Assembly: GCA_001725155.1 (NCBI GenBank)
Contig: MEFP01000012.1
Location: forward strand, 124,001-188,000
Reading direction: 5' to 3'
Source: Lysobacteraceae bacterium SCN 69-320
GTDB lineage: Bacteria > Pseudomonadota > Gammaproteobacteria > Xanthomonadales > Rhodanobacteraceae
DNA length: 64,000 nt
In this document: positions 1-64,000 of the stretch, piece by piece
Layout: every line of letters starts with the position of its first letter
Position numbering within the stretch: position 1 is the first letter of the stretch
The notes under the pieces: model-generated
What the model was told of the DNA's origin: nothing
Database searches by the model: none
What the model saw: only the letters and a program-made list of their open reading frames with translations
Program-made: the position numbers and the translations under genes

Positions 1-19
1 AATTCTTGACGATTGGGAA

Positions 20-61
20 GCGGGCGCGTCCGTTGCGCTGCTGCGCCGCGGACGCGCCCGC
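20..61 (-). terminator. Hairpin after the first secreted-protein gene
   Basis: A perfect 13-bp inverted repeat (gcgggcgcgtccg / cggacgcgcccgc) lies just beyond the stop codon of the minus-strand gene that ends at 69. There is no clear T-run after it, so it may be a weak intrinsic terminator or an mRNA-end stabiliser. Confidence 0.55.
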
Positions 62-68
62 TCGCCGG

Positions 69-1258
69 TCAGTTCACGACGTCGGCCGGCAACTGGATCA
101 TGTAGGCGTCGACATCGGTGTCGCTGCCGCTGCTCCAGTTGGAGTTGAACAGCAGGCGCGTGAAGTCGCGGTTCGGCGCCGCATGCGGTTCGGTCCAGTA
201 GCCGTTGCGGCCGCTGCGGTGTGCGGCGATCTCGTACACCTTCGGGCTCGGCGACAGCTCCAGCGCGAACATCTTTTCCTCGAACCAGGGCAGGGTGCCG
301 TCGCGCGACGGCGAGCCGGCATACGCGCCGACCAGCACCCAGCCCGGCTTGTCGTACGCCTTGCCGGAGAAGTGCATCGCGCTGGCTGCGCCGTTGACAT
401 AGGTCGGGAACAGGTTCGTGCGCACACCGGTGTCGATGTCGACCATGAACACGGTGCCGTCGCCGCTGCCGTAGTCGATCGACACGAAAATGTCGTGGCC
501 GTCCTTGCCGATCGCGATGTCGGAATGCTCGGTGGTCGTATGCAGCTGCTTGACCTGCGAGAAGTCCGGCGAATAGGCGAACACGCCCTCGAAGCCCGAG
601 GACACGATCCAGCGGCCCGACGGACTCATGCTGATGTGGTCCGGACGCACGGTCACGTTCCTGCTGCCGACCAGGCGATTCTGCTGCAGATCCCAGACGA
701 TGAATCCGAGGATCTTGAAGTTCGCATCCTCGACCTGGAAGCCCCAGTAGCGTGCGTCACGCGACGGCGAGCCTTCGGACTTGGTCCAGACGTGAGCGGC
801 GTTGCTCCACGGCAGCTTGCCGGTGAAGTCGGCCACGACGGTGGAGGTGTTCGTCGTGATGTTCAGCGCGCTGAGCTTCATGCCGCCGTTGGTCGGCAGG
901 TAGTACAGCGTGTTCGGATCGGTCGGATGCCACTGCGGTTCGGCATCGCCCGACAGGCCGTTGAGCTGCACGAGCTTCTGCAGGGTGTTCGCGTCGTACA
1001 GATACCAGGCGCCGTTGCCGGTGTTGATGAAAAAGCGCGTGCTGTCGGCATTGAACGGCTGGCGGCGCGAATAGTCGTTGCGGGCGAAACTCGTGACGCC
1101 GTCGGCCGTGTGGTCGGTCGCACGCACGAGGCAGGTGCCGAACGTCGCTTCGCGCGTCACGGCGCCCTTGGCCGGCTTGGGCGCGGTCGGAATGCCCAGG
1201 GTCAGGCGACCTTCGGCGAGGCTGAAGCCCGGTGCATAGAAGTTCGCGCAGGGGCCGT
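69..1258 (-). repeat. Module copy A, near-identical to 3310-4498
   Basis: This DNA encodes the C-terminal module of the first secreted protein. By eye it matches 3310-4498 over most of its length at both DNA and protein level, including long identical runs around NDYSRRQPFNADS. The N-terminal module of the same gene (about 1850-3020) is a more diverged third copy. Confidence 0.85.
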
Positions 1259-3104
1259 TGATCGTCGTGACCGGCGGCGGTGGCGGCGTCACGACCGCCG
1301 TCACGGTGACCGGCTTGCTGACGCTGCGGCTGGTGCCGGCGTTGTCGGTCACGCTCAGGGTCGCGGTGTAGCTGCCGGCCGCGGCATAGGTATGCGTCGG
1401 GCTGGTCGCAGTCGACTGGATGTTGTCGCCGAAGTTCCAGCGGCGCGCGACGATGCTGCCGTCGCTGTCGCTGGACGCGTCGGTGAAGCTGACGGTCAGT
1501 CCGTTGCTGCTCAGGCTGAAGTCGGCGACCGGCGGCGTGTTGGCCGGCGGCGGCGCTGCGCTGACGCTGACCGTCTGCGCGACCGTCGCGGCGGCACCGG
1601 CATTGTCGGTCACGGTCAGCGTCACGACATAGCTGCCCGCGCTCGCATAGCTGTGGCTGGCGGTGGCGCCGGTCGCGCTGCTGCCGTCGCCGAAGTTCCA
1701 GCTGCGTGCGCTGATGGTGCCGTCCGCATCGGTCGAGGTATCGGTGAAGGCGGCAGTCAGCGCGCTGGTGCTCGTGGTGAAGCTGGCCCGCGGCGCCGCA
1801 TTCGCCGGCGGCGGTGGCGTCGTCGTGCCCGAGCCGCCGAGCGCCGTGGCCGGCAGGCCGATCAGATAGGCATCGAGCGCGGCATCGCTGCTGCCGCCCC
1901 AGTTGGAACTGAACAGGATGCGCGAGAAATCCCGGCTGACCGCCGCATGCGGCTCGGACCAGTAGCCGTTGGACTTGCTGCGATGGAACGCGATCGGATA
2001 GATGCGCGGCTGCGCCTTGAGCTCCAGTGCGAAGATCTGGTCGAGATACCAGGGCCGGCTGCCGTCGCGCGATGCGCTGCCGGCATAGGTCGACACGAGC
2101 ACCCAGCCGGGCCTGGCGTAGGCCTTGCCCGAGACGTGCAGCGCCGTGTAGCTGCCGTTGATGTAGGTCGGGAACAGGTCGGTGCGCACGCCCGTGTCGA
2201 TGTCGACCATGAACACGCTGCCGTTGCCGCTCTGGTAGTCGATCGACACGTAGACGTCGTGGCCGTCGGCGCCGACGGCGATGTCGGAATGTTCGGTGGC
2301 CTTGTGCAGCTGCTTCTTCGTCCTGAAGTCGGGCGACCAGGCATAGGTGCCGTCGCTGCCCGAGGCGACGAACCAGCGGCCCGAAGGGCTCATGCTGACG
2401 TGGTCGGGCCGTGTGCTCATGGCCTTGCTGCCGACCAGGCGGTTGTTCTGCAGATCCCAGACGATGTAGCCGAGGATCTTGAAGTTCGCGTCCTCGACCT
2501 GGAAGCCCCAGTAGCGCCCGTCGCGCGAGGGCGAACCTTCGGACTTGGTCCAGACGTGGGCCGCCCTGCTCCAGGGCAGCTTGCCGGCGAAGTCGGCGAC
2601 GACGGCCGAGGTGTTGCTCGCGACGTTCAGCGCATAGAGCTTGGTGCCGCCGTTGCCCGGCACGTAGTACAGCGTGTTCGGATCGGTCGGATGCCACTGC
2701 GGTTCGGCGTCGCCGGACAGGCCGTTGAGGCGCGCGAGCTTCTTCAGGCTGCCCGCATCGTAGAGGTACCAGGAGCCGTCGCCGGAGTTGACGATGTAGC
2801 GGCTGTTGTTCGCGTTGAACGGCTGGCGGCGCGAATAGTCGTTGACCGCAAAGCCGCTGACGCCGTCGGCGACGTGGTCGGTCGCGCGCACCAGGCAGGT
2901 GCGCTGGGTCGGTTCGGTGACGGTGGCGCCGCGCGCCGGCAGCGCGAGCGCGGGGGGCGGCGTAGTGATGGTGGCCGGACTCAGCGAGAAGCCGGACGGG
3001 TAGAACGTGTCACAGGGCGCGGCGGCGACACCGGCCGCCGCGCCGAGCAACGACAGCGCGAGCGCGCCTTTGAGCAGTCGTGGAAAAACAGTCGGAAATT
3101 TCAT
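69..3104 (-). CDS. Secreted two-module beta-propeller-like protein with two central PKD domains
   Basis: The 1011-residue product begins with a signal peptide (MKFPTVFPRLLKG... to AAGVAAA). The ATG at 3104 is preferred to the upstream TTG used by the ORF track because it directly starts the signal peptide. A ~390-residue module occupies about residues 30-415. Two PKD domains follow (about 435-600, each with a WNFGDG/WNFGDN core), then a second copy of the module (about 620-1011). Each module has WD/TolB-like strand repeats such as EPQWHPTDPNTLYY and SPSGRW, so a beta-propeller is the likely fold. PKD domains usually act as spacers or carbohydrate and protein binders in secreted proteins. No catalytic residues are recognised. 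The C-terminal module is nearly identical to the neighbouring gene at 3310-4623. The function is unknown; being next to the EPS locus may be relevant. Confidence 0.85.
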   Translation of the reverse strand: MKFPTVFPRLLKGALALSLLGAAAGVAAAPCDTFYPSGFSLSPATITTPPPALALPARGATVTEPTQRTCLVRATDHVADGVSGFAVNDYSRRQPFNANNSRYIVNSGDGSWYLYDAGSLKKLARLNGLSGDAEPQWHPTDPNTLYYVPGNGGTKLYALNVASNTSAVVADFAGKLPWSRAAHVWTKSEGSPSRDGRYWGFQVEDANFKILGYIVWDLQNNRLVGSKAMSTRPDHVSMSPSGRWFVASGSDGTYAWSPDFRTKKQLHKATEHSDIAVGADGHDVYVSIDYQSGNGSVFMVDIDTGVRTDLFPTYINGSYTALHVSGKAYARPGWVLVSTYAGSASRDGSRPWYLDQIFALELKAQPRIYPIAFHRSKSNGYWSEPHAAVSRDFSRILFSSNWGGSSDAALDAYLIGLPATALGGSGTTTPPPPANAAPRASFTTSTSALTAAFTDTSTDADGTISARSWNFGDGSSATGATASHSYASAGSYVVTLTVTDNAGAAATVAQTVSVSAAPPPANTPPVADFSLSSNGLTVSFTDASSDSDGSIVARRWNFGDNIQSTATSPTHTYAAAGSYTATLSVTDNAGTSRSVSKPVTVTAVVTPPPPPVTTINGPCANFYAPGFSLAEGRLTLGIPTAPKPAKGAVTREATFGTCLVRATDHTADGVTSFARNDYSRRQPFNADSTRFFINTGNGAWYLYDANTLQKLVQLNGLSGDAEPQWHPTDPNTLYYLPTNGGMKLSALNITTNTSTVVADFTGKLPWSNAAHVWTKSEGSPSRDARYWGFQVEDANFKILGFIVWDLQQNRLVGSRNVTVRPDHISMSPSGRWIVSSGFEGVFAYSPDFSQVKQLHTTTEHSDIAIGKDGHDIFVSIDYGSGDGTVFMVDIDTGVRTNLFPTYVNGAASAMHFSGKAYDKPGWVLVGAYAGSPSRDGTLPWFEEKMFALELSPSPKVYEIAAHRSGRNGYWTEPHAAPNRDFTRLLFNSNWSSGSDTDVDAYMIQLPADVVN

Positions 3105-3188
3105 CAGGGGTACTCGGGACAAGGGCGAAAGACTGGCGGATCTCCTTATCCGTACAGCGGCATCCTGGTACTTCCACCAGGGATCAAG

Positions 3189-3209
3189 CCCTCCCCTTCA
3201 AGGGGAGGG
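3189..3209. repeat. Short GC-rich palindrome, REP-like element
   Basis: Ten-base arms (ccctcccctt / aaggggaggg) flank a single base, and a G-rich tail (gtatgggtggggatgggg) follows. The form resembles dispersed palindromic intergenic repeats common in high-GC proteobacteria. Only one copy was seen here, so the family assignment is inference. Confidence 0.5.
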
Positions 3210-3279
3210 TATGGGTGGGGATGGGGTTGCACCGCCTTGCGAGCAGGCGTGGCATCGTCACGGCAAAGGCAAAGCAGGC

Positions 3280-3303
3280 GCCGTCCTCCGCAGGGAGGAC
3301 GGC
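3280..3303 (-). terminator. Hairpin after the second secreted-protein gene
   Basis: A perfect 10-bp stem with a 4-base loop (gccgtcctcc gcag ggaggacggc) sits seven bases beyond the stop codon at 3310. The T-run on the minus strand is weak. Confidence 0.55.
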
Positions 3304-3309
3304 AAACGG

Positions 3310-4623
3310 TCAGCGCAGCGCGCCGGCAGGCAGCTGGATCATGTAGGCGTCGACGTCGGTGTCGCTGCCGCTGCTCCAGTTGGAATTGAACAGCAGGCGC
3401 GTGAAGTCGCGGTTCGGCGCCGAATGCGGTTCGGTCCAGTAGCCGTTGCGGCCGCTGCGATGCGCGGCGATCTGGTACACCTTCGGATTCGCCGCGAGCT
3501 CCAGCGCGAACACTTTTTCCTCGAACCAGGGCACGGTGCCGTTGCTCGACGGCGAGCCCGCATAGGCTCCGAGCAGTACCCAACCCGGCTTGTCGTAGGC
3601 CTTGCCGGAGAAGTGCAGCGCCGTGGCCGCGCCGCTGACGTAGGTCGGGAACAGGTTCGTGCGCACGCCGGTGTCGATGTCGACCATGAACACGCTGCCG
3701 TCGCCGCTGCCGTAGTCGATCGACACGAACACGTCGTGGCCGTCCTTGCCGATCGCGATGTCGGAATGCTCGGTGGTCGTGTGCAGCTGCTTGACCTGCG
3801 AGAAATCCGGCGAATAGGCGAACACGCCTTCGAAACCCGAGGACACGATCCAGCGGCCCGAGGGGCTCATGCTGATGTGATCGGGGCGCACGCTGATCGC
3901 CTTGCTGCCGACGAGGCGGTTCTGCTGCAGATCCCAGACGACGAATCCGAGGATCTTGTAGTTCACGTCTTCTACCTGGAAGCCCCAGTAGCGCGCATCG
4001 CGCGAGGGCGAGCCTTCGGACTTGGTCCAGACGTGCGCCGCGTTGCTCCACGGCAGCTTGCCGGTGAAATCCGCGGCGACGGTGGAGGTATTCGAGGCAA
4101 CGTTCAGCGCATACAGCTTCAGGCCGCCGTTGGTCGGCAGGTAGTACAGCGTGTTCGGGTCGGTCGGATGCCACTGCGGCTCGGCGTCACCGGACAGGCC
4201 GTTGAGCTGCTTGAGCTTCTGCAAGGTATTCGCGTCGTAGAGGTACCAGGCGCCGTTGCCGCTGTTGATGAAAAAGCGCGTGCTGTCGGCATTGAACGGC
4301 TGGCGGCGCGAATAGTCGTTGCGGGCGAAGCTCGTGACGCCGTCGGCCGCATGGTCGGTCGCACGCACGAGGCAGGTGCCGTAGGTCGCCTCGCGGGTCA
4401 CCGCGCCTTTGGCCGGCTTGCTTGCGGTCGGAATGGCCAAGGGCGCACGGCCTTCGGCGAGGCTGAAGTTCGGCGCATAGAAGCCGGCGCAGGGGCCGGA
4501 TGCGGGAAGAGTCGAATTTTCAAAATTTCCCTTAAAAACCGAATCCTGTGCTGACGCGGAGTGTGCTCCAAAGATTGCAAAAAAAGACAAAAAAATACGT
4601 GCAGTCCGATAAAGAACTTTCAT
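3310..4623 (-). CDS. Secreted single-module beta-propeller-like protein
   Basis: The 437-residue product has a signal peptide (MKVLYRTARIFLSFFAIFGAHSASA) followed by one copy of the ~390-residue propeller-like module found twice in the adjacent gene. The ATG at 4623 starts the signal peptide; the ORF track extends 13 codons further upstream. After the signal peptide comes VFKGNFEN, which resembles the FxNGFE-type tags often seen in secreted proteins of this group. There is no PKD domain. The module contains EPQWHPTDPNTLYY, SPSGRW and HSDIAIGKDGHD segments matching the neighbour almost residue for residue. A hairpin and a REP-like palindrome separate the two genes, so each may be its own transcription unit. 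The function is unknown. Confidence 0.83.
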   Translation of the reverse strand: MKVLYRTARIFLSFFAIFGAHSASAQDSVFKGNFENSTLPASGPCAGFYAPNFSLAEGRAPLAIPTASKPAKGAVTREATYGTCLVRATDHAADGVTSFARNDYSRRQPFNADSTRFFINSGNGAWYLYDANTLQKLKQLNGLSGDAEPQWHPTDPNTLYYLPTNGGLKLYALNVASNTSTVAADFTGKLPWSNAAHVWTKSEGSPSRDARYWGFQVEDVNYKILGFVVWDLQQNRLVGSKAISVRPDHISMSPSGRWIVSSGFEGVFAYSPDFSQVKQLHTTTEHSDIAIGKDGHDVFVSIDYGSGDGSVFMVDIDTGVRTNLFPTYVSGAATALHFSGKAYDKPGWVLLGAYAGSPSSNGTVPWFEEKVFALELAANPKVYQIAAHRSGRNGYWTEPHSAPNRDFTRLLFNSNWSSGSDTDVDAYMIQLPAGALR

Positions 4624-4899
4624 CGACGAATTCCAGGGGGCTGAGCGAAAAGCGGGGTCCACGGTAAGGACCCGTTCCTTCAGAAGTCGTTACGAAAGTC
4701 TCAATTCCTTGGAGTCGAGTGACGAATTCGTCACACTTTGGTCGAACGGTTCGCTAAATGTATGGACAAAATAACCAGGAGAATATATCGGCCATCAGAA
4801 CTGTCAGACTAAAGTCGATTACAAATTTCAAGCGAATCTAGGACGACAAATTTCCGGCGCGGCGCGCCGGCACCACGCGTCCGTCGTCGGGATGAAGGC
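4624..4899 (-). promoter_or_regulatory. AT-rich intergenic region with probable promoter of the secreted-protein gene
   Basis: These 276 bases separate the end of the EPS locus from the secreted-protein genes on the same strand. They are much more AT-rich than their surroundings, for example aaaataaccaggagaatata near 4768-4787. A tatatt hexamer on the minus strand (4787-4782) could be a -10, but no -35 at standard spacing was found. The 16-bp palindrome lies within it. Confidence 0.4.
4719..4734. promoter_or_regulatory. Perfect 16-bp palindrome, candidate operator
   Basis: The sequence gtgacgaattcgtcac is its own reverse complement. It lies about 95 bases upstream of the ATG at 4623, in an AT-rich intergenic stretch. 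A related half-site (cgacgaattc) overlaps the region just upstream of the start codon. A perfect palindrome of this length in a promoter region suggests a dimeric regulator site. No regulator is identified. Confidence 0.5.
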
Positions 4900-6456
4900 T
4901 CAGATCGTGGCGTGGCGGCGGCGCTGCAGCGCCGCCCAGGCTTCGCGCAGTTCGACCTGGCCGAGGCGCCAGGCGAGCCAGCCGGACAGCGCCAGCGCCG
5001 GCAGCGCGCTCAAGCCGCAGGCCAGCGCCCAGAGCAGCGGACTGGCCGCACGCAGGGATTCGGGCACCAGCGCGAGACCGCCGGCGACGCCGGCGGCGAG
5101 CACTGCGCCGCAGAACACCAGGCGGGTGATTTCGGCGACGAATCCCGCCGGCCAGCGTCCGCCGATCAGGCGATGGACGGCCCAGGTCGAGAGCAGCGCC
5201 GACTGCAGCGACGACAGCACCGTGGACAGCGCGATGCCGGCCAGTCCGAGGCGCTGCGCCCAGAGCAGATTGAGGCCGATGCAACTGGCCACGCCGGCCA
5301 GGCCTATCGCGATCTGCGTCCACGGATGGATGGCCGCGTGCAGCGCGCGATAGCTGAAATACGCGTGCGCGCGCGTGACCACGGCCAGCGCGAGCAGGCT
5401 CATGGCCTGCACCGTCAGTTCGGTCGAGCGCGCATCGAAGCGGCCGTGTTCGAGCAGGAACACGACCATCGGCCGCGCGAGCAATGCCAGCAGCACGGTG
5501 CATGGAAGCGTCAGCAGCAGCAGGAAGCGCGCGCCCTGCGCATAGGTCAGCGCGGCGGCGGTCTTGTCCTCGGCGGCGAAGCCGCGCGCGAGCGCCGGGT
5601 AATAGCTCGTCAGCACGGCCTGGGCGAAGATTTCCACCGGCAGCAGGCCGAGCATCCAGGCATACGACAGCGCCGAGATCGAGCCGGCGTCGAGACTGGA
5701 CACGAAATACTGGTCGACCAGGCCGCTCAGCAGCGATCCGGCCGAGCCGACGAACAGCGGCAGCAAATGCGCCAGCGGCCCGCGCAGGTCCGGATGCTTG
5801 AGATCCCAGGCCGGCCGCAGGCTGCTGCGGATCAGATCGCGATTGCCGGCGACGAGCAGCGCAGCCTGGAAGAGAAACCCGATGACGACGCCGACGGTCA
5901 GCGCGCGCACGCCCCATTGCCGCGCGAAGCCCAGCGCGACGGCGATCACCGCGATATTGGTCACGATGCCCTCGAGGCTGGGCAGGGTGAAGCGCTCGCG
6001 CGCATAGCTCAGCGCCGACAGTAGCGAGGAGCCGACCAGCACGACCACGCAGGGCAGCAGCCAGCGCGTCAGCTCCACCGCCTGGACCTGCGTCGCCGCA
6101 TCGAGGCCCGGCGCCATGTGGGCGACGAGGAACGGTGCCCAGACATACATCAGCAGGCTGCAGAGGATGCCGGCGGCCAGGATCAGCGTGAACAGCGTGT
6201 TCGCGCCGCGCCAGGCCTGCGCGCCGTAGCGGCCGTTCAGGCCGGCGACGAAACGCGGTACGAAGGCCACGGTCAGGGTATTGGTCAGAAGGCTGGGCAG
6301 CAGCAGCGGCAGGGAATAGGCGACCCAGAATGCATCGAGCGCGCTGGATGTGCCGAACAGCGAGGCGACGATCAGGGTCTTGCCGATCGCGAGCACCTTG
6401 CCGCCGAAACTGAGGCCGGCGATCAGCAGCGCGGCGCGGCGCGGGCGCTGGTTCAC
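4900..6456 (-). CDS. MurJ/MviN-type lipid-linked oligosaccharide flippase (Wzx role)
   Basis: The 518-residue integral membrane protein belongs to the MOP superfamily and resembles MurJ. It begins NQRPRRAALLIAGLSFGGKVLA, with the LIVASLFGTS and VAFVPRF segments typical of the family and about 14 hydrophobic spans. It probably flips the undecaprenyl-linked EPS repeat unit across the inner membrane. The start is a GTG at 6456 overlapping the stop of the upstream polymerase gene (GTGA); the 850-residue ORF in the track runs backward into that gene. It is the last gene of the minus-strand EPS locus. A housekeeping lipid II flippase cannot be excluded from sequence, but the context argues for EPS. 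Confidence 0.83.
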   Translation of the reverse strand: MNQRPRRAALLIAGLSFGGKVLAIGKTLIVASLFGTSSALDAFWVAYSLPLLLPSLLTNTLTVAFVPRFVAGLNGRYGAQAWRGANTLFTLILAAGILCSLLMYVWAPFLVAHMAPGLDAATQVQAVELTRWLLPCVVVLVGSSLLSALSYARERFTLPSLEGIVTNIAVIAVALGFARQWGVRALTVGVVIGFLFQAALLVAGNRDLIRSSLRPAWDLKHPDLRGPLAHLLPLFVGSAGSLLSGLVDQYFVSSLDAGSISALSYAWMLGLLPVEIFAQAVLTSYYPALARGFAAEDKTAAALTYAQGARFLLLLTLPCTVLLALLARPMVVFLLEHGRFDARSTELTVQAMSLLALAVVTRAHAYFSYRALHAAIHPWTQIAIGLAGVASCIGLNLLWAQRLGLAGIALSTVLSSLQSALLSTWAVHRLIGGRWPAGFVAEITRLVFCGAVLAAGVAGGLALVPESLRAASPLLWALACGLSALPALALSGWLAWRLGQVELREAWAALQRRRHATI

Positions 6457-7778
6457 GCGCGGCGCCCCGGCAGGATGCGCGCAGCCTGCGGAAAGCGCTG
6501 GGCCAGGGCCTGCGCCGGCACGCCCGGTTGCGTGGCGGCGGCCGGCGTCGCCGCCGTGGCGAGCTGGCGCAGATAGCGTTCGAGCAGGCCGCAGAGTATC
6601 CAGTAGTCGCCCATGACCGCGCCGTTGAGGAACGGGCTGCCGTAGAAATTGCCGCAGGCCATGCACACGGTGCAGACGGTGAAGCCGATCGCTAGCGCGC
6701 GCGCCTGCGCATCGTCGGGCGGCGCGGCGCGGCGCAGGCGGCCGGCGAGCCGGAACAGCGCGGCGATCACGAGCAGCAGCGCGGCCAGTCCCTGCAGGCC
6801 GGTCTCGGCCAGGGTCAGCACGTAGTAGTTGTGCGCGTCCTTGTTCTCGTAGCGCGAGTAGTCGCCGATGACCAGCGGGAAGCGGTTCAGGCCTATGCCG
6901 AACGGCTGGTCGCGCCACATCGCGAACGCGCCGTCCCAGATCTCCCAGCGGCTGGACGTGCTCTCGTCGACCTGTTCGCCGCCGGCGGCGTCGCGCTGCT
7001 GCGTCTCCTGCACGCGCTGGGTGACGGTGTCGGGCAGGTAGGCGGTCATCGACAACAGGGCGAAGCCGAGCACGACCGCGAGCACGAGGTTGCGCCGCAG
7101 CAGCAACAGGCCCAGGCCGAGCAGCGCGATGAAATAGCTCTGCCGCGAATAGGTCACGAGGATCGCGAAGCCGATCACCGCGGCACCGGCGAGCGCGGCG
7201 CCGCGCCAGAGCCAGCGGCCGCGGAAGAACAGCGCCACGGCGATGAACAGCGGCAAGAACATCGCGTAGTAGACACCGGCGCGATTGGCGTCGCGGTAGT
7301 CCCGGCCGAACGGACCTGCGGCCCGATGGTTCTCGGCGAAGCTGCTGAAACCGTAGTCGAGTCCCTGGCGCATCGCCTGCAGGCCGGCGACGAAGGCCAC
7401 GACCATCACGAGGATGATCAGCTGCCGCGTGCCGGCGCGGTCCTGCCGGCAATGCAGATACATGAAATACAGCAGCGGATAGAACAGCGCGTTCTTGTAG
7501 TACGTGATGTCGCCGACGAGATCGCGCGGCATGCGCATCTGGGCGATCACCAGCGCGAGGGTCAGCGCGAAGAAATAGCCCAGCAGCGGCCAGCGCAGCA
7601 GGCCCGGCTGCGCCGGCGGTCCGTCGACCTCGCCGCGCGCGGTGAACGGCAGCGCCAGCAGGGTCGCGAAGAACAGCAGGTTGGAGACGTTGACCGCGGG
7701 GATGTGCGTGTCGAGCGGGAAATGGATCTGATAGACCGTGTAGACGATCTGCAGGTACAGGAGCAGGCGCAGGACCAT
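6453..7778 (-). CDS. O-antigen ligase/polymerase-like membrane protein (Wzy role)
   Basis: The 441-residue protein has many transmembrane segments and a large periplasmic loop around residues 215-300 (TQRVQETQQRDAAGGEQVDES), as in the Wzy_C/O-antigen ligase family. The motif FGIGLNRFP and the following YSRYENKDAHNYYVLTLAETG are typical; the H in DAHN is the conserved histidine. It is likely to polymerise repeat units delivered by the flippase encoded directly downstream. The ATG at 7778 lies four bases beyond the stop of the amidotransferase gene, and its stop overlaps the flippase start, so translation is coupled. Ligase and polymerase functions cannot be told apart from sequence alone. Confidence 0.85.
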   Translation of the reverse strand: MVLRLLLYLQIVYTVYQIHFPLDTHIPAVNVSNLLFFATLLALPFTARGEVDGPPAQPGLLRWPLLGYFFALTLALVIAQMRMPRDLVGDITYYKNALFYPLLYFMYLHCRQDRAGTRQLIILVMVVAFVAGLQAMRQGLDYGFSSFAENHRAAGPFGRDYRDANRAGVYYAMFLPLFIAVALFFRGRWLWRGAALAGAAVIGFAILVTYSRQSYFIALLGLGLLLLRRNLVLAVVLGFALLSMTAYLPDTVTQRVQETQQRDAAGGEQVDESTSSRWEIWDGAFAMWRDQPFGIGLNRFPLVIGDYSRYENKDAHNYYVLTLAETGLQGLAALLLVIAALFRLAGRLRRAAPPDDAQARALAIGFTVCTVCMACGNFYGSPFLNGAVMGDYWILCGLLERYLRQLATAATPAAATQPGVPAQALAQRFPQAARILPGRRA

Positions 7779-7782
7779 GGCC

Positions 7783-9663
7783 TCACGCCGCCGCTGCGAC
7801 CGCAGTGTCGAGATAGTGGCGCGCCCAGGATTCCAGGCACAGGATCAGCCACAGCACCTCGCCGTGATCGGCGCGGCCGGCGACGTGCTCGGCGAGCAGC
7901 GCGCGCGCAGTATCGGCGCGCAGCAGGCCGCGTTCGCGGAACGCGCGGCTGTCGAAGTTGTCGGCGGCGAGCGCGCGCAGCGGCCCGCGGAACCACTGGG
8001 CGAGCGGAATCGCGAAACCCTGCTTGCGCTTGGCCAGCACCGCCGGCGGCAGCCAGCGCGCGGCGACCTTGCGCAGCAGGTATTTGCCGTGGCCGTCGCG
8101 TACGCGCAGATCCGCCGGCAGGCGCGCGGCGAATTCGATCAGGCGGTGATCCAGCAGCGGCGCGCGGCCTTCCAGCGAATGCGCCATGGCCATGCGGTCG
8201 AGCTTGACCAGGATGTCGTCGGGCAGATAGCTCGCCAGATCGATCGCCACGATGCGGTCCAGCGTGTTCAGGCCTGCGGCACCGCGCGCCGGTGCGGCGA
8301 GCCCGCGGTAATGATCGGCGGGCGTGCCCGCCGCTGCTTCGCCGGTCAGCGCCGCGGCGAGGTCGGCGCGGGTCAGGGCGACCCCGCTGAGATAGTTGTC
8401 CGGAAACGGCTGGCGCAGGCGCTCGCCGATGCGCTGCCAGCGATGGCCGTAGCGCTGCGGCAGCATCTGTCCGGCCAGGCCGGCGGCCAGTGCCGCGGCC
8501 GGCCGCAGCGCGCCGAGCTGCTGCAGGCGCAGATAGCGCAGATAGCGGTCGTAGCCGGCGAACGCTTCGTCACCGCCGTCGCCGGTCAGCACCATCGTGA
8601 CGTGGCGGCGGGCGAGCTGCGCGACGAAGAAGGTCGGCAGCGCCGAGGCGTCGGCGAACGGTTCGTCGAGATGCCAGACCAGCTGCTCCAGGCAGGCCAC
8701 GGCGTCGGGCACGACGATTTCCTCGTGGTGCTCGGTGCCAAAGCATTCAGCGACGCGGCGCGCGTCGGCGAGTTCGCTGTAGGCGTCCTCGCGGAAGCCG
8801 ATGCTGAACGTGCGCACCGGCCGGTCGAGGTGCCTGGCCATCAGCGCGACGACGACGCTCGAATCCATGCCGCCGCTCAGGAACGCGCCGAACGGCACGT
8901 CGGAAACGAGGCGGCTGGCGACGGCCTGGTCCAGCAACCCGGCCAGTTCCTCGGCCGCGTCGTCCTCGCTCAGGGTCAGCTTCGGCTCGAACGCGACCTG
9001 CCAGTAGCGCACGATCTCGCTGCGTCCGTCCGCATAGCGCAGGTAATGGCCCGGCGGCAGCTTGCGCACGCCGCGGAAGATGCAGGCCGGATTCGGCACG
9101 TAGCCGAAACAGACATAGGCCTGGATCGCTTCGGTGTCGAGTTCGCGGCGGAAGCCCGGTACGCCGGCCAGCGCCTTGAGCTCGCTCGCGAAGATCAGGC
9201 GCTTCGCGTCCTGCGCATAGAACAGCGGCTTTTCGCCGAGGCGGTCGCGCGCCAGCAGCAAGGTGCCGGCGGCGCTGTCCCACAGCGCGATCGCGAACAT
9301 GCCGTTCAGATGCGCGAAGCAGGCTTCGCCCCAGTGCCGGTAGGCGTGCAGCACGACTTCCGAATCCGAGCGCGTGCGGAACACCTGGCCCAGCGCCTCG
9401 AGCGTGCGGCGCAGCTCGCGGAAATTGTAGATCTCGCCGTTGAACACCAGGCTGACGCGGCCGTCGTCGCTGTGCAGGGGCTGGTGGCCGCCGGCCACGT
9501 CGATGATGGCCAGGCGGCGCATGCCCAGCAGCGCACGGCGGTCGCGCCAGACCCCGTCGTCGTCCGGACCGCGGTGACGGATCGCCGCGTTCATCGCGTG
9601 CGCGACCGCTTCGGCGGGTGCTTCGCAACCCGGTGCAGCGACGATGCCGACGATGCCGCACAT
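7783..9663 (-). CDS. Asparagine synthase-type amidotransferase of the EPS locus
   Basis: The 626-residue class II glutamine amidotransferase starts MCGIVG, so Cys2 would be the N-terminal nucleophile after Met removal. RHRGPDDDG and NGEIYNF complete the glutaminase domain (about 1-210). The synthetase domain carries the PP-loop SGGMDSS near residue 260, and LTGDGGDEAFAGYDRY. The ORF track extends it with 75 spurious codons; the ATG at 9663 is one base past the upstream gene's stop and fits the obligatory Cys2. Members of this family in EPS loci, including those that co-occur with exosortase A, are thought to amidate a sugar or precursor rather than make free asparagine. That role is inferred here. 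Confidence 0.9.
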   Translation of the reverse strand: MCGIVGIVAAPGCEAPAEAVAHAMNAAIRHRGPDDDGVWRDRRALLGMRRLAIIDVAGGHQPLHSDDGRVSLVFNGEIYNFRELRRTLEALGQVFRTRSDSEVVLHAYRHWGEACFAHLNGMFAIALWDSAAGTLLLARDRLGEKPLFYAQDAKRLIFASELKALAGVPGFRRELDTEAIQAYVCFGYVPNPACIFRGVRKLPPGHYLRYADGRSEIVRYWQVAFEPKLTLSEDDAAEELAGLLDQAVASRLVSDVPFGAFLSGGMDSSVVVALMARHLDRPVRTFSIGFREDAYSELADARRVAECFGTEHHEEIVVPDAVACLEQLVWHLDEPFADASALPTFFVAQLARRHVTMVLTGDGGDEAFAGYDRYLRYLRLQQLGALRPAAALAAGLAGQMLPQRYGHRWQRIGERLRQPFPDNYLSGVALTRADLAAALTGEAAAGTPADHYRGLAAPARGAAGLNTLDRIVAIDLASYLPDDILVKLDRMAMAHSLEGRAPLLDHRLIEFAARLPADLRVRDGHGKYLLRKVAARWLPPAVLAKRKQGFAIPLAQWFRGPLRALAADNFDSRAFRERGLLRADTARALLAEHVAGRADHGEVLWLILCLESWARHYLDTAVAAAA

Positions 9664-9664
9664 G

Positions 9665-12007
9665 TCAGCCTCCGCTTCGGTTGGGATCGGCCAGCGCCGC
9701 GGGCTCGCCATCAGGCGAGTCGGGTGCTGCGCCGCGATACAGCGACAGCAGCCGGCCGACCACGCTGTCCAGGCCGGCCGCGGCTTCGACGTCGCGTCGC
9801 GCCTGCTCGCCGAGCGTGCGCAAGGCCGCCGCGTCGAGCGCCGCTGCCTCGACCAGCGCGGCGGCCAGCGCCGCGACATCCCCGGCATCGACGAGCCAGC
9901 CGTTGCGGCCGGACACGACCAGGTCCTCGCTGCCGCTGACCCGGCTGGCCAGCACCGGCAGGCCGCTGGCCATGAATTCCAGCAGGGTGTTCGACAGGCC
10001 TTCGATCAGCGACGGCAGGATGCCGAAATCGGCCTCGGCCAGTACATCCTCGACCTGCGCGCGATGGCCGAGAAAGCGGACTTGTCCGGCGATGCCCAGT
10101 TGTTCGGCCTGCCGGCGCAGCCCGGCTTCGAGTTCGCCGCGGCCGACGAGATCCAGGCGCACGTCGCGACGATCCGCGAACGCCTGCGCCCAGGCACTCA
10201 GCAGCACATCCAGGCCTTTCTCGCGCACGAGGCGGCCGACGAACACCGCCGTCCGCGGCCGGGCCGGCGCCACGGCGGGACGCCGGTCGCGGAAGCGCGC
10301 GGTGTCGACCGCATTGGGCAGGATCACGATGCGGTCGCGGTCGAAGCCGTGCGCGGCGAGCTCGCCGGCGATGCGCCGGCTGATCGCCTGCAAGGCATCG
10401 GCCTGCTTGAGGCAGCGCTGGGCGAGCGCGGCGACCGGGCCGCGGCCGGCGGCAAGCACGCCGTGTTCGAGCTCCCAGGAACCCGATACCTTGACGACGA
10501 CCGGCACCGGTCGCGGGCCGGCGCGGGCGAGCAGGCAGGCGATCGCGCCGAGGTAATGCGCGATGTGTACGTGCCAGGCGTGGTAACGGCCGCGGCGGCG
10601 CCACAGGAACGCGGCCAGGCGCGTCCACAGCACGAGGCTCGCGACGCCGCGCAACGGCGGGAACGGCAGACGGCAGACGGCGATGCCTTCGTAGCGCTCC
10701 ACGCGCGCGGTCGGACCGCCGCGCACGCGCGGCGTCAGCACGGTCACGCGGTGGCCGAGCCGGCGCAGGCGCAGCGCCAGGGTGCGCACCTGCGACTCGG
10801 CGCCGCCGCCGGCATGTGCCGGGAAGTGGCTTTCGAGCAGCAGCAGCAGGCGCAGCGGGCGGGCGCGCGGCGGCGCCGCGTTCGCGCCGATGCCGGCCTC
10901 GCGCGCGAGGCAGCGCGCGTAGACCGATTCGGTCTGCGCAACCATGTCGGCGACCGCGTAGTGGCGCTGGACGTGGCGGCGCGCCGCGTCGCCGAGCTGC
11001 GTGCGCAGTGCGGCGTCGGCGGTCAGGCGGCGCAGGCCGACGGCCAGCGCCGGCGTGTCGCCGCTGCGGAACAGCAGGCCCGTGCGGCCGTGTTCGATGA
11101 GTTCCGGATTGCCGCCGACGGCCGAGGCGAGTACCGGCCGCGCCGCGGCCATGGCTTCGAGCACGACGTTGGACAGGCCTTCCTCGCTGGACGGCAGCAC
11201 GACGATGTCGGCCGCGGCGATCAGCGCCGGCGCGTCGCTGCGCGCGCCGCAGAAGCGCAGATCCGGGTTCAGGCCCAGCGCTGCGGCGCGCGCTTCGAGC
11301 GCCGCCTGCAGCGGACCGGCGCCGACGAGCGCGAGCCAGGGCCGCTGCGCCGGCGGCAGCGAGGCCATCGCGGCGAGCAGCAGCGCGACGTTCTTCTCGG
11401 CGACCAGGCGGCCGACGAACAGCGCGAGCACCCGTCCCGCCGGCACGCCGAGGCTCGCATGCAGCGCCGCGCGCTGCGCCGCGGCGGGCACGGCCGGCAG
11501 CGGCACGCCGTTGGGTATGGTGTCGAAATAGCCGAGGTCCAGCCCCGTGCGTTCGGCCGTATGACGCGCGCCGGCACGCGCGTTCGCGATGACCGCGTCG
11601 GCGCGGCCGAGTATCCAGCGCTTGCACCACCACTGCCAGTCCGCGTAGCCCAGACACAGCCCGCGCACCGACACCACGCTGACCGCATGCGGCACCCACG
11701 GGCGTATCGCGCGCAGCCAGATCTCGGCGGTCAGCGAATAGCAGTGCACGAGGTCGTAGCGCCGCCTGCGCAGCAGCGCGATCAGGCGCAGCACGAAGCG
11801 CGCGTCGAAGCGTCCGCGCTTGGGCAGGTGATGGCAGGGCACACCGCTGGCTTCGATCTCGTCGACGAGGAACGAGCGCTCGCGGAAGAACAGCAGCTCC
11901 GGGCGCCAGTGTTCGCGCGACAGGCCGCCGAGCAGCTGCGCGATCTGGCGCTGGCTGCCGCCGATCTCCATTTCATCGCTGACCACGAGTATGCGTCTAG
12001 GCGGCAC
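9665..12007 (-). CDS. Tandem fusion of two GT4 glycosyltransferases
   Basis: The 780-residue protein joins two complete GT-B, family-GT4-like enzymes. The first (about 1-385) has EIGGSQRQIAQLLGGL, VGRLVAEKNV and PSSEEGLSNVVLEAMA. The second (about 390-780) has HAGGGAESQV, VGRLVREKGL and PSLIEGLSNTLLEFMA. Each has its own donor-binding EGLSN loop with the conserved Glu. Two sequential transfers to the EPS repeat unit are the likely role. The start is a GTG at 12007, eleven bases inside the upstream gene, with GGAGG six bases before it; the track's 38-codon extension has no support. The fusion is continuous with no internal stop. Confidence 0.87.
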   Translation of the reverse strand: MPPRRILVVSDEMEIGGSQRQIAQLLGGLSREHWRPELLFFRERSFLVDEIEASGVPCHHLPKRGRFDARFVLRLIALLRRRRYDLVHCYSLTAEIWLRAIRPWVPHAVSVVSVRGLCLGYADWQWWCKRWILGRADAVIANARAGARHTAERTGLDLGYFDTIPNGVPLPAVPAAAQRAALHASLGVPAGRVLALFVGRLVAEKNVALLLAAMASLPPAQRPWLALVGAGPLQAALEARAAALGLNPDLRFCGARSDAPALIAAADIVVLPSSEEGLSNVVLEAMAAARPVLASAVGGNPELIEHGRTGLLFRSGDTPALAVGLRRLTADAALRTQLGDAARRHVQRHYAVADMVAQTESVYARCLAREAGIGANAAPPRARPLRLLLLLESHFPAHAGGGAESQVRTLALRLRRLGHRVTVLTPRVRGGPTARVERYEGIAVCRLPFPPLRGVASLVLWTRLAAFLWRRRGRYHAWHVHIAHYLGAIACLLARAGPRPVPVVVKVSGSWELEHGVLAAGRGPVAALAQRCLKQADALQAISRRIAGELAAHGFDRDRIVILPNAVDTARFRDRRPAVAPARPRTAVFVGRLVREKGLDVLLSAWAQAFADRRDVRLDLVGRGELEAGLRRQAEQLGIAGQVRFLGHRAQVEDVLAEADFGILPSLIEGLSNTLLEFMASGLPVLASRVSGSEDLVVSGRNGWLVDAGDVAALAAALVEAAALDAAALRTLGEQARRDVEAAAGLDSVVGRLLSLYRGAAPDSPDGEPAALADPNRSGG

Positions 12008-13214
12008 GGCAGGCCTCCGTGAACAGTGCCAGCAGCTTGTCCGCCTCGCGGCGCGCATCGAAACTCTGTTCGATGCGCGCGCGCGCCGCGGCGGTGCGGC
12101 GCGCGCTCTCTTCGGGTGCATCCAGCGCGCGGCCCAGCGCTTCGGCCAGGGCGGCCGGATCGCGCGGCGCGACGAGCACGCCGTCCTCGCCGTCGCGGAT
12201 CAGTTCGGGAATGCCCGACACGGTGGTGCTGAGCACCGGCGTGCCGGCCGCCATCGCCTCCATGAGGCCCAGCGGAATGCCGTCGCGATTGCCGTCGGCG
12301 CAGACCACGCTCGGCAGCACGAACACGGCGGCCGCATACAGCGCCTCGCGCACCCGGGTCTGCGGCAGCGCGCCGCACAGCGTGACCATGGCCTGCAGTC
12401 CGTGCCGCGCGATGTGCGCCTGCAGCGCGGCGCGCTGCGGGCCGTCGCCGATCAGCCGGCAGCGGAACGAGCGGCCGCTGCGCGCGAGCAGGGCCAGCGC
12501 CTCGATCAGCACGTCGAAGCCCTTGATCGGGTCCAGCCGGCCGACCGCGAGGATCAGATCGGCCTCGCGCCCGTCGGGCCGGTACGGCAGCTCCGTCAGC
12601 GCGACGCCGCAATGCACGATGCGCAGGCGCCGCCGCGCCGCCGGCGTCGCGTGCGCGGCAAGCCAGTCGACGTTGAAGCGCGAGATCGTCACCGGCACGG
12701 CCGCGCGTTCGATCTTTTCGCGCAGCAGCTGGTCCTCGCTGAAGATGTCGTGCGCGTGGCAGGTGAAGCCGAACGGCTTGTGCAGCGCCTGCGCCAGCGC
12801 CCAGGCCACCGTCGACGGATAGGTGGCCCAGTGGGCGTGGATCAGGTCGGGATCGAACTCGCGCACCCAGTCGATCTGGCCGAGGCCGCGCGCGAGCGCG
12901 ACGAACGACTTGGCCAGCGCCTGCGGATGGCGCCAGAGCGCGACCGTGAGGCGCAGCAGCATGGCCGCGGTGACGAGCGGCGCGGCGAGCGCGGCGCGCG
13001 GCGGCAGGCTCTGCGCCGGATGCCGCACGCGGTCGAGCAGACGCGCGGCGTCGGGCTGCAGCAGCGCTTCGCTGACCGGCTTCAGCGACAGGATGCGCAC
13101 GTCCACGCCGGCGTCGATCAGCGCGCTGATCTCGCGCACGATGAAGGTTTCCGACCAGCACGGAAACAGCGACACGACGTAGAGCAGGCGGCGCGGCCGC
13201 GCGACGGCGTTCAC
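11997..13214 (-). CDS. GT4 glycosyltransferase (colanic-acid WcaL-like)
   Basis: The 405-residue GT-B glycosyltransferase has an N-terminal VSLFPCWSETFIVREI segment (the SETF motif of EPS/colanic acid transferases), HAHWATYPS, TCHAHDIF, VGRLDPIKGFDVL and a C-terminal donor site, DGIPLGLMEAMAAGTPV. It probably adds one sugar to the undecaprenyl-linked EPS repeat unit at the cytoplasmic face. The start is the GTG at 13214 with GGAGG five bases upstream, overlapping the preceding gene's stop as GTGA. The track's longer ORF reads through the neighbour. It belongs to the continuous EPS operon. Confidence 0.88.
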   Translation of the reverse strand: MNAVARPRRLLYVVSLFPCWSETFIVREISALIDAGVDVRILSLKPVSEALLQPDAARLLDRVRHPAQSLPPRAALAAPLVTAAMLLRLTVALWRHPQALAKSFVALARGLGQIDWVREFDPDLIHAHWATYPSTVAWALAQALHKPFGFTCHAHDIFSEDQLLREKIERAAVPVTISRFNVDWLAAHATPAARRRLRIVHCGVALTELPYRPDGREADLILAVGRLDPIKGFDVLIEALALLARSGRSFRCRLIGDGPQRAALQAHIARHGLQAMVTLCGALPQTRVREALYAAAVFVLPSVVCADGNRDGIPLGLMEAMAAGTPVLSTTVSGIPELIRDGEDGVLVAPRDPAALAEALGRALDAPEESARRTAAARARIEQSFDARREADKLLALFTEACRAA

Positions 13215-14347
13215 GACGGCCTCCGCGACGCCGCCGGCCACAGGTGCGCGCGCTGCGGATCGCGCGCGAAGTCGAACGGCGCGCGCGCGGCGCAGAGATT
13301 GAGCCGCACGAAAGTCGTCGCCAGGCGCAGCAGGCGGCCGTGCGGCCGCAGCGCGCCGAGCGCGGCCGCCGCATAGAACGTGCACTGCGCCGCGAACGGC
13401 CAGGCCCGCAGGCCGCCCTGCGTCGCCAGCGCTGCACTGACGACGAACGCCAGCAGCAGCAGCCACGGCGCGGCCAGGCGCAGCCATTTGTGACCCCACA
13501 GGCGCCAGCCCAGCGGATGCCGCCAGGGCAGCAGCAGGCCCGGGTCCAGCGCCAGCAGCTGCACGTTGCCGGCCAGGGTGCGGCGCTTGCGCCGGTCCTC
13601 GTGGTCGGCGCCGGCCAGCGTGTCCCAGGCCAGCGCGTCGTCGGCGAAGCCGATGCGCGCACCGCGCGCGGCGATCTGCAGCGGAATCCAGACGTCGTCG
13701 AGGATCAGGCCCGCCGGCACGGTTGGCAGCCATGCGCGCCGCGCGACATACAGCGCGCCGGTCACGCCGGGCACCGAGCCGCTGGCCGATTCGTTGCGGC
13801 GTATCCATTTCTCGTAGCGCCAATAGGCGTCGACGCCGCCGGCACCGGCGCCGGTGCCGCGTTCGAGCACGAGCTCGCCGCTGACCGCGCCGACGTCGGG
13901 CGCGGCCAGGCGCCGCAGCAGCCGGCGCAGGGCGTCGGCGGCGATGCGCTGGCGCAGGTCGCAGAACAGCACGACCTCGTCGTCGACCTCGCGCAGCAGA
14001 TCGCCGAGGCAGGCCGACTTGCCGCGCCGCGCCGCGAAACAGCGCACCGCGACGCGCGGCCCGGCCAGATCGAGTGCCAGCGCCGCATCGGCCCCGTCAC
14101 AGCCGTCGCAGGCGACGAGCACGCGCAGCCGGTCGGGCGGGTAGTCCAGCGCGAGCAGATTGGCGATCTTGGCCGCGAGCGGCTGCGGCGGTCCCTGCGC
14201 GACGAGCACCGCGGTCACCGGCGGCAGCCAGTCGGCCTGCACGGCCGGCGCCGGCGCAAAGTGCGCGCGCAGCGCCATCAGCAACGGATAGCCCGCGTAA
14301 GTGAACGCGAGCAGCGCCGCGCACGACGCGAGCAGGATGATCAGCAT
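13211..14347 (-). CDS. GT2-family membrane glycosyltransferase
   Basis: The 378-residue protein has an N-terminal membrane span (MLIILLASCAALLAFTYAGY), a GT-A domain with DDE-type acidic residues (VACDGCDGAD, CDLRQRI, DDVWIPLQI) and one or two C-terminal membrane spans. This matches membrane GT2 enzymes of EPS loci. Just after the first span comes PVTAVLVAQGPPQPLAAKIANLLALDYP, the usual beta1-alpha1 region, although the common ARNE-type element is replaced. The acceptor is unknown. The ATG at 14347 overlaps the deacetylase stop by seven bases, consistent with coupled translation. Confidence 0.82.
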   Translation of the reverse strand: MLIILLASCAALLAFTYAGYPLLMALRAHFAPAPAVQADWLPPVTAVLVAQGPPQPLAAKIANLLALDYPPDRLRVLVACDGCDGADAALALDLAGPRVAVRCFAARRGKSACLGDLLREVDDEVVLFCDLRQRIAADALRRLLRRLAAPDVGAVSGELVLERGTGAGAGGVDAYWRYEKWIRRNESASGSVPGVTGALYVARRAWLPTVPAGLILDDVWIPLQIAARGARIGFADDALAWDTLAGADHEDRRKRRTLAGNVQLLALDPGLLLPWRHPLGWRLWGHKWLRLAAPWLLLLAFVVSAALATQGGLRAWPFAAQCTFYAAAALGALRPHGRLLRLATTFVRLNLCAARAPFDFARDPQRAHLWPAASRRPS

Positions 14348-15150
14348 GAGCGTTCCGCCGCCGCGGCCAGCCAGCGCCGGCGCAGCGATTCATAGGCGTT
14401 GTCGCCGACGGCGCGCTTGGCCAGGTCCAGCGCCGCATAGCGCAGGCGCAGGCGCAGCAGGCCCTGACCGGTCAGCCAGCGTTGCAGCACGGCCGGCGGC
14501 AGGGCGGCGACGACGGCCAGCCGCGGCAGCGCACCGTTGGCCGCGTCGCGCCGCACGCGGCCCGGCCGCGAGCACAGCACGTGGCTGTAGCCGCAGTCGC
14601 GCGCGATCGCGCCGAGATCCGGCGGCATGCGGCCGCCGGGCGGAGCGAGCAGCCGTACCGGCTCGCCGACCTGCTGTTCGATGGTCAGCCGCGCGCGCAG
14701 CAGGCTGCGTTCGAGTTCCTGCGGCGACAGCGAGGTCAGATAGCGGTGTTCGTAGCCGTGCGACTGGATCGACATGCCGAGTTCGGCCATCTCGCGCAGC
14801 TGGCCCCAGGTCACGAAGCCGCGCTGGCCGACCGTGGCCGGGTTGACGAAGAAATCCGCCTGCGCATGGCGCGCGAGCAGCAGCGGCAGCGCCTCGGCGT
14901 AGTGGCTCGCGTCGCCGTCGTCGAAGGTCAGGATGACGCCGTCGCCACCGGCCAGCCAGCTGCGCGCGCTGGTCAGCGGGCCGTACGCGGCGCAGGCCGC
15001 GAGCTGATGCCGCAGATCCTCGCAGCCGATGCGGTAGTGCGCATCGGCCGTGCCGCCGGCCGTCTCGCCGACCGCGTGGTACATCAGCGCGAGGGTCGAC
15101 GTCGAGGGTCGATCGGGGGCTGCGACGGCGCGGTCGGCGAGGGCGGACAT
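14341..15150 (-). CDS. Polysaccharide deacetylase (NodB/CE4 type)
   Basis: The 269-residue carbohydrate esterase 4 enzyme has motif 1 LTFDDGD (catalytic base and metal Asp), motif 2 SHGYEH (two metal His), and motif 3-like LLAPPGGRMPP. It has no evident signal peptide, which is common in EPS-locus deacetylases that may act at the cytoplasmic face or be secreted atypically. It probably removes N-acetyl groups from a sugar of the EPS. It resembles the deacetylases found in exosortase-A-type EPS loci, although no exosortase gene lies in the window. The ATG at 15150 is one base from the stop of the upstream barrel gene. Confidence 0.87.
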   Translation of the reverse strand: MSALADRAVAAPDRPSTSTLALMYHAVGETAGGTADAHYRIGCEDLRHQLAACAAYGPLTSARSWLAGGDGVILTFDDGDASHYAEALPLLLARHAQADFFVNPATVGQRGFVTWGQLREMAELGMSIQSHGYEHRYLTSLSPQELERSLLRARLTIEQQVGEPVRLLAPPGGRMPPDLGAIARDCGYSHVLCSRPGRVRRDAANGALPRLAVVAALPPAVLQRWLTGQGLLRLRLRYAALDLAKRAVGDNAYESLRRRWLAAAAERSC

Positions 15151-15151
15151 G

Positions 15152-16447
15152 TCAGCGGCTGTAGCGGATCGCCACGAGAAACTGGTTGTCCGTGTAGTCC
15201 AGCCCCGGCGTGTTGGTCGAACGCGTCGTGTGCTGCACTTCGAAGCGCCACAGCCATTGCCGCGACATCTGCCAGAACAGGCGCGCGCCGTAGCTGCGGT
15301 CGTTGTCGGTACGGTCCAGGTGCGTGTATTCGCGCCGGTCGGCGCCGGCGTAGGCCTGCAGGCTGGTCAGCGGCGTCCACTGGAACGCGTACTCGGCATA
15401 GCCGCCGACGGACTTCTCGTCCAGGGTCGTGTCGGTGACGTAGTCGAGCTTGCGCCAGAACGGCGCGATGCTGAAGCGATGCCGGTCGGTGACGTAGCTG
15501 AGGTCGACGCCGGCGCGCGTCTGGGTATAGACCTGCGGCGACACGAGCATGTTGTCCAGTCCGCTGCCGACCACGACCTTGCCGATGCGGTCCGGATCCA
15601 TGATCAGATCCTGCGCCGTGTCGGAAAAGCTGCGCTGCACTTCGGCACCGAGCCGCGTGCGCGGCCCGAGGTCGTAGCGCAGGCGGCCGAGCAGGCGCAC
15701 GCCGGAATCGCTGCCGCCGCCGTTGCGGAACGACAGCCAGGTGTAGCCGGCTTCCAGATCGAGCTGGCCGTGCGCGCCGACCGCGCGATAGCCGCCGTAG
15801 AGATCCTGGCGGTCGTAGTCCAGCGTCGACGGCGCGCTGGTGTAGCGCACGCCCTGGTCCTGCACGTACAGGGCCACGCTGCGCGTCTCGCTGAGCCGGT
15901 ACAGCCACTGCGCCAGCGCGCTCAGGCGGTTGCCGTTGAATTCGCGCGTCGTGTCGGCGTAGCTGTTGGCATAGCGCAGGTCCAGCTGGCCGCTGGAGCG
16001 GTCGCTGAAGTGCGCATGCAAGGTCGGGCCGGTCAGGAAGAAGTTCGTCTGCTGCTGGTTGTCCGGCGTGTTGTCGAGCAGCACGTTGATCGGCTGGCGG
16101 CCGAGGTAGTCCTCGAACACCCAGTCCATGCGCTGCGGTATCAAATGCCAGACCGCGGTGCCGGCCAGGGTGCCGCGAAAGTCGTTGCTGAAGGTGCCCT
16201 GGGTGTAGTCGCGGTACTCGATGTCGCCGGCGACGTTGGCGGTCAGCTTGGTCGCGTCTTCGGTGAACAGGAAGATCAGGCGCGGGATCAGCACGATGTC
16301 GTCGGACCGGTCGTTTTCGGTCAGGCGGACGTTGTCGTCGTACAGCGCGCCGAGTTCCAGGGAGTAGTCCAGCCGCGCCGCGCCGGCCGATCCCATTGTT
16401 GCAAAAGAGAAAAACAGCAATGACACCCGCAAGACGGCCTTTTCCAC
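15152..16447 (-). CDS. EPS-locus outer-membrane beta-barrel protein
   Basis: The 431-residue protein has a signal peptide (VEKAVLRVSLLFFSFATMGSAGAA) followed by alternating amphipathic strands rich in aromatic and charged residues (LDYSLELGALYDDNVRL, YTWLSFRNGG). This fits the outer-membrane barrel proteins of EPS operons (EpsL/OMB-type). It may form or assist the export channel together with the Wza-like lipoprotein. The start is a GTG at 16447 with gaggag six bases upstream; the track's extension runs into the neighbouring gene. The C-terminus (VAIRYSR) lacks the usual terminal Phe, although Tyr sits two residues before the end. Confidence 0.8.
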   Translation of the reverse strand: MEKAVLRVSLLFFSFATMGSAGAARLDYSLELGALYDDNVRLTENDRSDDIVLIPRLIFLFTEDATKLTANVAGDIEYRDYTQGTFSNDFRGTLAGTAVWHLIPQRMDWVFEDYLGRQPINVLLDNTPDNQQQTNFFLTGPTLHAHFSDRSSGQLDLRYANSYADTTREFNGNRLSALAQWLYRLSETRSVALYVQDQGVRYTSAPSTLDYDRQDLYGGYRAVGAHGQLDLEAGYTWLSFRNGGGSDSGVRLLGRLRYDLGPRTRLGAEVQRSFSDTAQDLIMDPDRIGKVVVGSGLDNMLVSPQVYTQTRAGVDLSYVTDRHRFSIAPFWRKLDYVTDTTLDEKSVGGYAEYAFQWTPLTSLQAYAGADRREYTHLDRTDNDRSYGARLFWQMSRQWLWRFEVQHTTRSTNTPGLDYTDNQFLVAIRYSR

Positions 16448-16457
16448 GGTTCGCTCC

Positions 16458-17222
16458 TCAAGGTCTTTCGTTGAAGACCACCCCGGCGAAAATCGCCGGA
16501 TCGAACACTGCCGCCGCCTGACTGATCGCCTGGGGCGTGTCGCGGCCGTAGCCGGCGACCAGCACGACGAGGTCGGCAAGTTCGGAGAGGATACGCGCGT
16601 CCGGCGCGCCGGTGACGGCCGGGCCGTCGAGGAACAAATAGCGATCTATATAACGGCACTTCAGCGAATCCAGCGCCGCCCGCAGGCGGAACGAGGAGAA
16701 GTACTCGCCCTCGCCGTGGCGCGAGCGGCCCGCCGGCAGCAGGCGCAGGCGCGCCGCGCCGGTCGCGTAGATCACCGACTGCATGCCCAGCGCCGGATGC
16801 TCCAGGTAGTCGACCAGGCCGCCGGTCGTGGGTTCTATGCCGAACGCCTGGTGCTGCGCCGGGTTGCGCAGGTTGCAGTCGACCAGCAGCGCGGTGCGCG
16901 TCTCGTCCAGAGCGAACGCTGCGGCGAGATTGCGCGCGACGAAGCTCGCGCCGCTGCCGCGGTCGACCGGCACGACGAGGGTGACGAAGTTGCGCTCGGG
17001 AATCATGGCCAGCAGGCGCGTGCGGATCTCGCGGAACGCGTCGGTCTGCCGGCGCGCGACCGGATCCGGTCCGCCGTGGACGAGGCCGCGCGTCTCGGGC
17101 AGGCGCGCCGGCACGGCCGAGGGCTCGGTCATGCGGGCGATGTTGCGCTCGCCGGCCGTCGGCGCGTGCTCGCCGCCGGCGACGCTGGTCAGCAACTTGC
17201 CGCCATCGGCCCGGAGTTTCAT
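16458..17222 (-). CDS. BY-kinase-like (CpsD/Wzc-type) P-loop protein with degenerate Walker A
   Basis: The 254-residue protein aligns by eye with cytoplasmic bacterial tyrosine kinases that partner Wzz proteins: EAFR-like DAFREIRTRL, then the P-loop region, then LLVDCNLRNP (Walker A' position) and LFLDGPAV (Walker B position). However the expected GxGKS/T loop reads PVDRGSGASF (about residues 85-94), with no Lys at the invariant position. There is no C-terminal tyrosine cluster; the protein ends VVFNERP. It is therefore probably not an active kinase and may act as a structural or regulatory partner of the Wzz-like protein encoded just upstream, with which it overlaps as ATGA. Confidence 0.8.
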   Translation of the reverse strand: MKLRADGGKLLTSVAGGEHAPTAGERNIARMTEPSAVPARLPETRGLVHGGPDPVARRQTDAFREIRTRLLAMIPERNFVTLVVPVDRGSGASFVARNLAAAFALDETRTALLVDCNLRNPAQHQAFGIEPTTGGLVDYLEHPALGMQSVIYATGAARLRLLPAGRSRHGEGEYFSSFRLRAALDSLKCRYIDRYLFLDGPAVTGAPDARILSELADLVVLVAGYGRDTPQAISQAAAVFDPAIFAGVVFNERP

Positions 17223-18766
17223 GAGGCCACCAGCAGGCGCAGGGCGAGCGCGCCGACATAGGTCAGCAGCACGGCGCCGACCAGCATGACCAGCCGCCAG
17301 TCGCCGTGGCGCTGCTGTCCGCGCTCGGCCGGGCTGCGGTACAGCGCCACGCTGGCCAGCACCGGCACGCCGGCCACGCGCTCGATCTGCTCGGCCGAGC
17401 GCACGCGCGGGTCGACGCGCAGGAAGCCGAACATCAGCGCCAGCGGAATCGCCACGCCGAGGCTCAGGCCGATCGCCGCGAACACGAAGAAGCGCGGTCC
17501 GACCGGCCGCAGCGGCAGCTGCGCCGGCGTCTGTATGGTCAGGGTCAGGCCGCGCTGCTCGGCGTCCATCTGCATCGACAGGCGCGCGTTCTCGCGGCGC
17601 TTGAGCAGATCCTGATAGATGTCGCGATGCACTTCGTAGTCGCGATTGAGCTCGGCCAGGGTATCGCCGATGTCGGCGATGTGCCGGCTGCGGTCGAGTT
17701 CGTGCTGCAGCAGCGCCTCGCTGGAACTCATGCGCGAAGAGGCCGCCGCGGCGTTGCGCCGCGTCTCCGACAGGCGGCTCTGCAGTTCCTGGTACAGCGG
17801 ATTGAAGCGCAGATTCGGCCCGAGCTCGTTCTTCGCCGAGGCACCCTGCACGGGCTGGCGCTGCTTCTCCTGTTCGAGCTCGGCCTGCAGATCCTGCATC
17901 TGGTGGCGCACGCGCACGACGTCGGGATGGTTGGCGGTATACGACAGCAGCAGCTTGTCGAGTTCGGCCTGCAGGTCGGCCAGGCGGTGGTAGTAGTCGG
18001 CTTCGCGCGTCTGCACCGACAGCAGGTTGCTCTGGCCGGACAGCTGGGCCAGCAGCGCCTGCTCGCGGGAGCGCTGCTCGATCAGGTCGATGCGCGCGCT
18101 TTCGGCCTGGCTGCGCAGCTGCCCGATGCGTGCGGTGGCGTCGGCTTCGCTGCCGGGACGCGCGTCGTCGTTGCCGGCGCGATAGCGCTTGAGATTGTCC
18201 TCGGCCTCGCTGAGCTTCCTGCGGTAGGCCTCGACCTGGCTGTCGATGAAGGTGAACGCGTCGCGGCTCTCCTGCTCCTTGGACGCTATGGTCTGCGCGA
18301 TGAACAGGTCGGCGATGCGCTGCGTCACGCGATAGGCGCGGGCTGCGTCCTCGTCGCGGTAGTCGATCTGGATCAGGTTCTCGCGCGGGCTGATGATCGT
18401 GATGCGGCTCTTGATCCGTTCCATGAGCCGGTCGCGCTCGACCGGGCCGGGATTGCCGCGGAGCCAGCCGCCGACCTCGAGCACCTCCTCGAGCACGCGC
18501 CGGCCGAAGATCACCTCACGCGCGATGCCGGCCAGGTCGGCCACACCGGTCGGCACCGCGCGCCCTTCCATCAGCGGCGTGATGATGCTGCGTTGCTTGA
18601 CCAGGATCGTGGTCGAGGAGACATAGGTGCTGGGCCAGGCCTGCGCCGCCGCCAGCGCGACGAGCGCGATCACGACGAAGGCCAGCACCAGCGGCCGGCG
18701 CCGCCGGCCGATTTCCCGGACCAGCACCGGATCGAAACGTTCGATCAACGCCAGGTCGCTGCGCAT
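17219..18766 (-). CDS. Wzz-type chain-length determinant of EPS
   Basis: The 515-residue polysaccharide co-polymerase has a membrane span near residues 27-46, a long periplasmic region predicted as coiled coil (about 150-400, with QVEAYRRKLSEAEDNLKRY and related stretches), and membrane spans near residues 425-445 and 490-512. No kinase domain is fused; the P-loop partner is the next gene. It resembles the Wzz family of exosortase-A-associated EPS loci. It should set polymer length and link the polymerase to the export channel. Its stop overlaps the next start by four bases, and its ATG lies 16 bases after the Wza-like gene. Confidence 0.87.
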   Translation of the reverse strand: MRSDLALIERFDPVLVREIGRRRRPLVLAFVVIALVALAAAQAWPSTYVSSTTILVKQRSIITPLMEGRAVPTGVADLAGIAREVIFGRRVLEEVLEVGGWLRGNPGPVERDRLMERIKSRITIISPRENLIQIDYRDEDAARAYRVTQRIADLFIAQTIASKEQESRDAFTFIDSQVEAYRRKLSEAEDNLKRYRAGNDDARPGSEADATARIGQLRSQAESARIDLIEQRSREQALLAQLSGQSNLLSVQTREADYYHRLADLQAELDKLLLSYTANHPDVVRVRHQMQDLQAELEQEKQRQPVQGASAKNELGPNLRFNPLYQELQSRLSETRRNAAAASSRMSSSEALLQHELDRSRHIADIGDTLAELNRDYEVHRDIYQDLLKRRENARLSMQMDAEQRGLTLTIQTPAQLPLRPVGPRFFVFAAIGLSLGVAIPLALMFGFLRVDPRVRSAEQIERVAGVPVLASVALYRSPAERGQQRHGDWRLVMLVGAVLLTYVGALALRLLVAS

Positions 18767-18782
18767 GACGGCGGGGTCCGGC

Positions 18783-19412
18783 TCAGAGCAGGCGTTCGGG
18801 AACGGTGATCACGTCGCCCGGCTGCACCGGGAAGTTCGTCGCCAGATCGCCCTTCTGCAGGATGCGGTCCAGACGCACGCCATAGGTGCGCGTGTCGCCG
18901 CCGTGTTCCTTGCGATACAGCTCGGTGCGGTCGGGCGCGGCGAACGGCGTCAGGCCGCCGCCGGCGAGCACGGCGTCGAGCACGGTCATGCCCTGGCGGT
19001 ACGGCACCGACAGCGGCTGGCGCACGGCGCCGGTCACGCGTACGCGCGAGAGGTATTCGTGGCTGCGCAGCTCGATCAGGATCACCGCGACCTGCGGATC
19101 GCGCACGTAGTCCTTGAGCTTTTCCTGGATCAGCACGGCCACCTGCTCGGGCGTGCGGCCGCCGGCCTCGACGTCGCCGACCAGCGGAACCGAGATGCGT
19201 CCGTCGGGGCGCACGGGCACGGTGACCGAGAGTTCCGGGTTGTGCCAGACCGAAACCTGGACCCGGTCGTCGACGCCGATGTGGTAGGTGTCGACTGCCT
19301 GGGCGGCCGGATCGACCTTGGGCGGATCGACTGCGCCGAGCTGCGGATTGCTGGCGCAGCCGGCAATGAAGGTCGTGAGCACGAGCAACAGGTGCAGCAG
19401 TGACCGCTTCAT
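18783..19412 (-). CDS. Wza-like polysaccharide export lipoprotein
   Basis: The 209-residue outer-membrane export protein has a lipoprotein signal peptide with lipobox IAGC (Cys19), a polysaccharide export domain (YHIGVDDRVQVSVWHNPELS, about 45-130) and one SLBB-like domain (VRVTGAVRQPLSVPYRQGMTVLDAVLAGGG, about 133-200). At 209 residues it is about half the size of E. coli Wza, matching the short single-SLBB class in EPS loci of this type. It probably forms the outer-membrane ring through which polymer leaves. The ATG at 19412 is preceded by AGCGAGGCGACG, a modest RBS. Confidence 0.9.
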   Translation of the reverse strand: MKRSLLHLLLVLTTFIAGCASNPQLGAVDPPKVDPAAQAVDTYHIGVDDRVQVSVWHNPELSVTVPVRPDGRISVPLVGDVEAGGRTPEQVAVLIQEKLKDYVRDPQVAVILIELRSHEYLSRVRVTGAVRQPLSVPYRQGMTVLDAVLAGGGLTPFAAPDRTELYRKEHGGDTRTYGVRLDRILQKGDLATNFPVQPGDVITVPERLL

Positions 19413-19479
19413 GATCGTCGCCTCGCTGGGAGTGTGCAGCCGTTATAGCGGTAGCGCGAACGCCGTCTCTTGTCCTATG

Positions 19480-20487
19480 TCATTCGCGGTAATAGTCGCG
19501 ATACCAGTCGACGAAGCGCCGCACGCCGATCTCGATCGGCGTGCTGGGCGCATAGCCCGTGTCCTGGGCGAGCTCGGCGACGTCCGCGGCGGTGTCCGGC
19601 ACGTCGCCGGGCTGCATCGGCTGCATGCGCTGCATGGCCGTGCAGCCCAGGCAGCGTTCGATGGTTTCGATGTAGCTCGACAGCTGCACCGGCCGGTTGT
19701 TGCCGATGTTGTAGAGCCGGTACGGCGCGTTGGAGGTCGCCGGCGTCGGATGCAGCGGGTCGAACGCCGCATCGGGTTCGGCGATGTGGTCGAGCACGCG
19801 GATCACGCCCTCCACGATGTCGTCGACATAGGTGAAATCACGCGTGTGCCGGCCGTGGTTGAACACGTCGATCGGATCGCCCGCGAGAATGCGCCGCGTG
19901 AACACGAACAGCGCCATGTCGGGCCGGCCCCAGGGGCCGTAGACCGTGAAGAAGCGCAGGCCGCTGGTCGGCAGCGCGAACAGATGGCTGTAGACGTGCG
20001 CCATCAGCTCGTTCGCCTTCTTCGTCGCCGCATACAGGCTGACCGGATGATCCACCGGATCGCGCACCGAATACGGCAGGCGCCGGTTGGAGCCGTAGAC
20101 CGAGCTCGACGAGGCATAGACCAGATGTTCGACCTCGTGGTAGCGGCAGCATTCGAGCAGATTGGCGAAACCGACGAGGTTGGAGTCGACGTAGGAACGC
20201 GGATTCTCGATCGAATGGCGCACGCCGGCCTGGGCGGCGAGGTTGACGACGCGCTGCGGCCCGAACACGGAGAAACGCTGCTGCATCGCGTCGGCGTTCT
20301 CGATGCCGACACACGAGAAGCGGAAGCCGGCATGATCGCGCAGCCGCGCCAGGCGCGCCTGCTTGAGCTTCACGTCGTAGTAGGCGTTGAGGTCGTCGAT
20401 GCCGAGCACCTCGTCGCCGCGTTCGAGCAGGCGCTCGGACAAGGCTGCGCCGATGAATCCCGCGGCGCCGGTGACCAGGACACGCAT
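19480..20487 (-). CDS. NAD-dependent UDP-glucuronate 4-epimerase-like enzyme
   Basis: The 335-residue extended short-chain dehydrogenase/reductase has the Rossmann motif GAAGFIG at the N-terminus, the catalytic pair YAATK (YxxxK), and the LRFFTVYGPWGRPDMA segment typical of UDP-glucuronate 4-epimerases (UDP-GlcA to UDP-GalA). The track's 567-residue ORF is an over-extension; the ATG at 20487 has AGGAGA six bases upstream and starts exactly at MRVLVTG. It would supply a uronic-acid donor for the EPS. Substrate specificity within this family is inferred, and UDP-HexNAc epimerisation is possible given the neighbouring dehydrogenase. Confidence 0.87.
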   Translation of the reverse strand: MRVLVTGAAGFIGAALSERLLERGDEVLGIDDLNAYYDVKLKQARLARLRDHAGFRFSCVGIENADAMQQRFSVFGPQRVVNLAAQAGVRHSIENPRSYVDSNLVGFANLLECCRYHEVEHLVYASSSSVYGSNRRLPYSVRDPVDHPVSLYAATKKANELMAHVYSHLFALPTSGLRFFTVYGPWGRPDMALFVFTRRILAGDPIDVFNHGRHTRDFTYVDDIVEGVIRVLDHIAEPDAAFDPLHPTPATSNAPYRLYNIGNNRPVQLSSYIETIERCLGCTAMQRMQPMQPGDVPDTAADVAELAQDTGYAPSTPIEIGVRRFVDWYRDYYRE

Positions 20488-20567
20488 CGTCGTCTCCTCT
20501 GAAAGATCCGGGTCAATCGTTCGCAGCAGGTGCTTCTGCGCCGTGCTGCTTTCTTCCACAACCCCGC

Positions 20568-20594
20568 CAGACGTTTGCGTTGCCAGCGTCTGGC
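20568..20594 (-). other. Intergenic hairpin between epimerase and dehydrogenase genes
   Basis: A 7-bp stem (ccagacg / cgtctgg) with a 13-base loop lies in the 155-base gap between two same-strand EPS genes. It could weakly attenuate transcription or mark an mRNA processing point. It has no T-run. Confidence 0.25.
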
Positions 20595-20642
20595 CGCCCC
20601 CTTGACTCGAGGGGCTCCGAAACGAATTCCGTCCGGAGTCTT

Positions 20643-22061
20643 CTATAGGCGATCGTCGACCGCGCTCCGCGGCAATATCTGCTTGACGTCGAACAGCACG
20701 CTGCCCGGCTTGCCGAACGCGCGTATGCGCTCCACGCCAAGCGCGACGAACTCGCGGTGCGCCACGGCGAGGACGACGGCGTCGTAGCGGCCCGCTGCCG
20801 GCTCGTCGATGAGCTCCAGCGCGTATTCGTGCCGCGCCTGCGCCGCGTCGACCCAGGGATCGAACACGTCGACGGCGACGTCGTAGCTGCGCAGCTCGGC
20901 GATCACGTCGATCACGCGCGTGTTGCGCAGGTCCGGGCAATTCTCCTTGAACGCGAGCCCGAGTATCAGCACGCGCGCCTCGGCCGCCTGTATGCGCCGT
21001 TGCACCATGAGCTTGATCACGCGCTGGGCAATGTACTGACCCATGCCGTCGTTGATGCGCCGCCCGGACAGGATGACCTCCGGGTGGTAGCCGAGCTGCT
21101 GCGCCTTGTGGGTCAGGTAGTACGGGTCCACGCCGATGCAGTGGCCGCCGACGAGCCCCGGCCGGAACGGCAGGAAATTCCATTTGCTGCCGGCGGCCTC
21201 GAGCACTTCGCCGGTGTCGATGCCCAGGCGATGGCAGATCAGCGCGAGTTCGTTGACCAGCGCGATGTTGAGGTCGCGCTGCGTGTTCTCGATGACCTTG
21301 GCCGCCTCGGCGACGCGGATGCTGGAGGCAGGGAAGGTGCCGGCGCCGACGACGCGGCGGTACAGCGCATCGACGAACGCGGCGGCCGCCGGCGTGGAAC
21401 CCGAGGTCACCTTGACGATGGATTCCAGCCGGTGCACGTGATCGCCGGGGTTGATCCGCTCCGGACTGTAGCCGGCGAAGAAATCGCGATTGAAGGTCAA
21501 CCCGGATTCGCGCGCGATGATCGGCACGCAGATTTCCTCGGTCGCACCCGGATAGACGGTCGATTCGAAAATGGCGATGCCGCCGGGCCGGATGTGCCGG
21601 CCGATCGCGCGGCTTGCCGCTTCAAGCGGCCGCAGGTCCGGACGCTTCGCATCGTCGATCGGCGTCGGCACCGTGACGATGAACACGTCGCAGTCGCACA
21701 GATCCGCTTCGTCGGCGCTCAGGTGCAGGCGGGCGGCGGCTTCGATTTCCGCCGCCGACACTTCGTTCGTGTGATCGCGGCGCTCGAGCAGTTCGGCGAT
21801 GCGCGCCGGCGCGATGTCGAAACCCAGGGTCGCCGACGCGCGCCCGAAGCCCACGGCCAGCGGCAGACCGACGTAGCCGAGTCCGATTACCGCGATACGC
21901 GCGGTGGCCGGATCGGGCAGCGTGGCCACCTGCAGCGGCAGCGCGGCGACAGCGGAAACATTGCGCGGGGACGGCGACGCGCCCGGTGCGTCTGCAGCCG
22001 CTTCGATCACGGCGTCCGCCGTATTCGCGCGCTGGGCCGCCATGGCTGGGACAGGATTCAC
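20643..22061 (-). CDS. UDP-N-acetyl-hexosamine dehydrogenase (TviB/WbpO-like)
   Basis: The 472-residue nucleotide-sugar dehydrogenase has an N-terminal NAD domain (AVIGLGYVGLPLAVGF), a central helix with RVAEAAKVIENTQRDLNIALVNELA, and the catalytic Cys in GGHCIGVDPYYL. The FAGYSPERINPGD and SKWNFLPFRPGLVGGH signatures match the TviB/WbpO/WbpA class that oxidises UDP-GalNAc or UDP-GlcNAc to the uronic acid. It probably provides a HexNAcA precursor. The GTG at 22061 has gagga nearby and is kept as the start; an ATG at 22043 is possible. The ~45 residues before the Rossmann fold are Ala/Pro-rich and unusual for the family. It is the first gene of the minus-strand EPS locus. Confidence 0.88.
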   Translation of the reverse strand: MNPVPAMAAQRANTADAVIEAAADAPGASPSPRNVSAVAALPLQVATLPDPATARIAVIGLGYVGLPLAVGFGRASATLGFDIAPARIAELLERRDHTNEVSAAEIEAAARLHLSADEADLCDCDVFIVTVPTPIDDAKRPDLRPLEAASRAIGRHIRPGGIAIFESTVYPGATEEICVPIIARESGLTFNRDFFAGYSPERINPGDHVHRLESIVKVTSGSTPAAAAFVDALYRRVVGAGTFPASSIRVAEAAKVIENTQRDLNIALVNELALICHRLGIDTGEVLEAAGSKWNFLPFRPGLVGGHCIGVDPYYLTHKAQQLGYHPEVILSGRRINDGMGQYIAQRVIKLMVQRRIQAAEARVLILGLAFKENCPDLRNTRVIDVIAELRSYDVAVDVFDPWVDAAQARHEYALELIDEPAAGRYDAVVLAVAHREFVALGVERIRAFGKPGSVLFDVKQILPRSAVDDRL

Positions 22062-22278
22062 TCGGAGGTCCTCGCAGGCCGGTCGGATTGGGATCGCAGC
22101 CTCGACCTGCCGGCAGGGTCAAACAATGATGCAGGTCAATTTCTGGAGCGGGGCAGAGAGGTCGGTGTGAGGCGAACGGCGGCAGGGGGGAGCAGTGCCG
22201 TGGGAGTGTCCAACCGGCGGTCGGACGTGTTCACCCCACACCTGGATGCGGAGCCTCGCATGGGCGATTGGCCTGAAA

Positions 22279-22292
22279 TTGACCGATGTCAA
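22279..22292. promoter_or_regulatory. FNR/CRP-family-like site TTGAC-N4-GTCAA
   Basis: The sequence TTGACcgatGTCAA is a perfect 5+5 inverted repeat with the 4-base spacing of FNR-family sites (consensus TTGAT-N4-ATCAA). A gene for an FNR-like protein lies 2 kb downstream. Binding is inferred from spacing and half-site similarity only. Confidence 0.45.
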
Positions 22293-22747
22293 GCGAATGC
22301 GCGGCGATACGGCCGACCATCATGTCGAGTCTGCTTGCCTCGCGCGCGAACGCTTCGCCATCCGCGCCTGCGCCACGCGCGCGTTTGACGCCGGTCAGGC
22401 GCAGGCAGCGGACTCGACAAGGCGTGAAATCATCGTCAGGCACAGGCCGTCGAAAAATTCCGCCTCATCGGCTCAGCTTCAATGTGAACATTCGTAGACG
22501 AAGGGAATCGTTGCCTGCGCCGCACTGTCGTACTGCTGCGCCGGATGCGCATCGGTCGGAGCGCGGCAAGCGCCGCATAAGACATTGAAAAACAACAATC
22601 ATGTTCAACAGCATGGGCAGTCGGGCAGACGGATCGGGACAGGTGCAGGCGAGCAGCGCCTGGTCGCTGCGCCTCCTGGCATGCGGCTGCGCGTTCCGGC
22701 GCCGGTCCTATGATGAGTCGCACAGGGAGCGGTCGGCGCTGCAGTCC

Positions 22748-22755
22748 TTACGTAG
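22748..22755. promoter_or_regulatory. TTACGTAG box upstream of the histidine kinase gene
   Basis: The box TTACGTAG, with palindromic core TACGTA, lies about 80 bases upstream of the kinase ATG. The same core occurs as ctacgtagtc in the 106-base gap before the FNR-like gene (24220-24235). The shared position suggests a site for the FixJ-type regulator encoded between them, but no binding data support this. Confidence 0.3.
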
Positions 22756-22831
22756 CGCGCCGCACGGGCAAGCGCAGATCGGCCGGAGCGTCGCGTCTGA
22801 CAGCACCGGACCGGCCGATGAGGTGATGTCC

Positions 22832-23629
22832 ATGAATCAGATCGAACAGGGGCTGGACGAGGCGGCGCAATCGCCGCGCCGTGCCGGCACGATTCACGCG
22901 CAGGAACTGCTGCGCCGGCGCCTGCAGCTTGCCCGCACCGAGCGGCTGCTGACCGCCGGCGAACTTGCCGCCGCCTTCGCCCACGTGCTGAATCAGCCGC
23001 TGACCGCCATCATCGGCTACAGCGACGCGGGGCTGCTGCTCGAACGTGCAGGCCCGGTCAGCCAGGACAAGGCGCAGCGTTATTTCGACGAGATCCGCAA
23101 GCAGGCGCACCGCGCCGCGCGCAGCATCGTCGAACTGCGCGGTTTCCTGAACCGCGAGGCGGCACCGGAAGCGGTCGATCTCAACGCGATCGTGCGCGAG
23201 CTGTGTACCTTGCTGCAGCCCGAGCTGTCGCCGGCCGACCTGGTCATCGAGCTCGATCTCGCCGCCGGCCTGGGCCGGATCACGGCCAATCGCACGCACG
23301 TCCAGCAGGTGCTGATGGCGCTGATCGGCAACGCCGCGGATGCGATTCGCGACGCGGGCACGCTGGAGGGCCGCATCGTCGTGCGCACCATGGCCGACGG
23401 CAGCGGCATGGCGCAGGTCAGCGTCGGCGACAGCGGTCCGGGGCTCGACGCGGCGGTACTGGCCGGTCTCGGCGAATCCATGCGCACGACCAAGCGCGAC
23501 GGTCTGGGGCTGGGTCTGATGCTCGCGCGCAGCCTGATCGAATCCCACCGCGGCCGGCTCTGGGCCGAGTCCATGCCCGGCCGCGGCGCGCAGATCCATC
23601 TCACCCTGCCGCTGGCGGATCTGCCGTGA
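22832..23629 (+). CDS. Sensor histidine kinase, soluble, paired with the FixJ-type regulator
   Basis: The 265-residue kinase has a HisKA-type H-box in AAFAHVLNQPLTAIIGY (FixL-like family), an N-box at LIGNAADAIRD, and ATP-lid glycine motifs DSGPGL and GLGLGLMLA. There are no membrane spans and no recognisable sensory PAS or GAF domain in the ~60 residues before the H-box, so the input signal is unclear. The track starts at 22601, but that region looks like random translation. The ATG at 22832 has GAGGTG six bases upstream. The stop overlaps the regulator start as GTGA, so the pair is co-translated. Confidence 0.85.
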   Translation: MNQIEQGLDEAAQSPRRAGTIHAQELLRRRLQLARTERLLTAGELAAAFAHVLNQPLTAIIGYSDAGLLLERAGPVSQDKAQRYFDEIRKQAHRAARSIVELRGFLNREAAPEAVDLNAIVRELCTLLQPELSPADLVIELDLAAGLGRITANRTHVQQVLMALIGNAADAIRDAGTLEGRIVVRTMADGSGMAQVSVGDSGPGLDAAVLAGLGESMRTTKRDGLGLGLMLARSLIESHRGRLWAESMPGRGAQIHLTLPLADLP

Positions 23630-24210
23630 CTCTGCGGCCGACCATCTTCGTCGTCGACGACGACGAAGCCGTGCGCAGCTCGCTCGGCGAACTGCTCGAC
23701 AACGCCGGCTTCTGCGTCGAGGCGTATGCGAGCGCGGACGATTTCCTGCGCCAGTTCGACCCCAAGCGCATCGGCTGCGTGCTGCTCGACGTCAAGATGC
23801 CGCAGATGAGCGGCATCGAGCTGCAGGCGGAACTGCGCCGGCGCGGCGCGCGCCTGCCGGTGGTGTTCCTGACCGGCAACGGCAACATCCCGATGTCGGT
23901 CGAAGCCATGCGCGCCGGCGCCGTCGACTTCCTGACCAAACCGGTCGAAGGCCGCTTCGTCATCGAGCGCATCGGCTCGGCACTGAATTCCAGCGTCGGC
24001 CAGCAGCGCTGCATCGGCTCGCTCAGCGAGCGCGAGCGCCAGGTGCTGGCGCTCGTCGTCAACGGGCAGAGCAGCAAGGAAATCGGCCGCGCGCTCGGCA
24101 TCAGCCACCGGACCGTCGAAGTCCACCGGGCCCACGCCATGCACAAGACCGGCGCGCGCAGTCTGGTCGACCTCGCCGAAATCGCTCATCTGCTCCGCCC
24201 CGACACCTGA
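23626..24210 (+). CDS. FixJ/NarL-type response regulator
   Basis: The 194-residue two-domain regulator has a receiver domain (TIFVVDDDEAVRSSL, phosphoacceptor Asp in LLDVKMPQMSG near residue 56, Lys in FLTKPVE) and a LuxR-type helix-turn-helix (LSERERQVLALVVNGQSSKEIGRALGISHRTVEVHR, about 130-175). The GTG at 23626 overlaps the kinase stop. It probably controls EPS genes and perhaps the adjacent FNR-like gene. A CTACGTAG palindrome just downstream of its own stop is a candidate target. Confidence 0.9.
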   Translation: MTLRPTIFVVDDDEAVRSSLGELLDNAGFCVEAYASADDFLRQFDPKRIGCVLLDVKMPQMSGIELQAELRRRGARLPVVFLTGNGNIPMSVEAMRAGAVDFLTKPVEGRFVIERIGSALNSSVGQQRCIGSLSERERQVLALVVNGQSSKEIGRALGISHRTVEVHRAHAMHKTGARSLVDLAEIAHLLRPDT

Positions 24211-24219
24211 GCGGGGGCG

Positions 24220-24235
24220 GACTACCTACGTAGTC
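24220..24235. promoter_or_regulatory. Inverted repeat gactac-N4-gtagtc upstream of the FNR-like gene
   Basis: A 6+6 inverted repeat with a 4-base centre (ctac) lies ten bases after the regulator stop and about 82 bases before the FNR-like gene. A further direct gactac follows at 24240. It contains TACGTAG, shared with the box upstream of the histidine kinase gene. Confidence 0.4.
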
Positions 24236-24316
24236 TTACGGACTACCGCACGGCCGGAGCTTCTGCTGAACTGATCCAACGCCGGCACGTCATCCACCAG
24301 GGGCGGGAGACTCGTA

Positions 24317-25252
24317 ATGCGTACCGAATCCGCTGCATTTTCGCCCGGCCGTCTGCCGGAAACCGATACCGACGAAAGCTTCACCGCAACGACACCCGAT
24401 ACCGCAGGCCCGCATCCATCGCCGCTGGACCCCACCGTCGACGCCGTGACCGCGCACGCGAACGGCGTGCGCCGCGCGCCGGCGGTGCGCTGCGAGAACT
24501 GTGAATTCCAGTGCATCTGCCCGGCCGCCAATTCGTGCCGGGCGGCGCCCGGCGCGCAGGCGTATTTCCTCAACAAGGGCGGCACCCTGTTTCGCGCCGG
24601 GCGTGCCGAGCGGCACATGTACCTGCTGCGCTCCGGTTCGCTGAAGACCTTCGTCGACACGCTCGACGGCGAATACCAGCTGACCGCGTTCCACCTGCCG
24701 GGTGAACTGATCGGGTTCGATCTGTCCGGCGATGACGACGTGTCGCAGTTGTATACCACCGTCGCGATGGAACGTTCGCAGCTGTGCGAAGTCGACTGCG
24801 CCGAAGGCGAGGCCGCGCTGATCCGTCAGCGCCTCTACCGCCTGATCGGCGGCGAGCTGCGCCAGCTGCACGCCAACCGCGCCATGGTCGGGCGTTCGAT
24901 GGCGCATCAGCGCGTCGCGTTGTTCCTGCTGGATCTGTCCGAACGTCAGCAGCGACTGCGCCGCATTGCCGACGAATTGCGCCTGCCGATGAGCCGTCTG
25001 GACATCGCGAGCTTTCTCGGACTGGCGGTCGAAACCGTCAGCCGCGTGTTCACGCGCCTGCAGGTCAACGGCATGATCGCGGTCGACATGCGCAACGTGC
25101 GTCTGCTGGACCGGGCGCGGCTGCGCGCGCTGTCCTGCGTTTACGAGGCCATGCCGGGGCAGGGCAGCGAAGCGGCCGCGACGGCAGACTTCGCCGCGCC
25201 ACGCAATCCGCGCCGCAGCGCCCGCATACCGTGCTCTGCGATGCACAGATAG
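24317..25252 (+). CDS. FNR/CRP-family transcription regulator with N-terminal Cys cluster
   Basis: The 311-residue regulator has a ~55-residue extension, then a cysteine cluster CENCEFQCICPAANSC (about 59-74), a cyclic-nucleotide-binding-like beta-roll (LFRAGRAERHMYLLRSGSLKTF, about 92-160), and a winged HTH (MSRLDIASFLGLAVETVSRVFTRLQVNGMIAV, about 223-255). A further Cys pair occurs in QLCEVDC. The clustered Cys resembles the 4Fe-4S ligands of FNR, so oxygen or redox sensing is likely. The ~45-residue C-terminal tail is unusual. The ATG at 24317 has gggaga seven bases upstream. It sits among EPS regulators and has a candidate site upstream of the EPS operon. Confidence 0.88.
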   Translation: MRTESAAFSPGRLPETDTDESFTATTPDTAGPHPSPLDPTVDAVTAHANGVRRAPAVRCENCEFQCICPAANSCRAAPGAQAYFLNKGGTLFRAGRAERHMYLLRSGSLKTFVDTLDGEYQLTAFHLPGELIGFDLSGDDDVSQLYTTVAMERSQLCEVDCAEGEAALIRQRLYRLIGGELRQLHANRAMVGRSMAHQRVALFLLDLSERQQRLRRIADELRLPMSRLDIASFLGLAVETVSRVFTRLQVNGMIAVDMRNVRLLDRARLRALSCVYEAMPGQGSEAAATADFAAPRNPRRSARIPCSAMHR

Positions 25253-25319
25253 CAACGTAGACAAGTTCCGCAGTGCGACCGACAATCCGTGCCGACGTTC
25301 GACCGCCGGGGGGCGATCG

Positions 25320-28300
25320 ATGAATCGGTCCCGCGCCGCATCTGGCGGCACGCGTGTGAACTGCCTGGAGCAGGTCTTTCCGGGCGAATCCGAATTCGCG
25401 GCGCGCCTGCGCGCGCACGACTGGCGTTCGAGCGTGCTGGGATCGCCGGAGGTCTGGCCGCCCCATTTGCGCAGTGCGGTCGCCTGCTGCCTCGCCTCGC
25501 CGCTGCCGATGGCCCTGTGCTGGGGCGATGATTCGCTGCTGATCGCCAACGATGCGGCCGCAGCGCTGTGCGCCGTCGCGCCGGACGCCGCCCCCGGCAA
25601 TCCCGCCGCGCAGGACTGGGCGCCGGTCTGGCCGGTGCTGGGCCCGCTGGTCGAGCGCGTGCGCCGCCAGTCCCGGTCCGTGCAGCTGCCTGAGGCGCTG
25701 CTGTCGCTGCCGCGCGGCGAGTGGCTGCGGGAAACCTGTGTGGCCTTCGCGCTGAATCCGGTCACCGACGCCCAGGGCCGCGTCGACGGCGTGCTCTGCG
25801 GGCTCGTCGACACGACCGCCGCGCAGCTGGCGAGCCGACGGCTGGAAACCCTGCACGCGCTCGCGATCGGCACGGCAGAAGCACGCAGCGCCGACGCCGC
25901 CTGCCGCCGCGCGGCCGAGGTGCTCGCGCGCCATTCGCGCGACCTCGCATTCGTCGCGATCTACCTGCACGACGCCACGGCCAATGTCCTGACCCTGGCC
26001 GCAAGCGGCGGACTGGGACTGACGCCGCCGCTGCCGCGGCGCATCGACGCGAACGAATCCGCGTGGCTGTCGACGCCGATCGCCGGCGGCCTGCGCGAGG
26101 CCGGCACCGTGGATCTCGCGGCGCTCGGCCTCGATCTGCCCGGCGGCGCGTGGCCCGAGCCTGCGCGCACGGCAATGGCGCTGCCGCTGCGCACGAGCAC
26201 ACAGACGGCGGCGATCGGCGTGCTGTTTGCCGGCGTCAGCCCGCGCAGCGTCTGCGACGAGGCCTGCGCCGGATTCTTCGCCCAGGTCGCCGCGCAGACC
26301 GGCGCCGCGGTCGGCGAGGCGCGGGCCTACGAGTCCGAGCGCCGGCGCGTCACCTCGCTGGCCGAACTGGACCGCGCCAAGACCGCGTTCTTCAGCAATG
26401 TAAGCCACGAGTTCCGCACGCCGCTGACCCTGTTGCTCGCGCCGCTGGAAGAGGCGCTCGCGACCTTGCCGCAGGACACCGCCGCGCCCCTGCGCAATCT
26501 TCTCGACACGGCGCACGGCAACGCCCTGCGTCTGCTCACGCTGGTCAACGCGCTGCTCGATTTCGCACGGCTGGAAGCCGGCCGCGTGCGAGCGCGCTTC
26601 CGTTCCACCGATCTCGCCGCGGCCACGGCCGAGCTGGCCTCGGTATTCCGTTCGGCGATCGAGCGCGCCGGTCTGGACTTCAGCGTGCGCTGCGCGCCGC
26701 TGCCGCAGGCGGTGTGGGTCGACCGCGAGATGTGGGAGAAGATCGTCCTGAATCTGCTGTCGAACGCGCTGAAGTTCACCTTCGGCGGGCGCATCGAGAT
26801 CAGCCTGCAGGCCACGGCCGACGGCGCGGCGCTGGAAGTCCGCGACAGCGGCATCGGCATTGCGGCCGAGGAACTGCCGCGGCTGTTCCAGCGTTTCCAC
26901 CGCATCGAAGGCGCGCGGGCGCGGAGTGCCGAAGGTTCCGGCATCGGCCTGGCGCTCGTGCAGGAACTGGTGCAGATGCACGGCGGCGAGGTCACCGTGC
27001 AGAGCAGTCCCGGCGTCGGCAGCTGCTTTCGCGTGACCCTGCCGTTCGGCAACGCGCACCTGCCGGCCGACCACGTCGATATCGCCGTCGAATTGCCGCC
27101 GGCGCGGCGGCAGGCGCCGCATCTGGCCGTCGAGGCGATGCGCTGGCTGCCGCCGGTTCCGGCCGCCGCGGCCGCGGCGGAGCAGGGCGAGGACGAGGCG
27201 CGCGCGCGCATCCTGGTGGCCGACGACAGCGCCGAGCTGCGCGACTATCTGGCGCGTCTGCTCGGATCACGCTGGAGCGTCGACACCGTCGCAGACGGCG
27301 AAGCCGCATTGGCCGCGCTGCGCCGGCAGCGCTTCGATCTCGTGCTCAGCGACGTGATGATGCCGAAGCTGGACGGCTACGGCCTGCTGCGCGCGCTGCG
27401 CGCCGATCCGCTGCTGGAAGCCACGCCGGTGATCCTGCTGTCGGCGCTGGCCAGCAAGGACGACTGCGTGGAGGGGCTGCAGCACGGTGCGGACGACTAT
27501 CTGGTCAAGCCGTTCACCGCGCGCGAGGTGGTCGCCCGCGTCGGCGCACATCTGAAACTCGCGGCCAGGCGCGGGCTCGCCGCGGAAAACGCGGCGCTGC
27601 TGCGCCTGCACGAAGTCGGCATGCGGCCGGCCACGCGGGACACGATGCCGGGCCTGCTGCAGGCGGTGGTCGAGGCTGCCGTCGCCGTCGCCGATGCGGG
27701 CATGGGCGTGCTGCAGATCATCGATCCGTCGACGCAGACCCTGCGCGTGGCGGCCCAGTACGGCTTCGGCCCCGAGTTTTTGGACCGCCTGGCCGGCCTG
27801 GCACAGGTGCTGCCACCGCGCCGCGAGCGTCTGATCGTCGAGGACGTGCCGGCCAGCAGCCTGTTCGCCGGCACGCCGGCCGCGACCATGCTGCAGGCCG
27901 CCGGCGCGCGCGCGATGCAGTGCACGCCGATAGTGGCCCGCGATGGTCGCCTGCTCGGCGCGATAGCGACCTGCTGGGCCCGGCCGCACCGCCCCGACGA
28001 CGGCGTGCTGCGCATCGTCGATCTGCTCGCGCACGAGGCCGCCGACCTGATCGACCACCACGAGCGCGAACAGGCACTGCAGGAGATCCGTGCGACCCTG
28101 CAGAGTTTCTACGACAGCTCGCCGCTGATGATGGGCGTGGCGGAGCTCGACGACGACACTCCGGTCGGCATCTACGCCAATGCCGCGATGGCGCGATTCT
28201 TCGCCGCCGACGGCACGCACGACGGTACCTTCCCGCGCACCGGCGCCACGCCGCAGACCCGCGCGCTGTGGCTGGCGCAGTACCGCGACAGCCAGCGCGA

Positions 28301-29582
28301 CGGCCGTCCGGTGCGTTTCGAGTACGAGCATCCGGAATCCGGCGGCGGCCTGTGGCTCAGCGCGACCGTCGCCCACCTCGGCGCCGGCCGTGACGGCCGG
28401 CCGCGCTTCAGCTTCGTGATCGAGGACGTCAGCGAGCGCAAGCGCCAGGAGGATGCGCTGCGCGATGCGGACCGGCGCAAGGACGAATTCCTCGCCATGC
28501 TCGCGCACGAGCTGCGCAATCCGCTGCTGCCGATCGTGACGGCGCTGGAACTCATTCGCCGGCGCGGCGACGGCCGCTTCGGCGCCGAGTACGCGACCAT
28601 CGAGCAGCAGGTGCGCCATATCGTGCGCCTCGTCGACGACCTGCTCGACGTCGCGCGCATCGCCCGGGGCGGCCTGGCGCTGAACCGGCAGCCGCTGTCG
28701 CTGGATGCAGCAGTCGGCCAGGCGGTCCGCATGGTCATGCCGCTGCTGGAGCAGCGCGGCCATGCGATCGAGGTGCGGGTGCCGCCGCTGGTCCTGCTGG
28801 CCGATGCGGCGCGCCTTGCGCAGATCGTCGCCAACCTGCTGACCAACGCGGCCAAGTACACGCCGCACGGCGGCCGCATCGCCGTGCAGGCCCGGGACGA
28901 CGATGGCCAGATCGTGCTGGAGGTGCGCGACAACGGCATCGGCATCGAACACGACGCGCTGTCGCGCGTGTTCGACACGTTCTTGCCGTCGCGCCGCGAC
29001 GCCGCGCCCGAAGGCGCCGGCCTGGGCCTGGGATTGTCCATCGTGCGCAAGCTCGTCGAACTGCACGGCGGCACGGTGCAGGCGCACAGCGACGGCGCCG
29101 GACGCGGCAGCGTGTTCCGCGTGCGCCTGCCGGCCTGCGCCGCTGCGGCCGCCGACCCGGCCGATGCCGCGCCGGCCATGCCGGTCGCGACGACGCGCCC
29201 GCAGCGCATCCTCGTCGTCGACGACAACGACGCCGCACGCGAAGGCATCGCCGAACTGCTGCGCGCGGTCGGCCACGCGGTGACGAGCGCGGCCGACGGT
29301 GCGGCCGGAATCGCCGCGGCGCGGCAGCTGCGGCCCGACATCGCGATCCTCGACATCGGGCTGCCGCAGATGGACGGCTACGAAGTCGCGCGCCGCCTGC
29401 GCGCGCTGCCGGACAGGCCGGCGCCGCGCCTGATCGCGCTGACCGGCTACGGCCGCGAGCCCGACCTGCAGCGCGGCCGCGAAGCCGGCTTCGCGCTGTA
29501 CCTGACCAAGCCGCTGCTCGACCGCCTGATCGAGACCATCGAAACCTGGGGACGCGAAGCATCCGATCGCACGCAGGAATGA
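25320..29582 (+). CDS. Double hybrid sensor histidine kinase with two kinase cores and two receiver domains
   Basis: The 1420-residue soluble protein has, in order: a PAS-like region (about 30-180), GAF (about 185-340), HisKA with SHEFRTPL (H near 362) and HATPase (DSGIGIA, GSGIGLALV), receiver 1 (about 630-745, Asp in LVLSDVMMPKLDG), GAF (about 770-920), PAS (about 925-1045), a second HisKA with AHELRNPLLPI (near 1060) and HATPase (DNGIGIE, GLGLGLSIV), and receiver 2 (about 1296-1415, Asp in ILDIGLPQMDG). All phosphotransfer residues look intact. No membrane span is present, so signals are probably cytoplasmic. It looks like a fusion of two hybrid kinases and lies between the FNR-like gene and the EPS-initiating transferase. 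Confidence 0.87.
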   Translation: MNRSRAASGGTRVNCLEQVFPGESEFAARLRAHDWRSSVLGSPEVWPPHLRSAVACCLASPLPMALCWGDDSLLIANDAAAALCAVAPDAAPGNPAAQDWAPVWPVLGPLVERVRRQSRSVQLPEALLSLPRGEWLRETCVAFALNPVTDAQGRVDGVLCGLVDTTAAQLASRRLETLHALAIGTAEARSADAACRRAAEVLARHSRDLAFVAIYLHDATANVLTLAASGGLGLTPPLPRRIDANESAWLSTPIAGGLREAGTVDLAALGLDLPGGAWPEPARTAMALPLRTSTQTAAIGVLFAGVSPRSVCDEACAGFFAQVAAQTGAAVGEARAYESERRRVTSLAELDRAKTAFFSNVSHEFRTPLTLLLAPLEEALATLPQDTAAPLRNLLDTAHGNALRLLTLVNALLDFARLEAGRVRARFRSTDLAAATAELASVFRSAIERAGLDFSVRCAPLPQAVWVDREMWEKIVLNLLSNALKFTFGGRIEISLQATADGAALEVRDSGIGIAAEELPRLFQRFHRIEGARARSAEGSGIGLALVQELVQMHGGEVTVQSSPGVGSCFRVTLPFGNAHLPADHVDIAVELPPARRQAPHLAVEAMRWLPPVPAAAAAAEQGEDEARARILVADDSAELRDYLARLLGSRWSVDTVADGEAALAALRRQRFDLVLSDVMMPKLDGYGLLRALRADPLLEATPVILLSALASKDDCVEGLQHGADDYLVKPFTAREVVARVGAHLKLAARRGLAAENAALLRLHEVGMRPATRDTMPGLLQAVVEAAVAVADAGMGVLQIIDPSTQTLRVAAQYGFGPEFLDRLAGLAQVLPPRRERLIVEDVPASSLFAGTPAATMLQAAGARAMQCTPIVARDGRLLGAIATCWARPHRPDDGVLRIVDLLAHEAADLIDHHEREQALQEIRATLQSFYDSSPLMMGVAELDDDTPVGIYANAAMARFFAADGTHDGTFPRTGATPQTRALWLAQYRDSQRDGRPVRFEYEHPESGGGLWLSATVAHLGAGRDGRPRFSFVIEDVSERKRQEDALRDADRRKDEFLAMLAHELRNPLLPIVTALELIRRRGDGRFGAEYATIEQQVRHIVRLVDDLLDVARIARGGLALNRQPLSLDAAVGQAVRMVMPLLEQRGHAIEVRVPPLVLLADAARLAQIVANLLTNAAKYTPHGGRIAVQARDDDGQIVLEVRDNGIGIEHDALSRVFDTFLPSRRDAAPEGAGLGLGLSIVRKLVELHGGTVQAHSDGAGRGSVFRVRLPACAAAAADPADAAPAMPVATTRPQRILVVDDNDAAREGIAELLRAVGHAVTSAADGAAGIAAARQLRPDIAILDIGLPQMDGYEVARRLRALPDRPAPRLIALTGYGREPDLQRGREAGFALYLTKPLLDRLIETIETWGREASDRTQE

Positions 29583-29708
29583 CCTGCGTCAACGCGGCGG
29601 CGCGATACGGGCGCAGCATGCCCGGCATCGTTCGCCGCAACCTGCGCCGATTCCGGCCCGTCGCGGCAACTGACATCCGTGCGCGAACCGCGCAAGGAGA
29701 GGTCCGTC

Positions 29709-31109
<1,401 letters not shown>

Positions 31110-31296
31110 CGTTCCGATCGGCCGCGCGGGGATCGCCGGCCGCGGCTACGGCCACGGAGCCGTGCGCGCCGCGCCGGCGCATTGCACAATCGGTGGGAGA
31201 AAGAACCCGCCGGATGCAGTATGACCGCGGGCCGGTCTGCGCGGCCTCGCCGACGCAGGCTCGTCATCGACAGGCCAGACAGGGGATTACCGGAGC

Positions 31297-33120
31297 ATGA
31301 CTGCCGCTTACGAGGCGCCGCGCTGGCTGCGCGATCTGCAGCGATTCCTTCCGCTCAAGAGCCAGTTCGTCCTGTCCGGCAACGTGCGCGACCTGCAGGC
31401 CATCGAGCTGCAGCCCGGCGTCGTGGCGCCGCAAGGGTTCATCCAGGCGCTCGCGGGCACCCTGGCCGCTGCCGGCTATGCGCAGGTCGTGCTGTTCGAT
31501 CCGGTCGCCGGCTTCCAGGTCGCCACGCCGCCGGGGACGTCGACGCAGACACCCGATCAGGTATTGCAGGGACTGGGGCTGAGCCCGGTCAACGGCGTGG
31601 CCGCGGCCGGCATCGACCTGCTCGGCGTCACCCTGGAACGGCTGACCAGCGCCAGCGGCGAACCGCTTGCGCTGATCGTGGATTTCGCCTCGCAGCTGCT
31701 CGTGCGCGCCGACGCGCCGTCGCCCGCGGAACACCAGTTGTTCACCCGCGCGCTGGTCGCGTCCCATCAGGCGCGCGCGCGGCCCGCCGGCAGCTCGCGC
31801 AAGCCGCTGTACAACGCCGTGCTGTGGGTCGTGGACAAGGAGGGCGATCTGCCGGACTGGCTGCTCGTCGGCAATCCGCGCCTGCGCCACGTGCCGGTGG
31901 CCCGGCCCGACCAGGTCGTGCGGCGCGCCCTGGCCCGGGCCCTGCTGCAGCCCCTGGCGGGCTTTGCCGAGAACCCCGGGCGGCAGCCGGACATCATCGA
32001 CGCGTTCGTCGAGAGCACCGAAGGCCTGCTGCTGCTGGAGCTGCAGTCCATCGCGATGCTGGCCCGCGTCGAAGGCCTGCCGGCCGCGCGCATCGCCGAC
32101 GCCGTGCGCCGCTACAAGGTCGGCGTGACGGAAGATCCGTGGCTGCGCATCGACCGCCACAAGATCGCCGGTGCCGAGGACATCGTGCGCCGCCGCGTGA
32201 AAGGGCAGGCGCATGCGGTCACCCACATGCTGGACCTCGTCAAGCGCGCGATGACCGGCGTCGGCGGCAACCGCCGCGGCAACCGTCCGCGTGGCGTGGC
32301 ATTCCTGGCCGGCCCCACCGGCGTGGGCAAGACCGAGCTCGCCAAGACCGTCACGAGCCTGCTGTTCGGCGACGAAAGCGCCTACATCCGCTTCGACATG
32401 TCCGAGTTCAGCGCCGAGCATTCCGACCAGCGGCTGATCGGCGCGCCGCCGGGCTATGTCGGCTACGACATGGGCGGCGAGCTGACCAATGCGATCCGCG
32501 AGCGGCCGTTCAGCGTCGTGCTGTTCGACGAGATCGAGAAAGCGCATCCGCGCATCCTCGACAAGTTCCTGCAGATCCTCGACGACGGCGTGCTGACCTC
32601 CGGCCGCGGCGACCGCGTGTATTTTTCCGAAGCGCTGATCGTGTTCACGTCCAACCTCGGCATCTACACGACGACGCCGGCCGGCGCGCGCGTCGCCAAC
32701 GTACAGGCCAGCGACGACTACGCCGTCGTGCGCCGGCGCGTGCTCGCCGAGATCGGCAACCATTTCAAGCTCGTGCTGAACCGGCCGGAGATCCTCAACC
32801 GCATCGGCGAGAACATCATCGTGTTCGACTTCATCCGCGACGACGTCGCGCGGCAGATCTTCCGCCAGATGATCGACGCGACCCGCCAGGATCTGCACGA
32901 GCAGGGCTTCGACGTGACCATCGACGAGGATTCGCTCGCCCGGCTCGCCGCGGGCTGTCTTGCGGACCTGTCCAACGGCGGCCGCGGTATCCGCAATCAG
33001 CTCGAGGCGAATCTGCTCAACCCGCTGGCGCGGCAGCTGTTCGACCAGGATGCCAGGCCCGGCGAGTCGTTCCGCATCCACGTGCGCGGCGACGGACAGA
33101 CGGAACTGCAGCGCGCGTGA
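31297..33120 (+). CDS. ClpA/ClpB-type AAA+ ATPase, first gene of the four-gene system
   Basis: The 607-residue protein has an intact ClpAB-type second AAA+ module at its C-terminus: Walker A GPTGVGKTELAKT (about 339), pore-loop-like GAPPGYVGYD, Walker B VVLFDEIEKAHP (about 407), sensor-1 FTSNLG, and a C-terminal small domain (NGGRGIRNQLEANLLNPLA). The first ~300 residues look like a second, degenerate AAA+ fold: FVLSGNVRDL and LALIVDFASQLL (Walker-B-like) are present without a GxGKT. There is no Clp N-domain, ClpB coiled coil or IGF/L ClpP-binding loop. It may remodel a protein or complex encoded in the same operon. It overlaps the next gene as GTGA. The RBS before ATG 31297 is weak. Confidence 0.88.
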   Translation: MTAAYEAPRWLRDLQRFLPLKSQFVLSGNVRDLQAIELQPGVVAPQGFIQALAGTLAAAGYAQVVLFDPVAGFQVATPPGTSTQTPDQVLQGLGLSPVNGVAAAGIDLLGVTLERLTSASGEPLALIVDFASQLLVRADAPSPAEHQLFTRALVASHQARARPAGSSRKPLYNAVLWVVDKEGDLPDWLLVGNPRLRHVPVARPDQVVRRALARALLQPLAGFAENPGRQPDIIDAFVESTEGLLLLELQSIAMLARVEGLPAARIADAVRRYKVGVTEDPWLRIDRHKIAGAEDIVRRRVKGQAHAVTHMLDLVKRAMTGVGGNRRGNRPRGVAFLAGPTGVGKTELAKTVTSLLFGDESAYIRFDMSEFSAEHSDQRLIGAPPGYVGYDMGGELTNAIRERPFSVVLFDEIEKAHPRILDKFLQILDDGVLTSGRGDRVYFSEALIVFTSNLGIYTTTPAGARVANVQASDDYAVVRRRVLAEIGNHFKLVLNRPEILNRIGENIIVFDFIRDDVARQIFRQMIDATRQDLHEQGFDVTIDEDSLARLAAGCLADLSNGGRGIRNQLEANLLNPLARQLFDQDARPGESFRIHVRGDGQTELQRA

Positions 33121-33770
33121 CCTCGGCGGACCTGCGCATCGCGATCTCGCGGCTGCATTTCCCGGTGACCACGCTGGGACCGGGACGGCGCCTGGGCCTG
33201 TGGTTCCAGGGCTGCTCGATCCGCTGCGCCGGCTGCATCTCCGCCGACACCTGGCGTTCCGGCAGCGCCGACACCACGCTCGCGCAACTCCTCGCGCAGC
33301 TCGCGCCGTGGCTGCAGCAGGCCGACGGCGTGACGATTTCCGGCGGCGAGCCGTTCGACCAGCCCGAAGCGCTCGCGGCTCTGCTGGACGCACTGCCGCT
33401 GCAGCCGCAGCAGGACGTGCTCGTCTACAGCGGTCATCCGTTGGAGCGGCTGCAGGCGACGGCCGCGCTGCGCAGCGGACGCATCGACGCGCTGATCTGC
33501 GATCCGTATGTCGGCAGCGCGCCGCAGACCCTGCCGCTGCGCGGCAGCGACAACCAGCGCCTGTTCCTGCTGACCGCGCGCGGCCGCGAGCGGTTCGCGC
33601 AGTACGCACAACCGCTGGACGAACGCGCCCGCGCGCTGGATCTCATGTTCGACGACGACGGCAGCGTCTGGCTCGCCGGCATTCCGCGGCCGCAGGACCT
33701 GCAGCGGCTGCGCGCACTGCTGCAGGCCCAGGGCCACCGGATCACGACTTCGGAAGCCAAGACCGAATGA
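33117..33770 (+). CDS. Small radical-SAM (NrdG/activase-like) enzyme
   Basis: The 217-residue protein has the radical-SAM iron-sulfur motif CSIRCAGC (CX3CX2C) in LWFQGCSIRCAGC and the GGEP motif in VTISGGEPFDQPE. Its size and layout match 4Fe-4S activases of the NrdG/PFL-activating type, not larger radical-SAM enzymes. No glycyl-radical enzyme is present in the window, so a conventional activase role is not supported. A role in modifying another product of this operon, or a nucleotide, is possible. The GTG start overlaps the AAA+ stop (GTGA) and its stop overlaps the next ATG (ATGA). The track ORFs covering this segment in other frames are shadows. Confidence 0.87.
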   Translation: MTSADLRIAISRLHFPVTTLGPGRRLGLWFQGCSIRCAGCISADTWRSGSADTTLAQLLAQLAPWLQQADGVTISGGEPFDQPEALAALLDALPLQPQQDVLVYSGHPLERLQATAALRSGRIDALICDPYVGSAPQTLPLRGSDNQRLFLLTARGRERFAQYAQPLDERARALDLMFDDDGSVWLAGIPRPQDLQRLRALLQAQGHRITTSEAKTE

Positions 33771-36700
33771 ACGCGCCGCTGATTCGCTTCTGCCCCGGTT
33801 GCCTGACCGAGCGCCCGCTCACCGAAGTGTTCTGCCAGGGGCAGCGCGACGGACAGCCGTGCCTGTGGACCCTGTCGGACGAACCGATGCGGCCGGGCGG
33901 CTGGCGCCCGCAGCCCGTCGTCACCGCGACAGCCGCTGCCGTCGCCACCCGCGCCGTCGCCGTCGCCGTCTGCACGCAGGGCCATGCGCTGGATCCGTCG
34001 GACCTGATCTGCGCGGTGTGCGGCGCCGATCGTGCGGAAGCTGCGCCGCCGGCGCCGGATGCCGCATCGTCGATGGCGGATGCGCCAACCGCGGCCGCGC
34101 CGGAAACCGTCATCGACGGCTGGCGCCTGCTGCGCCGCCTCGGCGAGACGCCGCGCGTGCGCGACCGCTATCTCGCCCGTCGCGACGGTGACGGACTGGA
34201 GGCCGTGCTGACGCTGTATCACCACGGCGCGGAACCCGATCCCGGTGTCTACGAAGTATTGCGGCGGCTGCCGGCCGAGCACGTGCCGGCGATCCATGCG
34301 GTCGGGCGCTGGAACGAACGTGCCTTCGAGGTCGCCGAATACCTGCGCGGCGGCTCGCTCGCGGACATCGGCCTCGTCGCGGCCGATCTCGCCGCCGTGC
34401 GCCACATCGTCGGCGAGCTGTCCAAGGCCCTGCAGTCCTTCGCCGAAGTCGGACTGCGCCATCGCGACCTGCGGCCGAGCACCTTGCTCGTGCGCAGCCG
34501 CGAGCCGCTGGACCTGGTGATCTGCGGATTCGGTTCGGCCCAGCTGTCGGACTTCGATCTCGACATCGTCTCGCCGCTGGAAGTCACGCGCTACATGGCG
34601 CCGGAGGCCATCGCCGGCGGCGTCGCCGCCGCGTCGGACTGGTGGAGCCTCGGCATGGTGCTGCTCGAGCAGATCACGCGCGGGCGCTGCTTCGACGGCG
34701 TCAACGAACGCGCCTGGCTGATCCATGTGCTGGCCAACGGCGCGGACATTCCGGCCGATCTCGATCCGTCGCTGGAACTGCTGCTGCGCGGCCTGCTCGC
34801 GCGCGACCGCCACCAGCGCTGGCAATGGCCGCAGGTGCAGGCCTGGCTGGCCGGCGAACCCGTTGCGGCGCCGCCGCGCGCGAGCGGCGCGGCCGACGAC
34901 GCGGACATCCCGTCGGTGACCCTGGCCGGCAAGTCCTATCGCCAGCCCGCGCTGCTCGCGCTGGCGGCGGCCGAGGCGGCTAACTGGCAGCAGGCCCGCG
35001 ACCATCTGGCCCGCGGCGTGTTCACGACCTGGATGCAGCAGGCGCGGCTCGATCCGGGCCTCATCGCCGGCGTGCGCGGCATCCTGCAGCGCGAGGACAT
35101 CGCCGAGGATTTCCGGCTGATGCTCGTGCTCAAGCGGCTGAATCCCGCCATGCCGCTGATCCATCGCGGCGACATCGTCACGCCGCGCTGGCTGCTGGAC
35201 CATCCGCTTCTCGGGTATGAACTGGTCAGCGGCGCGGTGCCCGACCTGCTCGGCGAATCGGCAGCGGAAAACTGGCTGTCGCAGCTCAAGGCGCGCGCGA
35301 CCGCAGTGCGCGCGCGGGCCGCGCAGCTGGAAATCCCGCTCGACGAAGGTTCGCTGCGCATCTACGTGCTGAGCTCCTCGCGCGCGAAGCTGTTCGCCGA
35401 ATGGGAGGAACGGCGGCGGGTTTTCCCCGACAGCACGCACCGCGGCGTGCAGACCCTGGCCGAACGCCCGGTCATCACCGACATTGATCTGATCGTGTTG
35501 CTGAGCGCGTCGTTCGGCCTGTTCCTGACCGTGGACACGCTGGTGGCGGATGCGGCCGACCTGGCGCGCAGCCACGGCGTCGCGGCGTTCGATGCCGCGG
35601 TCGCGAAGGCGCAGCTCGGGCAGACGCGCGCGCAACTGCTGCAGGCCGTCGGCGAGCGCGTCGAAGGATTCGCGGCCTGCGGTCATGCGGTGCTGGACGG
35701 CTGGGCCGAACAGTTCCGCGTCGAGCGCCGCCTGCCGCTGGCCCGGGCGCTGGTGCTGCTGGCCGTGGATACCTGGCGGCAGCCGGCGAAACAGCAGTAC
35801 GTCGAACAGATCCTCGGTTTCTTCGAGAAGCGCATGACGGCCGCGGTCATGCGCGGACCGCTGGTGCGCATGACGATAGGCCGCACGACCTCGCGCGTGG
35901 ATCTGGCCGAACTCGGCACGGCGCGGCAGCCGGCCGACGGCCTGCTCGACCAGCTGCTGCAGCGCGGACCCAAGGTCGCCGCGCTGGACCCGGCCGCCTT
36001 CGTCGACGGCAGCACGACCGAATACCGCCTGCAGAGCCTCGCGCGTCATACGCTGCTGTACCGGCGCGACACCGGCATCGACGGACTCTACCTGGGCTTT
36101 CCGTTCCTGCTCGTGCGCGATGCGCGCACGGCGGTCAAGACGCGCATCGCGCCGCTGCTGCTGTGGCCCGTATGCATCCATTCGCAGGTCGGCCGGCGCG
36201 GCGACATCGGGCTGTCGTTCGATCACGAGCGCGAGGAGGTGCGCCTCAATCCCGCGCTCGAAGGCCTGGTCGGGGCGGCCGCGGCGGTCCGTTGGCGCGA
36301 GGCGGCCGAATCGCTGCTCGGCCGTTCGACCCTGCGCGTGGCCGACGTGATCGACGCGTTCGGCGCCCTGGCGCTGCCGCGTCAGCGCAGCCTGCAGGCC
36401 GTGCCGGGGCCGGCGACCGAGCTGCCGCCGCGAACCAGCGCGCTCGCGTGCGCCGCGGCGCTGTTCCACGTGACGTTCAGCGGCCAGGCCATCGGCGCGG
36501 ATCTGGCGCTGCTCAAGCGCAAGTCGCTGGCCGGCACGGCGCTGGAGTCGGCCCTGCGCATCGGTTCGGCCGCGCCCGAGGCGGCCGCTGCCGCGCCGCG
36601 CGAAGCCGAGCGCTATTTCACGCTGGCCAGCGATCCGTCGCAGGAAGCCGCCGTGCTGGCCGCGCGCGCGCGGCCCGGCCTGCTCGTCGAGGGGCCGCCG

Positions 36701-39700
36701 GGCACCGGCAAGAGCCAGACCATCGTCAACATGGTCGGCGACGCGATCGGCCGGCACCGCAGCCTGCTGCTGGTCTGCCAGAAGCACGCCGCGCTCGAGG
36801 TCGTGCACAAGCGGCTCGTCGCCGAAGGGCTCGGCGATCGTGTCGTCATGGTCAACGACGTCAACAGCGACCGCACGCCGATCATCCGCGCCGTGCGCGA
36901 GCAGATCGAAACGCTGCTGCCCCGCCGCGACGACGATCCGGGCACGACCCTGCGGCGCCGGCGCGAAGCCGTCGCCGCGCGCATCGAGGCCGTGCAGGGC
37001 GAACTCGACCGGCAGCACCAGGCCCTGCATCGCATCGACGCCGCGACGGGACTGAGCTATCGCGCACTGCTCGGCGCCTTGCTGGATCTGGAAGCCGGCG
37101 GTGCCGTGCTCGACCTGCCGGCGCTGCGTACGCCGCTGCAGAAACTGTCGCCGGGGGAGCTGGCCGCGCTGGAGGAAGAAGTCGCCGCGCCGGCGCGGCT
37201 CTGGCTCGACGCCGCCTACGAGAACAGTCCGCTCGCCGCGCTGCAGGAATTCGCCGCGGACCCGGCCAGCATCGCCGAGTTCGAAGCGGCACTCGCGGCG
37301 CTGCTCGACGCCGAACGCGCCCGCGCGGCCCTGCCGGCCGGCGGGCCCGCGGCGTTCGAGCTCGACGATCCGCAGCCGTGGCGCGACTGGCTCGCGGCGC
37401 ATGCCCGGCGCTTCCTCGAACTCGACGCGACGCAGCGGCAGCGGCTGAGCGACTGGCTGGGCGCGTTCCGGCCGGTCGGCGCGGCGCTCACGCGCGGCCG
37501 CAAGCTGCTGGCGAGTCTGGAACAGCTTGCGCAGGCGCTGCGCGCCTGCCCGCGCCAGCATCACGATCCGCGCCTGTCGCCGCTGCTCGCGTGTCTGGCC
37601 GGTGCCGAACTGACGGTGCTGAAGGACTGCGCCGAGGAAGCGATCGCGCCGTCGTCCTGGTGGCAGCAGCTCAGCCCCGCGCGCTTCCTGCGCCGGCGCA
37701 AGGCCGCTGGGTTCCTCGCGCGTCACGGCGAGGCGGCGACACCCGAGCGCCTGACGGCGCTGGTCAGGGCCGCACAGCTGGAAATGCGCTGGCAGCCGCT
37801 GCGGCTCGCGCTCGCGGACGCGAGCCGCCAGCTCGGGCTGGACGAGATCGCCGCCGATGCGGGACCGGCCTTGCACGTCGAGGCCGCGAACGCGCTGCGC
37901 GCGCTCAAGGAGATGGCGGCGCTGGCCGACTGCCTTGGCGCCGCGCCGTGGTCCGGTCGCGCCGATGCCGCCGTGCGCGCGGGCACGGCGCAGGCGCTGG
38001 CCGATCTGTTCGCGCTGCTGCCGCCGGCCTTCGCCCGCTGCGCCGCACGCGCGCGCAGCCGCGCCGCGCTCGCGCCGCTCGCGCGCTGGATCGGCGCGGA
38101 CTGGCTGCGCGATGCCGAGGCGGCGATCGGCGCGAACGCGTCGAACCTGGCGCGGATCCAGCCCCTCGTCGATGCGCTGCCGACCTTGCCGGCGTATCAG
38201 CAGTTCCGTCCGCGGGCGCGCCGGCTCGGCGCCGCCGCGCTGGAAATCTTCACGCTGCTGCGCACGCGGGAAGACCGGCTGCGCGCGCTGCCGGCCGACC
38301 GGCTCGATGCGGAAATCCGCCGGCTGCTCAATCGCGAAGCGCTGCTCGCCTGGAAGCGCACGCGCGAGCAGGCCGAGCCGGAGCTGCAGTTCGGGCAGGA
38401 CGAGATCGGCGGCAAGATCGACAGTCTCGTGCGGCTGGACCGCGAGATGCGCGAGCTCAACCGCGCATTCCTCGCCGTGAATTTCGATTTCCCGAACATC
38501 GAAGGCACCTTGAAACCCTGGGAGGAAATCACGCGCCTGCGCGGCGAGCGCGCCCGGCGCCTGCGCGAATTCATCGAACTGGGCAAGCCGCTCGGACTCA
38601 TGAAGCTGCGTCCGGTCTGGCTCATGAACCCGGACGTCGCCAGCCGCCTGCTGCCGCTGCAGGCCGGCCTGTTCGACACGGTGATCTACGACGAGGCCTC
38701 GCAGATGCCGGTGGAGCATGCATTGCCGACCCTGTTCCGCGGCGGCGGCTGCGTGGTCAGCGGCGACGAGAAGCAGATGCCGCCGACGGCGTTCTTCACC
38801 AGCCGGATCGAGAACGACGAAGCGCAGGATTTCGACGGCGAGGAACCCGACGAGGACGCGACCGAGCAGGAAATCCAGGCCTACGACGAAACCTGGAACC
38901 GGCGCGAGATCAAGGACTGTCCCGACCTGCTGCAGCTGGCCCGCGCGACCTTGCCCAACACCGCGCTGCAGATCCATTACCGCTCGGCCTACCGCGCGCT
39001 GATCGACTATTCCAACGCCTGCTTCTACGCGAACACGCTCAACGTCCCGGTGCGTCATCCGCCGGCGACGCTGCGACGCGAGCGGCCGATCGAGATCGTT
39101 CGCGTCGACGGCGTCTATCGCGATCAGACCAATCCGGACGAAGCGCAGCGCGTCGTCGACCTGCTCGACGGACTGTGGCGCGCGCCGTACCCAGACCGCC
39201 CGTCGGTCGGCGTGGTCACCTTCAACCGCAAGCAGGCGGACCTGATCGAGGACTGCCTGGAGCAGCGCGCCGAAGCCGATGCGGATTTCCGCGAACGCTA
39301 CCGGCAGGAGCGCGAACGCGTCGACGGCGAGGAAGACATGGGCGTCTTCGTCAAGAACGTCGAGAACGTGCAGGGCGACGAGCGCGACGTCATCGTGTTC
39401 TCGTCGACCTTCGGCCGGAATGCCCAGGGCACGTTCCGCCGCACCTTCGGCGTGCTCGGGCAGAAGGGCGGCGAACGCCGGCTCAACGTCGCCGTGACGC
39501 GCGCACGCAGCAAGATCGTCATGGTCACGTCGATGCCGGCCGGCGAGATCTCCGACCTGCTGACCACGCGCCGCCCGCCGGCCACGCCGCGCGACTACCT
39601 GCAGGGCTACATGGAATACGCCCGCGCGCTGTCCGCCGGCGAGTTCGACAGCGCGCAGGCGCTGCTGCGGCGTCTGGCCTCCGGCACCGCCGAACGACGC

Positions 39701-40060
39701 GCCGCGACGGCGCAGCGGGCCGACGACGGCCTGACCCGCTCGGTCGCCGCCTATGTCGAATCGCTGGGCTGGAGCGTATCGGGCACGCCCGACGACGACG
39801 CGTTCCGCCTCGATTTCGCGATCGAAGATCCCGCCACCGGCCGTTTCGCGATCGGCATCGAGTGCGATGCGCCGCGCCACGCGCTGCTGGCCGGCGCGCG
39901 CGCGCGCGAGGTCTGGCGGCCCGGCATGCTGCGCAAGCATGTGCCGGTGCTGCATCGCGTGTCGTCGCAGGCCTGGTACCACACGCCGGAGATCGAGCGC
40001 GAACGCCTGCGCCGGGCGATCGAACGCGCCTTGCATGCAACTGCCCGGGAGATCGCATGA
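33767..40060 (+). CDS. Zinc-ribbon / pseudokinase / SF1 helicase / MTES_1575-type nuclease fusion
   Basis: The 2097-residue protein has two zinc-ribbon-like Cys clusters (about 9-32 and 69-86), then a protein-kinase fold (about 117-362). In it the VAIK Lys is absent (EAVLTLYHHG), the catalytic loop reads HRDLRPST and the DFG motif reads CGFG, so it is probably a pseudokinase. A DUF4011-like linker precedes an SF1 helicase: GPPGTGKS (about 974), VIYDEASQMP (about 1638), SGDEKQMPPT and NVAVTRARSK (about 1906). A C-terminal nuclease-like domain (about 1990-2097, FRLDFAI and IGIECDAP) matches the restriction-endonuclease fold MTES_1575. The ATG at 33767 overlaps the radical-SAM stop; the longer track ORF starts inside the AAA+ gene. 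Nucleic-acid processing in defence or repair is likely. Confidence 0.87.
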   Translation: MNAPLIRFCPGCLTERPLTEVFCQGQRDGQPCLWTLSDEPMRPGGWRPQPVVTATAAAVATRAVAVAVCTQGHALDPSDLICAVCGADRAEAAPPAPDAASSMADAPTAAAPETVIDGWRLLRRLGETPRVRDRYLARRDGDGLEAVLTLYHHGAEPDPGVYEVLRRLPAEHVPAIHAVGRWNERAFEVAEYLRGGSLADIGLVAADLAAVRHIVGELSKALQSFAEVGLRHRDLRPSTLLVRSREPLDLVICGFGSAQLSDFDLDIVSPLEVTRYMAPEAIAGGVAAASDWWSLGMVLLEQITRGRCFDGVNERAWLIHVLANGADIPADLDPSLELLLRGLLARDRHQRWQWPQVQAWLAGEPVAAPPRASGAADDADIPSVTLAGKSYRQPALLALAAAEAANWQQARDHLARGVFTTWMQQARLDPGLIAGVRGILQREDIAEDFRLMLVLKRLNPAMPLIHRGDIVTPRWLLDHPLLGYELVSGAVPDLLGESAAENWLSQLKARATAVRARAAQLEIPLDEGSLRIYVLSSSRAKLFAEWEERRRVFPDSTHRGVQTLAERPVITDIDLIVLLSASFGLFLTVDTLVADAADLARSHGVAAFDAAVAKAQLGQTRAQLLQAVGERVEGFAACGHAVLDGWAEQFRVERRLPLARALVLLAVDTWRQPAKQQYVEQILGFFEKRMTAAVMRGPLVRMTIGRTTSRVDLAELGTARQPADGLLDQLLQRGPKVAALDPAAFVDGSTTEYRLQSLARHTLLYRRDTGIDGLYLGFPFLLVRDARTAVKTRIAPLLLWPVCIHSQVGRRGDIGLSFDHEREEVRLNPALEGLVGAAAAVRWREAAESLLGRSTLRVADVIDAFGALALPRQRSLQAVPGPATELPPRTSALACAAALFHVTFSGQAIGADLALLKRKSLAGTALESALRIGSAAPEAAAAAPREAERYFTLASDPSQEAAVLAARARPGLLVEGPPGTGKSQTIVNMVGDAIGRHRSLLLVCQKHAALEVVHKRLVAEGLGDRVVMVNDVNSDRTPIIRAVREQIETLLPRRDDDPGTTLRRRREAVAARIEAVQGELDRQHQALHRIDAATGLSYRALLGALLDLEAGGAVLDLPALRTPLQKLSPGELAALEEEVAAPARLWLDAAYENSPLAALQEFAADPASIAEFEAALAALLDAERARAALPAGGPAAFELDDPQPWRDWLAAHARRFLELDATQRQRLSDWLGAFRPVGAALTRGRKLLASLEQLAQALRACPRQHHDPRLSPLLACLAGAELTVLKDCAEEAIAPSSWWQQLSPARFLRRRKAAGFLARHGEAATPERLTALVRAAQLEMRWQPLRLALADASRQLGLDEIAADAGPALHVEAANALRALKEMAALADCLGAAPWSGRADAAVRAGTAQALADLFALLPPAFARCAARARSRAALAPLARWIGADWLRDAEAAIGANASNLARIQPLVDALPTLPAYQQFRPRARRLGAAALEIFTLLRTREDRLRALPADRLDAEIRRLLNREALLAWKRTREQAEPELQFGQDEIGGKIDSLVRLDREMRELNRAFLAVNFDFPNIEGTLKPWEEITRLRGERARRLREFIELGKPLGLMKLRPVWLMNPDVASRLLPLQAGLFDTVIYDEASQMPVEHALPTLFRGGGCVVSGDEKQMPPTAFFTSRIENDEAQDFDGEEPDEDATEQEIQAYDETWNRREIKDCPDLLQLARATLPNTALQIHYRSAYRALIDYSNACFYANTLNVPVRHPPATLRRERPIEIVRVDGVYRDQTNPDEAQRVVDLLDGLWRAPYPDRPSVGVVTFNRKQADLIEDCLEQRAEADADFRERYRQERERVDGEEDMGVFVKNVENVQGDERDVIVFSSTFGRNAQGTFRRTFGVLGQKGGERRLNVAVTRARSKIVMVTSMPAGEISDLLTTRRPPATPRDYLQGYMEYARALSAGEFDSAQALLRRLASGTAERRAATAQRADDGLTRSVAAYVESLGWSVSGTPDDDAFRLDFAIEDPATGRFAIGIECDAPRHALLAGARAREVWRPGMLRKHVPVLHRVSSQAWYHTPEIERERLRRAIERALHATAREIA

Positions 40061-41400
40061 GCGGACCGAAGGTCGTACGCGTCGTCACGCGCGAGGAACG
40101 TCTGGCTGCCGCCAGGACCGCGCTGGCCCGGCTCGACAACGCGACCCGTGCCTGGACGGGGCAGGGCAGGGATGAAACGGAAACGAACGCGACGCGGGCC
40201 CGCCGCGACGCGCTCGCGGCCGCGCTGAACGGCAACGACCTCGCCGGTGTCGCCGAACGCATCGACGCGGAGACCGCCTTCCTGCGCAATGCGATCGAAA
40301 AACGCCGCCAGGATGCCATCGAGGCGAAAGCGGCCGCGCTGCAGCAGGCCCGGCAGCTGCGCGCGAACGCGCAGGCCCTGCTGCGCGAACTGGCCGCCAA
40401 GGGAGTCGGCGATGCCTCGCTCGATACCGCGCTGCGCCGGGTCCAGGCCGGCGAATGCAGCGCGGAGGACGCCGGACGCATCGTGCGCGAGGCGATCGGG
40501 AAACTCGTCGTACCCGCTGCGGCAGCGGTGCTCGACGAACGGCAGCGGCGCATCGCCGAGCGCCTGCGCGCGGCCGAGGAGCCGGCTGTCCATGCAATCT
40601 GGCAGGCGCCGGCCGATCCGCGCGAGCAGCGCCTGCGACGGATCGAGCAACGCCTCGCGGAGCTGTCGGGTCTGCTCGGTGACACGGCCGCTGCGGCGTT
40701 TGCGCAGCGGCTGCACGCGCTGGAATCCGCGCCGGCAGATGCGCGCGGCAATCTGCTCGCCGACAGCCTGATCGCCGACCTGCAGGCCGCCGTCGAGCAG
40801 GCGCGGCAGACCGCGGCACTGGCGAGGGCCGCGCAGGACCTGCTGGCGGAGATCGAATCCGCCGATGCCGTCGGGAGCCTGTCGACGCACGTCGACGCGT
40901 TGCGCCGGGCCATCGCCACCGGCGCTGCCGCAGCGCTGCGCGACGCGCTAGAGGCGGCCGGAGCGGCCTGGAAAACCCACGGCATGCAACAAGCGGCGCA
41001 GGCGCGCCGCGCGGCGATACTCGGCGGGCTGGCGGCCCTGGGCTATGAGGTGCATGAAGGCATGAACACGGCGCTGGCGAGGCAGGGACGCATCGTGCTG
41101 AAAAAACCGGCAATGACCGGGTTCGGCGTCGAGATCGCCGGCGCCGGCGACGCGGCGCGCCTGCAGGTCCGCGCCGTCGCGTTCGAACCCTCCCCCGACA
41201 GCCGCCGCGACCGCGACGCCGAGACCTCCTGGTGCGCGGACTTCCACCGGCTCGAAGCGATGCTCGCGCAGCAGGGGGACGGTGTGGCGGTGGAAAAGGC
41301 GCTTGCGATCGGCGCAACGCCGCTCAAGGTCGTCGAGGCGGCCGCGGGAAGCCCGGCCGCCATCGGACCGATGAGCCGCGACGCGCCGCATTTGCGCTAA
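40057..41400 (+). CDS. Coiled-coil protein closing the four-gene system
   Basis: The 447-residue soluble protein begins MSGPKVVRVVTREERLAAARTALARL and is Ala/Arg/Gln/Glu-rich, with long predicted coiled coils at about 60-130 and 175-290. The C-terminal ~110 residues (AAILGGLAALGYEVHEGM to the end) look globular, with beta-strand pattern VLKKPAMTGFGVEIAGAG. No enzymatic motif is recognised. Overlap with the helicase gene (ATGA) indicates coupled translation and a stoichiometric partner. It may be a scaffold or recognition subunit. The track's 1745-residue ORF in this frame includes a long shadow of the upstream gene; only this part is real. Confidence 0.8.
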   Translation: MSGPKVVRVVTREERLAAARTALARLDNATRAWTGQGRDETETNATRARRDALAAALNGNDLAGVAERIDAETAFLRNAIEKRRQDAIEAKAAALQQARQLRANAQALLRELAAKGVGDASLDTALRRVQAGECSAEDAGRIVREAIGKLVVPAAAAVLDERQRRIAERLRAAEEPAVHAIWQAPADPREQRLRRIEQRLAELSGLLGDTAAAAFAQRLHALESAPADARGNLLADSLIADLQAAVEQARQTAALARAAQDLLAEIESADAVGSLSTHVDALRRAIATGAAAALRDALEAAGAAWKTHGMQQAAQARRAAILGGLAALGYEVHEGMNTALARQGRIVLKKPAMTGFGVEIAGAGDAARLQVRAVAFEPSPDSRRDRDAETSWCADFHRLEAMLAQQGDGVAVEKALAIGATPLKVVEAAAGSPAAIGPMSRDAPHLR

Positions 41401-41473
41401 GCCGATTCGGCACCGCGTCGGGCGTGTGCCGCGGACGCGACAGTTTGCCAACTGCGCCGTTCGTCACCTTGTG

Positions 41474-41510
41474 GACGCAGCGCCGTGACCGCACGGCCGG
41501 GGACTGCGTC
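41474..41510 (+). terminator. Branched hairpin downstream of the four-gene system
   Basis: An outer stem (gacgcag / ctgcgtc) encloses an inner stem (gccgtg accg cacggc). It lies 74 bases after the coiled-coil gene's stop and 35 bases before the next gene's start. It could terminate the operon or form a 5' leader structure for the next gene. It has no T-run. Confidence 0.4.
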
Positions 41511-41544
41511 CGCCGGATCGGCTCAACATCAGCTGGGGAATTTC

Positions 41545-43017
41545 ATGAAACGACGCTTGGGCGAGTGGATAGGCGCGGCGCTGCTGGCCGCGGCAGTACC
41601 GGCAACGGCCGTCGCGGCGCCGGCAGCGGATTCGGCGGCACTGTGCCCGCGCCTGGGCTGGTCGGAGTTCCTGCCGTCGTTCCTCAAACCCAAGGCCGCG
41701 TTTCCGACCGAGGACACGCCGATCGGCGCGGTCGACTGCCAGTTCCATCAATGGTCGTGGGAAGCGTTCGTCTGGGCGACCGCGCTCGACGCGCGCGGCG
41801 CGCCGCGCTTTCTCGGCCTGCCCACGATAGGCGATCTGTCCGCCGGCCGTTCCGCTGCCGGCCCGCGCACCCTGACCCTGGCCACGCGCGGCCTGCATGG
41901 ACACAACGGCGCGATCGAAGGCACCGGCGCGATCGTCGAAGCCGACGGCAACATGCTTGTGGCGGCGAACGGCTATCCGGTCTACGCGTCGGTACACATG
42001 AACGACAGCTACTTCGCGACGGTCAGGCGCAACCGAGTCGCCACCGGCGACTACCAGCGCAATCCGGATTCCGACTACTTCGACGTCGGCGCGGCGGTGT
42101 TCAAGGCCACCTGGCTGCGGCTGGAACCCGGCCAGGCGCCGCCCGACGGCGCCTTCGTGACCAAGGCCCAGGTGCCGGTGCTGACGACGTTCCTGACCGC
42201 CGACAACACGCTCTACGCGACGCCGGACGGCACGACCGTGACGGTCGACGTGGCGCTGGTCGGGCTGCATGTCGTCGGCCAGACCGTCAATCACCCGGAA
42301 TTCCTCTGGGCGACCTTCGAACACAAGGACAACTCGCCGCGCTTCCGGGACGGCAGCTTCGATCCGACCTCGACGGCCAGCGATCCGCGCAGCTATACGC
42401 TGTATCGCGGCGGCACGCCGTTCGACCAGACCAACCAGCCGAGCACGCAGACCACGGCCAGCAGCACGGCCTCGCCGCTGTCGGCGCCGAGCACCACGAT
42501 CACCACGACGCTCGCCGCCACGCCGACCTTCACGTTCGATCCGGAAACGCAGAAGTTCTCGCCGGCCAGCAATGCCGTGCTGGCCAACCGCACGGGCGGC
42601 GAAACGTTTTCGCCGGACGGTCCGGCCAACATCGACAAGATCAACACGGCCGCGCACACCTTGCTGAACCAGCAGCCGCCGGCGCAGCGCCGTTTCGCGA
42701 ACTACGACCTGATCGGCACGGTCTGGATGCAGCCCGGCGCCTTCGGTCTGACGAGCAACCAGAGCAACGCGGTCGGCTCGGTCAATCTGGCCAACGTCAC
42801 GGCCGAAACCTTCGTGCAGAACTTCACCGGCACGACGACCCCGTCCACGGTCGGCAACTGCTTCTCCTGCCATAACGCCACGACGTTCCAGGACGTCGCG
42901 CCGATGCCGAACCTGAAAGCGCGGCGCATCGCGATCAGCCACGTCACAGCGGCGGGTTCGCTGTATGCGGTGCCGAACCTGCTGTCGGTCAATCCGCCGC
43001 CGGCGCCGACGCCGTAA
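41545..43017 (+). CDS. Secreted mono-haem c-type cytochrome-like protein
   Basis: The 490-residue product has a signal peptide (MKRRLGEWIGAALLAAAVPATAVAA) and one haem-binding motif CFSCH near residue 439. The bulk has no recognised domain; HQWSWEAFVWATAL and HPEFLWATFEH are tryptophan-rich segments, and a Thr/Ser-rich linker spans about 300-345. The ATG at 41545 has GGGGA six bases upstream; the track extends it by 20 codons. It is probably periplasmic or extracellular and redox-linked. A second haem protein of different design lies at 56245. No partner oxidase or reductase is adjacent. Confidence 0.82.
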   Translation: MKRRLGEWIGAALLAAAVPATAVAAPAADSAALCPRLGWSEFLPSFLKPKAAFPTEDTPIGAVDCQFHQWSWEAFVWATALDARGAPRFLGLPTIGDLSAGRSAAGPRTLTLATRGLHGHNGAIEGTGAIVEADGNMLVAANGYPVYASVHMNDSYFATVRRNRVATGDYQRNPDSDYFDVGAAVFKATWLRLEPGQAPPDGAFVTKAQVPVLTTFLTADNTLYATPDGTTVTVDVALVGLHVVGQTVNHPEFLWATFEHKDNSPRFRDGSFDPTSTASDPRSYTLYRGGTPFDQTNQPSTQTTASSTASPLSAPSTTITTTLAATPTFTFDPETQKFSPASNAVLANRTGGETFSPDGPANIDKINTAAHTLLNQQPPAQRRFANYDLIGTVWMQPGAFGLTSNQSNAVGSVNLANVTAETFVQNFTGTTTPSTVGNCFSCHNATTFQDVAPMPNLKARRIAISHVTAAGSLYAVPNLLSVNPPPAPTP

Positions 43018-43041
43018 GGTTCCGCTCTGGCCGGCGGTGCG

Positions 43042-43085
43042 CCGGATCGTCGCCGTCGCGTCGTCCGCGACGGCGCACGATCCGG
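43042..43085. terminator. Strong bidirectional hairpin between convergent genes
   Basis: Arms of 19-20 bases (ccggatcgtcgccgtcgcg / cgcgacggcgcacgatccgg) pair with one bulged base around a 5-base loop. It sits between the plus-strand cytochrome stop and the minus-strand hypothetical gene's stop, as expected for a shared terminator. Confidence 0.7.
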
Positions 43086-43099
43086 AACGGCCCCTCGCG

Positions 43100-43438
43100 T
43101 CAGCGGCTGCGGGTACGGGCCGCTTTCGGCTTTTCCTTCATGAACGTGACCTTCGCACCTTCCGGCAGCTGCGCCTTGAACGCCTCGAGCATGGCCTTCG
43201 CCGCGGCGTTCAGATGCGTTGCGGCGCCGCGGCTGGCCGTCGGGATCAGCGCGTGCAGGTTGGCCAGCGTCGTCGCATCGCGCAGCCAGGCGGGCTCCTT
43301 GCCGTCGATCAGAACCGGCGGGAGCGGATCTTCACGCCACCAGCGCCACGGCAACGTGCAGGGGACGTGGAAGCAGATTTCCCGCCCGAGATGGAAGGGC
43401 GGCGGACCGGGCAACCGGAAACAGACTCTCATGCACAT
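43100..43438 (-). CDS. Small hypothetical protein
   Basis: The 112-residue product begins MCMRVCFRLPGPPPFHLGREICFHVPC, so it has four Cys in the first 27 residues. It ends in a basic tail (KEKPKAARTRSR). There is no signal peptide or known motif. The gene is supported by an AAGGAG seven bases before the ATG at 43438, by clear flanking stops, and by the strong hairpin after it. It lies 214 bases downstream of the TPR-kinase gene on the same strand and may be co-transcribed. Its function is unknown. Confidence 0.6.
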   Translation of the reverse strand: MCMRVCFRLPGPPPFHLGREICFHVPCTLPWRWWREDPLPPVLIDGKEPAWLRDATTLANLHALIPTASRGAATHLNAAAKAMLEAFKAQLPEGAKVTFMKEKPKAARTRSR

Positions 43439-43652
43439 GGCGGACTCCTTTGCGGCGGGTCATGCACCCGGCGAAGCGCGGGTGTACGACTACCGGTGCA
43501 TCGGAGACGTCCGATCTCGCAGGGTCGCAGCGCCGTCCTGAGCCGCGCCGGGCCCCGGCAATGCGGAAGCCGGCTGTTGCGGAACCGGCAGGCGCGTGCG
43601 GAGCCGGGCTCTGCGGTGCACGGCCGGCGCAATCGCCGGGGCGGATACCCCG

Positions 43653-46409
43653 TCAGCGCGTCGCAGCGATCCGCTCGATCTGCGCCAGGACCGGCGAGGC
43701 GGGAACCAGCTCGGAACGTACTTTTTCGCGGATCTGTGCGGCCAGCGCAGCACCGCTGCGGCGGCTCGCAGGATCGGCGACCAGCACTTCGGCGCGATCC
43801 AGCCGGGACAGCCAGGTGCGCGGGTCGGTGTCGCCGAGGGTTTCGTGCAGGAGGTTTTCCCCGGCCGTGAATTCGGCCAGCGCCGCGGTGCGGTCGCCAC
43901 GGTGCAGCAGCACATAGCCGTGTTCGCGCAGATATTCGGCGCGATCCAGACCGGTCAGCCGCGGCGCGGCGCTGGCCGACTGCAGCCGCTCCGCGGCGCG
44001 CTCGGGGTGACCGCTGCGCCGCTCCAGTTCGGCCAGCGCGATCAGCGACAAGGTCGTGTCCTCGGCATCGTCGCCCTGGGCCGCGGCGCGGTCGCGGTAG
44101 CTCGCCAGCAGCGGCTCGCGCGCCGCGTCGAGCTTGCCCATGCGCGTGAGCAGCACGCCGTAGTCGGCCAGCACGCGGCACAGCACGCGATCCCGCGCGG
44201 GCCAGGTCTTGCGGAACAGGGGCATTGCCTGCGCGTAGGAGCGCTCCGCGGCGGCGTAGTCGCCGAGCCGGCGCTGGGCGACCGCCAAGTTGTTGAGCAT
44301 CACGGCGTAGGAGATCGAGTCCTTGCCCATTTTCCTGTCGGCGATGGCCAGTGCCTGCCGGAACAGCGGCAGGGCTTCGCCCGAACGGCCGGCGTTGTTG
44401 AGCAGGCGGCCGAGCTGGTTGTAGCGCCAGGCCATTTCGGCGCTGTCGGCCGGATCGAGCCGGCGCAGGCCCTCCAGCGAGGTGCGCAGCGCCTGCTCGG
44501 CTTCATCCAGACGCCGCGCCTGGCTGTAGGTCGAGCCCAGTCCTTCCAGATTGGTGTAGTAGTCGATGTTGTCGTCGCCGTGAAGCGCCGCGCGCAGCGC
44601 GAGCTCGCGGCGGAAATAGTCGATCGACCGCGTGTAATCCTGCTTGGCCCGGAAATGCACGGCGAGCATGTCGATCGCTTCGATGGTTCCGTCGCTGTTC
44701 GGATCGGCCGCTTCGCGGATCTGCAGCGCGCGCAACAGCAGCGGTTCGGCTTCGGCGTACTGGGCGTCCTCGGACAACACGACGCCGAGCTGCAGGGCCG
44801 CACTGGCCAGTTCCGGCGAATCGGCGGCGGCGCGCGCGCTGATCAGCGCATAGGCCTCGCGCACGTCGGCCAGCGCGGCGGGCTTGTCGAAAGCGGCCTT
44901 GAGCAGCAGGGCGCGCTGCTGCAGCACGTCGGCGAGCGGCAGCGGACGATCGAGCTGGCGCTCCAGCGCGACGGCGCGGTCGAAGGTCGCGCGGGACAGA
45001 TCATTGTTGCCCAGCAGCCGCTCGACGCCGGCCAGGGTCGCATACAGCTCGGCCTGCACCGCGGGCTGGCCGGCGAGCTCGGTGTCGATGCGCGCGAGCG
45101 CCTGCTCCACGAGCGTGGACGTCGGCACTTCGCCGCTGCCGGCATCCGGATGCGCCGCATTGAGCACCGAGGTCAGGAACGCGCTGATCTGCCGCGCAGT
45201 CTGTTGCGCCTGCACGGCGCGGTCGCGCTCGGCGGTCGCGGCGCGCTCGGCCTGTTCGGCGCGGTCGCGGTCGGCCAGCGCGACCCGTTCGGCCTGCTCG
45301 GCGCGGTCGCGGTCGGCGACGACGCGCAGGGTGAAGCCCATGATGACGGCCAGGAACACCAGCGCCGTCATGACCCAGGCCAGATGGCGCTGCAGGAATT
45401 TGCGTGCGAGATACGGCGCATGCGCGCCCATGGCCTGCAGCGGCTCGCGCGCGAGATAGCGCGCGATGTCGTGCGCCAGGGCGTCGACGCCGGCATAGCG
45501 CTGCGCCGGATCGGCTGCGGTGGCGCAGGCGACGATCGCATCGAGCTCGTCGTCGCGGCGCGCAGCGGCTTCGCCGGCGCCGGCCAGCAGGGTCTGCATG
45601 GTGCGGCCGATGCCGTAGACATCGGCCGTCGTCGAAATGGCAGCGCCGCCGCGCTGCTCCGGGCTGGCGTAGTCCGGCGTGAACGCGCGCACCGGTTCCT
45701 CCGCGACGACCGCCGCCGCGCCGTCGTGCAGCAGCTGGGCGATGCCGAAGTCCAGCAGCACCGGGCGGCCCTGCGCGTCGACGAGAATATTGCTCGGCTT
45801 GATGTCGCAGTGAACGATCAGGCGCTGATGCGCGAAGCTCACCGCGGCGCAGACGTCGGCCATCAGGCGCAGGATCGCGGCCGGCCCAAGCGCATGACGC
45901 CGGCAGTGTTCGTCGATCGGCACGCCGTCGACGTAGTCGATGACCAGATACGGCTGGCCGGCCGGCGTCGCTCCGCCGTCGAGCAGGCGCGCGATGTGCG
46001 GATGGTTCAGTCGCGCGAGGATCTGCCGCTCGCGCGCGAGATAGGCCAGCGCCTCGCTGCTCGGCACGCCGCGCAGCAGCTTGATCGCGGCGGTGTGCTC
46101 GAAATGCCCGTCGCTGCGCTGGGCCAGGAACACGCTGCCCATGCCGCCGTGGCCGATGCGCCGCACCAGGGTCCAGGCGCCGAGCACATCGCCCGGTTCG
46201 CCCTCGTCGCCGGCGATCTCCTCGAGCATGCCGAGGATGGGGCGGCCCATCCGCATCGTGGTCTGCCGCTCGTTGCCGAGCAGCGCGCGCACCTCGGCGA
46301 CGATGTCGGCGGCATCGGCAGCGGCGAGATGCGCCTCGCGCTGCGCCGGCTCCAGGTCGGCGACGGCGCCGAACAGCGCCTTGATGCGTACGTAGCGCTC
46401 AGCCTCCAA
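43653..46409 (-). CDS. Ser/Thr protein kinase with membrane span and TPR repeats
   Basis: The 918-residue protein has a kinase domain (about 78-340): glycine loop IGHGGMGSVF, catalytic Lys in AAIKLL, HCDIKPSN (HRD with Arg replaced by Cys) and DFG in LLDFGIAQ, so it is probably active. A membrane span (VMTALVFLAVIMGFTL, about 355) is followed by a repeated DRDRAEQAER coiled segment and about ten TPR-like repeats (about 440-900). The start is a TTG at 46409 with GGAGAG seven bases upstream, overlapping the sigma gene by 11 bases. This ECF-sigma/kinase/TPR arrangement is common in Xanthomonadales and implies a membrane-linked signalling pair. Confidence 0.87.
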   Translation of the reverse strand: MEAERYVRIKALFGAVADLEPAQREAHLAAADAADIVAEVRALLGNERQTTMRMGRPILGMLEEIAGDEGEPGDVLGAWTLVRRIGHGGMGSVFLAQRSDGHFEHTAAIKLLRGVPSSEALAYLARERQILARLNHPHIARLLDGGATPAGQPYLVIDYVDGVPIDEHCRRHALGPAAILRLMADVCAAVSFAHQRLIVHCDIKPSNILVDAQGRPVLLDFGIAQLLHDGAAAVVAEEPVRAFTPDYASPEQRGGAAISTTADVYGIGRTMQTLLAGAGEAAARRDDELDAIVACATAADPAQRYAGVDALAHDIARYLAREPLQAMGAHAPYLARKFLQRHLAWVMTALVFLAVIMGFTLRVVADRDRAEQAERVALADRDRAEQAERAATAERDRAVQAQQTARQISAFLTSVLNAAHPDAGSGEVPTSTLVEQALARIDTELAGQPAVQAELYATLAGVERLLGNNDLSRATFDRAVALERQLDRPLPLADVLQQRALLLKAAFDKPAALADVREAYALISARAAADSPELASAALQLGVVLSEDAQYAEAEPLLLRALQIREAADPNSDGTIEAIDMLAVHFRAKQDYTRSIDYFRRELALRAALHGDDNIDYYTNLEGLGSTYSQARRLDEAEQALRTSLEGLRRLDPADSAEMAWRYNQLGRLLNNAGRSGEALPLFRQALAIADRKMGKDSISYAVMLNNLAVAQRRLGDYAAAERSYAQAMPLFRKTWPARDRVLCRVLADYGVLLTRMGKLDAAREPLLASYRDRAAAQGDDAEDTTLSLIALAELERRSGHPERAAERLQSASAAPRLTGLDRAEYLREHGYVLLHRGDRTAALAEFTAGENLLHETLGDTDPRTWLSRLDRAEVLVADPASRRSGAALAAQIREKVRSELVPASPVLAQIERIAATR
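45209..45317 (-). repeat. 42-base tandem repeat in the kinase coiled segment
   Basis: Units beginning cctgcacggcgcggtcgcg, cctgttcggcgcggtcgcg and cctgctcggcgcggtcgcg start at 45209, 45251 and 45293, exactly 42 bases apart (the third is partial). They encode the DRDRAEQAER-type 14-residue repeat after the membrane span. Length variation between strains would be expected. Confidence 0.7.
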
Positions 46410-46968
46410 GGCCGAGCTCTCCGCGCAGCCAGGCGCGCGTGAAGCGCAGGTCGCGGTCGACCGAGGACAGCGACACGCCGAGCACCGCGGCGATCTGCTC
46501 GCGGTCCAGGCCGGCGAAATAGGTCAGGTGCAGCACCTGGGCGCCGCGCGGATCCAGCGTGTCGAGGCGGTTCAGGGCCTGGTCGAAGGCCAGCAGTTCC
46601 GCCGCCATCGACGGCTCGCCGCTGTCGATCAGCGACAGGCTGACGCCGACCGCCGCCTCGCCGCGCTTGGCGCTGCTGCGCGCGCGCGCGTGGTCGACGA
46701 GGGTGGAGCGGATGTATAGCGACATCGTCGCGAAGAAGTGCGCACGGTCCTTCCAGTCGCGCGGCGCATCGGCCACGCGCAGCAGTGCGTCGTGCAGCAA
46801 TTCGGTCGGCGTCAGGGTGACGGCCTGACTGCGGTTGCGCAGCCGCTGCACGGCGATCTGCTTGAGCTGGTCATAGGCCAGATCGACGACGCGATGGAAT
46901 GCCGCGCCTTCGCCGTCCTTCCAGTGGCGCAGCAGATCGGTCAGGGCGGGCGGCGGCGGTGGCGGCAT
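46399..46968 (-). CDS. ECF-type RNA polymerase sigma factor
   Basis: The 189-residue sigma-70-family protein of the ECF group typically paired with TPR kinases has a region 2 with LLHDALLRVADAP and HFFATMSLYIRSTLVDHARAR, and a region 4 with LHLTYFAGLDREQIAAVLGVSLSSVDRDLRFTRAWL. No anti-sigma gene is present; activity is probably controlled by the membrane kinase encoded downstream, which overlaps by 11 bases. The ATG at 46968 has no strong RBS. Target promoters are unknown. Confidence 0.9.
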   Translation of the reverse strand: MPPPPPPALTDLLRHWKDGEGAAFHRVVDLAYDQLKQIAVQRLRNRSQAVTLTPTELLHDALLRVADAPRDWKDRAHFFATMSLYIRSTLVDHARARSSAKRGEAAVGVSLSLIDSGEPSMAAELLAFDQALNRLDTLDPRGAQVLHLTYFAGLDREQIAAVLGVSLSSVDRDLRFTRAWLRGELGLGG

Positions 46969-47014
46969 GAGGGCAGGGCGGCAGTGAGCGAAGGCAGTGT
47001 ACGCGGGCGAACCA

Positions 47015-47038
47015 GGGCCGGCGGCGCCCGGCCGGCCC
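47015..47038 (-). terminator. Hairpin downstream of the TrmY-like gene
   Basis: A 7-bp stem (gggccgg / ccggccc) lies in the 84-base gap between the TrmY-like gene's stop and the sigma factor start. It is GC-rich and has no T-run. Confidence 0.35.
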
Positions 47039-47052
47039 GGTCGCAGATACCC

Positions 47053-47646
47053 CTAGCGTTGATCGAGCTCGTGATGGATCAACACCACGCACTGGGAGGC
47101 GAACAGCATGCGCGACCCCAGCGAGATCTTCTTCGCGCCCTGGCGTTCCAGACTGTGAAACGTCTTCTTCGGCATCGGAATGTGGTCGGTCAGCAGGAAG
47201 CAGGGATTGGCGCCGAAGGCCTGCTCGCGGATCGGCGTGCCCTTGCGGTCCATGACGTAGAGCTGCAGGGTACCGGCCAGTTCCGCCACGAGCCGCTCGA
47301 AGCTGATCGTGCGCACGCTGACGCCGGTCTCGACCGGCCGCGTCTCCTCCTTGCCCATGCCGACCGACACGTCCAGCGCCCTGGCGACCTTGCCGAGCAG
47401 CGCCTGCTCGTGGAAGCCGCCGATGTCGTGCATCGCCTGGGCGTCGAAGCGGATCGTGCGGGAGTAGTCCGCCGTGCTCTCCAGCACCAGGTAGACCACG
47501 ACGTCGTCGCGGTGCGACTGCGCCACGAAGATCGCGTTCATCAGGGTGTGCGCGAGAATTTCGGTGTGCGCTTCCCTGCCGACGCCGGCGAGCAGCTTCT
47601 GGCTGTCCGTCGGGGCTGCGCGCGCTCTGAGTACGAAGGTTCGCAT
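47053..47646 (-). CDS. TrmY-like SPOUT methyltransferase (DUF358 family)
   Basis: The 197-residue protein matches the TrmY/DUF358 family: MRTFVLRARAAPT at the start, a TIRFD segment, VSVRTISFERLVAEL, LTDHIPMP and a C-terminal ISLGSRMLFASQCVVLIHHELD, with the glycine and Cys of the SAM-binding knot. In archaea TrmY makes N1-methylpseudouridine at tRNA position 54. Bacterial tRNAs normally carry m5U54, so the target here is unclear. The track's 269-residue ORF is over-extended; the ATG at 47646 gives the family N-terminus. A few gammaproteobacteria carry this family, which suggests transfer. Confidence 0.87.
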   Translation of the reverse strand: MRTFVLRARAAPTDSQKLLAGVGREAHTEILAHTLMNAIFVAQSHRDDVVVYLVLESTADYSRTIRFDAQAMHDIGGFHEQALLGKVARALDVSVGMGKEETRPVETGVSVRTISFERLVAELAGTLQLYVMDRKGTPIREQAFGANPCFLLTDHIPMPKKTFHSLERQGAKKISLGSRMLFASQCVVLIHHELDQR

Positions 47647-47978
47647 GTCTGGGGCTGTCGTCGATTCCGTCCGGCCGGAAGGATACCGGACCGGGTTCCG
47701 GAACGTCGGCGCGGATCCACCGACGGCCCGCGCCCGCGCCGGGAACCGCCACCGCGCAGGACCGGGCGAGAGAAACCGCCTGCGCGACACACCTGGTTCG
47801 GCAGCCGCGAGCGCACCGGTCCTGCCGCGTCTGACGGCGCAGCGACAGACGCGTGCCGGCACGGGCCGCCGGCCGGGTGCGAGAAGTGGTACGCGCAGAG
47901 CACTTCAGGTTGGCACGGTGATCGCGGGCGTTGGCCGCCGGGACCGGCGCCGATCACACCATCCGGGAGGGGAGAGCG
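47647..47978. promoter_or_regulatory. Divergent intergenic region
   Basis: These 332 bases separate the minus-strand TrmY-like gene from the plus-strand HEAT-like membrane protein gene. The ORFs in this stretch are shadows. The only signal recognised is the sigma-54-like promoter at 47911-47925. No promoter was found for the TrmY-like gene. Confidence 0.5.
47911..47925 (+). promoter_or_regulatory. Sigma-54-type -24/-12 promoter candidate
   Basis: TGGCACGGTGATCGC has the perfect -24 element TGGCACG, the exact GG-N10-GC spacing, and one mismatch in the -12 TTGC. It lies about 53 bases upstream of the ATG at 47979, placing transcription start near 47937. A sigma-54 activator gene is encoded 1.6 kb downstream. 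Confidence 0.55.
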
Positions 47979-49274
47979 ATGAACGACAGCATCAGCGAGC
48001 GCGACGCCCCGAAGCGCGAAGGTAACAACGCCGCAGCGCCGCCGAACGGCGGCAGCGACGGGAAAGAAGGCGGGATCACCGCAACGATGTTCTGGGCCGG
48101 ACTGATCGGCGGCACCCTGATCATGGCGACGTCGTTCATTGCGCTCGGACTCGATTTCGCGCCGCCGCTGGTGTCGATACTCATCATCTGCAGCGGGCTG
48201 GCCATCGTGCTCTGCGTGTTCGGATCGAAAGCGTCGGATCGGAGAGTGAAGGGCCTGGCGATCGGCGGCGCCCTTGCCGCCTCCTGCTACTTGTTCCACA
48301 CGGTGACGGACCGCATCCAGATGTCGGTCGTCAAGATCGACATCAGCGGCATCACGCGCGGCGCCAGCGTCGACCTGTTCAGCAGCAGCGACCAGCAGAT
48401 CTTCGGCGCGCCGCGCCGCAAGTCCTACCAGTTCATCGCGTTCGCCGACGATCTCGACTCGAAATGGCTTTCGCTCGACATCGTTCTCGCCGCAACCCCG
48501 GACCTGCCCGAAGGACGCGAGATCCTGTTCGACTGTGTGCCGCGCTCGGCCATCGACCGCCACCTGGGCTCCCGCGAGACCGTGCAATGGCGCGTCGACA
48601 TGGACAAGGGCGAGCTCGTCGCCCACGGCAGCAGCCCGGTGCTGATCGCGCGGGTCGGTCCCTGCCGCAACGACGCCGCCATGGCTTCGCCGACGCGCTG
48701 GCCGTCGTTGATCGCGACGGCATACGCCCAGGCGCCGGCGAACATCGCGCAGAGTCTGCGCGACCTGGATGCCGACTCGACCGCGCTGCGGCGCGAGGCG
48801 CGCAAGGCCCTCGCGGCGCAGGGTTCCGACGGCGTCAAGCCGATCATGCAGCAGTGGACGGTCGCGAAGGACTCCTACCGCGTCAGGCTCGGCAGCACGG
48901 TCGCGCTCGCCGAAATGCTGCGCAGCCGACAGGACGATCGCAAGGCCGTCGGTGCGCAGCTCTCCGACAACGACCTCGAACTGATCACGCAAACCCTGTC
49001 CGACCAAGACCGTACCGTCCGCGTCTACGCCGGTGAGTTCCTGACCGACCTCGGCGACAAGCGCCTGGCGCCGATTGCGCTCCAGCAGCTGCGCACGGCC
49101 AGCGACGAAGGCCAGTACCAGCTTGCGCTCGTGCTCGAAAGCGTCGTGCCGGAACTGTCTCCCACCGAACGCGACCGGCTGCGCTCCGATCTGGCCCTCC
49201 TGCGCGCCGACGGCAGCCTGCGGCTCGGCCCGCAAACCCGGCAGAAGCTCGACGCCGTTGCCAATGCGAAATGA
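47979..49274 (+). CDS. Membrane-anchored protein with HEAT-like repeats
   Basis: The 431-residue protein has a charged N-terminal tail (about 1-38), two or three membrane spans (FWAGLIGGTLIMATSFIAL, LVSILIICSGLAIVLCVF, and a weaker GLAIGGALAASCYLF), an unrecognised domain (about 110-230), and a C-terminal helical region with HEAT-like repeats (about 260-420, such as VRVYAGEFLTDLGDKRL). No catalytic motif is seen. The ATG at 47979 follows GGAGAG; the track's start is 16 codons earlier. Its promoter looks sigma-54 dependent. Its role is unknown, possibly protein-protein interaction at the membrane. Confidence 0.78.
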   Translation: MNDSISERDAPKREGNNAAAPPNGGSDGKEGGITATMFWAGLIGGTLIMATSFIALGLDFAPPLVSILIICSGLAIVLCVFGSKASDRRVKGLAIGGALAASCYLFHTVTDRIQMSVVKIDISGITRGASVDLFSSSDQQIFGAPRRKSYQFIAFADDLDSKWLSLDIVLAATPDLPEGREILFDCVPRSAIDRHLGSRETVQWRVDMDKGELVAHGSSPVLIARVGPCRNDAAMASPTRWPSLIATAYAQAPANIAQSLRDLDADSTALRREARKALAAQGSDGVKPIMQQWTVAKDSYRVRLGSTVALAEMLRSRQDDRKAVGAQLSDNDLELITQTLSDQDRTVRVYAGEFLTDLGDKRLAPIALQQLRTASDEGQYQLALVLESVVPELSPTERDRLRSDLALLRADGSLRLGPQTRQKLDAVANAK

Positions 49275-49368
49275 ACGACGACAAGGCAGCAGCGCGTCGC
49301 TCCTTGCGCCGGACGCCGGCGACAGCTTCCCGCACCGGCGCGGTGGCGCCGCTGACGACGGCCTGAAT

Positions 49369-49391
49369 GCCGGTGGCGGTTCGCCACCGGC
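49369..49391 (+). terminator. Hairpin with T-rich tail after the HEAT-like gene
   Basis: A 10-bp stem (gccggtggcg / cgccaccggc) with a 3-base loop lies about 95 bases after the stop at 49274. It is followed, after a short spacer, by a T-rich stretch (tttagtttctttg). Confidence 0.5.
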
Positions 49392-49534
49392 GTTGCGCCA
49401 TCATGACGCTTTAGTTTCTTTGTAGATATGTTCTAAGTTGCCGTTTCGCGTCGTTTGTCGTTGATAATGGCATGCATGACTGACGATGGCCGGGCGGATC
49501 AGGGCGCCCCGGTCCATCTGGCGGGGAGAACGCA

Positions 49535-50548
49535 ATGGCCGACGTGGACGACCTGATGATCGGCACATCGGACAGTCTCGAAGCCGCCGTGCGGGTATTG
49601 CGGCGCTACGCCGACTGCGACGCGCCGGTGCTGATCGAAGGCGAGACCGGTACCGGCAAGGAACTCGCGGCGCGGCGCATCCACTACGGCGGCGCGCGGC
49701 GCGGACGTCCCTTCGTTCCGGTCAACTGCGGTGCGCTGCCGGAAACGCTGATCGAAAGCGAACTGTTCGGCCATCGGCGCGGCGCTTTCACCGACGCGCG
49801 CGTATCGCGCGCAGGCCTGGTCGATCATGCCCGCGGCGGCACGCTGTTCCTCGACGAGGTCGACGCGCTGTCGGCGAAAGGACAGGTGACCTTGCTGCGC
49901 TTCCTGCAGGACCAGCGCTACCGGCCGGTCGGCGAAAGCGAATCCATGCAGGCCGACGTGCGCGTCGTCGCGGCCACCAATGCGTCGATCGAGGCGCTCG
50001 TGCGCGAAGGGCGCTTCCGGCATGACCTCTACTACCGGTTGAGTCCCCTGTGCGTGCGTCTGCCGCCGCTGCGCGACCGCGGCGGCGACGTGGCGCTGCT
50101 CGCGCGGCACTTTCTCGGCCAGGCCGCGCGCCGCATGGGCGCGGCGGCCAAGTGCTGGTCCGGCGAGGCGCTCGCGCTGTTGCAGGCCCATGCCTGGCCC
50201 GGCAATGTGCGCGAACTGGAGAACGTGGCCCTGCGTGCATTCCTGCTTGCCGCCGGCAGCGAGGTCGGCGCGGCCGAGCTCGCTGCCGCGCTGCCGGCAC
50301 TGACCTGCGCGCGGGCCGCGCCGCCGGCCGAGGATGCGACAGGCGCATCCTTCACCCAGGCCAAGGCGCATGCGATCGCGTCGTTCGAGCGTAATTACCT
50401 GATAGAACTGATGCGCCGCTGCAGCGGCAACGTCACCCAGGCTGCGACCCTGTGCCGCACCGAGCGGCGTCAACTGGGCAAGCTGCTGAAGAAGCACGGC
50501 CTGGCCGGCGAAACGTTCCGCGACTCCGGCTTGCGCGCACCGGTATAG
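49535..50548 (+). CDS. Sigma-54-interacting AAA+ regulator without receiver domain
   Basis: The 337-residue enhancer-binding protein starts directly with the AAA+ domain: Walker A GETGTGKE, Walker B GGTLFLDEVD, arginine-finger region FRHDLYYRLSPL. A C-terminal Fis-type HTH follows (GNVTQAATLCRTERRQLGKLLKK, about 300-325). The loop that contacts sigma-54 reads GAFTDA instead of GAFTGA, a variant that occurs in some family members. There is no sensory or receiver domain, so activity may be set by expression level or a partner protein. The ATG at 49535 has GGGGAGA seven bases upstream. Candidate targets include the -24/-12 promoter at 47911. Confidence 0.9.
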   Translation: MADVDDLMIGTSDSLEAAVRVLRRYADCDAPVLIEGETGTGKELAARRIHYGGARRGRPFVPVNCGALPETLIESELFGHRRGAFTDARVSRAGLVDHARGGTLFLDEVDALSAKGQVTLLRFLQDQRYRPVGESESMQADVRVVAATNASIEALVREGRFRHDLYYRLSPLCVRLPPLRDRGGDVALLARHFLGQAARRMGAAAKCWSGEALALLQAHAWPGNVRELENVALRAFLLAAGSEVGAAELAAALPALTCARAAPPAEDATGASFTQAKAHAIASFERNYLIELMRRCSGNVTQAATLCRTERRQLGKLLKKHGLAGETFRDSGLRAPV

Positions 50549-50804
50549 CGCCGCCGGCACCGTCCGGGCGGAATTTGGCCCACGCCCAGGCATGACGCGC
50601 AGGCTTCATAAATAGATAAATGTGCATTTGTTTCACGCCAGGCCTCTTTGTACCGGTCGGCCGCACAATGACCGTTGCCCCGGGCGCAGCCCTAACCTGG
50701 ACGCCACGGTCTCCCGCGCCCCCAACCGCAACATGCCCGCCCGGTGACAATCGCCGGCCGCCAAATCCGCTAACCCGGTATCCCCGATCGAGCGGAGAAT
50801 CGGC
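50549..50804 (+). promoter_or_regulatory. Intergenic region with AT-rich core
   Basis: The region upstream of the kelch protein gene has a local AT-rich stretch (ttcataaatagataaatgtg near 50608-50627) containing aaatg-tg-cattt. No -24/-12 element with correct spacing was found. A promoter is likely but not resolved. Confidence 0.35.
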
Positions 50805-53800
50805 ATGCGCGCCCGTCCCCCCGTCATCACTGGCGTCCGGATCCTGTTGTGCCTGTTGTCGTCCCTGGGGCCGGCCGCCTCCGCGGCGGCGGCGGATTTT
50901 CGCCGCGGTCCCGACCTCGCGGCGGCGCGTTCCAGTCATGCCGCGGCCTTGCTGCAGGACGGCCGCGTGCTCGTCGCCGGCGGTTCGGCAGCAGCTGCGG
51001 CCTGGACCACCGAACTGTATGACCCCGTGCAGCACCGCTGGCAGAGCGGTCCCGCCCTCGGCCAGGCGGAAGCCGCCGCCACGCTGACGACCTTGCAGAC
51101 CGGCAAGGTGCTGCTCGTGGGGCAGGGCCGGCAACTGTTCGATCCGCTGACGAGCACCTGGAGCGCACCGGCGGCGGCAGTGACGCCGCATCGCCGGCAT
51201 ACCGCGACCGTGCTCGCGACCGGACAGGTGCTCGTCGCCGGCGGCGAAGGACGCTTCGGCGGCGAAACGGATGCGCTGGAATGGTATGACCCGGTCAACG
51301 ACAGCGCGACCTACTGGGGCCGTCTGAATCAGGCACGCAGCAGTCATGCGGCCGTGCGGCTGAACTCGGGCAAGGTGCTGTTTGCCGGCGGGCGCGGTTC
51401 CGGCGCGACGCTGGCCAGCGTGGAAGTGTTCGATCCGCAGTTGAACTACACCGAGCTCGGTCCGGGCAGCCTGCTTGCCGCGCGCAGCGGCTTCAGCCTG
51501 ACCCTGCTGCCCGGCGGCAAGGTGCTCGCCGCAGGCGGCAACGACGGCATGGCGAATCTGGCCAGCGCCGAAATCTACGACCCGGCCAGCGGCACCTGGC
51601 AATGGGCCGGCGGCATGAGCGTGCCGCGCAGCGGCCATGCGGCAACCTTGCTGCCCGACGGCCGGGTTCTGGTCAGCGGCGGCGAAACCGCGCCGGGTAC
51701 GGCAGCGGCCACTGCGGAAATCTACGATCCGGCCAGTGGCGGCTGGTCGAGCGCCGGCAGCCTGGCCGTCGTGCGCGCCGGCCATGCGGCCGTGCTGCTG
51801 CCCAGCGGTTCGGTAATGCTGGCCGGCGGCACCGGCAGCGCGGCCGCGGCAACGAGTTCGGAATGGTTCGATCCGGCCGTCCCGCTGGCCCGCTTCGACA
51901 GCCTGCTGCAGAGCCTGCGCACCGGCGCCGTCGCGACCTGGCTGCCGCCGGGCAAGGTGCTGTTCGGCGGCGGCGGCATGAACAACGACTACAACACCTT
52001 CGCCGATGTCTTCGATACCGCGACGTCGGGCTGGTCAGGCATCAATCTGGTCGCCGGGCGCACGCGGCACACGCAGACCTTGCTCGGCAACGGCAAGGTC
52101 CTGCTGGCCGGCGGCCTGTACTTCGGCACGCCGACGGCCCACAGCGAACTGGTCAGCGGACAGACGTCGAGCAGCACCGCCGCAGCGCCGATGCTGACCG
52201 CGCGCGCCGCGCATACGGCGAGCCTGCTGGCCGACGGCAGCGTGCTCGCCGTCGGCGGCTACGGCAGCGACGGCGCCGCCATCGCAGCGGCCGAACGCTA
52301 TCGTCCGGGACTGAACAGCTGGACCGCCTGCGCCGCGCTGAACACGCCGCGGGCCGATCACACGGCCACCCTGCTCGACGACGGCCGCGTACTCGTCAGC
52401 GGCGGCCGCGATGCGGCAGGGCAGGTGCTCGACAGCGCGGAGCTCTACGACCCGGCGACCGACCTCTGGACGACGGTCGCAGCGACCGGGGCCGCACGCC
52501 AGCGCGCGACGGCAACCTTGCTGCGCTCGGGCGCCGTGCTCGTCACCGGCGGCAGCGACGGCGCCGACCTCCCGCTCGCTCGCGTGGACCTGTTCGACCC
52601 ACGCACCTCGACCTGGCGCCGCGGCGCGGATCTGGCGCTGCCGCGCGTGCTGCATTCGGCCACCTTGCTGCCGTCCGGGCAGGTGCTGGTCGCTGGCGGC
52701 CGGTCCGGTCCCGGCGGCGGCCTGCGCGAGGTGGAAATCTATTCACCTGAGTTCGATCGCTGGACGCCTGCGCCGCTGCTCACCGTGCTGCGCGCCGGGC
52801 ATTCGGCGCTGTTGCTGCCGTCCGGCGACGTGCTGATCGCCTTCGGCTACGGCAACAACTGGGTGCCGCTGCTGGAGCGCTACGATCCCGGCCTGGCACC
52901 GGATCCCGCGCGCCAGCCGCGGCTGTATTCGGCCGACCTGCTGGCCGGCAGCCACGGCACCTTGCGCGCGACCGGCAGCGGTTTGCGGCCGGCCGCGACC
53001 GCCGATTCGGGCAGCGGCGCCGGCGCCGCCAGCAATCTGCCGCTGCTGCAGCTGCAGCGCATCGACAACGGCCAGATGCGCTTCATCGCCGCCGATGCCG
53101 CGCTGCCGTTCAGCGACAGCCTGTTCGCCGGCCGGCCGCGCGATTTCGCGAATTTTCCGGCCGGCCCGCTGCTTGTACGCGCCTGGGTCAACGGCATTCC
53201 GGGCGCCGCGCTGCAGACCACGCAGGCCAGCGTGCCGGCGGCGACGGCGCCGCCGCAGGCCGGCGGCGGCGTGCGGCGCGCCACGGTCACGTTCGTGCCG
53301 CCGAACGACGACGGCGGCGCGCCGATCAGCGGCTATCGCGTGAGCGCCGTGCCCGGCGCCGCGCTGCGGACCTGCCTGGCGCCCTGCAGTACCGTGGATT
53401 TCGAGGATCTGTCGCCGGGCACCTATACGTTCACGGTCAGCGCCGTAAACCTCGCCGGCGCGGCGGCACCATCGGCGCCGAGCAACAGCGTCGTGGCGCA
53501 GGCGCGCGCAACGGTGACCCTGGGCAGCGGCGAGAATCCCGGCGCCTACGGCAGTCCCGTCACGTTCACAGCGAGCGTCGCCGGCGAGGCCCCCGGTGGT
53601 ACGGTCACGTTCCGCGCCGACGGCACCGTCCTGTGCGCCGACGTCGCGCTGGCCGCCGCCATCGCGACCTGTTCGACCGATGCGCTCGCCGGCGGCCTGC
53701 ATGCGATCGTTGCGAGCTATGCCGGCGATGCGGGCAATACCGCGGCGGAATCCGCCACCCTGTATCAGCAGATCGACACCGCCGCCTCGCAGGCGGCGCT

Positions 53801-54437
53801 GAGCAGCTCGGCCAATCCGAGCCGCTACGGCGACAGCGTGGTGCTGACGGCCACGATCACGGCACGCTGGCTCGACGGCCATGTCGACTTCCACGACGGT
53901 GCGACACCGCTGTGCCTGCAGGTCGCGCTGAGCAGCGGCATCGCGCGCTGCAGCGTGAACGATTTCGTCGTCGGCACCCACGCGATCACCGCGCGCTACG
54001 GCGGCGACGGCGACACCGGCGCCTCGGTGTCGTTCGCACTCGCGCAGCAGGTGCTCGCGCTGCCGACGACGACCAGCGTCGCTACGCCCTGCGGCCGCGC
54101 GTTCAGCGCGAACCAGCCGTTCACGCTGCAGGCGACGATCACCGCCACGCCGCTCGGCGGCACGCCGGCCGGGCAGGTGGATTTCGTTGCCGACAGCGGC
54201 GCCACCCTGTGCACGGCGGTGCCGCTGGTCGGCGGTGCGGCGAACTGCACGACCACGGCCCTCGCTGCGCCGGCCGGGCAGGGCCAGGGCGTCGTCGCGA
54301 TCCGCGCGCGCTACAGCGGCGACGCGATCAATGCCGGTGGCAGTTCGCCGGACCTGACCGTGACCGTGCTCGATCCCGCCGACGTGCTGCTGCGCAGCGG
54401 TTTGGAGGCCGCAGTGCCGGGGTGTCCGGCGCGCTAG
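50805..54437 (+). CDS. Secreted kelch-repeat protein with fibronectin and Ig-like domains
   Basis: The 1210-residue product has a signal peptide (VRILLCLLSSLGPAASAAAA). About a dozen kelch repeats (about 35-690; ARSSHAAALLQDGRVLVAGG and similar) form probably two beta-propellers. An unassigned region (about 700-820) is followed by a fibronectin type III domain (about 825-905), three bacterial Ig-like domains (about 905-1190), and a short C-terminal tail LLRSGLEAAVPGCPAR. The tail resembles the FxxGFE-type C-termini seen on secreted proteins of this lineage. It is probably a surface adhesin or carbohydrate-binding protein; galactose-oxidase catalytic residues were not recognised. The ATG at 50805 has GGAG seven bases upstream. 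Confidence 0.87.
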   Translation: MRARPPVITGVRILLCLLSSLGPAASAAAADFRRGPDLAAARSSHAAALLQDGRVLVAGGSAAAAAWTTELYDPVQHRWQSGPALGQAEAAATLTTLQTGKVLLVGQGRQLFDPLTSTWSAPAAAVTPHRRHTATVLATGQVLVAGGEGRFGGETDALEWYDPVNDSATYWGRLNQARSSHAAVRLNSGKVLFAGGRGSGATLASVEVFDPQLNYTELGPGSLLAARSGFSLTLLPGGKVLAAGGNDGMANLASAEIYDPASGTWQWAGGMSVPRSGHAATLLPDGRVLVSGGETAPGTAAATAEIYDPASGGWSSAGSLAVVRAGHAAVLLPSGSVMLAGGTGSAAAATSSEWFDPAVPLARFDSLLQSLRTGAVATWLPPGKVLFGGGGMNNDYNTFADVFDTATSGWSGINLVAGRTRHTQTLLGNGKVLLAGGLYFGTPTAHSELVSGQTSSSTAAAPMLTARAAHTASLLADGSVLAVGGYGSDGAAIAAAERYRPGLNSWTACAALNTPRADHTATLLDDGRVLVSGGRDAAGQVLDSAELYDPATDLWTTVAATGAARQRATATLLRSGAVLVTGGSDGADLPLARVDLFDPRTSTWRRGADLALPRVLHSATLLPSGQVLVAGGRSGPGGGLREVEIYSPEFDRWTPAPLLTVLRAGHSALLLPSGDVLIAFGYGNNWVPLLERYDPGLAPDPARQPRLYSADLLAGSHGTLRATGSGLRPAATADSGSGAGAASNLPLLQLQRIDNGQMRFIAADAALPFSDSLFAGRPRDFANFPAGPLLVRAWVNGIPGAALQTTQASVPAATAPPQAGGGVRRATVTFVPPNDDGGAPISGYRVSAVPGAALRTCLAPCSTVDFEDLSPGTYTFTVSAVNLAGAAAPSAPSNSVVAQARATVTLGSGENPGAYGSPVTFTASVAGEAPGGTVTFRADGTVLCADVALAAAIATCSTDALAGGLHAIVASYAGDAGNTAAESATLYQQIDTAASQAALSSSANPSRYGDSVVLTATITARWLDGHVDFHDGATPLCLQVALSSGIARCSVNDFVVGTHAITARYGGDGDTGASVSFALAQQVLALPTTTSVATPCGRAFSANQPFTLQATITATPLGGTPAGQVDFVADSGATLCTAVPLVGGAANCTTTALAAPAGQGQGVVAIRARYSGDAINAGGSSPDLTVTVLDPADVLLRSGLEAAVPGCPAR

Positions 54438-54507
54438 CGCCGGCGCGGTCCCGATGCGGACGCTCTGCCGGGTGGACAAGCCGCGCGGCACGCGCCAGAT
54501 TGCGGCG

Positions 54508-56010
54508 ATGACGAATCCCCGATCGACTTACGCGCAGCGGCTCGCGCAGCGACTCGTGCCGTCCGGTTTCGTCGCGGTACAGCGCGACGGCAGGCTCTGG
54601 CTGCGCTATCCCGACGGCTACGACTCCGAAGTCATGCCGGACGGCAGTCTGCACAGCGACGACGACATCGAAGCCACGGCACGCACCCTGGAAACCCTGG
54701 CCCGGCGGCGCGCGGTTTCCCTCGCCGTCCTGAGCATGGCCTGCGATCTGAGCGGATACGACCTGGAGGCCGGCACGGACGGGGTGTGGGCGCTGTGCCA
54801 AGGGGGCGCGTCCAGCGTGGTGTCCGTGGGGTGGACCCTGACGGCCGTGCTGCGCGAGGGCGAGCCCGAGGTCGTGCTTGCCGGGTATCTGCGCGGAACC
54901 GGCGCTTTTCCGGTCGCCGGCAACACGCTTGCTCGCGCATTTGCAATGGACCGGATTCACGTCTGCGCTTCACCGCCGATGGCGGCCCCACGACAGACGT
55001 TGCCGCCCAGCGAACCGTTGCCCCCAGTCGCCGCAGCCGACGACGGCGACGACGCGGCGATGGACGCCTGGTGCGATCGCCAGCTCAACCGTCTGCGCGA
55101 GCGTCTGAAGCGGCCCTGGTTCAACTACATCGCGGAGTTCGGCGCGCTCTGGTACCGCGGCGAGGGTGACTGGATCACGCACGAGGAACTGGTGGAATGC
55201 GCGCAGGCCAGCCTGCAGGCCAGAGCCTGTCCCGGCCATGCCCTGCATTGCCTGCTGCTGCTCGGCCGCGAGGACTATCGTCCGGCGGCGCTGGCCGCCT
55301 GGGACCAGTGGTCGGGCCGCGGCGATGGAGACGTCATGGGCTTCGACGACCTGGCGGCGCTGCTGTATGCGGAGCGGGAAGATGCGCGGGACATGATTCA
55401 TGAACTGGACAATTTTCATGTGCGGCGGGCCGTGCGCGCCGGCCAGTTCAATGCGCTGCATATGGCGAGGGCGGAATTCCTGAGGAACCTCGCGGCGTTC
55501 CGGCGCAGCGTCGGCGACGACGAACGCTGGAACGCTTTCCTGGATCTGGTCCAGCCGCTGGTCCGGGAAGGCCTGTTCCTGCTGCCGATGTTTCTCGATC
55601 CCGACGAGATCGAAACCTTGCATGTCCTGACCCTCGCGATGGCGCGCCGGCCGCCGGCCGAGGATGCCTGGCGTTTCATCCACGACACCTTGTCGCTGGC
55701 CGCGCCGCTGGGCTGGAAGGACGTGGCGGAATGCTTCGTCGCGCTGCCGCGCTGGCGCAACGCGATCCTCGGCGACGACAACGCGCCAGGCTATTGCGAC
55801 GGTGACGTCACGACGGGATGTCTCGCGCTGAGCCTGGTCTGCCCGCAGATCGCCAGGCATGCGATCGTCCGGAGCGCCTTTCTCCGATACCAGGCGCGTC
55901 CCGGCAAACGAAGAAGGTACGAGGAAAACGCCGATGCCATTGCGGTGGCCTGGTGGCGCTGTCGCGCGGCCGGCAAGGCGGCTGTCGTGGGAGCTGCGGC
56001 CGGCCTCTGA
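54508..56010 (+). CDS. Cytoplasmic protein of unknown function
   Basis: The 500-residue product has no signal peptide, membrane span or known motif. The N-terminal ~150 residues are mixed alpha/beta (RLVPSGFVAVQRDGRLWLRYPDGYDSEVMPDGSL). An Ala/Pro-rich linker follows (about 165-185), then a helical C-terminal domain with many aromatic residues (FNYIAEFGALWYRG, LLPMFLDPDEIETLHVLTLAM). The ATG at 54508 is chosen over 54454 because the first 18 codons look random and neither has a strong RBS. It may be co-transcribed with the kelch protein gene 70 bases upstream. Confidence 0.65.
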   Translation: MTNPRSTYAQRLAQRLVPSGFVAVQRDGRLWLRYPDGYDSEVMPDGSLHSDDDIEATARTLETLARRRAVSLAVLSMACDLSGYDLEAGTDGVWALCQGGASSVVSVGWTLTAVLREGEPEVVLAGYLRGTGAFPVAGNTLARAFAMDRIHVCASPPMAAPRQTLPPSEPLPPVAAADDGDDAAMDAWCDRQLNRLRERLKRPWFNYIAEFGALWYRGEGDWITHEELVECAQASLQARACPGHALHCLLLLGREDYRPAALAAWDQWSGRGDGDVMGFDDLAALLYAEREDARDMIHELDNFHVRRAVRAGQFNALHMARAEFLRNLAAFRRSVGDDERWNAFLDLVQPLVREGLFLLPMFLDPDEIETLHVLTLAMARRPPAEDAWRFIHDTLSLAAPLGWKDVAECFVALPRWRNAILGDDNAPGYCDGDVTTGCLALSLVCPQIARHAIVRSAFLRYQARPGKRRRYEENADAIAVAWWRCRAAGKAAVVGAAAGL

Positions 56011-56149
56011 GGCGCGCGCCGCCGTGCCCGCGGCAGGGCCGCTGCGGGCCGTCGCCGCGATCAGCCCGCTTCGCGCCTGACGCGAAACAGCCCTCGAAAG
56101 GATCAAAGGCGCGCCATGAAAATTTCTGATGGGCCGATGAATTAATTTA

Positions 56150-56182
56150 TTGGTAAAACGTATAGAAAAACAGATTAATAAT
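56150..56182 (+). promoter_or_regulatory. AT-rich promoter-like segment upstream of the di-haem protein gene
   Basis: A strikingly AT-rich island (56118-56187) in a GC-rich genome contains TTGGTA (56150) and, beyond it, attaataatattt. A -35/-10 pair with 18-21 base spacing is possible but the match is imperfect. Confidence 0.35.
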
Positions 56183-56244
56183 ATTTCCCATGTCTCCGAT
56201 CGGGCGTATCGTGCGCCGGACCGATCACCCAACGGAGAACCTCC

Positions 56245-58521
56245 ATGCAGGCAGGATCGCAGTCGCAGTGGTTGCACGCGTCGCTCGTCGCCGGATGTAT
56301 CGGCCTCTGCAGCGTCTTGTGGGCAGGACCGGCGAGAGCCGGCACGGAGGAGCCGATCGCCTATATCGGCCATGGCGCGTTCTTCGAGGCGTCCGGCCGG
56401 CAGATCACGCCGACGCAGCAGTTCGTCGCCGAGGCACAGGCCTGGTACCGGGCCGACCTGACGCAACGCCTCGACGGCAGCAAGGCTTTCGACTTCGCGG
56501 CGTTCGAGCGCGACCTGTTCGACGGTGTGCCGCCGCAGGGGCAGGCGCGGCTCGTGTTCGAACAGCGCGCGCTGGAATGGCTGTATGCGAACTCGGCGCG
56601 GCAGAAGAACGACGACCGCACGCTCGGCAAGCTGCGCGCGCTCGATTTCGCGTTGACATTCGAGATGCGCGAACGCGTCGACACGAAGGACGTCGGGCAG
56701 GGTGTACCGTTCGTGCTGCCGCCGCCGCTCGCGAAAAAGCTCGCGGCGATCCGTGCGCTGCAGGCGCAGGGCGAGGCGGGCGTCAAGACCGCGACCGTCA
56801 ATTCGGGCATCGCCTACACGAATGAATGCATCGCCGCCGGCGTGCCGATTCCGCCGTCGATCGGGGTAATGGATCCGGCCGGACTCGCGGGCTGGAAGTC
56901 GCAGGGCTTCATTCCGCAGGCGCTGCAGTTCATCGTCGGCACGCCGGCCGAACTGCGCACCTACCGCAGCACCTCGCCGCTGGGCATGTGCTATGCGCTG
57001 CCGCGCTATTCGAACAATGCAATGACGACGGTCGCGCTCGACGGCGTGATCTGCCTCAGCGAAGTCACCTCGAAGGTCTGCATCTGGGACAACCAGATGT
57101 CCGGCACGACGTTTTCGTTCGCGGCCGGCGCGCAGATTCCGATCGGCGCGCCGAACCTCGGCGTCGACCCGCTGGGCCGCTACCAGGCCGGCGGCAACGA
57201 ACTGCTCGGCGGCCAGGGCGGCATCTGCACGGACTGCCATGCCGGCGAGAATCCGTTCATCACCCACCCGAAGGCGAACCTCGGCGCGTACCTGTGGGAG
57301 AACCTCTGGCAGGTGCAGAGCCTGCCGACGTTCGCGCCGAACCGCTACGACCCGCTCGTGCCGGCGAGCTGGCCGCAGAACCAGTTCTCGCAGACCTTCG
57401 CGAGCGTACCGGCCGTATGCAGCGGCTGTCACGTCAAGTACAGCGCCGGACGGTTCCCGCACCTGTCGAACCAGCTGCCGGGCTATTGCGGCACGATCCT
57501 GCCGGGCGGCTACAACACGACGATGCCGCCCGGTGTGCCGGGCACCCAGGTCGCCGCAGCGTCGGCATTCCGCAACGCCTACTGCTTTGCGCCGCCGAAC
57601 AACACGACGGCCGATGCCGGCGACCCGCACATCACGACGACGAACGGCATCAGCTACGACTTCCAGGCCGCCGGCGAATTCGTCGTGCTGACCAACGACG
57701 ACACCGGCTTCGAAGTGCAGAGCCGCCAGTCGCCGGTGCAGACGACGTTCATCCCGCCGCCGAATCCGTATACGGGTCTGCAGAGCTGCGTTTCGCTGAA
57801 CACCGCCGTCGCCGCGCGCGTCAACACGCACCGCGTTACCTACCAGCCCGTGCGCAATACCGCCGGCAAGGAAGACATGCAGCTGCGCATCGACGGCCGC
57901 GTGACCGCGCTGACGGCGACGCCGATCCCGCTCGGCGGCGGCGCCTATGTCGCGCTCGCTGCAGCCGGCGGCGGCATGCACGTCGTGTTCTCCGACGGCA
58001 GCGACCTCGTCGCGACGCCGCGCTTCTGGGCCTCGCAGGGCTACTGGTACATCGACATCGACATCACGAACACGCCGGCGCGCGAAGGCATCGCCGGGCA
58101 TGTGCTCGCCGGCGACTGGCTGCCGCGCGCGCCCGACGGTTCGTCCTTCGGTGCCATGCCCGGCCCGCTCGCGACGCGTCACGTCGTGCTGAACCAGACC
58201 TTCGCCGATGCCTGGCGCGTCACGTCGGCGACGAGCCTGTTCGACTACGCGACCGGCACCTCCACGGCAAACTTCACCGACCGCAACTGGCCGGCACCGC
58301 CGGGGCAGGCCTGCCGCACGACCTTGCAGCCCGTGCGTCCGCCGCTGACGACGATGCAGCCGCAGCTGGCCCTGCAGGCCTGCCGCGCGGTCGAGGACGA
58401 CACGAAGCACGCCCACTGCGTATTCGACGTCACCGTTACCGGTGACGCCGACTTCGCCCGCGGTTATCTGCCGGCTGACGGCGCTGCCGGCGGTCCCGCT
58501 CGGCCCGTCGGCAAGAACTGA
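56245..58521 (+). CDS. Secreted di-haem c-type cytochrome with von Willebrand type D domain
   Basis: The 758-residue product has a signal peptide (about 1-32, ending GPARAG) and two haem motifs, CTDCH (about 327) and CSGCH (about 392). After the haem region (about 455-640) comes a von Willebrand factor type D-like domain with the diagnostic GDPHITTTNGISYDFQAAGEFVVL. VWD domains are common in animal secreted proteins and rare next to haem domains. Twelve or more other Cys suggest disulfides and an extracellular location. The ATG at 56245 has GGAG seven bases upstream. An electron-transfer or surface adhesion role is possible. Confidence 0.85.
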   Translation: MQAGSQSQWLHASLVAGCIGLCSVLWAGPARAGTEEPIAYIGHGAFFEASGRQITPTQQFVAEAQAWYRADLTQRLDGSKAFDFAAFERDLFDGVPPQGQARLVFEQRALEWLYANSARQKNDDRTLGKLRALDFALTFEMRERVDTKDVGQGVPFVLPPPLAKKLAAIRALQAQGEAGVKTATVNSGIAYTNECIAAGVPIPPSIGVMDPAGLAGWKSQGFIPQALQFIVGTPAELRTYRSTSPLGMCYALPRYSNNAMTTVALDGVICLSEVTSKVCIWDNQMSGTTFSFAAGAQIPIGAPNLGVDPLGRYQAGGNELLGGQGGICTDCHAGENPFITHPKANLGAYLWENLWQVQSLPTFAPNRYDPLVPASWPQNQFSQTFASVPAVCSGCHVKYSAGRFPHLSNQLPGYCGTILPGGYNTTMPPGVPGTQVAAASAFRNAYCFAPPNNTTADAGDPHITTTNGISYDFQAAGEFVVLTNDDTGFEVQSRQSPVQTTFIPPPNPYTGLQSCVSLNTAVAARVNTHRVTYQPVRNTAGKEDMQLRIDGRVTALTATPIPLGGGAYVALAAAGGGMHVVFSDGSDLVATPRFWASQGYWYIDIDITNTPAREGIAGHVLAGDWLPRAPDGSSFGAMPGPLATRHVVLNQTFADAWRVTSATSLFDYATGTSTANFTDRNWPAPPGQACRTTLQPVRPPLTTMQPQLALQACRAVEDDTKHAHCVFDVTVTGDADFARGYLPADGAAGGPARPVGKN

Positions 58522-58545
58522 TCGTCGCGGAAACGGAAGAACGCT

Positions 58546-58573
58546 GCGTCGGCCGGCGATGGCCGGCCGACGC
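58546..58573. terminator. Strong bidirectional hairpin between convergent genes
   Basis: A perfect 12-bp stem (gcgtcggccggc / gccggccgacgc) with a 4-base loop separates the plus-strand di-haem gene from the minus-strand VOC gene. Confidence 0.75.
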
Positions 58574-58611
58574 GGCGGGTACGGCCTGCGTCGCGCCGGT
58601 CGTGCCGCCGT

Positions 58612-59040
58612 TCAGAACGTAATGCGCACCGACGCGGCGCTGCGCTCGGCGTCGCCGTGAAAGACCGCTTCGATGTTGTTGCCGTCCGGATCGAGGACGA
58701 ACGCCGCGTAATACCCCGGGTGATAGCCCCGCTCCCCGGGCGCGCCGTTGTCGGTTCCCCCGTGTGCCAACGCAGCGGCGTGGAACGCGTCGACGACGTT
58801 CCGATCTTTCGCCTGGAACGCCAGATGATGGCGCCCCGTCAGCCGGCCCTGAGCAGCCTGGCTGTCAGGCGTCGAAACGAACAGTTCGTCCGCCCAGAAG
58901 AACCCCGGCCCCGTGCCGCCCATCGGAATCCCCAGGACGTCGAAGACGGCGGTATAGAACCGCTGCGAGGCGGAAAGATCAGCGACCACGAGCTGGATGT
59001 GGTCGATCAGGCGGCCGCGATGGAGTTCCTGCGTTTCCAT
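58612..59040 (-). CDS. VOC (glyoxalase/bleomycin resistance) family protein
   Basis: The 142-residue protein has two VOC-fold halves: DHIQLVVADLSASQRFYTAVF and HHLAFQAKDRNVVDAF with FVLDPDGNNIEAVFHG. The metal-ligand positions (His in DHIQL, His in HHLAF, Glu in NIEAV) are present, so it is likely a metal-dependent enzyme; the substrate is unknown. The ATG at 59040 gives the family N-terminus; the track start is ~108 codons earlier. AGGAC lies nine bases upstream. Confidence 0.85.
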   Translation of the reverse strand: METQELHRGRLIDHIQLVVADLSASQRFYTAVFDVLGIPMGGTGPGFFWADELFVSTPDSQAAQGRLTGRHHLAFQAKDRNVVDAFHAAALAHGGTDNGAPGERGYHPGYYAAFVLDPDGNNIEAVFHGDAERSAASVRITF

Positions 59041-59210
59041 GGTGATTTTGTCCTGTCGTAGAGCGGGGTGGCCGGAAGCGGCAGCCGCGCCGGGGACCGG
59101 CGCGTGCCCGCGACAGGATCGGATGCCGGCCGTGAGCGGCAGGTGGATGAACACGCACGCCGGACGGGACGGATCTGCGACCATCGAGGCCAGCCGCCGG
59201 ACCTGTGCGG

Positions 59211-59927
59211 TCAGCCGGCCCGGTGCCGGCGCAGCCGCTCGCCCAGCGGCGGGCTGTATTTCACGATGCACCAGAGTGCGCGCAGGCCGTCCTTCCAGCC
59301 GATCTTCTTGCCTTCCGCATAGCTGCGGCCGCGGTAGGAGACACCGACTTCCTGGATGCGGCATCCACCGCGGGCGACCTTGGCGGTGACTTCCGGTTCG
59401 AAGCCGAAGCGGTCTTCCTCGATGCGGATGGCCTGGATGATTTCGCGGCGGAACACCTTGTAGCAGGTCTCCATGTCGGTGAGCCGCAGGCCGGTGAACA
59501 GGTTCGACAGCCGGGTGAGCAGGGTGTTGGCGACGCGTTGCCGCAGCAGCATGCGCGGCGGTTCGGAGCTGCCGAAGCGGGAGCCGAAGACGACGTCGGC
59601 GCGGTCCGCCAGCAGCGGTTCGACGAGGCGCGGATAGTCGTTCGGATCGTATTCGAGGTCGGCGTCCTGGATGATGACCATGTCGCCGGTCGCCGCGCGT
59701 ATGCCGGTGCGCAGTGCGGCCCCTTTGCCCTGGTTGATCTCGTGATAGAGGATCTGCTGCACCAGCGGGGCGATCTGCGTATGCAGGATGGTCCGCGTGC
59801 CGTCGCGCGAGCAGTCGTCGACGACGATGATTTCCTTCGGTTCATAAGGCGACTGCCTCACGGCTTGGACGAGCGCGAGGATCGTTCGCTCCTCGTTGTA
59901 GCAGGGAATCACGACGGACAGTTTCAT
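59211..59927 (-). CDS. GT2 glycosyltransferase, dolichol-phosphate-mannose synthase-like
   Basis: The 238-residue enzyme has a GT-A fold: [33 protein letters not shown], and the metal-binding QDADLEYDP (DXD), with no C-terminal membrane domain. The family transfers a sugar from a nucleotide donor to a polyprenyl phosphate. It may supply the lipid-linked sugar used by the GT-C-like protein encoded upstream in the same operon. The ATG at 59927 is preferred over 59933 because AAAGG lies six bases before it. Confidence 0.88.
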
Positions 59928-59976
59928 CGGCATCCTTTTCTCGACGGCCTGCGCCGCGGCGCGGCGGAACCGGCGT

Positions 59977-60855
59977 TCATCCGGTCAGCATCACGAGTCC
60001 GACCAGCGCGAACAGCCAGCGATAGCGCCGCTGCATCCACACTGCGGTATCCGAATCCGGTCCGCGCCGCAGCGCCTGCAGCGACCAGGCCAGATGCAGC
60101 AGCCACGCGAGCGGGCTCCACAGCAGCGGCCGCGGCAGGATGCCGAACGCGGCCAGTCCGGCCAGCATCGCGTAGGCCGCGGTGAACGCGAGCAGGCTTG
60201 CGAGGAAGGCGCGCCGGCGGCCGAAGGCGACGGCGTTCGTGCGTATGCCGTTGACGAGATCGCCCTCGTAGTCGCGTACTTCCTGATTGAGATGGCCGGC
60301 GGCGAACACCAGGCCGAAGAACAGGCCGATGCCGATGCCGTTTGCGTCCAGCGCGTGGAACAGCGTATAGCCGAGCAGGAAGTGCAGGGTGCCGCCGAGC
60401 AGATGATTCAGCGACGACGCGACGGGCGTGCTCTTGCCGAGCACCGGCGAACCCGAGTACAGGAAGCCCAGTACCGCGATCGCGGCGCCGAACAGCAGCG
60501 CCGTCGGGCCGACGGCGGCGAAGGCGAGAACGGCCAGGACGAGCAGGACGATCGCAGTGCCCGCGACCTCGCGCCGGCTGATGCCCCGGCGGCTGAAGAC
60601 CTGCGGCGCGCGCAGCGGATCGCGCAGATCGCTTTCGTATCCGGCCCAGTCGTTGAAGATGAAGATGTGCGCCGTCAGCGCGCAGCTGCCGAGCGCGAGC
60701 AGGCCCGGCGCGAGGATGCCGTCGCGTTCGATGCGGTAGCCGCCAAGGAAGATGCCGAGTAGCGGCGAAGCCTGCAGCGCGAGCACTTCCAGCGCGCGCG
60801 CGGCGACGAAATGCCGGACGATGCGTCCGTACCGGCGAAGCGTGCCGGCAATCAT
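59977..60855 (-). CDS. UbiA-family membrane prenyltransferase
   Basis: The 292-residue protein has about eight membrane spans and the UbiA superfamily Asp motifs: NDWAGYESD (NDxxxxxxD, about 66-74) and DYEGDLVN (about 188-195). It would transfer a prenyl chain to an acceptor, or use a polyprenyl donor with a sugar or aromatic acceptor. It overlaps the terpene-cyclase-like fusion gene as ATGA and lies 49 bases before the GT2 gene, so the three are likely one operon. The substrate cannot be inferred from motif alone. The track's longer ORF begins in the neighbour. Confidence 0.85.
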
Positions 60856-63596
60856 GGCGCGGGCGGCGGCGGTTCGGCGGCCGGGCCGGCGGCCGCGTGG
60901 AGCCGCAGCCACACGGCGTAGCCGACGTCCTCCGACCAGTAGTAGCGCCGCACCGTCGCGCTGAGGTCGTTGTGGTACAGCAGCGGCGGCGAACGGCGCA
61001 GCAGGGCGAAATCGTCCGCGCCCAGCTGCGCGAGCACGCGATGCATCGCCTGTCGTACCTGCTCATCGGCCGGCGCTGCCGCGGATTCGACGAGGGCATG
61101 CACCGCCTCGCTCCAGATCGCCTGCCCTTCGGCGCTCAGCGCGAGCCGTTCGATCGGCAGCGGCAGCGGACAGCCGTGCTGCTGCAGTTCGGCCACGCGC
61201 AGATACGGCAGCAGCGCCGACTTGGCGTAGTAGACCCAGATGTCCTCGTCGCGGAACGAACGCTGCAGGCTGCCGCACAGTGCCTGTGCCGACGGCGGAT
61301 CGAGTTCGCGCAGCATCAGATAGACATGCAACTGGATCGCGATGTCGGTCGGGTTCGGATCGCTGCCCGGATCCAGACAGCGGTACAGCTTCCGCGGGGC
61401 GAGCCAGGTGCGGTAGAAGCCCCGCGCGTCGCGATAGCGCGCGAGCTCGTCGAGCATGGGCTGGCGCCGCGGATCGCCGATGCCGGGGCCGGCGATTCGC
61501 CAGGCCAGCGCCGTGTCGTCGGCGTCCGGCGTGATCGCGCAGCCCAGCTTGCCGATCGCCGGTCCGTCGGGCAGCCCGTGATAGCGCACGAGGCCGCTGC
61601 TTTCGATCTGCGCGGCGAGGTGTTCGCGGGCGCGCTGCAGCGCAGCGTCGAGGTCCTGTCGGCGCGCGAGCGGCGTGAGCAGGTCCACCAGCGTCGAGGT
61701 CAGGAACGTGTTCAGTTCCGGCTGCGGCGCGTCGTAGCGCATGTCCGTCGTATGCGCGGTGAGCCAGGCACCGTCGTCGGTCTGGTGCTCGCGCAGCAGC
61801 GCTGCGGCGCGCGCGGCCATCGCCTCCAGGGCCGCGGCCGACAGCGGCGGCGACTCCGCTGCGACCGTCGCCGGCGGCTGCGCGCGCACGATCACACGCT
61901 GCTCGCGGACGATGCGGAAATCGCTGCGCGGCTCGACGCGAACGGCGAGCTGCAGTACCTGCTCGCCGGCAGCCACGCCCCAGAGGTTTGCGGTCATGCG
62001 CCAGCCCGACGGCGCGCTCGTATGCAGGGCCTCCTCGACGTCCGCGCGCGGCAGGAACTGCGTCGTCGTGCCGACCACGACGCCGTTCACGAGCAGCAGC
62101 AGCTGCGCCGGCGAGCGCGCGCAGGCCAGCGCCCAGCCTTCGATTGCCGCGCCGGGTTCCAGCTGCGGCAGCGGTCCGGCCGTGGGCAGCTGCGTCGGGC
62201 CGATCCGGTCGATCGTGCCCAGCGCGTCGCACAGCAGCTCGGCCGGCGCCGGCGGATGGCGCAGCTCGGTCACGAACGGGATATTGCGCGGATCCCAGGC
62301 GCCCCGCATCGAGGCGGGATCGCCGGCGTAGACAAGTTCGTCGCTGGTCCTGGTGTACCAGAACGCGCCGACCGCCTGTATGCCGACCGACAGCGCGATC
62401 GCCGCGACGAACACGCCGCGCGCGACGGGCCGGAGGACCAGCGGCGCGGGCGCGAGCATCCAGACCAGCACCGGCAGGATGTCGGTCAGCCAGCGCGGCC
62501 CCCAGGACGTGCCGGCGCGCCAGTCGCCCTGGGAATACAGCACGAGCTGGCCGAGGACGGCCAAGGTCAGCACCACGGCAAGCGCGCGCGTCTGCGGTGC
62601 GCGCAGGCGCTGGATCAGCCCGACGGCGACGAAGGCGAGGAACGGCGAAAACACCAGCAGCCCGCGTGCCGGACTGACCAGCAGACCGGCCAGCCCGGAC
62701 CAGTCGTGCTGGAGGAAATTGACCGGCGGCTTCACCACGCCGTAGCCGCCGGCGAGGTGGCCCATGAAGCCGAGGTTGTAGTGCAGCAGCAGCGCCAGCG
62801 GGACCGCGGCGCCGGCGACCAGCCAGGGCACGCTGCGCCAGTTGCGCCACAGGACGAACACTCCGATGGCCGCGGCAATGAGCCCGTCCGGCGGGCGATT
62901 GGCCGCCATCAGGACACAGACGCCGCCGAGCAGGGCCAGACGCGCGGCGTTCGCGGGCGCAAGCACGAGCAGCAGGGCCAGGGCGATCAGCAGCTCTCCG
63001 CTGCCGTGCTGCCACAGCGCCTGGCTGGAGATCATCCAGGTATTCGTGCCGAACGCGAACGCGAGCGCCAGCGGCAGGCACCACGGGTTGTCCTCGCGGC
63101 GCAGCAGCAGGAACACGAGGACACTGGCCAGCGCCGCGAGCAGCGATGCCGCCAGCTTCTCCATCCATTCCGCCACCCGGTCGACCTGCGGCTGCTGCCA
63201 GCCCTGCGCATCGAGCCAGTGCGCCGCCGGCGCGTACAGCGGCGCGACGAGCAGCGGCGTCACGACCGGGTAGAACGACGCCAGCTCATGCTCGCGCGTG
63301 CGGATCAGCCAGTAGGCCGTCGGCTCGAAGTAGACGGCCTTGCCCTCGTCGTTGGCCGGCCGGTAGCGCGGCAGCGCCATCGGATGGCCATGCGCGAACA
63401 GTCGCGACTGCGCCCCGGGCGCCAGTGTCCCGTCGTGCCAGAGCATCAGCGGCAAATAGCGCGCCGACACGCTGTCGCCGGCGCCGATCTGCCGCAGGTT
63501 CGCGTTGTAGACCAGGAAACAGGCCAGTGCGAGGAACAGCGGAGCCAGCAGGGATCGCCGGCACGAGCGGCGCGGATGTCGCACGGCGGTGTTCAT
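60852..63596 (-). CDS. GT-C-like membrane protein fused to a terpene-cyclase-like alpha-barrel domain
   Basis: The 914-residue protein has about 10 membrane spans in its first ~440 residues (LLAPLFLALACFLVYN, LAASLLAALASVLVFLLL and others), consistent with a GT-C-type glycosyltransferase, although the catalytic Asp is not certain. A beta-rich linker follows (about 440-590). The C-terminal ~320 residues form an alpha-helical barrel-like domain with the QW-type motif QTDDGAW (about 604) and DADDTA (about 688), the DxDDTA signature of class II terpene cyclases. The ATG at 63596 starts a signal-anchor-like segment; the track start is 120 codons earlier. It overlaps the prenyltransferase gene. Confidence 0.8.
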   Translation of the reverse strand: MNTAVRHPRRSCRRSLLAPLFLALACFLVYNANLRQIGAGDSVSARYLPLMLWHDGTLAPGAQSRLFAHGHPMALPRYRPANDEGKAVYFEPTAYWLIRTREHELASFYPVVTPLLVAPLYAPAAHWLDAQGWQQPQVDRVAEWMEKLAASLLAALASVLVFLLLRREDNPWCLPLALAFAFGTNTWMISSQALWQHGSGELLIALALLLVLAPANAARLALLGGVCVLMAANRPPDGLIAAAIGVFVLWRNWRSVPWLVAGAAVPLALLLHYNLGFMGHLAGGYGVVKPPVNFLQHDWSGLAGLLVSPARGLLVFSPFLAFVAVGLIQRLRAPQTRALAVVLTLAVLGQLVLYSQGDWRAGTSWGPRWLTDILPVLVWMLAPAPLVLRPVARGVFVAAIALSVGIQAVGAFWYTRTSDELVYAGDPASMRGAWDPRNIPFVTELRHPPAPAELLCDALGTIDRIGPTQLPTAGPLPQLEPGAAIEGWALACARSPAQLLLLVNGVVVGTTTQFLPRADVEEALHTSAPSGWRMTANLWGVAAGEQVLQLAVRVEPRSDFRIVREQRVIVRAQPPATVAAESPPLSAAALEAMAARAAALLREHQTDDGAWLTAHTTDMRYDAPQPELNTFLTSTLVDLLTPLARRQDLDAALQRAREHLAAQIESSGLVRYHGLPDGPAIGKLGCAITPDADDTALAWRIAGPGIGDPRRQPMLDELARYRDARGFYRTWLAPRKLYRCLDPGSDPNPTDIAIQLHVYLMLRELDPPSAQALCGSLQRSFRDEDIWVYYAKSALLPYLRVAELQQHGCPLPLPIERLALSAEGQAIWSEAVHALVESAAAPADEQVRQAMHRVLAQLGADDFALLRRSPPLLYHNDLSATVRRYYWSEDVGYAVWLRLHAAAGPAAEPPPPAP

Positions 63597-63695
63597 GAAA
63601 GGGCAGGGCGCATGGCGCGCAAGCTTAGCGGATCGACAGCGTCCGGTGGCCTTGGTATGTTGATCGCTTCGGCACCAGACGGGACAGGGTTCTAG

Positions 63696-64000
63696 ATGCG
63701 GGCTGGCGGTCAGAGAACGCTGGTGACGGGCGGTGCCGGTTTTCTTGGATCCCATTTGTGCGATGCACTGATCCGGCGCGGCGACGACGTCCTTTGCGTG
63801 GACAACTTCCACACCGGTACGCGCAGCAACATCGCTCCGCTGCTGGAACATCCGCGCTTCGAGCTGCTGCAGCACGACGTCACCCTGCCGCTGGACGTCG
63901 ACGTCGACCGCATCTTCAATCTCGCCTGCCCGGCATCGCCGATCCATTACCAGCACGATCCGGTGCGGACGACGCGAACCTGCGTGCTCGGCGCCATGAA
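63696..64000 (+). CDS. UDP-glucuronate decarboxylase-like SDR (partial, cut by window end)
   Basis: At least 101 codons of an extended short-chain dehydrogenase are present, running off the window: [17 protein letters not shown] (Rossmann GxxGxxG), [11 protein letters not shown], and [19 protein letters not shown], the hallmark of UDP-glucuronate decarboxylase (UDP-xylose synthase). The ATG at 63696 has a GACAGGG box upstream. This gene is absent from the ORF track because it has no stop in the window; a minus-strand ORF there is a shadow. It points to more nucleotide-sugar genes beyond the window. Confidence 0.85.

What the first reader, a model, noticed from the sequence alone, without database searches (positions are those of the whole stretch)
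31297..41400. Four-gene ClpAB / radical-SAM / pseudokinase-helicase-nuclease / coiled-coil system
Four genes with unrelated biochemistry are joined by GTGA, ATGA and ATGA overlaps: a ClpA/B-type AAA+ ATPase, a small activase-like radical-SAM enzyme, a 2097-residue zinc-ribbon/pseudokinase/SF1-helicase/nuclease, and a coiled-coil protein. Helicase-nuclease fusions with ATPase partners are typical of anti-phage systems, yet it lacks the markers of BREX, DISARM, Dnd or Zorya that I know. The radical-SAM partner is the most unexpected part. Defence is an inference; DNA or RNA repair is an alternative.
Basis: partly seen in the sequence, partly recalled or inferred. Interest (0 to 1): 0.92.

Follow-up and report, generated by a model that had tools for sequence, protein, structure and literature searches.

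The report
Modular unfoldase–radical enzyme–nuclease gene quartet
A four-gene bacterial operon (protein unfoldase, radical-SAM enzyme, a giant pseudokinase–helicase–nuclease and a coiled-coil protein) recurs intact in about 20 scattered bacterial genomes and plasmids; it is probably an undescribed, modular anti-invader system, but no function has been tested.

Summary
The four ORFs sit at the stated coordinates with GTGA/ATGA/ATGA overlaps. The same four genes, in the same order and strand, occur in 20 distinct loci that I read (alpha- and betaproteobacteria, the window's order, five Rhizobium/Caballeronia plasmids). Their distances co-vary (r 0.80–0.94), and distribution is patchy (about 1–5% of genomes).

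Across three wider architectures the unfoldase and the coiled-coil protein recur, usually with the rSAM enzyme. They pair with a pseudokinase–helicase–Vsr-like nuclease (this window), with separate SF1-helicase and PIN-nuclease genes (five plasmid genera), or with STK/FHA/PP2C genes.

The helicase–nuclease is related to annotated anti-phage proteins (ProA, Hhe, PDC-S37) but scores far below their cut-offs. Some copies lie near defence genes; this one lies beside a polysaccharide cluster.

Two papers touch the operon without naming a system: a pseudokinase review notes it in P. aeruginosa, and a DUF4011 gene beside a radical-SAM gene flanks defence hotspot cDHS1 in every isolate.

Best reading: a modular conflict (defence) system, about 0.5. 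The rSAM role is inference. An invariant cysteine in the coiled-coil protein (19/19) is a testable lead; the MSGP N-terminus is not the obligate rSAM target.

The parts
31297..33120 (+). Clp-like AAA+ unfoldase, 607 aa
   Evidence: AAA_2 4.7e-44, ClpB_D2-small; ClpB D2 structures in PDB; 14-sequence alignment
31297..32082 (+). N-terminal domain of the Clp protein: AAA+-like fold without Walker A (degenerate D1)
   Evidence: AF2 pLDDT 90.4; Foldseek FtsH/Vps4/p97 D1, E about 1e-4 to 1e-5, TM about 0.5; only P-loop in the protein is at residue 339
32083..33117 (+). Active D2 AAA+ domain with GYVG pore loop and no ClpP-docking IGF/IGL loop in the D2
33117..33770 (+). Radical-SAM enzyme, NrdG/PflA-activase-like, 217 aa; CX3CX2C at 33213-33236
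   Evidence: Fer4_12 2.4e-20, NrdG 1.1e-18 below cut-off; C33, C37, C40 and GG[ED]P conserved in 10 of 10
33767..40060 (+). 2097-aa zinc-ribbon / pseudokinase / DUF4011 / SF1 helicase / nuclease
33791..34021 (+). Two zinc-ribbon motifs (C9,C12,C23,C32 and C69,H73,C82,C85)
   Evidence: invariant in five homologues and in nine full-length sequences
34118..34837 (+). Pseudokinase domain: no beta3 Lys, DFG to GFG, HRD kept
   Evidence: compare DLHK family, PMC12599244
36011..36262 (+). Partial DUF4011 match
36632..39532 (+). SF1 (UPF1/COG1112-type) helicase core, all motifs intact
   Evidence: AAA_11/AAA_12; motif conservation
39737..40021 (+). MTES_1575 (Vsr-like) REase nuclease domain
   Evidence: PF18741 1.2e-15; LD[FL]A...IECD conserved
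40057..41400 (+). Coiled-coil protein, 447 aa, N-terminus MSGPK, small C-terminal alpha/beta domain
   Evidence: no family match; AF2 pLDDT 82, no PDB fold match
41233..41235 (+). Cys393 codon: the only Cys conserved in all 19 coiled-coil homologues of every architecture

Best explanation
A horizontally spread, modular conflict system, most likely anti-phage or anti-plasmid. Shown by sequence: a core of a single-active-ring Clp unfoldase and a coiled-coil adaptor, usually with an NrdG-like radical-SAM enzyme, coupled to an effector that is here a pseudokinase-fused SF1 helicase with a Vsr-like nuclease. Inferred mechanism: the zinc-ribbon/pseudokinase arm holds the helicase-nuclease idle, as a phosphotransfer-free remnant of the STK/FHA/PP2C signalling seen in relatives. 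The coiled-coil protein tethers the effector to the Clp ring. On infection the ring threads or remodels the adaptor-effector complex, releasing helicase-driven cleavage of foreign nucleic acid. The rSAM enzyme is proposed to licence a core partner (Clp or coiled-coil) by a radical modification, because those two are what the rSAM-bearing loci have in common; the target residue is unknown.
For: Same four genes, order and strand at 20 loci. Congruent distances, r 0.80-0.94, and 4-nt overlap in 9/9. Patchy: 1/61 relatives for the coiled-coil protein; for the big protein about 2/300 in the order, 10/200 and 4/200 in two families. Conjugative Rhizobium plasmids. Effector swap: helicase-PIN-coiled-coil-Clp-rSAM operons in Moellerella, Polaromonas, Acinetobacter, Leisingera, Photobacterium; STK/FHA/PP2C partners in other loci. 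Relation to antiphage_ProA (495 bits), PDC-S37 (465), Hhe (291), MkoA. Defence genes near some copies: Shedu, type II MTase, IetA-like AAA, HNH. Catalytic motifs intact throughout. Broken copies in L084, L199, L190, L226.
Against: No phage test exists in what I could read. In this genome the quartet follows an exopolysaccharide cluster, not a defence island, and several relatives' flanks look ordinary. The probable counterpart gene is reported in every P. aeruginosa isolate (PMC10250203). Flanking defence genes were picked by eye, without a background rate. No direct evidence that any two products interact or that the rSAM modifies anything.
Confidence: 0.5

Rival explanations
1. A stress-response or nucleic-acid quality-control module: the Clp unfoldase strips proteins from stalled nucleic-acid complexes and the helicase-nuclease resolves damaged or R-loop substrates; the rSAM is a maturation factor. 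Not immunity.
For: The DUF4011 gene flanking cDHS1 is reported in all P. aeruginosa isolates; PA2727/PA2728 were listed under replication/repair; location beside housekeeping genes here and in several relatives.
Against: Patchy occurrence in most lineages, large plasmids as carriers, replacement of the nuclease type between otherwise similar cores, similarity to Hhe/ProA.
Confidence: 0.25
2. The helicase-nuclease is the defence protein (Hhe/ProA-like), and Clp, rSAM and coiled-coil are only regulatory or maturation add-ons that keep it harmless; the radical chemistry plays no part in immunity.
For: Hhe is annotated as one anti-phage protein; most other helicases found in the order scan match only the C-terminal helicase-nuclease part.
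Against: All full-length big proteins whose flanks I read have Clp and rSAM upstream and the coiled-coil downstream; the core also exists without this effector.
Confidence: 0.15
3. Signalling switch or adaptor system of the STK/PP2C/FHA kind controlling something other than immunity, with the helicase as one of several outputs.
For: STK, PP2C or FHA partners in Gaiellasilicea, Aristaeella, Streptomyces and a proteobacterial relative.
Against: Helicase plus nuclease is the output in both other architectures; the kinase here is degenerate.
Confidence: 0.1

Closest known systems
Hhe / antiphage_ProA / PADLOC PDC-S37 (DUF4011 SF1 helicase-nuclease)
   Same: SF1 helicase and REase order, with DUF4011; 291, 495 and 465 bits, the latter two over residues about 945-2094
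   Different: Far below NCBIfam equivalog cut-offs (2000 and 1500 bits); fused N-terminal zinc ribbons and pseudokinase; constant Clp, rSAM and coiled-coil partners
Mokosh (MkoA/MkoC)
   Same: Kinase-like plus SF1 helicase combination; MkoA 1.3e-48
   Different: No PLD nuclease found by Pfam in the quartet; degenerate kinase; Clp and rSAM have no Mokosh counterpart that I know
DLHK pseudokinase family and its P. aeruginosa operon (PMC12599244)
   Same: Pseudokinase fused to helicase/DNA2, operon with ATPase, organic-radical-activating enzyme and an unannotated gene
   Different: That review describes a kinase family, not a system; the conserved catalytic-loop Asn it reports is Thr239 here; orthology to the P. 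aeruginosa genes not checked on sequence
MADS MAD6 kinase / PD-T4-6
   Same: Kinase-domain similarity
   Different: Only the kinase fold is shared; no methylation gene in the operon
FtsH ternary conflict systems with rSAM (Kaur 2020, PMC7159879)
   Same: rSAM beside an AAA+ ATPase in a predicted conflict system
   Different: vWA-MoxR-FtsH cores; no Clp/coiled-coil/helicase quartet found in that text

Membership tests
Hhe | NCBIfam NF042953 equivalog score above 2000 bits | tested here: not met
   291 bits
antiphage ProA | NCBIfam NF058533 equivalog score above 1500 bits | tested here: not met
   495 bits over residues 945-2094
Hhe/ProA-like helicase-nuclease superfamily | DUF4011 plus SF1 helicase plus MTES_1575/REase, motifs intact | tested here: met
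Mokosh | Kinase-like domain with SF1 helicase | tested here: met
   MkoA 1.3e-48; kinase degenerate
Mokosh | PLD nuclease (recalled from the literature, not checked) | tested here: not met
   no PLD family among Pfam hits of the four proteins at E 0.01
DLHK pseudokinase | No beta3 Lys, degraded DFG, HRD Asp kept | tested here: met
   nine homologues; description
DLHK pseudokinase | Arg in catalytic loop and two Arg in beta2 | tested here: met
   R236 (Thr in one Rhizobium), R132 and R134 conserved; strand assignment inferred
DLHK pseudokinase | Conserved Asn at end of HRD loop | tested here: not met
   Thr239 in the window; Asn only in the two Rhizobium homologues aligned
DLHK pseudokinase | Operon with ATPase, radical-activating enzyme, unannotated gene | tested here: met
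   text
ClpB/ClpA | Two active AAA+ rings; NCBIfam equivalog cut-off | tested here: not met
   one P-loop; 267 bits against a ClpB cut-off of 1232
ClpP-partner unfoldase | IGF/IGL docking loop in D2 | tested here: not met
   none in the D2 of seven homologues
Glycyl-radical-enzyme activase (NrdG/PflA) | Cluster motif CX3CX2C | tested here: met
Glycyl-radical-enzyme activase (NrdG/PflA) | Cognate glycyl-radical enzyme in the operon | tested here: not met
   no GRE family among the four proteins
BREX, DISARM, Dnd, Zorya | Marker genes of these systems among the four genes | tested here: not met
   none among the PADLOC hits shown, best 25 for the big protein
Anti-phage defence system | Protection against phage in an experiment | not testable with these tools
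   no experiment found in the papers searched

The most novel reading that the evidence does not exclude
An undescribed class of immunity in which an unfoldase, a radical-SAM protein modifier and a coiled-coil adaptor form a common core that licences interchangeable helicase-nuclease effectors, the radical modification (perhaps near the invariant cysteine of the coiled-coil protein) being a required activation or safety step.
Probability: 0.17. Interest if true: 0.9.

Novelty: new variant of a known kind. Interest (0 to 1): 0.7.

Why it matters
It would link radical chemistry and protein unfolding to nuclease-based immunity, and give a function to an operon that a review notes in Pseudomonas aeruginosa and whose DUF4011 gene probably borders a major defence hotspot of that species. 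The recurring core with three kinds of partner genes offers a way to find further systems by searching for the Clp N-terminal domain and the coiled-coil protein, for which the Pfam, NCBIfam and PADLOC scans here gave no specific family.

Tried and rejected
(1) MSGP N-terminus of the coiled-coil protein as obligate rSAM target: rejected, because helicase-PIN systems keep the rSAM but lack MSGP, while loci L192/L193 have MSATP/MSGTP-type starts with no rSAM on the contig. (2) LGYxV of the coiled-coil protein as a glycyl-radical loop: considered because of GY, judged a helix-strand turn (Y becomes F in the PIN class; no Arg). (3) Viral origin: the Clp scan of IMG/VR gave only general ClpB-like hits without this N-terminal domain; no Clp N-domain in phage records; one proviral contig has a truncated big gene beside an integrase. 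(4) E. coli copy of the Moellerella operon: none, only Clp cross-hits. (5) Rfam: nothing; promoter/terminator scans at chance level. (6) Fold of the coiled-coil protein: no PDB match. (7) Empty-site test in the genus: the neighbouring sugar transferase has only 49-50% identical relatives, so no orthologous site was compared. (8) What ProA stands for: not found in the papers held. (9) Locus tags PA2725-PA2729 for the P. aeruginosa operon are from memory; papers only confirm PA2727/PA2728 as helicase- or repair-annotated genes.
Full report
Observation. The four ORFs exist as described: 31297-33120, 33117-33770 (GTG), 33767-40060 and 40057-41400, with GTGA, ATGA and ATGA overlaps read directly from the sequence. 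Pfam, NCBIfam and PADLOC give a ClpB-type D2 AAA+ domain, an NrdG-like radical-SAM enzyme, a kinase-like domain followed by DUF4011, an SF1 helicase and an MTES_1575 nuclease, and nothing for the fourth protein. Upstream lie a bacterial sugar transferase, a hybrid histidine kinase and, further on, polysaccharide-export and related genes; downstream lie a protein without a family, a TPR-kinase and an ECF sigma factor on the other strand. Among 61 relatives searched with the coiled-coil protein, only the window's own genome has it, in one copy.

One unit. A genome-contig scan with the Clp protein returned Burkholderia, Bradyrhizobium and Sphingomonas loci with all four genes in the same order. 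tblastn in plasmids gave eight records covering at least 80% of the big protein: Caballeronia and seven Rhizobium. The Clp protein is in the same eight, and five of them were read at gene level. Further genome searches found full-length big proteins in 2/300 genomes of the order, 1/369 of the class sample, 10/200 of one family, and matches at E 1e-150 or better in 4/200 of another. Of the 12 regions then fetched for the two family searches, 11 hold the complete quartet and one stops at a contig end. Removing two that repeat earlier loci leaves 20 distinct loci with all four genes, of which three (L084, L199, L226) have interrupted frames; L190 has a broken big gene and no coiled-coil gene found. 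In nine complete systems the pairwise distances of the four proteins correlate at r 0.80-0.94 and the big/coiled-coil 4-nt overlap is present in 9/9.

Anatomy. The Clp protein has one P-loop, a conserved GYVG pore loop and no IGF/IGL loop in D2. Its first 262 residues fold confidently (pLDDT 90) as an AAA+-like domain, best matched to FtsH, Vps4 and p97 at E about 1e-4 to 1e-5 but TM-scores near 0.5; without a P-loop this reads as a degenerate D1. So the protein is probably an unfoldase or remodeller that does not feed ClpP (inference). The rSAM keeps CX3CX2C in 10/10. The big protein has two invariant zinc ribbons and a kinase domain without the beta3 Lys or DFG Asp in nine full-length homologues, while every helicase motif examined and the ECD nuclease motif is kept. 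The coiled-coil protein ends in a small strand-strand-strand-helix-strand domain with no PDB match. Across 19 homologues of all architectures, one Cys (Cys393 here) is invariant and a Gly after the last long helix is nearly or fully so.

A modular core. The Clp protein, the coiled-coil protein and usually the rSAM recur in two other settings. In Moellerella, Polaromonas, Acinetobacter, Leisingera and Photobacterium plasmids the operon is SF1 helicase - PIN nuclease - coiled-coil - Clp - rSAM. In Aristaeella, Gaiellasilicea and a proteobacterial relative the partners include STK, FHA or PP2C genes, in Aristaeella together with a separate DUF4011 helicase-nuclease that scores 1308 bits against PDC-S37. 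The window protein therefore looks like a fusion of a zinc-ribbon/kinase arm with a helicase-nuclease, the kinase having decayed (inference). Because Clp and the coiled-coil protein are what the rSAM loci have in common, the rSAM's partner is more likely one of them than the helicase; this too is inference. Exceptions: the Clostridia loci L007-L009 show the Clp N-domain without rSAM or coiled-coil detected, and no coiled-coil was detected at the Streptomyces locus L010.

Function. The helicase-nuclease half is a distant relative of annotated anti-phage proteins ProA (495 bits, cut-off 1500), Hhe (291, cut-off 2000) and of PDC-S37. Copies near defence genes include Caballeronia (Shedu about 19 kb away), R. 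leguminosarum Ta1k (type II methyltransferase, IetA-like AAA, PDC-S19-like DUF3644) and Sphingomonas (HNH, GajA-like ATPase). These flanks were chosen by eye and no background rate was measured. The window copy and several other copies have ordinary neighbours. Defence is therefore the better-supported reading, at about one in two, not a demonstrated one.

Literature. A 2025 review of bacterial pseudokinases describes a 'DLHK' family fused to helicase/DNA2 domains and notes that in P. [quoted passage not shown]). A study of P. [quoted passage not shown]). These very probably describe the same operon, but I did not obtain the P. aeruginosa sequence. Neither passage treats it as a system, and no paper found in ten searches does; subscription journals are mostly absent from the library and preprints largely so.

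Verdict. Confirmed four-gene unit; most likely a new variant of helicase-nuclease conflict systems with a distinctive Clp/coiled-coil/rSAM core. Shown: gene content, order, conservation, motif states, distribution. Inferred: defence, gating by the pseudokinase, remodelling by Clp, radical licensing.

Noticed in passing
L168:8574-13795: IMG/VR proviral contig where a tyrosine integrase gene lies beside a big-protein gene that begins only at about residue 831, followed by an intact MSGPK coiled-coil gene: the quartet seems to be an integration site or was cut by one.
   Followed up: partly
L084, L199, L190, L226: Interrupted frames in the big gene (and a short rSAM frame in L199); together with indels reported for PA2727 in clinical P. 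aeruginosa clones (PMC4918941, PMC3697988) this suggests frequent loss. Sequencing error not excluded.
   Followed up: partly
L003:397-3807, L190:5735-7420, L225:16341-19427: In three alphaproteobacterial loci an SF1 helicase gene (MkoA-like by PADLOC in L003 and L190; L003 and L225 look by eye like TM0106-type RecB nuclease-helicases) sits next to the quartet.
   Followed up: partly
L189:377-4324: Genes next to the quartet look by eye like GTPase/GAP1-type conflict-system proteins of Kaur 2020; PADLOC gave no hit for the one tested.
   Followed up: no
window 41545-46968: 41545-43017 is a protein with no Pfam or NCBIfam match; next to it a TPR-containing Ser/Thr kinase with an ECF sigma factor on the minus strand.
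   Followed up: partly
L192:5142-8053, L193:2576-5673: A further branch of the Clp family with a short MSATPKYS/MSGTPKYS coiled-coil protein; an FHA-like protein is nearby in L193, and no rSAM is seen on either contig.
   Followed up: no

What the first reader, a model, noticed from the sequence alone, without database searches (positions are those of the whole stretch)
56245..58521. c-type cytochrome fused to a von Willebrand type D domain
Two haem motifs precede a clear VWD segment (GDPHITTTNGISYDF) in one secreted protein. VWD domains act in assembly and adhesion; linking one to haems may mean a surface electron-transfer or matrix protein.
Basis: partly seen in the sequence, partly recalled or inferred. 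Interest (0 to 1): 0.52.

Follow-up and report, generated by a model that had tools for sequence, protein, structure and literature searches.

The report
Secreted dihaem cytochrome with VWD tail
The bacterium Tahibacter makes one secreted protein whose front half belongs to a small, unnamed family of two-haem cytochromes and whose back half is a bacterial cousin of the D domain of von Willebrand factor, and it keeps the residues that let some human relatives cut themselves exactly between the two halves.

Summary
The ORF at 56245-58521 (+, 758 aa) has two CxxCH motifs and a C-terminal VWD module. Both haem motifs are kept in every relative that covers them: Tahibacter orthologs, a Thiothrix plasmid copy, four vWA-fused proteins (one contig fragment covers only the second motif) and two stand-alone homologs at 27-32% identity. 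No Pfam or NCBIfam model names the cytochrome half; its signature is CxxCHxGxN-HP, CxxCH, TMP, plus six non-haem cysteines. Pfam's VWD model does not report the query itself. Homology runs through Nostoc and Deinococcus proteins that Pfam does call VWD, and a family profile finds human FCGBP in the PDB (E=4e-14). The module ends in a C8-like tail. New points: (i) both halves are portable: the VWD-C8 tail also follows proteases, a hydrolase and a BNR protein, and the cytochrome also precedes vWA; (ii) GDPH is invariant, sits at the domain boundary and carries the Asp, Pro, His and Gln that FCGBP uses for self-cleavage. I read it as a periplasmic or secreted dihaem cytochrome with a possibly self-cleaving VWD-C8 tail. 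Haem attachment and cleavage are inferred. Structure models were too poor to use.

The parts
56245..58521 (+). Whole gene: dihaem cytochrome fused to a VWD-C8 module, 758 aa, single gene
   Evidence: orthologs; dN/dS
56234..56237 (+). Shine-Dalgarno-like GGAG before the ATG
   Evidence: sequence read directly
56245..56340 (+). Predicted Sec signal peptide (residues 1-32, ...AGPARA|G); a lipobox-like VAGC in the query is not kept in T. aquaticus
   Evidence: read by eye from sequence and ortholog alignment; not run through a predictor
56341..56784 (+). N-terminal helical part of the cytochrome module (residues 33-180), the less conserved part of the module
   Evidence: low-confidence AF2 model with a confident helical stretch; dN/dS
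56785..57585 (+). Cytochrome core (residues 181-447), the most conserved part; non-haem Cys 195, 249, 270, 279, 415, 447
   Evidence: alignments; dN/dS 0.03 against T. caeni
57226..57240 (+). Haem motif 1, CTDCH (328-332), in the signature CxxCHxGxNxxxxHP
   Evidence: invariant
57265..57267 (+). Invariant His341 (HP), candidate distal haem ligand
   Evidence: ligand role inferred
57418..57432 (+). Haem motif 2, CSGCH (392-396)
   Evidence: invariant
57523..57525 (+). Invariant Met427 (TMP), candidate distal ligand of haem 2
   Evidence: ligand role inferred
57586..57618 (+). Pro/Asn/Thr-rich linker between the modules (448-458)
   Evidence: sequence
57619..58119 (+). VWD domain (about residues 459-625), lacking the canonical GLxGxFxGxxxDD loop
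57619..57630 (+). GDPH motif (459-462), predicted Asp460-Pro461 self-cleavage site
   Evidence: invariant in 11 of 11 aligned members; chemistry from PMC10880436; cleavage here not tested
57664..57666 (+). Gln474, at Asp+14, the position of FCGBP Gln4094 which assists cleavage
   Evidence: nearly invariant; PMC10880436
58312..58470 (+). C8-like tail (residues 690-742) with Cys690, 713, 725 and the C-V-F-D-V motif
   Evidence: invariant Cys; C8-3_MUC4 and RGM_C sub-threshold; FCGBP C8 match

Best explanation
This is a Sec-exported dihaem c-type cytochrome of an unnamed, mobile cytochrome family. Its C-terminus carries a portable VWD-C8 module. The Ccm system would attach two haems in the periplasm at Cys328/331 and Cys392/395, with His332 and His396 as proximal ligands. 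Conserved His341 and Met427 are the likeliest distal ligands. Six further cysteines would brace the core by disulfides. The VWD-C8 tail works as an accessory unit placed behind secreted enzymes: it likely binds a surface or polymer, and its GDPH site can probably hydrolyse between Asp460 and Pro461. That cut would leave a cytochrome of about 430 residues and a separate or still-associated VWD-C8 piece. Shown: the two modules, their conservation, their independent recombination, and a CcmF gene in the genome. Inferred: haem attachment, ligands, export, self-cleavage, binding and redox role.
For: Both CxxCH motifs, the HP His and the TMP Met are invariant down to 27-32% identity. The haem core is the slowest-changing part. 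CcmF is present in the genome at E=7.6e-216. VWD homology is shown. The VWD-C8 tail follows a subtilisin-like protease, a trypsin-like protease, a hydrolase-like protein and a BNR protein in other bacteria. The cytochrome precedes vWA in four gammaproteobacteria and stands alone in two proteobacteria. GDPH is invariant. In FCGBP, mutating the Asp or His blocks cleavage and mutating the Gln impairs it (PMC10880436); all are present here.
Against: In FCGBP the first beta-strand of the domain lies before GDPH, whereas here a short Pro/Asn/Thr-rich linker does, so the cleavage geometry may differ. A GDPH motif may also be kept for structural reasons. Both AF2 models were poor (mean pLDDT 39 and 45) and the PDB fold search was uninformative. 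No Pfam cytochrome model reaches its cut-off. Nothing in the neighbourhood points to a redox partner.
Confidence: 0.45

Rival explanations
1. It stays intact and works: the VWD part fixes the protein on the cell surface or in the matrix, and the two haems pass electrons at that place.
For: The two modules co-occur in five of seven congeners and on a Thiothrix plasmid, so the link is selected. VWD domains act in adhesion in animals, and the same has been proposed for bacterial ones facing prey (PMC12419801).
Against: No C-terminal membrane anchor and no conserved lipobox. Only two haems, and no adjacent electron-transfer genes. The invariant GDPH site suggests the halves may separate.
Confidence: 0.25
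2. It is a secreted haem enzyme (a peroxidase-like or dioxygenase-like dihaem protein), and VWD-C8 targets it to a polymeric substrate, as tails do for secreted hydrolases.
For: The same tail sits behind secreted proteases and hydrolase-like proteins, which suggests the front half is also a catalyst. An open or His-ligated haem 1 is possible.
Against: No sequence match to any solved dihaem peroxidase or rubber oxygenase in the PDB and no Pfam match to such families.
Confidence: 0.2
3. The CxxCH pairs bind zinc or form disulfides, so the front half is not a cytochrome.
For: No cytochrome model passes its cut-off. The module is rich in other cysteines. A weak double zinc ribbon match appears in one relative.
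Against: The His of CxxCH is invariant in both motifs. The best weak matches across members are Cytochrome_C7 (9 of 9), paired CXXCH (7 of 9) and Cytochrome_CBB3. The protein has a signal-peptide-like start and CcmF is present.
Confidence: 0.08

Closest known systems
VWD-C8 assemblies of animal FCGBP, MUC2, MUC5AC/B and RGM
   Same: GDPH start, YDFQ motif, VWD followed by a C8-like Cys-FDV tail; profile match to FCGBP at E=4e-14
   Different: Bacterial, single copy, fewer cysteines, lacks the GLxGxFxGxxxDD loop, no TIL/E domains, placed behind a cytochrome
Bacterial VWD proteins (Nostoc and Deinococcus 'VWD domain-containing protein'; myxobacterial prok-SAA-metallopeptidase-vWD proteins, PMC12419801)
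   Same: Secreted bacterial VWD after another module; the first two are direct homologs
   Different: The Nostoc and Deinococcus proteins carry no haem motifs; the myxobacterial proteins are known here only from the paper
Cytochrome c7 / paired-CXXCH / cbb3-type cytochrome domains (PF14522, PF09699, PF13442)
   Same: CxxCH motifs; a downstream MP motif like the Met ligand of class I cytochromes
   Different: All matches weak, below the curated cut-off where it was shown; different spacing, six extra conserved Cys, larger module
RoxA-type rubber oxygenases and dihaem peroxidases
   Same: Secreted protein with two CxxCH motifs (resemblance from memory)
   Different: No sequence match to any such structure in the PDB copy

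Membership tests
c-type cytochrome | CxxCH haem attachment motifs conserved in relatives | tested here: met
   both invariant in all relatives covering them
c-type cytochrome | export signal and a cytochrome c maturation system in the genome | tested here: met
   signal peptide read by eye only; CcmF found
c-type cytochrome | match to a known cytochrome domain model | tested here: inconclusive
   PF14522, PF09699 and PF13442 hit members only weakly
c-type cytochrome | covalently bound haem | not testable with these tools
   needs haem stain and spectra
VWD domain (PF00094) | Pfam match over cut-off | tested here: not met
   query not reported at E<=1; tail relatives L018, L020 and L021 at 0.0035-0.014, below cut-off
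VWD domain (PF00094) | homology to proteins that pass the Pfam cut-off | tested here: met
   Nostoc and Deinococcus proteins, blastp 3e-29 and 2e-18; profile to FCGBP 4e-14
VWD domain (PF00094) | VWD fold | tested here: inconclusive
   models too poor
Self-cleaving GDPH VWD | Asp, Pro, His of GDPH and Gln at Asp+14 | tested here: met
   D460, P461, H462, Q474
Self-cleaving GDPH VWD | hydrolysis of the Asp-Pro bond | not testable with these tools
   needs protein and SDS-PAGE or N-terminal sequencing
RoxA or dihaem peroxidase | sequence homology to solved members | tested here: not met
   no such chain among PDB matches

The most novel reading that the evidence does not exclude
Bacteria use a portable GDPH VWD-C8 module as a self-cleaving C-terminal tail on secreted enzymes and cytochromes. 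The Asp-Pro self-cut known from animal mucin-type proteins would then be a bacterial device for releasing or remodelling exported proteins, here a dihaem cytochrome of an undescribed family.
Probability: 0.3. Interest if true: 0.68.

Novelty: new variant of a known kind. Interest (0 to 1): 0.5.

Why it matters
It joins two domain types that I found no paper describing together. It exposes an unnamed dihaem cytochrome family that was linked to von Willebrand-type domains at least twice (A and D). It also suggests that the self-cleavage of VWD domains, studied only in animals in the papers found, can be tested in simple bacterial proteins.

Tried and rejected
AF2 of the full protein (mean pLDDT 39) and of the VWD-C8 module alone (45) were too poor; the Foldseek search gave no match at E<=0.001 and is not used. 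Viral contigs held no relative of either module, and the single phage-record hit is chance (E=1). The complementary-strand ORF 54970-58416 (1148 aa) is rejected as a by-product of high GC: the plus strand carries the conserved domains. Operon context was tested and dropped: neighbours are shared only with T. caeni. The Pfam VWD search of the genome found nothing even in its control genomes, so it proves nothing. RoxA or peroxidase membership was rejected for lack of any match. Guesses about the neighbourhood of the own-genome VWD paralog were not supported by Pfam, NCBIfam or PHROGs.

Full report
What is there. The gene at 56245-58521 (+) encodes 758 residues. It has a Shine-Dalgarno-like GGAG, an N-terminal hydrophobic stretch ending in AGPARA|G, CTDCH at 328-332, CSGCH at 392-396, GDPH at 459-462, and a cysteine-bearing tail. 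Two CxxCH motifs are not expected by chance (0 of 20,000 shuffles). The window lies in a Tahibacter genome (Rhodanobacteraceae): records named Tahibacter caeni, soli and aquaticus carry orthologs at 93, 88 and 73% identity. Five of seven congeneric genomes searched have it and two do not. The gene is under purifying selection, strongest in the haem core (dN/dS 0.03 against T. caeni). Its neighbours are shared only with T. caeni, so it looks like a single-gene unit.

The front half. Residues 33-447 form a module that no Pfam or NCBIfam model claims above its cut-off. Weak matches across its members are mostly cytochrome-like: Cytochrome_C7 in 9 of 9, paired CXXCH in 7 of 9, Cytochrome_CBB3 in 3. 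Relatives show it is portable. It precedes an Ig-like plus vWA region in four gammaproteobacteria (L024, L030, L045, L046; L030 lies at a contig end and holds only the second motif; only L024 was run through Pfam, the others are read from the alignment of sequence). It stands alone in one proteobacterium (L027) and on a Rhizobium plasmid, downstream of YcaO and TfuA genes. It is fused to VWD in Tahibacter and on a Thiothrix subterranea plasmid, where the frame is broken into two ORFs. Across all of these the invariant set is CxxCHxGxN....HP, CxxCH, C...L......TMP and further cysteines. A tree of the core puts all VWD fusions together (87/100 support), consistent with one fusion event and later transfer, although some branches are long. 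CcmF, needed for haem attachment by system I, is in the genome.

The back half. Pfam does not report VWD for the query, but the module is VWD by descent. Its relatives in Nostoc and Deinococcus are Pfam VWD at 1.4e-12 and 8.6e-14 and align with the query over the whole module (3e-29 and 2e-18). A profile built from eleven members finds human FCGBP in the PDB at 4e-14, then MUC5B and MUC5AC below 0.001 and MUC2 at about 0.01. The module ends in a Cys-FDV tail that resembles C8: sub-threshold C8-3_MUC4 and RGM_C and the matching stretch of FCGBP. It has lost the GLxGxFxGxxxDD loop of typical VWD. It is portable too, following a subtilisin-like protease (L018), a trypsin-like protease by eye (L023), a hydrolase-like protein (L021) and a BNR protein (L022). 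In the same genome it sits in a shorter paralog with a C-terminal membrane anchor (L020).

How it may work. The GDPH motif is the known hydrolysis site of animal VWD domains. In FCGBP, changing its Asp or His stops cleavage and changing Gln at Asp+14 impairs it (PMC10880436). The query has Asp460, Pro461, His462 and Gln474, and GDPH is invariant in eleven aligned members. The site sits right after the linker, so a cut would part the cytochrome from VWD-C8. My preferred reading is an exported dihaem cytochrome carrying a portable VWD-C8 tail that binds something outside the cell and may cut itself off. Steps shown: modules, conservation, shuffling, presence of CcmF. Steps inferred: haem attachment, ligands (His341, Met427), export, cleavage, binding and redox role. 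FCGBP has a beta-strand before GDPH that this protein may lack, which is the main doubt about cleavage.

What failed. Structure models were poor and the fold search is not informative. No paper found describes a cytochrome-VWD protein. A 2025 paper reports vWD in myxobacterial secreted proteins, calling it the first bacterial example, and proposes adhesion to prey (PMC12419801); the records found here show bacterial VWD is wider.

Verdict. Real, conserved and unusual in architecture; ordinary in the sense that both parts are recognisable kinds. The testable new idea is bacterial VWD self-cleavage as a general tail on secreted proteins.

Noticed in passing
L039:3385-5696 (Rhizobium sp. TH2 plasmid pTH2a): A stand-alone homolog of the cytochrome module lies downstream of YcaO and TfuA genes, as in peptide-modifying clusters; a possible redox partner there.
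   Followed up: partly
L024, L030, L045, L046: The same cytochrome module is fused to an Ig-like region and a vWA domain (with a C-terminal membrane segment in L024) in four gammaproteobacteria: a second, separate link to a von Willebrand-type domain.
   Followed up: partly
L020:4352-5878 (own genome, contig C19): A VWD paralog with a C-terminal membrane anchor; its large neighbours match no Pfam, NCBIfam or PHROGs family.
   Followed up: partly
L038:16348-18638 (Thiothrix subterranea plasmid): The full fusion at about 50% identity on a 26.6-kb plasmid, broken into two ORFs and annotated as two hypothetical proteins.
   Followed up: yes
window 50805-54437: A 1210-aa protein with many kelch repeats, one fn3 and three Big_3_5 Ig-like domains.
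   Followed up: no
window 54454-56010: A 518-aa protein with no Pfam match upstream of the fusion gene, not found beside the gene in the other species checked.
   Followed up: partly
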